Shown here: one piece after another, positions 1 through 11,384 of the stretch
Position numbering within the stretch: position 1 is the first letter of the stretch
How the letters are laid out: every line of letters begins with the position of its first letter
DNA from: Clostridium sp.
GTDB lineage: Bacteria > Bacillota_A > Clostridia > Lachnospirales > Lachnospiraceae
NCBI GenBank assembly: GCA_023666975.1
Contig: JAMPAW010000110.1
Location: 1 to 11,384 of the forward strand
Reading direction: 5' to 3'
DNA: 11,384 nucleotides
Program-made: the position numbers and the translations under genes
The notes under the pieces: model-generated
Database searches by the model: none
The model's input: only the letters and a program-made list of their open reading frames with translations
Told to the model about the DNA's origin: nothing

Positions 1-259
1 ATGCTTCGCCAATAAGCTCGTCCTTTACCTCGATGTCATAATCAAGGACACGAAACATTTCCGATTCCACTATGTACTCATCATCTGTTTTCAACTGTTC
101 CAGCTCCCCCTCTGTTAATTCCGAGAAAGAAACTTCATGCTTCAGCCGATAGCTTCTCGCCCGTTCATAGTCAATCATTTCATTCTTCAGTAAGGTTTTG
201 CAGAAGCTGTCGAATTGCTTTCTTATTCTTATCTGCTTTTCGGAAGAAGATTGCTCCAT
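1..259 (-). CDS. Tn916 Orf7-like sigma-70 family factor (partial, 5' portion)
   Basis: The reading frame opens with ATG at 259-257 and stays open for 86 codons to the window edge, so the C-terminal half is missing. An AGGAGG at 274-269 lies 9 nt upstream of the start. The peptide (MEQSSSEKQIRIRKQFDSF... then HEVSFSEL, EYIVESEMFRVLDYDIEVKDE) follows the N-terminal pattern of the small sigma-like Orf7 of Tn916-type elements, which has a QFDYICK-like start, an EVSFSDV-like segment and an ...VENDLLSEAL-like end. In those elements Orf7 helps drive the xis/int and excision-transfer programme. The helix-turn-helix region expected after about residue 90 lies outside the window, so DNA-binding residues cannot be checked. 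The family assignment is from remembered sequence similarity; the divergent XRE gene supports it. Confidence 0.78.
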   Translation of the reverse strand, partial: MEQSSSEKQIRIRKQFDSFCKTLLKNEMIDYERARSYRLKHEVSFSELTEGELEQLKTDDEYIVESEMFRVLDYDIEVKDELIGEA

Positions 260-292
260 AAGAGATCACCTCCTTCCGTACCCACCTGAACA

Positions 293-316
293 GAGTGAAA
301 TATCTCCCTTTCACTC
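293..316 (-). repeat. Hairpin in the sigma-gene leader
   Basis: GAGTGAAA (293-300) and TTTCACTC (309-316) are a perfect 8-bp inverted repeat with an 8-nt loop. On the minus strand the loop reads GGGAGATA. The hairpin sits about 20 nt upstream of the sigma gene's ribosome site, so it could influence translation or mRNA stability. A second, shorter repeat (GCGTTC-ATG-GAACGC) lies at 342-356. Confidence 0.5.
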
Positions 317-360
317 CATAGCACGAATGGAAATTGTCAGAGCGTTCATGGAACGCACAT

Positions 361-380
361 TTTCTAAAAACTTTTAGAAA
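361..380. repeat. 20-bp palindrome with 2-nt centre, possible operator
   Basis: TTTCTAAAA (361-369) and TTTTAGAAA (372-380) are perfectly inverted around a 2-nt centre. The loop is too short for a stable RNA hairpin at full length, so a dimeric protein binding site is a reasonable reading. No binding protein can be assigned. Confidence 0.4.
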
Positions 381-384
381 TATA

Positions 385-427
385 TAAAAGACGCCCAAAC
401 AGGTATAAAACCTATGGACGTCTTTTA
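385..427 (-). terminator. Stem-loop with flanking U-tract in leader (probable attenuator)
   Basis: TAAAAGACG (385-393) pairs with CGTCTTTTA (419-427), and a smaller inner stem AGGT/ACCT lies within 401-413. Read on the minus strand, the 3' arm runs into CTTTTATATATTT, a moderate U-tract, so this can act as a terminator in the leader of the sigma-like gene. The plus-strand tail is weaker. The stem is A+T-rich, so strength is uncertain. Confidence 0.5.
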
Positions 428-444
428 TCTCACAATATGAATTT

Positions 445-557
445 GCAGCTACATCTTCGTAATCTCTAGCACTACCTTTAAGGGTGTTATCGGCAATCAC
501 ATCTGCTATGATTTTTTTGACTGCTCAATACCTATATCCCTTTTAAGTTGTAGCTGC
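445..557. repeat. Long-range 9-bp inverted repeat
   Basis: GCAGCTACA (445-453) and TGTAGCTGC (549-557) are perfect inverse complements separated by 95 nt. They could close a large multi-branch RNA structure in the leader. No T-run follows either arm. Function is not known. Confidence 0.35.
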
Positions 558-573
558 TGCATGGTGATCTCCA

Positions 574-630
574 CGCAATCGCAAGACAAAAAAGCACTTG
601 AAAAAGCCTTTTGCGGATTGCGTTTTTTTT
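574..630 (+). terminator. Rho-independent terminator, plus strand (arm A with arm A')
   Basis: CGCAATCGCAA (574-584) pairs with TTGCGGATTGCG (611-622) with a single bulged G and is followed at once by eight T (623-630), the classic layout of an intrinsic terminator for plus-strand transcripts. Its loop contains arm B of a competing hairpin (590-603), and arm A' can also pair with 632-643. The position upstream of the XRE gene means a plus-strand transcript starting further left would end here. Confidence 0.65.
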
Positions 631-658
631 ACAATCCCAAAGGATTTCAAGTGCTTTT
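588..658 (-). terminator. Long alternative hairpin and minus-strand terminator (B-A'-C-B')
   Basis: AAAAGCACTTGAAA (590-603) is a perfect 14-nt inverse complement of 645-658. Inside it, CCTTTTGCGGATTG (607-620) pairs with CAATCCCAAAGG (632-643). The result is a stem of about 26 pairs with a T-rich loop. Read on the minus strand the structure ends in TTTTTTG (593-587), fitting a terminator ahead of the sigma-like gene. Because it uses arm A', it excludes the 574-630 hairpin. Confidence 0.6.
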
Positions 659-663
659 GTAGT

Positions 664-730
664 GTTATGCACTACTTATTTTTAATCTTTAACACTTTTC
701 ACTTTTTGCAGGTATCGTTATACACTACTT
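664..730 (+). repeat. Direct repeat GTTATRCACTACTT flanking the repressor promoter zone
   Basis: GTTATGCACTACTT (664-677) recurs as GTTATACACTACTT (717-730), 13 of 14 bases identical, 53 bp apart and just upstream of the XRE gene. The first copy is also part of the inverted repeat GTAGTG-TTATG-CACTAC (659-675). The placement fits operators for the adjacent XRE repressor (autoregulation), which is inference. Confidence 0.4.
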
Positions 731-755
731 GAAAGAAGTCACAGGAGGTGAAAAA

Positions 756-1091
756 GTGTCAAATATAACTCCCACTTTAGGGCAAATAATGAAGAAAGCC
801 CGGCTTGAGCAAAGGCTTACGCAGGAAGAAATTGCAGAACGCATCGGCTGCCATCCGCAATATTACAAAAACCTTGAAAATGATAAGGGTACACCAAGCA
901 TCCAGCTCTTTTGTACTATCATGCGTACATTAAACATATCTGCTGATTCATACGTTTACCCAAATCAGAACGCAAACGATCCCTGCTATCAAAAGATTTT
1001 GCAGTTGCTTGGACAATGCAGCCAGTACCAGCTCTCCGTCCTGCTGGCAACAGCAGAAGCTCTAGTCCGGGATAATCCCCACAAAGAATAA
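756..1091 (+). CDS. XRE-family helix-turn-helix repressor, Tn916 Orf9-like
   Basis: A 111-residue protein with an N-terminal Cro/C1-type helix-turn-helix at about residues 8-68: GQIMKKARLEQRLTQEEIAE, then RIGCHPQYYKNLENDKGTPS, then a third helix and the closing ISADSYVYP. Residues 75-111 form a short helical tail of no known function. I chose GTG at 756 because AGGAGGTG at 743-750 lies just upstream; the longer frame from TTG at 729 would place that ribosome site inside the gene. It is transcribed away from the Orf7-like sigma gene, the same divergent relation as orf9 and orf7 in Tn916-type elements, where the repressor is thought to restrain transfer and excision genes. Autoregulation through the 14-nt direct repeat is inferred. 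Family call is firm; ICE role is by context. Confidence 0.85.
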   Translation: MSNITPTLGQIMKKARLEQRLTQEEIAERIGCHPQYYKNLENDKGTPSIQLFCTIMRTLNISADSYVYPNQNANDPCYQKILQLLGQCSQYQLSVLLATAEALVRDNPHKE

Positions 1092-1206
1092 TGATACATA
1101 GAAAACATAGATTTTCTCATACCAAAATGTAACCACTTCTAATTCATTTATAGTTCTTTTATAGATTTTCACATCACTTTATAGAATTAGCAGATGTGTT
1201 ATATTC

Positions 1207-1239
1207 AAAAGGCTCATATCCACCCGGAATGAGCTTTTT
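1207..1239 (+). terminator. Rho-independent terminator after the XRE gene
   Basis: GCTCAT (1212-1217) pairs with ATGAGC (1229-1234), extended by AAAA (1207-1210) with TTTT past one bulged G, and followed by TTTTT (1235-1239). It lies about 115 nt after the XRE stop codon. The A-tract on the left could let it also work on the minus strand, stopping the winged-helix transcript. Nothing else supportable is seen in 1092-1303. Confidence 0.65.
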
Positions 1240-1303
1240 CTCATACTTGATTTTCCATTTTCATTTTCTACTATAAATAATATTTCCACATTGCAACGCA
1301 AAA

Positions 1304-1342
1304 TGAGCAGACATTACTATCTTGCCCTGTAACATCTGCTCA
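1304..1342 (-). terminator. Terminator overlapping the stop codon of the winged-helix gene
   Basis: TGAGCAGA (1304-1311) pairs with TCTGCTCA (1335-1342), and the stem continues with ATTAC/GTAAC-type pairing inside. On the minus strand the stem starts in the TGA stop codon and is followed by TTTTGCG. The U-tract is short, so moderate confidence. Confidence 0.5.
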
Positions 1343-1765
1343 CTTTGTTCCTTCGCTGAATTTATAACCCACTCCCCATACAGTAATGATATATCTTGGG
1401 TGTGCCGGATCAGGCTCTATCTTCCTTCTGATTTTGTTAATATATGCTGTCATGTTCCGTTCATCAAAAACATACTCATTGTTCCAGACAGCATCATATA
1501 TCTGCTCTTTGCTGAAAACACGCCCCCTGTTCCTTGCCAATAATATCAGTATTTCAAACTCCTTGCCTGTCAGAAAAATCTCTTTCCCATCACGAAAGAC
1601 CTGATAATTCTCTGGTATGATTTCTAAATCTTTAATATGCAGTATCATATTTTTGTCCGGAGAGATTGTTTGAAGCTGATAACCACTTCCATTTATTACC
1701 TCCAACAGTTTTGTATATATTTCTTCATTTGAAGTATCAAGATGAAGAATCACTATTTCGCTCAA
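1340..1765 (-). CDS. OmpR/PhoB-type winged-helix regulator lacking a receiver domain
   Basis: A 141-residue protein whose C-terminal part (about 46-138) is a complete OmpR-type winged-helix DNA-binding domain: LTGKEFEILILLARNRGRVF (65-84), SKEQIYDAVW (85-94), then NMTAYINKIRRKIE and the terminal wing ITVWGVGYKF (127-136). The W in place of the usual R in TVRGVGY resembles VanR-type proteins. The first 45 residues are far too short for a receiver (about 115 residues) and show no phospho-acceptor pattern, so control by phosphorylation is unlikely. The start is TTG at 1765-1763 with AAAGGA at 1775-1780; no ATG fits the frame better. It is divergent from blaI and its promoter contains two BlaI-type dyads, so it is probably induced together with the resistance genes. 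Its own targets are unknown. Confidence 0.85.
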   Translation of the reverse strand: MSEIVILHLDTSNEEIYTKLLEVINGSGYQLQTISPDKNMILHIKDLEIIPENYQVFRDGKEIFLTGKEFEILILLARNRGRVFSKEQIYDAVWNNEYVFDERNMTAYINKIRRKIEPDPAHPRYIITVWGVGYKFSEGTK

Positions 1766-1803
1766 TTAAAACCATCCTTTCACTACATTTTGTATTACCG
1801 CCC

Positions 1804-1825
1804 AAATCTTACTCATGTAATATTC
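1804..1825. promoter_or_regulatory. BlaI-type operator O1
   Basis: AAATCTTAC-TCAT-GTAATATTC, an imperfect dyad with a 4-nt spacer. It overlaps the predicted transcription start of the minus-strand winged-helix gene. It matches the staphylococcal bla/mec operator style (TTACAnnTGTAAT-like core). Confidence 0.75.
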
Positions 1826-1826
1826 C

Positions 1827-1848
1827 AATTATTACACTTGTGAGATTT
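1827..1848. promoter_or_regulatory. BlaI-type operator O2
   Basis: AATTATTAC-ACTT-GTGAGATTT; on the reverse strand it reads AAATCTCAC-AAGT-GTAATAATT. It sits between the -35 and -10 of the minus-strand promoter, so bound BlaI would block polymerase there. It starts 1 nt after O1, giving a tandem pair. Confidence 0.75.
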
Positions 1849-1856
1849 AATGTCAA
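1829..1856 (-). promoter_or_regulatory. Sigma-A promoter of the winged-helix gene
   Basis: On the minus strand TTGACA (1856-1851), a 16-nt spacer and TAATAA (1834-1829). The spacer is largely operator O2 and the start region is O1, the same layout as in the PBP operon promoter. Confidence 0.7.
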
Positions 1857-1874
1857 GAGAATTTCATCAAAAAT

Positions 1875-1903
1875 TTGACATTTCCTGATTTTCACACTAT
1901 AAT
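1875..1903 (+). promoter_or_regulatory. Consensus sigma-A promoter of blaI-blaR1
   Basis: TTGACA (1875-1880), a 17-nt spacer and TATAAT (1898-1903): a perfect consensus promoter on the plus strand. Operator O3 begins 1 nt after the -10 box and covers the predicted start site. Confidence 0.88.
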
Positions 1904-1925
1904 GGATATTACAACCGTAAGATTT
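1904..1925. promoter_or_regulatory. BlaI-type operator O3
   Basis: GGATATTAC-AACC-GTAAGATTT; reversed, AAATCTTAC-GGTT-GTAATATCC. It lies directly after the -10 box and before the ribosome site of blaI, so it fits repression and autoregulation of blaI-blaR1. Confidence 0.78.
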
Positions 1926-1940
1926 AAGGAGGATTCAAAA

Positions 1941-2327
1941 GTGAAAACATTACCACAAATTTCAGAAGCAGAATTTGAAGTGATGAAAGTCATATGGAAA
2001 CACGCACCGATCAGCACCAATGAAATCACAGACAAATTGACACAGACTACCAAATGGAGTCCCAAAACAATACAGACTTTGATAAAACGCCTTGTAACAA
2101 AAGGAGCGCTTTCTTATGAAAAGCATAGCAGGGTATTTGTTTACACGCCTTTGGTAGAAGAAAAAGAATATATTGTTCAGGAAAGCCATTCTTTTCTTGA
2201 ACGATATTATAATGGTGATATTACCGCAATGCTTTCTGCCTATATCGAAGATGACAAGCTCTCAGAGGAAGAAATAGACACCTTGCGTTCACTTCTCTCA
2301 AGGGATTCAAAAGACAGGGGGAATTAA
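1941..2327 (+). CDS. blaI: BlaI/MecI-family beta-lactam-responsive repressor
   Basis: A 128-residue winged-helix repressor. The start is GTG at 1941 with AAGGAGGA at 1926-1933; the longer frame from 1875 would begin inside the promoter. The BlaI pattern is clear: ISEAEFEVMKVIWKHAPIST (7-26), recognition region WSPKTIQTLIKRLVTKGAL (39-57), the beta wing SRVFVYTPLV, and the C-terminal dimerisation helices (80-120) ending LSEEEIDTLRSLLS. Family members bind paired dyads as dimers and are inactivated by proteolysis after BlaR1/MecR1 senses a beta-lactam. At the position of the staphylococcal Asn-Phe cleavage site this protein appears to have Ala100-Tyr101. It is followed after 1 nt by blaR1, so the two are translationally coupled. 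Operator O3 over its start site indicates autoregulation. Confidence 0.93.
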   Translation: MKTLPQISEAEFEVMKVIWKHAPISTNEITDKLTQTTKWSPKTIQTLIKRLVTKGALSYEKHSRVFVYTPLVEEKEYIVQESHSFLERYYNGDITAMLSAYIEDDKLSEEEIDTLRSLLSRDSKDRGN

Positions 2328-2328
2328 A

Positions 2329-4125
2329 ATGTCAGATTTTGGAATACGCTTTTTCCTATGCAATATCCTGATTTGCCTTATCATAGGCATACTTCTTATA
2401 ACAAAACGTGCATTTAAGAACTATTTAACCAGCCGTATGCAGTTCAATTTATGGTTTGTGCTGCTTGGACTTCTCGCAGTTCCATTTATTCCTTTCCGCC
2501 CGGTTGGATTCCCGCAGATTCTCTCATGGATTGGCACACTAAGAAACGCTGCATCGCCAGACATGGATAATAATACAAAAAATACTGAAAACTGGAATAT
2601 ATCCGGCACTTCAAGACAAATGAATGATTTTGCACTCTCTGTCAGCAGCGAAACACCCTCCATTGTCGGATTGATCCTATGCGGAATATGGCTGGTTGGC
2701 ATCCTTGCAATGATTCTGCTGGTAATAAAATCCCAAAACCGTTTAAACACCCTGAAAAAATCTGCACTTCCTTTACAGAATGAAGAAGTGCATAAGTTAT
2801 ACAATGACTGTTTAAGCGAAATGAAAATTAAAAAAATGATTCCCATTTACAGCACTGCTTTTTTGAAATCCCCCATCATCGTAGGATTATTTAGACCTTG
2901 TATTTATCTGCCAATCCACCTGATATCAGATTTCAATGTTACAGATATGCGATATATGCTGCTGCATGAATTACAGCACTATAAACATAAAGATGCCCTT
3001 GCAAGTTACCTGATGAACATTATTGGTGTGCTTTATTGGTTCAATCCTTTTGTATGGTATGCACTGAAAGAAATGCGTAATGACAGGGAAATCGCCTGTG
3101 ACACATCTGTACTGAAAATGCTTGTAGAAACAGATTATGAGGATTACGGAAACACGCTGATTAACTTTGCAGAAAAAGTTTCCCTTACCCCATTCCCTTT
3201 TGCTGCCGGAATCAGCGGAAGCATGAAACAGATGCAAAAGCGGATTATCAATATTTCCTCTTACAAAAAACCTTCTGTATGGAGGACTTTAAAAGGATTT
3301 ACCGCTTTTTCCACCATTGCATTTATTCTCTTGGGGATTACTCCGATGTTGTCCACTTATGCCGCAGACCAAAGCCGGTATCAGTGGAACACAACCTCTG
3401 AAAATATTTCTGCCGTTGATCTATCTGCATACTTTAGTGGCTATGAGGGCAGCTTTGTCCTATACAGCCAGAGGGACAATAAATGGCAGATTTATGATAT
3501 GGATCGTGCCACTTTAAGGACAGCGCCAAATTCTACCTACAAAATATATGATGCGCTGTTTGGATTGGAGGAAGGCGTTATTACACCAGAGGATTCTTTC
3601 ATGGCATGGAATGGGACTGAATATCCTTTTGAAACATGGAATACCGACCATAACCTGTATTCTGCAATGGAATCTTCCGTCAACTGGTACTTTCAGGAGA
3701 TAGATAACAGGCTCGGTGCATCTACAATCAGGAACTATGTCGATAAGATTGGATATGGGAATAAAACCATAAATTCTAACCTTGCTTCCTACTGGATGCA
3801 AGGGGCATTAAAAATCTCTCCGGTAGAACAGGTAGGGCTTTTAACAGACCTCTACAATAACCGTTTTCATTTTGCCCCGGAGAATGTAGATGCTGTAAAA
3901 GAATCCATCTGCCTTTTTTCATCAGAAAACAAAAGTTTTTACGGAAAGACCGGAACCGGACGCATAGACGGTCAGGACGTGAACGGTTGGTTTATCGGCT
4001 ATATAGAAACCGCTGACAATACATACTTTTTTGCCACCAATATCCAGTCCACAGAAAATGCCACAGGCAGCAAGGCATCAGAAATTTCCCTATCCATCTT
4101 ATCCAATATGGGGATATGGCAATAA
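2329..4125 (+). CDS. blaR1: BlaR1/MecR1-family beta-lactam sensor and M56 metalloprotease
   Basis: A 598-residue membrane sensor-transducer close to the usual length of about 585-600. Hydrophobic segments lie near 6-25, 39-58, 111-133 and 322-342. The cytosolic M56 protease part has the zinc motif HELQH (213-217) with the likely third ligand Glu254 in REIACD. From about 360 the extracellular sensor is class D beta-lactamase-like: STYK (402-405, acylated Ser402, general-base Lys405), SSV (449-451), YGN (476-478) and KTG (540-542) followed by WFIGY. All catalytic motifs are present. A beta-lactam would acylate Ser402 and the signal would activate the protease and remove BlaI. It starts 1 nt after blaI with AGGGGG as ribosome site. 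It is a sensor, not a secreted beta-lactamase. Confidence 0.93.
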   Translation: MSDFGIRFFLCNILICLIIGILLITKRAFKNYLTSRMQFNLWFVLLGLLAVPFIPFRPVGFPQILSWIGTLRNAASPDMDNNTKNTENWNISGTSRQMNDFALSVSSETPSIVGLILCGIWLVGILAMILLVIKSQNRLNTLKKSALPLQNEEVHKLYNDCLSEMKIKKMIPIYSTAFLKSPIIVGLFRPCIYLPIHLISDFNVTDMRYMLLHELQHYKHKDALASYLMNIIGVLYWFNPFVWYALKEMRNDREIACDTSVLKMLVETDYEDYGNTLINFAEKVSLTPFPFAAGISGSMKQMQKRIINISSYKKPSVWRTLKGFTAFSTIAFILLGITPMLSTYAADQSRYQWNTTSENISAVDLSAYFSGYEGSFVLYSQRDNKWQIYDMDRATLRTAPNSTYKIYDALFGLEEGVITPEDSFMAWNGTEYPFETWNTDHNLYSAMESSVNWYFQEIDNRLGASTIRNYVDKIGYGNKTINSNLASYWMQGALKISPVEQVGLLTDLYNNRFHFAPENVDAVKESICLFSSENKSFYGKTGTGRIDGQDVNGWFIGYIETADNTYFFATNIQSTENATGSKASEISLSILSNMGIWQ

Positions 4126-4131
4126 TAAAAT

Positions 4132-4192
4132 AATGCTCCTTTTTAAGCAATCCATATAAAATGCGGTTACTTAAAAAGGGCATTGTTTCTTT
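4132..4192. terminator. Bidirectional terminator between blaR1 and the PBP operon
   Basis: AATGCTCCTTTTTAAG (4132-4147) pairs with CTTAAAAAGGGCATT (4170-4184) with one unpaired base. It is followed by GTTTCTTTT on the plus strand and by a T-rich tract (from the A-rich 4121-4131) on the minus strand. It separates the two converging units. Confidence 0.75.
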
Positions 4193-4208
4193 TATAATCC
4201 ATACTACT

Positions 4209-5195
4209 TTACCAAACATCTAAATTGGACAGTATCTCAAGGTTTGCCTTCTCATATTCATTAAATACGTTATCATTAAAATCTGCACTCTTACAAGTGG
4301 GATTATACCAAATACACCCCATAAAGTAATTATATAAATCCTCATTGGCAAATATATAACCATGCCTTGCATATATTTCATTTTTTGCTAAATGAATTAC
4401 CAGCATTGGCTCATTTTCAAACTCCTCTTTTGTGTAGTATTTCTTATCCGTTTCAAACAACGGTTCAATCACATTTGAAATGTCCCGTACCTCTCTGACA
4501 TTTTCCCAATAATCAATTATTTCAGAATAATAGGCGCTGGCTCTATAATACCCACTTCTTTCATTGATTGCATTTATCATTTCCTCCTCTGTCCATGACG
4601 AATTATAACTTGAATGATCAGCAATGTCATTCTCTGTAAAATCTTCTTTCGGTCTTATTAACTCAAAAGAGCCACTAATGCCATAATCACTGCCATTATC
4701 TGCCTTTTTATAATTCAATACCTCTACATATATGCTGTCACTTAGAAATTGGATATGCAATGTTCCACTGTTTCCCCATTCATCATCAGAATAATCAAAA
4801 TATAATTCTGCCTGTTCTATTTTTCCACTAATATCCTCAATCGACGCAAACCGCTGCGTTATTTCCTGCTGTGAAAAAAGTGTTCCCGAAAATTGATTAT
4901 CTCCCGTAACCGTACATGATAATTCAATTCCTCCCCCTGACAAAATCTGTTCATGCGTTTTTCCCTCATAAGACCAATAACCACTGTATTCATCATAGGA
5001 AACATTATCTTGTATAGTTTCTTCTTTTATTTCTAAATTTTCATTTTCAACTGTCTGCTCATTGCTTTCCTGCTGACTTGCAGCAGGTTCATCTGTATTT
5101 ATAATTTCATCTTCTCTTACCTGTCCACAAGCAACAATATTCAAAGCTGTTAGAATAATACATACCAACATTGCTGTCTTTTTATGTCTGTTCAT
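4209..5195 (-). CDS. Exported lipoprotein with C-terminal YARHG domain
   Basis: A 328-residue protein starting MNRHKKTAMLVCIILTALNI followed by VAC, a lipoprotein signal with the likely lipidated Cys23. A Glu/Asn/Gln-rich linker (about 28-60) follows. The region about 65-190 has alternating polar and hydrophobic stretches (GGIELSCTVTGDNQFSGTLF) and no family I recognise. The C-terminal 60-70 residues hold a YARHG domain: NEIYARHGYIF (272-282) and, further on, YFMGCIWYNP. YARHG domains occur in extracellular proteins and their function is unknown. I chose ATG at 5195 because AGAGGG lies 7 nt upstream; ATG at 5225 (10 residues longer) lacks a ribosome site. It is the last gene of the PBP operon, 37 nt after the previous stop, and is probably BlaI-controlled. 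Confidence 0.85.
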   Translation of the reverse strand: MNRHKKTAMLVCIILTALNIVACGQVREDEIINTDEPAASQQESNEQTVENENLEIKEETIQDNVSYDEYSGYWSYEGKTHEQILSGGGIELSCTVTGDNQFSGTLFSQQEITQRFASIEDISGKIEQAELYFDYSDDEWGNSGTLHIQFLSDSIYVEVLNYKKADNGSDYGISGSFELIRPKEDFTENDIADHSSYNSSWTEEEMINAINERSGYYRASAYYSEIIDYWENVREVRDISNVIEPLFETDKKYYTKEEFENEPMLVIHLAKNEIYARHGYIFANEDLYNYFMGCIWYNPTCKSADFNDNVFNEYEKANLEILSNLDVW

Positions 5196-5232
5196 ATTCA
5201 TACCCTCTTTTCTTTTCATCGTCATTTATTTA

Positions 5233-6519
5233 TCAATCTCTTATTCCTTGTTCTGTTTCATTCTTCCCTATCCGGTATTGATATTCCGGTATATTTGAAA
5301 TCCCATCATCCAGAATTTTGTTTCCTAAATACTGAAAACTTCCATCTTCTGCAAATTTCACCGTAAGCTCATGGGTTATCACTGCATCATCACATAAAAT
5401 CATGCTGCACACCGCATCCACAGTTAATGTGACTGTTCCATCTTTGTTTTCTCTGATGTCCGTAACCTCTGGAAAGGAAGTTCCAAAATAGGTAGGCGCA
5501 TAATTAAAGCAGCCCAGCCTTGCCCATTCATAGGTTTGAAAGTTCTTATTAAATACCGCATATTTCTGTAATTCCTCTGGTGTTATAGGAAGATATTCCA
5601 TAATCAATTTTTCAAATTCTTCTTTTGGTATTCCCTTTTCATAATTTTCAGGATTAAACTTTTCTCCATATTCCATCATATAAAGATATTCGTACAATCC
5701 ATTATAATCCAAATCTTCCATATGCCCTGCATCCCAATTAGAACATAAAATATTATTACCCTGATAAGCCAGTCCGAGTACACACTTTTTTGACATTTCT
5801 CTGTTTTCATCAGTCATTGGTTTTATCCTGATCATACAGCTCCCATTTACCATTTCCGTCACTTCCGGATATTCCGGTACGCACAATTCATAACAAAACC
5901 AGCCTTTATCCGTATATTTCCACTCTTTTATTCTGGTATATGAAATGTAAGAAATGATCGGTTCACTTCCACTCTCCCATACAGCAGTTGCGCCTAGTAC
6001 ATACATATTTGTCCCGTCAAAGATAAATTTCATTCGCCCTATGCCGCCATCGGAATGTATCTCATATATTACTATCGAACCACTTACACCTTTTATACAT
6101 TCCCTAAGAAATTTGTCTACGCCCTCGAAATTTTCCATATTAAAATATATCCCTGTCACTATAACCGGACTTTCTGTATCTTTTAGTTCACTCTGCATTT
6201 TAAGTATCGTATCATCCGTAAGCACAGCATTAAAAGCATCACCCTTGTCTGCCTTTTCATAAATTCCATATATGCGTTCCATCATTTTTTTACAATCGTT
6301 TTCTGCTTCTTCTTTTTGACTGTAATCCACAGGCAAATCATAACCTTTTTCCATCTGCTCATTTATATCCGACTTTCCCACTGTTATTTCTGCATCTTCT
6401 GTCTGATTATTTTCCCCAACCTTTTTATCATCTTCCATTGGTGTATTTTTCCCACAGGCGCAGAATACGGTAATACATAATAGCAGATTGACGAGTAAAA
6501 CACATTTCTTTTTTAACAT
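5233..6519 (-). CDS. Exported paralogue 1 (probable lipoprotein, about 430 residues)
   Basis: A 428-residue protein with signal peptide MLKKKCVLLVNLLLCITVFC and probable lipidated Cys22; the lipobox FCAC is atypical. An acidic linker (28-75) leads to the mature domain. It shares two blocks with the next two genes upstream: 231-282 (IKPMTDENREMSKKCVLGLA, then NNILCSNWDAG...LYEYLY) and 355-402 (RENKDGTVTLTVDAV, HELTV, DGSFQYLGN). A NMENFEG motif (127-133) matches NMENYEG of the neighbour. No catalytic motif is visible. From memory it may belong to an uncharacterised family annotated DUF6070, which I cannot verify here. It starts 15 nt after the preceding stop with AAAGGA about 10 nt upstream. 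Role unknown; a cell-surface partner of the PBP is inference from the operon. Confidence 0.82.
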   Translation of the reverse strand: MLKKKCVLLVNLLLCITVFCACGKNTPMEDDKKVGENNQTEDAEITVGKSDINEQMEKGYDLPVDYSQKEEAENDCKKMMERIYGIYEKADKGDAFNAVLTDDTILKMQSELKDTESPVIVTGIYFNMENFEGVDKFLRECIKGVSGSIVIYEIHSDGGIGRMKFIFDGTNMYVLGATAVWESGSEPIISYISYTRIKEWKYTDKGWFCYELCVPEYPEVTEMVNGSCMIRIKPMTDENREMSKKCVLGLAYQGNNILCSNWDAGHMEDLDYNGLYEYLYMMEYGEKFNPENYEKGIPKEEFEKLIMEYLPITPEELQKYAVFNKNFQTYEWARLGCFNYAPTYFGTSFPEVTDIRENKDGTVTLTVDAVCSMILCDDAVITHELTVKFAEDGSFQYLGNKILDDGISNIPEYQYRIGKNETEQGIRD

Positions 6520-6534
6520 ACTAATTCTGTCCTT

Positions 6535-7827
6535 TCATTTTTCTATCCTCGGCACTTCCATTTCCTTCTGCTCTATGGAATTGGATAAATACCTGAATGT
6601 GCCATCAGCAAATGGCTGTACCACAATCTCGTTTGTAAAGGCATAATCTGAATTGTAATCTGCCCAAACTCCGTCTACATATAATGTGATTGTCCCGTCT
6701 GGATTTTCTGTATAGTCAACAACTTCTCCAAAAGGCGGGTATGGACTTGCAAATATCATTTCATATTTATAACTGTTGCTGTTTTCATCATATCCGCACT
6801 TTTCCCGTAACTGCCCTATTGACACCGGAAAATATGTAGTCATTATTTTTTCGTATGTTTCTGCTGGTATTTTCCAGTTTTCGGTCTTTAAATTTTCCCC
6901 TGTATATATCCGGTATATATCTTCAAACATACAGGGCATCAGAATATCTTCTACATTACTGCTGTCCCAATTTGTCACAAGAACATTGTAATTGATATAG
7001 CTCAATCCATATACATATTTAGCGGTCAATTCCCTGCATTTATCAGAAAGCGGCTTAATCCTCCAATATTGGCGCAAACTGGAATGTGCTATCACTTCTT
7101 CATACGCATAAATGAAATATCCCTTATCCGTCAGCTTGATTTCTGCTATATTGCTGACTAAGGTACTCTTAATCTCTGGTATGCCACCCTCACGCCAGCC
7201 AATCCCCACATAATATGTCTGTAATTCGCTGTTTCGGTATATAAAAGTCAGGACACTGATCAGACCGTCCCGGTTCACGTCATAAATCGTCACCATCGCA
7301 TTCCGCTTTTCCATATAAGCATCATAAAAATCTTCTATTCCCTCATAATTTTCCATATTCGTATCTTCCGCCACGCTGACATAACCTGCTTTTCCAAGAA
7401 GTGAAACGACTGTTTCACGCTGCTTACTTGTAAACACCTTAATATTAGAACCATAAGCGGATTCCCCTGTCAGTTCTATGTCTTTATATACTTCTTTCAC
7501 CTGCTCTGCCGCTGTCAATGCCGCAGCTTCCAATTCGCTTTTTTCCGTTTCGGTTATCAAGCAGTATTCCGCTTGCGGAAGAAACCATAAAGCTGTTTCC
7601 GATCCGCTTTCTTCCCCAATATCATTATCTGATATTTCTTCTTTATCATCAGACTGTATGGCTATATTTTCAGTAAATATCTCTACGGGCGGTTCCCAAA
7701 CTTCTTCTGAAGTATTCTTATTCTTTCTGTTCCAATGCCCGACAATAAGACTTGCTGCAATTATAACTATAAATAATGCCCCAAAAATTACTCCCCATTT
7801 TTTTAACAGCCATTTCACATCTTCCAC
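6535..7827 (-). CDS. Exported paralogue 2 (signal-anchored membrane protein, about 430 residues)
   Basis: A 430-residue protein with a basic N-terminus (KKW) and one strong membrane segment at about 12-30 (GVIFGALFIVIIAASLIVG). It has no cysteine near the segment, so it is anchored by an uncleaved helix and not by lipid, unlike its two paralogues. An acidic linker (38-80) precedes the shared domain, with blocks at 257-309 (IKPLSDKCRELTAKYVYGLS, then NVLVTNWDSS...FEDIYRIY) and 372-418 (TENPDGTITLYVDGV, NEIVVQPFADGTFRYLSN). The motif VNRDGLISVL (184-193) also appears degenerate in paralogue 1. The start is GTG at 7827, whose G is the last base of the previous gene's TAG, with GGAGGAGAGG just upstream: tight coupling in one operon. 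Function unknown. Confidence 0.82.
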   Translation of the reverse strand: MEDVKWLLKKWGVIFGALFIVIIAASLIVGHWNRKNKNTSEEVWEPPVEIFTENIAIQSDDKEEISDNDIGEESGSETALWFLPQAEYCLITETEKSELEAAALTAAEQVKEVYKDIELTGESAYGSNIKVFTSKQRETVVSLLGKAGYVSVAEDTNMENYEGIEDFYDAYMEKRNAMVTIYDVNRDGLISVLTFIYRNSELQTYYVGIGWREGGIPEIKSTLVSNIAEIKLTDKGYFIYAYEEVIAHSSLRQYWRIKPLSDKCRELTAKYVYGLSYINYNVLVTNWDSSNVEDILMPCMFEDIYRIYTGENLKTENWKIPAETYEKIMTTYFPVSIGQLREKCGYDENSNSYKYEMIFASPYPPFGEVVDYTENPDGTITLYVDGVWADYNSDYAFTNEIVVQPFADGTFRYLSNSIEQKEMEVPRIEK

Positions 7828-9122
7828 TATTCCTCTCCTCCATAGGTTTCTTTCGGAAAAAGTTTTTCCCTTTCTTCCTCCGTCAAACGGTCAGAATGCC
7901 ACCACACATCATATTCATCTACTGCCGTAATCATCTGATTCGATACATATTGAAAACAATCCTCACTTAATGGACGGATTACAACCTTATGTGAATATGA
8001 TTTAGACGTATTTTCATTTGGATATACTGCATTGATGATGAGTGTGATTGTTCCGTCCTCATTTTCTTTGTAGCTTACTACTTCCGGATATGGAATGTCA
8101 GGGTATTCAACCTCATAGAACCCTCTTATCCTGTATTCATAAGCGGCATCTTCCGCTGAATATACTGTCTTTTCCCGAATCGTTTCCCTGTCTATATTGA
8201 AATAGGTCATAATGACATTTTCAAATAAATTTTCCGGTATCTGATAAACTGAATCTTCCCCTAAATTTTCATTTGCAGAATAAGGAACAGCCTGCCCATT
8301 TAAAATCGGATAAAAAATATCAAATATATCATAAAAATCCAAATTCCCGAAGTTTTCTTCATTCCAGTCAATAAGAAAGATATTATTGCGCTCATAGCCA
8401 ATCGGCAATATGTATTTTCTGTTTAATTCCCTGCACTTTTCGTCCAAGGGCAAAACCCGCAGCGCCGTATGCTCTGGCGTATCACTCAATGTCAGTATAA
8501 AATTTTCATCTGAAAAATAGCTCCCTTCAAAAATTAAATACCCCTCTGCTGTGTATTCCCACACATCTGCCGGATAGCTTACCGTACTTCTGTTTTGCAG
8601 ATGTCCGTTTTGATCATATTGGTAATATCCCCTGACAACATTTACCTTACCGCCCTCTGTTTGCAAATCAAATTTCCAAAACCCAAATATATCCCGAATC
8701 ACGATAATTGTAATTTTGTCATTATCCTCATTATCTACTGCTTTGCAAAACTCTACTGTCCGTTCTGCCCCTGCCATGTCAACCTGATTTCCACTGTCAA
8801 CAGCTATATAGCCATTCTCCCAAAGCCTGTCAACAATACGACGCTTTACTTCCAGATTGTCATACACTTTTGTTTCTACTGCTTCATCAAAAATATCACG
8901 ATAAATGGCTATTATACCCTCTGCATCAATGCAATCACTTTCATCAACAGAAGATACTTCATCATCTGCCAATGTTATCTCAATATCTGACACCTCCGGC
9001 GGTTTGTCGCTGCATCCAGCCAGCATGAACATTATCAAGCTGGTTAATGCTATGAAATGATACTTTCTATTCTTTTCTGTCAAACCAATTCTCCAAAACC
9101 TTTTTATCTTTTTCCACAACAT
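7827..9122 (-). CDS. Exported paralogue 3 (lipoprotein, about 430 residues)
   Basis: A 431-residue protein with a clean lipobox LAGC (lipidated Cys37), then an acidic linker. Shared blocks lie at 224-274 (LPLDEKCRELNRKYILPIGY, then NNIFLIDWNEENF...FYDIFDIFYP) and 350-396 (YKENEDGTITLIINAV, HKVVIRPLSEDCFQYVSN). Two starts are possible. ATG at 9122 has GGAGGA about 8 nt upstream but lies 56 nt inside the PBP gene, and that GGAGGA also codes the PBP Gly-rich motif. TTG at 9083 has GGAG 7 nt upstream, overlaps the PBP by only 17 nt and gives a more typical 23-residue signal (MTEKNRKYHFIALTSLIMFM, LAG, C24). I give the longer form but regard the TTG as at least equally likely. First accessory gene after the PBP; function unknown. 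Confidence 0.82.
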   Translation of the reverse strand: MLWKKIKRFWRIGLTEKNRKYHFIALTSLIMFMLAGCSDKPPEVSDIEITLADDEVSSVDESDCIDAEGIIAIYRDIFDEAVETKVYDNLEVKRRIVDRLWENGYIAVDSGNQVDMAGAERTVEFCKAVDNEDNDKITIIVIRDIFGFWKFDLQTEGGKVNVVRGYYQYDQNGHLQNRSTVSYPADVWEYTAEGYLIFEGSYFSDENFILTLSDTPEHTALRVLPLDEKCRELNRKYILPIGYERNNIFLIDWNEENFGNLDFYDIFDIFYPILNGQAVPYSANENLGEDSVYQIPENLFENVIMTYFNIDRETIREKTVYSAEDAAYEYRIRGFYEVEYPDIPYPEVVSYKENEDGTITLIINAVYPNENTSKSYSHKVVIRPLSEDCFQYVSNQMITAVDEYDVWWHSDRLTEEEREKLFPKETYGGEE

Positions 9123-11181
9123 AGCCGCTTCCTCCTCTTCCTTTTACATCTTCTACCATACTAACAATAAGAATCGGCTTATCCTCTGTTCTTTCCGCCG
9201 TAAAGACTGCAAACCATCCAAGCTCAGTCCCGGAAGTGTCCCCCTTAGATGCTTTTATTTCCGCTGTCCCGGTTTTTCCCGCCAGCAGAATATCTTCCCG
9301 GTGCGCTGCATATCCGGTTCCATGAGGATCATTTACCACCTTTTTAATTCCTTCCAATACAAGGTTTGAATTGTCCGCCGAAAAAGCGCCTAAAATCCAA
9401 TACTCCGGTTCTGCTTTCTGATTAAATACGAGATAAGGTTTTATCATGTTTCCCTCATTGCAAAAAGCACTATACATACACGCCATATGTAACGGATTTA
9501 CTAAAATCTGTCCCTGTCCATATCCACTGTCTGCTAATTGTATTTCCGTTTCAATATTTTCTGTATTAGAATACTGCGATTTAGCCATTACAATTTCAAA
9601 TGGCAATTCCTCATTAAAACCCAAACGCATCAAAGATTCTTTCATTTCTTCTGCCCCGATCTTCAATGCTGCCTTTGCGAAATAAATATTATCGGAATAA
9701 ATCAATGCGTTTTCTAAAACAACCGGATTGTAATCATGGAGAGTTGTCACATGATATGAACCCCATGATGCGTCTTTCTGCCAGCTTAATCCTACATTCC
9801 CATAGTCCTCATTTGGATCAACAGCTCCTGACTGCAAACCAATCGCCGCAGTGACCGGCTTAAATGTAGAACCCGGACACCATACTTGTCGGAAACGGTT
9901 ATACATTGGTTTATTCTCATCTTCATTCAGCGCTGCCCACTTTTCACTGGATAATCCCATAATAAAATCATTGTTATCATAAGACGGTGTGCTTACCAAT
10001 GCCAGCACTTCCCCTGTGTATGGATTCATTGCTACTGAACAGCTTTTATCATTCTGAAACTGTTCATATAAAGCCTTTTGAAGTTCTGAATCAATTGTCA
10101 GCTTTATATCTTTTCCATTCTCAACTATGCGGCAGGCTAATTCTTCTTTTTCATTCCCCTCAGAATCTACAATATAAATCCGACACCCGTTCTGTCCTTT
10201 TAATTCATTCTCAAACAATCCCTCTGCCCCGCTTCTTCCAATCACGCTGCTTGCTGTATAACCTTCTCCGATATGGTTTTCTAAATCTTCCGCTGTCACA
10301 TTCTGAATATAGCCAACCAAATGCGCTGCTGCATCCTTTAATGGATACTGCCTTATTTCCACATCCGAAATCATGACTCCCGGTATTTCTAATAACTTCT
10401 GCTGTCTTTCATGCTCTTGCAAAATCTCTGCATCAGGCTCTAATGACATAAGCTCTATTTCCATAACTTTTTTCACTGTTTTTACTGGAACAAAAGAATC
10501 CTCCTTTACCCACTTTGCAGATAATTTCTTTTCGATTTCTTCCGGCTTCATTTCCAATAAATCTGCAATAAGCTCTATGGAATTATCTTGGTTTTCTAAT
10601 TTTCCCGGCACAATCCCTACGGAAGATGCAACCCCCTTTCCTGCAAGAACATATCCATTCCTGTCCAATATTTCTCCCCGCTTTGCCTGTGTAGTGGACA
10701 CCCTTACTTTATCCGTCCCGGATAATCCCGGATAAATTAAAGAATCTGTCCATGCAAGTTTGTAACCATCTTCCTTTTTTACAAAAAACGCTTCATTATC
10801 AAACACAATATTTCCAGCAACCGTATCAAATGAAGTCTGATATTGCACCCTGTTTTTTTCTTTGTCGTAAGAGATAATTGTAATAGTCATATTTTGTACT
10901 TCCATGCCTTCATAAATGGCAGAATTACGTTTTACAAAATCTTCCTCGCTAATCTGTCCTGAAACCTCAATATCTATTATTTGGTACATTTCTTTATAAT
11001 TTTGTTCCTGAATGTAACCCATATATCTAAGCAAAACTTCTTCCGGAGTTTCCTGATGACCTATTACTTCTAAATATTTTATTGAACATATGGTAATTAC
11101 ACTTATTCCCACAATCACTACAAGCAGCCATAAGGCTATATATTTTCTCTTTCTTTTTCTGTGTCCGCTTTTTCTTTTCAT
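9067..11181 (-). CDS. MecA-like class B penicillin-binding protein (transpeptidase)
   Basis: A 704-residue bitopic protein: basic cytosolic tail (KRKSGHRKRKRK), membrane helix about 14-37, a MecA_N/NTF2-like domain (about 43-155, TPEEVLLRYMGYIQEQNYKE), a PBP dimerisation domain (about 160-345, RGEILDRNGYVLAGKG) and the transpeptidase domain (about 375-700). All three active-site motifs are present: STFK (438-441, acylated Ser438), SDN (496-498) and KTG (636-638). It crosslinks peptidoglycan outside the membrane. The same architecture is found in PBP2a and in enterococcal PBP5, both of low beta-lactam affinity; low affinity here is inference. It is somewhat longer than PBP2a (668). GGAGG lies 5 nt before the ATG. 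First gene of a five-gene operon with a BlaI-type promoter, so probably induced by beta-lactams. Confidence 0.92.
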   Translation of the reverse strand: MKRKSGHRKRKRKYIALWLLVVIVGISVITICSIKYLEVIGHQETPEEVLLRYMGYIQEQNYKEMYQIIDIEVSGQISEEDFVKRNSAIYEGMEVQNMTITIISYDKEKNRVQYQTSFDTVAGNIVFDNEAFFVKKEDGYKLAWTDSLIYPGLSGTDKVRVSTTQAKRGEILDRNGYVLAGKGVASSVGIVPGKLENQDNSIELIADLLEMKPEEIEKKLSAKWVKEDSFVPVKTVKKVMEIELMSLEPDAEILQEHERQQKLLEIPGVMISDVEIRQYPLKDAAAHLVGYIQNVTAEDLENHIGEGYTASSVIGRSGAEGLFENELKGQNGCRIYIVDSEGNEKEELACRIVENGKDIKLTIDSELQKALYEQFQNDKSCSVAMNPYTGEVLALVSTPSYDNNDFIMGLSSEKWAALNEDENKPMYNRFRQVWCPGSTFKPVTAAIGLQSGAVDPNEDYGNVGLSWQKDASWGSYHVTTLHDYNPVVLENALIYSDNIYFAKAALKIGAEEMKESLMRLGFNEELPFEIVMAKSQYSNTENIETEIQLADSGYGQGQILVNPLHMACMYSAFCNEGNMIKPYLVFNQKAEPEYWILGAFSADNSNLVLEGIKKVVNDPHGTGYAAHREDILLAGKTGTAEIKASKGDTSGTELGWFAVFTAERTEDKPILIVSMVEDVKGRGGSGYVVEKDKKVLENWFDRKE

Positions 11182-11219
11182 AATAACCTCCGCATTGCAC
11201 TATTAGTATCAGTAACGCT

Positions 11220-11245
11220 GTAAATCTTACTGGTGTAAGATTTAC
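11220..11245. promoter_or_regulatory. BlaI-type operator O4 (perfect dyad)
   Basis: GTAAATCTTAC-TGGT-GTAAGATTTAC: perfect 11-bp arms with a 4-nt spacer, the most symmetric of the five copies. It covers the predicted transcription start of the PBP operon. Confidence 0.85.
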
Positions 11246-11248
11246 ATA

Positions 11249-11270
11249 AAATATTACACCAGTAAGATTT
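11249..11270. promoter_or_regulatory. BlaI-type operator O5
   Basis: AAATATTAC-ACCA-GTAAGATTT; reversed, AAATCTTAC-TGGT-GTAATATTT. It occupies the spacer and -10 box of the PBP promoter. Its reverse complement shares 18 identical bases (TAAATCTTACTGGTGTAA) with O4. Confidence 0.83.
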
Positions 11271-11279
11271 AAAAGTCAA
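11251..11279 (-). promoter_or_regulatory. Sigma-A promoter of the PBP operon
   Basis: On the minus strand TTGACT (11279-11274), a 17-nt spacer and TAATAT (11256-11251). The spacer is operator O5 and the start region is O4, so repressor binding and polymerase binding should exclude each other. The leader to the ATG is about 65 nt. Confidence 0.85.
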
Positions 11280-11315
11280 GTAAATTTATATTTGCACTGC
11301 TCTATATGCTTATAA

Positions 11316-11340
11316 TCGACACACCCTCTGGGAGTGTCGA
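11316..11340. repeat. Strong hairpin upstream of the PBP operon
   Basis: TCGACAC-A-CCC-TCT-GGG-A-GTGTCGA: an inverted repeat with 11-position arms (one A:A mismatch) and a 3-nt loop. No T-run follows on either strand, so it is not a normal terminator. It could be the end of a leader RNA or a protein site of the ICE backbone. Confidence 0.5.
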
Positions 11341-11360
11341 AAGACAAGAATAGCAAGCAC

Positions 11361-11384
11361 TGCCCATGTCCGGACACATGGGCA
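11361..11384. repeat. Inverted repeat at the right window edge
   Basis: TGCCCATGT (11361-11369) and ACATGGGCA (11376-11384) are perfect inverse complements around CCGGAC; the centre also contains the palindrome TGTCCGGACA (11368-11377). The structure reaches the last base, so its outer arms and any T-run are cut off. It could be a terminator or attenuator of the neighbouring genes. Confidence 0.5.

Follow-up and report, generated by a model that had tools for sequence, protein, structure and literature searches.

DUF6070 proteins as candidate BlaI-controlled surface partners of a low-affinity class B penicillin-binding protein in Lachnospiraceae

Described systems and layout of the locus

In the bla/mec divergon, BlaI-BlaR1 or MecI-MecR1 is combined with blaP/blaZ or mecA. 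Classical divergons are, to our knowledge, without surface proteins of the type described here, and PBP2a, PBP5 and other low-affinity PBPs are, as far as we know, usually regarded as enzymes lacking dedicated partners. The general chaperone PrsA is encoded elsewhere. In the PrsA/HtrA1 support of PBP2a, a MecA-type PBP needs an extracytoplasmic lipoprotein (PMC6858329), and PBP activators or cofactors (Gram-negative outer-membrane lipoproteins, MacP and CofA) are needed by a particular PBP (PMC10746261, PMC7205459). The window, i.e. the complete stretch of 11,384 nucleotides analysed, has the same sensor and repressor families as the divergon and a PBP of the low-affinity type as output; unlike in the divergon, the PBP run and blaI-blaR1 point towards each other, and the run also encodes three DUF6070 proteins and one with a YARHG domain.

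The run consists of five co-directional genes on the minus strand, in the order PBP (9067..11181), D3 (7827..9122, 431 aa), D2 (6535..7827, 430 aa, GTG start), D1 (5233..6519, 428 aa) and the YARHG-domain gene (4209..5225). By coordinates, the PBP and D3 genes overlap by 56 bp and D3 and D2 by 1 bp, and D2 and D1 are separated by 15 bp. The YARHG-domain gene follows D1 after 7 bp in the same direction; its product has a lipoprotein-like leader and a 94% identical relative in another locus (L033). This fifth gene was absent from the initial annotation's description of the run. On the plus strand, convergent with the PBP run, lies blaR1 (2329..4125), encoding an M56 metallopeptidase with a penicillin-binding sensor domain that passed the NCBIfam BlaR1 cut-off (NF000326, 673 bits versus 400), preceded by blaI (about 1941..2327, plus strand, with a GTG start behind AAGGAGG; a longer ORF begins at 1875), which passed the Pfam Penicillinase_R cut-off (124 bits versus 22.6).

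The BlaI-type promoter initially proposed was recovered in the form of candidate operators. The palindrome AAATnTTAC-n4-GTAAnATTT occurs in the window in five copies at ≤3 mismatches (coordinates given without strand), all of them at the promoters of the PBP run and blaI; 0.29 copies were expected and five were reached in 0/200 shuffles. Two predicted operators of the PBP run have 0 mismatches, the first (11222..11243) being the perfect dyad AAATCTTAC-n4-GTAAGATTT and the second lying at 11249..11270. Near blaI, one predicted copy (1804..1825, 1 mismatch) stands between blaI and a divergent OmpR-type gene, a second at 1827..1848 (2 mismatches) and a third just before blaI at 1904..1925 (2 mismatches). 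The presence of several operators resembles the three reported for the B. licheniformis divergon (PMC3305447).

The PBP scored above the Pfam cut-offs for MecA_N, PBP_dimer and Transpeptidase, and the catalytic motifs STFK, SDN and KTGT were located, as in class B MecA_N PBPs. It scored under the NCBIfam cut-offs for MecA/PBP2a (NF000237, 443.8 of 750) and PBP4(5) (NF051842, 600.3 of 700). The best solved relative was 7bn9, deposited as PBP3 (457 bits) and presumably from B. subtilis, followed by PBP5, PBP4 and PBP2a chains. By analogy with these relatives, the PBP probably has low affinity for beta-lactams. Enterococcal PBP4/PBP5, S. aureus PBP2a and B. subtilis PBP3 have the same three-domain build; unlike them, the PBP here is accompanied by DUF6070 neighbours and by natural DUF6070 fusions.

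DUF6070 proteins and their natural fusions

Profile search placed D1, D2 and D3 in one Pfam family, DUF6070 (PF19546), with 444.4, 229.4 and 396.7 bits, respectively, against a gathering cut-off of 27, and with coverage of positions 1-345, 3-336 and 7-345 of the 345-position profile. BLASTP identities were 34% (D1/D2), 26% (D1/D3) and 28% (D2/D3), with E values of 2e-46 to 3e-22. The three genes had thus been correctly described as tandem paralogues. The two blocks that had been named as common to them reflect a real likeness, which was not confined to those blocks: given the full-length Pfam matches and the BLASTP alignments, the similarity read from the sequences extends over the whole domain. 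In a tree of 143 domains the D1, D2 and D3 types fell into separate groups, in agreement with the old duplications proposed. Pfam assigns DUF6070 no function, and the term was not found in any paper of the literature searched.

In Pfam and NCBIfam, D1-D3 matched DUF6070 but neither a foldase nor a protease family. The surface location initially suggested is consistent with the predicted anchors. D3 has a lipobox-like leader (LAGC), D1 a less typical one (FCAC) and D2 a long hydrophobic N-terminal helix. Across the fetched loci, a script predicted a lipobox in 94/109 D3 and 67/85 D1 proteins and a transmembrane helix in 55/81 D2 proteins, so that D1 and D3 would mostly carry lipoprotein leaders and D2 a membrane helix; by the same script no anchor was found in any of the 15 D2 and 6 D1 parts that were fused behind another D.

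Lipoprotein-type leaders and an operon common to DUF6070 and a likely client PBP would also suit dedicated extracellular folding or stability factors, like PrsA and HtrA1 for PBP2a, whose folding needs an extracytoplasmic lipoprotein chaperone (PMC6858329). We consider this improbable: the Pfam and NCBIfam searches found neither a PrsA-like domain nor any other foldase or protease match in DUF6070 proteins, a set of three diverged paralogues whose order recurs suits subunits better than a chaperone, and a permanent chaperone-client fusion would presumably be unusual.

At least 12 PBP-DUF6070 fusion proteins were found among the 120 listed of 183 database proteins, comprising five PBP-D1, five PBP-D3 and two PBP-D3-D1 proteins among those listed. 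SxxK, SDN and KTGT were kept in 9/12, and in two related fusion proteins the PBP part lacks the catalytic lysine and the SDN region. P0242, P0251 and P0307-P0310 lack the leader of DUF6070 and carry the domain on the PBP C-terminus. Double D fusions were also found; all three paralogues form one chain in L052, L060 and L126, and nine further database proteins were judged to be triple-D fusions by length and coverage. PBP-DUF6070 fusions are rare, since no fused frame occurred among 54 MecA_N matches in 153 sampled genomes. An AlphaFold model of a PBP-D1 fusion gave a pTM of 0.43 with the PBP poorly modelled, and a defined arrangement was not supported. The working link with the PBP and among the paralogues that had been proposed gains from these fusion sequences: because they are sometimes naturally joined to it, DUF6070 proteins are probably working partners of the PBP.

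The reading we favour, with somewhat better than even confidence, is that DUF6070 proteins are BlaI-controlled, membrane-anchored, outward-facing auxiliary subunits assisting the PBP. BlaR1 would sense beta-lactam and BlaI would leave its operators, upon which the low-affinity PBP would be made together with D3, D2 and D1. These would gather on the outer face of the membrane near the C-terminal transpeptidase domain of the PBP, whether each is anchored separately, all are fused into a single chain or they belong to the PBP polypeptide, and would help the PBP (by positioning, activating or stabilizing it) during blockage of the normal PBPs. Both contact between DUF6070 proteins and the PBP and an assisting effect are inferred. 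Gram-negative outer-membrane lipoproteins, MacP and CofA act on class A bifunctional PBPs, whereas DUF6070 accompanies a transpeptidase of class B and is predicted to be drug-induced; DUF6070 proteins matched no family of those activators in Pfam or NCBIfam.

More tentatively, and at rather less than even confidence, DUF6070 proteins may constitute dedicated drug-induced surface subunits in a holo-complex with a low-affinity class B PBP, the first of their kind in the searches made here, with three chains arisen by old duplication and sometimes merged with each other or with the PBP. Because two fusion PBPs are without the catalytic lysine and the SDN region, such a complex might perhaps also run as a non-catalytic scaffold. 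Loci as well as genomes that lack the PBP, together with the uninformative fusion model, leave some probability to the rival explanations. Bacteria from a family common in the gut appear to couple a low-affinity PBP to one to three surface proteins of their own under one drug-sensing switch. If true, a functionless Pfam family would receive a function, inducible beta-lactam tolerance of gut commensals would have a further, new component, and extracellular help to class B PBPs could be studied on a test case; the natural fusions make the partnership directly testable.

Genomic neighbourhood of DUF6070

Neighbourhood frequencies were taken from genome surveys only, and 79 loci, biased because the query that retrieved them was derived from this window, were set aside for them. 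Survey regions were fetched for 91 matches, with the seed genome (L148) kept outside the counts and L147 being without DUF6070 by profiles; G881, G886 and G779:C205 (fragments or contig edge), G964:C19 (weak) and the second cluster of the seed were not fetched. Of the 91 clusters, 89 scored >150 bits and 61 were evaluable, with flanks of ≥3 kb on the upstream and ≥6 kb on the downstream side. The profiles used for PBP, BlaR1, BlaI and D1-D3 derive from the biased loci together with the window. Among individual loci, L018 of Roseburia inulinivorans DSM 16841 combines the PBP, three DUF6070 genes and BlaRI, and L001 has a DUF6070 gene but no PBP.

A PBP lay ≤1 kb from DUF6070 in 20/61 evaluable clusters, and blaI or blaR1 (BlaRI), the commonest neighbour, ≤5 kb away in 28/61. 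Either was present in 33/61 and neither in 28/61; with the palindrome included, 39/61 had at least one link and 22/61 none. The description of the genes as locked into a PBP operon was therefore too strong. Homologues always beside MecA_N PBPs and BlaR1 had been envisaged in the initial annotation, with homologues mostly lacking such neighbours as the contrary outcome; the former does not hold and the latter was narrowly missed, also after removal of near-copies at 80% (56 clusters; PBP 16, BlaRI 23, either 28, any link 34). In all 89 clusters the counts were PBP 26, BlaRI 40, either 47 and neither 42. Around clusters without PBP and BlaRI, no Pfam family was shared by more than two of 61 scanned neighbours.

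MecA_N PBPs were searched in 60 of 72 DUF6070 genomes (the seed and 11 mostly fragment or contig-edge cases were left out) and found in 41/60, versus 10/93 genomes without DUF6070; these are raw counts that ignore kinship, and the 93 are a non-random draw (20 first listed, 73 by neighbouring handle number). By eye comparison of coordinates, 23/44 MecA_N matches in DUF6070 genomes lay beside DUF6070. For a PBP tree without branch supports, 25 of 31 non-adjacent MecA_N matches were fetched, six being short or at contig edges, and two of the 25 were dropped with the PBP in pieces. The DUF6070-adjacent PBPs fell mostly into one clade, so that much of the linkage may be a single ancestral event, kept with losses.

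DUF6070 proteins could instead be BlaI-regulated envelope-protection proteins acting alone on the damaged wall by binding peptidoglycan, lipid II or drug, the PBP being only a fellow regulon member. BlaRI without PBP in 13/61 clusters and the palindrome alone in 6 more fit such a role, as does the failure to find a MecA_N PBP in 19/60 DUF6070 genomes, on account of which DUF6070 probably does not depend on this partner for its existence. Against independent action, adjacent PBPs were directly upstream of DUF6070 in 18/20 cases, several with overlapping genes, and the leaderless domains on PBP C-termini point to joint work; we regard independent protection as unlikely, if the most serious rival to the auxiliary-subunit reading.

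The palindrome and the BlaI regulon

The palindrome pattern was derived from the window's own sites and counted ≤400 bp upstream of the profile-match start, not of the annotated start codon. In 170 loci, a mix of biased and survey loci, it was found at ≤1 mismatch upstream of PBP in 38/45 cases, at operon-first DUF6070 genes in 26/41 with BlaRI in the locus and 15/66 without, and at internal DUF6070 genes in 0/206. Control windows contained it in 1/5,235 at ≤1 mismatch and 25/5,235 at ≤3 mismatches. In survey loci only (≤1 mismatch), the counts were 18/25 for PBP, 8/38 for BlaI, 9/17 for first D genes with BlaRI, 7/37 for those without and 0/59 for internal D genes. Membership of DUF6070 genes in the BlaI regulon is well supported by sequence; BlaI is predicted to bind the palindrome, and the genes would be induced. 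Also in the absence of an adjoining PBP gene, DUF6070 proteins often appear to be kept under this palindrome; the present analysis adds the link of DUF6070 to MecA_N PBPs and to operators of the BlaI type.

Since BlaRI was the commonest neighbour (28/61) and the palindrome is often at DUF6070 genes, a role in modulating BlaR1 signalling, as feedback or co-sensor, was also considered. The fusions found are to PBP and none to BlaR1 was seen among the proteins listed, in a search aimed at PBP-DUF6070 fusions, and we hold such modulation to be very improbable. BlaR1 matches ≤5 kb from DUF6070 were on the opposite strand in 29/29 cases, some being pieces of one gene. In the window, a gene with an OmpR-type DNA-binding domain (OmpR_C, 1340..1765, minus strand) and without a receiver is divergent from blaI across the predicted operators and is a possible further member of the regulon.

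Gene run and predicted BlaI operators

The run occupies the minus strand in the order PBP, D3, D2, D1 and YARHG protein. It opens with the gene for a low-affinity-type class B penicillin-binding protein (PBP, 9067-11181), followed by those for the three proteins assigned to DUF6070 by Pfam, D3 (7827-9122), D2 (6535-7827) and D1 (5233-6519), and by that for a YARHG-domain protein (4209-5225), with successive joints of -56, -1, +15 and +7 bp. The plus-strand genes blaI (about 1941-2327) and blaR1 (2329-4125) face this run. BlaI and/or BlaR1 (BlaRI) with a low-affinity PBP is a known kind of system; DUF6070 surface components were not found described, and the name does not occur in the open-licence papers searched. 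A 94% identical relative of the YARHG protein was found in locus L033 and parts of it in L006 and L011; different small proteins (clusters c5, c7 and c20) take its position in other loci, and one scanned member of each gave no Pfam family over cut-off. The XRE-type regulator (729-1091, plus strand) has relatives near blaI within the same loci (L014, L016, L020, L029, L041, L044 and L050).

The 22-bp dyad AAATnTTAC-n4-GTAAnATTT, the predicted BlaI operator, was present in the window in five copies at ≤3 mismatches (0.29 expected; five copies reached in 0 of 200 shuffles). Three lie between a divergent OmpR_C gene and blaI and two, both perfect, before the PBP gene, in support of the BlaI-type promoter proposed for the run in the initial annotation. 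PMC3305447 gives three operators for the B. licheniformis divergon, and several dyad copies are likewise found here. When 170 loci were scanned within 400 bp upstream at ≤1 mismatch, the dyad preceded 38/45 PBP genes and, among first-in-operon DUF6070 genes, 26/41 with BlaRI in the locus and 15/66 without; it preceded 0/206 later-in-operon DUF6070 genes and was found in 1 of 5,235 random control windows away from these genes. The dyad at blaI promoters was less perfect (22/72 at ≤1 and 64/72 at ≤3 mismatches). Binding of BlaI is inferred from the presence of the dyad at blaI and at the targets. Because first-in-operon DUF6070 genes often carry it, the repressor appears to act on DUF6070 itself as well as on the PBP; at the sequence level there is good support for placing DUF6070 in a BlaI-type regulon.

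The OmpR-type DNA-binding domain protein without receiver (1340-1765, minus strand) may act as a second-tier regulator within this regulon, since its gene diverges from blaI across the three predicted operators and a 41% identical relative lies beside blaI in L044. The DUF6070 lineage in L046, L048, L049, L051, L053, L055, L058 and L071-L073 had no palindrome upstream, and a BlaI-like gene was often nearby, its partner in L049 being an M56 protease without sensor domain. In L006, a 305-aa transpeptidase-fold protein (13437-14354, plus strand), perhaps a class D beta-lactamase, is encoded between a DUF6070 gene and that for BlaR1; among window proteins it is most similar to the BlaR1 sensor domain.

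Paralogue types, fusions and predicted location

D1, D2 and D3 share 26-34% pairwise identity. In a midpoint-rooted FastTree of 143 domains, D2 formed a single group (25/25 rows, support 1.0), 56/60 D3-type rows a second (support 0.98) and 57/58 D1-type rows a third (support 0.62). The types therefore look old and stable, in agreement with the ancient duplications suggested initially. The AlphaFold model of D2 (mean pLDDT 86.3, pTM 0.77; ≥90 at 302/430 residues) reads as two alpha/beta lobes by its secondary structure. Structure searches gave no clear match to DUF6070 among solved structures; the C-lobe weakly resembled NTF2-like chains.

D3-D2 fusions recurred in the fetched loci (e.g. L008, L011, L032, L033, L047, L059 and L063), and D3-D2-D1 chains were found in L052 (1195 aa), L060 (1130 aa) and L126 (982 aa); ten proteins of 1087-1240 aa, L060 itself among them, covered at least 98% of L060. 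At least 12 proteins, among 120 of 183 matches listed, combined MecA_N, PBP_dimer, Transpeptidase and DUF6070, the twelve comprising by profile five PBP-D1, five PBP-D3 and two PBP-D3-D1. The DUF6070 part has lost its leader in P0242, P0251 and the PBP-D1 proteins, where it comes after the PBP C-terminus. An internal leader persists in P0240, and P0311 and P0312 contain a partial domain; recent fusion or sequence faults could account for these three. About 70 PBP residues are missing from P0309. All three catalytic motifs were retained in 9/12 fusions. The SxxK stretch is absent from P0315, and in the PBP-D3-D1 proteins P0214 and P0216 (80% identity across the part searched) SAFE and TAFE replace STFK and the SDN stretch is absent; their PBP, having lost the SxxK lysine and SDN region, looks like a retained pseudo-enzyme fused to DUF6070. 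Such fusions are rare, as none of 54 MecA_N matches in 153 sampled genomes lay in an open frame >770 aa.

A script seeking lipoboxes and hydrophobic stretches called a lipobox in 94/109 D3 and 67/85 D1 and a transmembrane stretch in 55/81 D2; none of the 21 D2 or D1 parts that follow another D in a fused chain had an anchor called. Taken together, fusions and predicted anchors locate DUF6070 on the extracellular side, close to the transpeptidase domain. The AlphaFold model of a PBP-D1 fusion (D1 confident, much of the PBP poor, pTM 0.43) was uninformative on D1-PBP contact. The fusions and the gene order are best explained if DUF6070 proteins serve the low-affinity PBP as subunits or helpers; a role as chaperones is possible.

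Distribution, neighbours and probable mobility

Genome searches with PF19546 were centred on a Blautia glucerasea genome (L020, G001). DUF6070 was over cut-off in 27/392 genomes of its order and 72/397 of its family, seed included, in the seed alone in a class-wide draw of 391, in the seed plus one 29-bit match in a phylum-wide draw of 299, and in 0/14 control genomes. The 29-bit match (genome G1272, contig 11, 5851-6132, in a 399-aa frame) is possibly a distant relative.

Among 61 clusters with enough flank (≥3 kb upstream, ≥6 kb downstream), a PBP lay within 1 kb in 20, directly upstream in 18 and downstream in L135 and L195, and BlaR1 or BlaI within 5 kb in 28, all 29 BlaR1 matches in that range being on the strand opposite DUF6070. 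The check proposed initially, whether homologues always lie next to MecA_N PBPs and BlaR1, thus had a negative outcome: one or other partner adjoined 33/61 clusters and neither the rest. With the palindrome (≤2 mismatches) included, 39/61 were linked and 22/61 were not, so that "locked into" a PBP operon was too strong a description. No Pfam family recurred in more than 2/61 scanned neighbours of clusters lacking PBP and BlaRI. In view of the genomes and loci without a PBP, DUF6070 proteins may instead protect the wall on their own.

By raw counts that ignore kinship, a MecA_N PBP was found in 41/60 genomes with DUF6070 vs 10/93 without, and BlaR1 was over cut-off in 44/80 genomes (43 of the 60 with and 1 of the 20 without DUF6070, by listing). 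Coordinates compared by eye put 23/44 MecA_N matches in DUF6070 genomes next to DUF6070. In a tree of 50 PBPs, those adjoining DUF6070 formed essentially a single clade, with two outside it (L200 and L135) and five members without a DUF6070 neighbour (L221, L226, L228, L235 and L237).

The DUF6070 block of Clostridium fessum (L017) was 99.7% identical over 2,504 bp to that of Roseburia inulinivorans (L018), probably through recent transfer between genera. In L012 the PBP is preceded by a gene whose product has YodL and ArdC-type domains, which together with this identity makes movement of the module from genus to genus probable.
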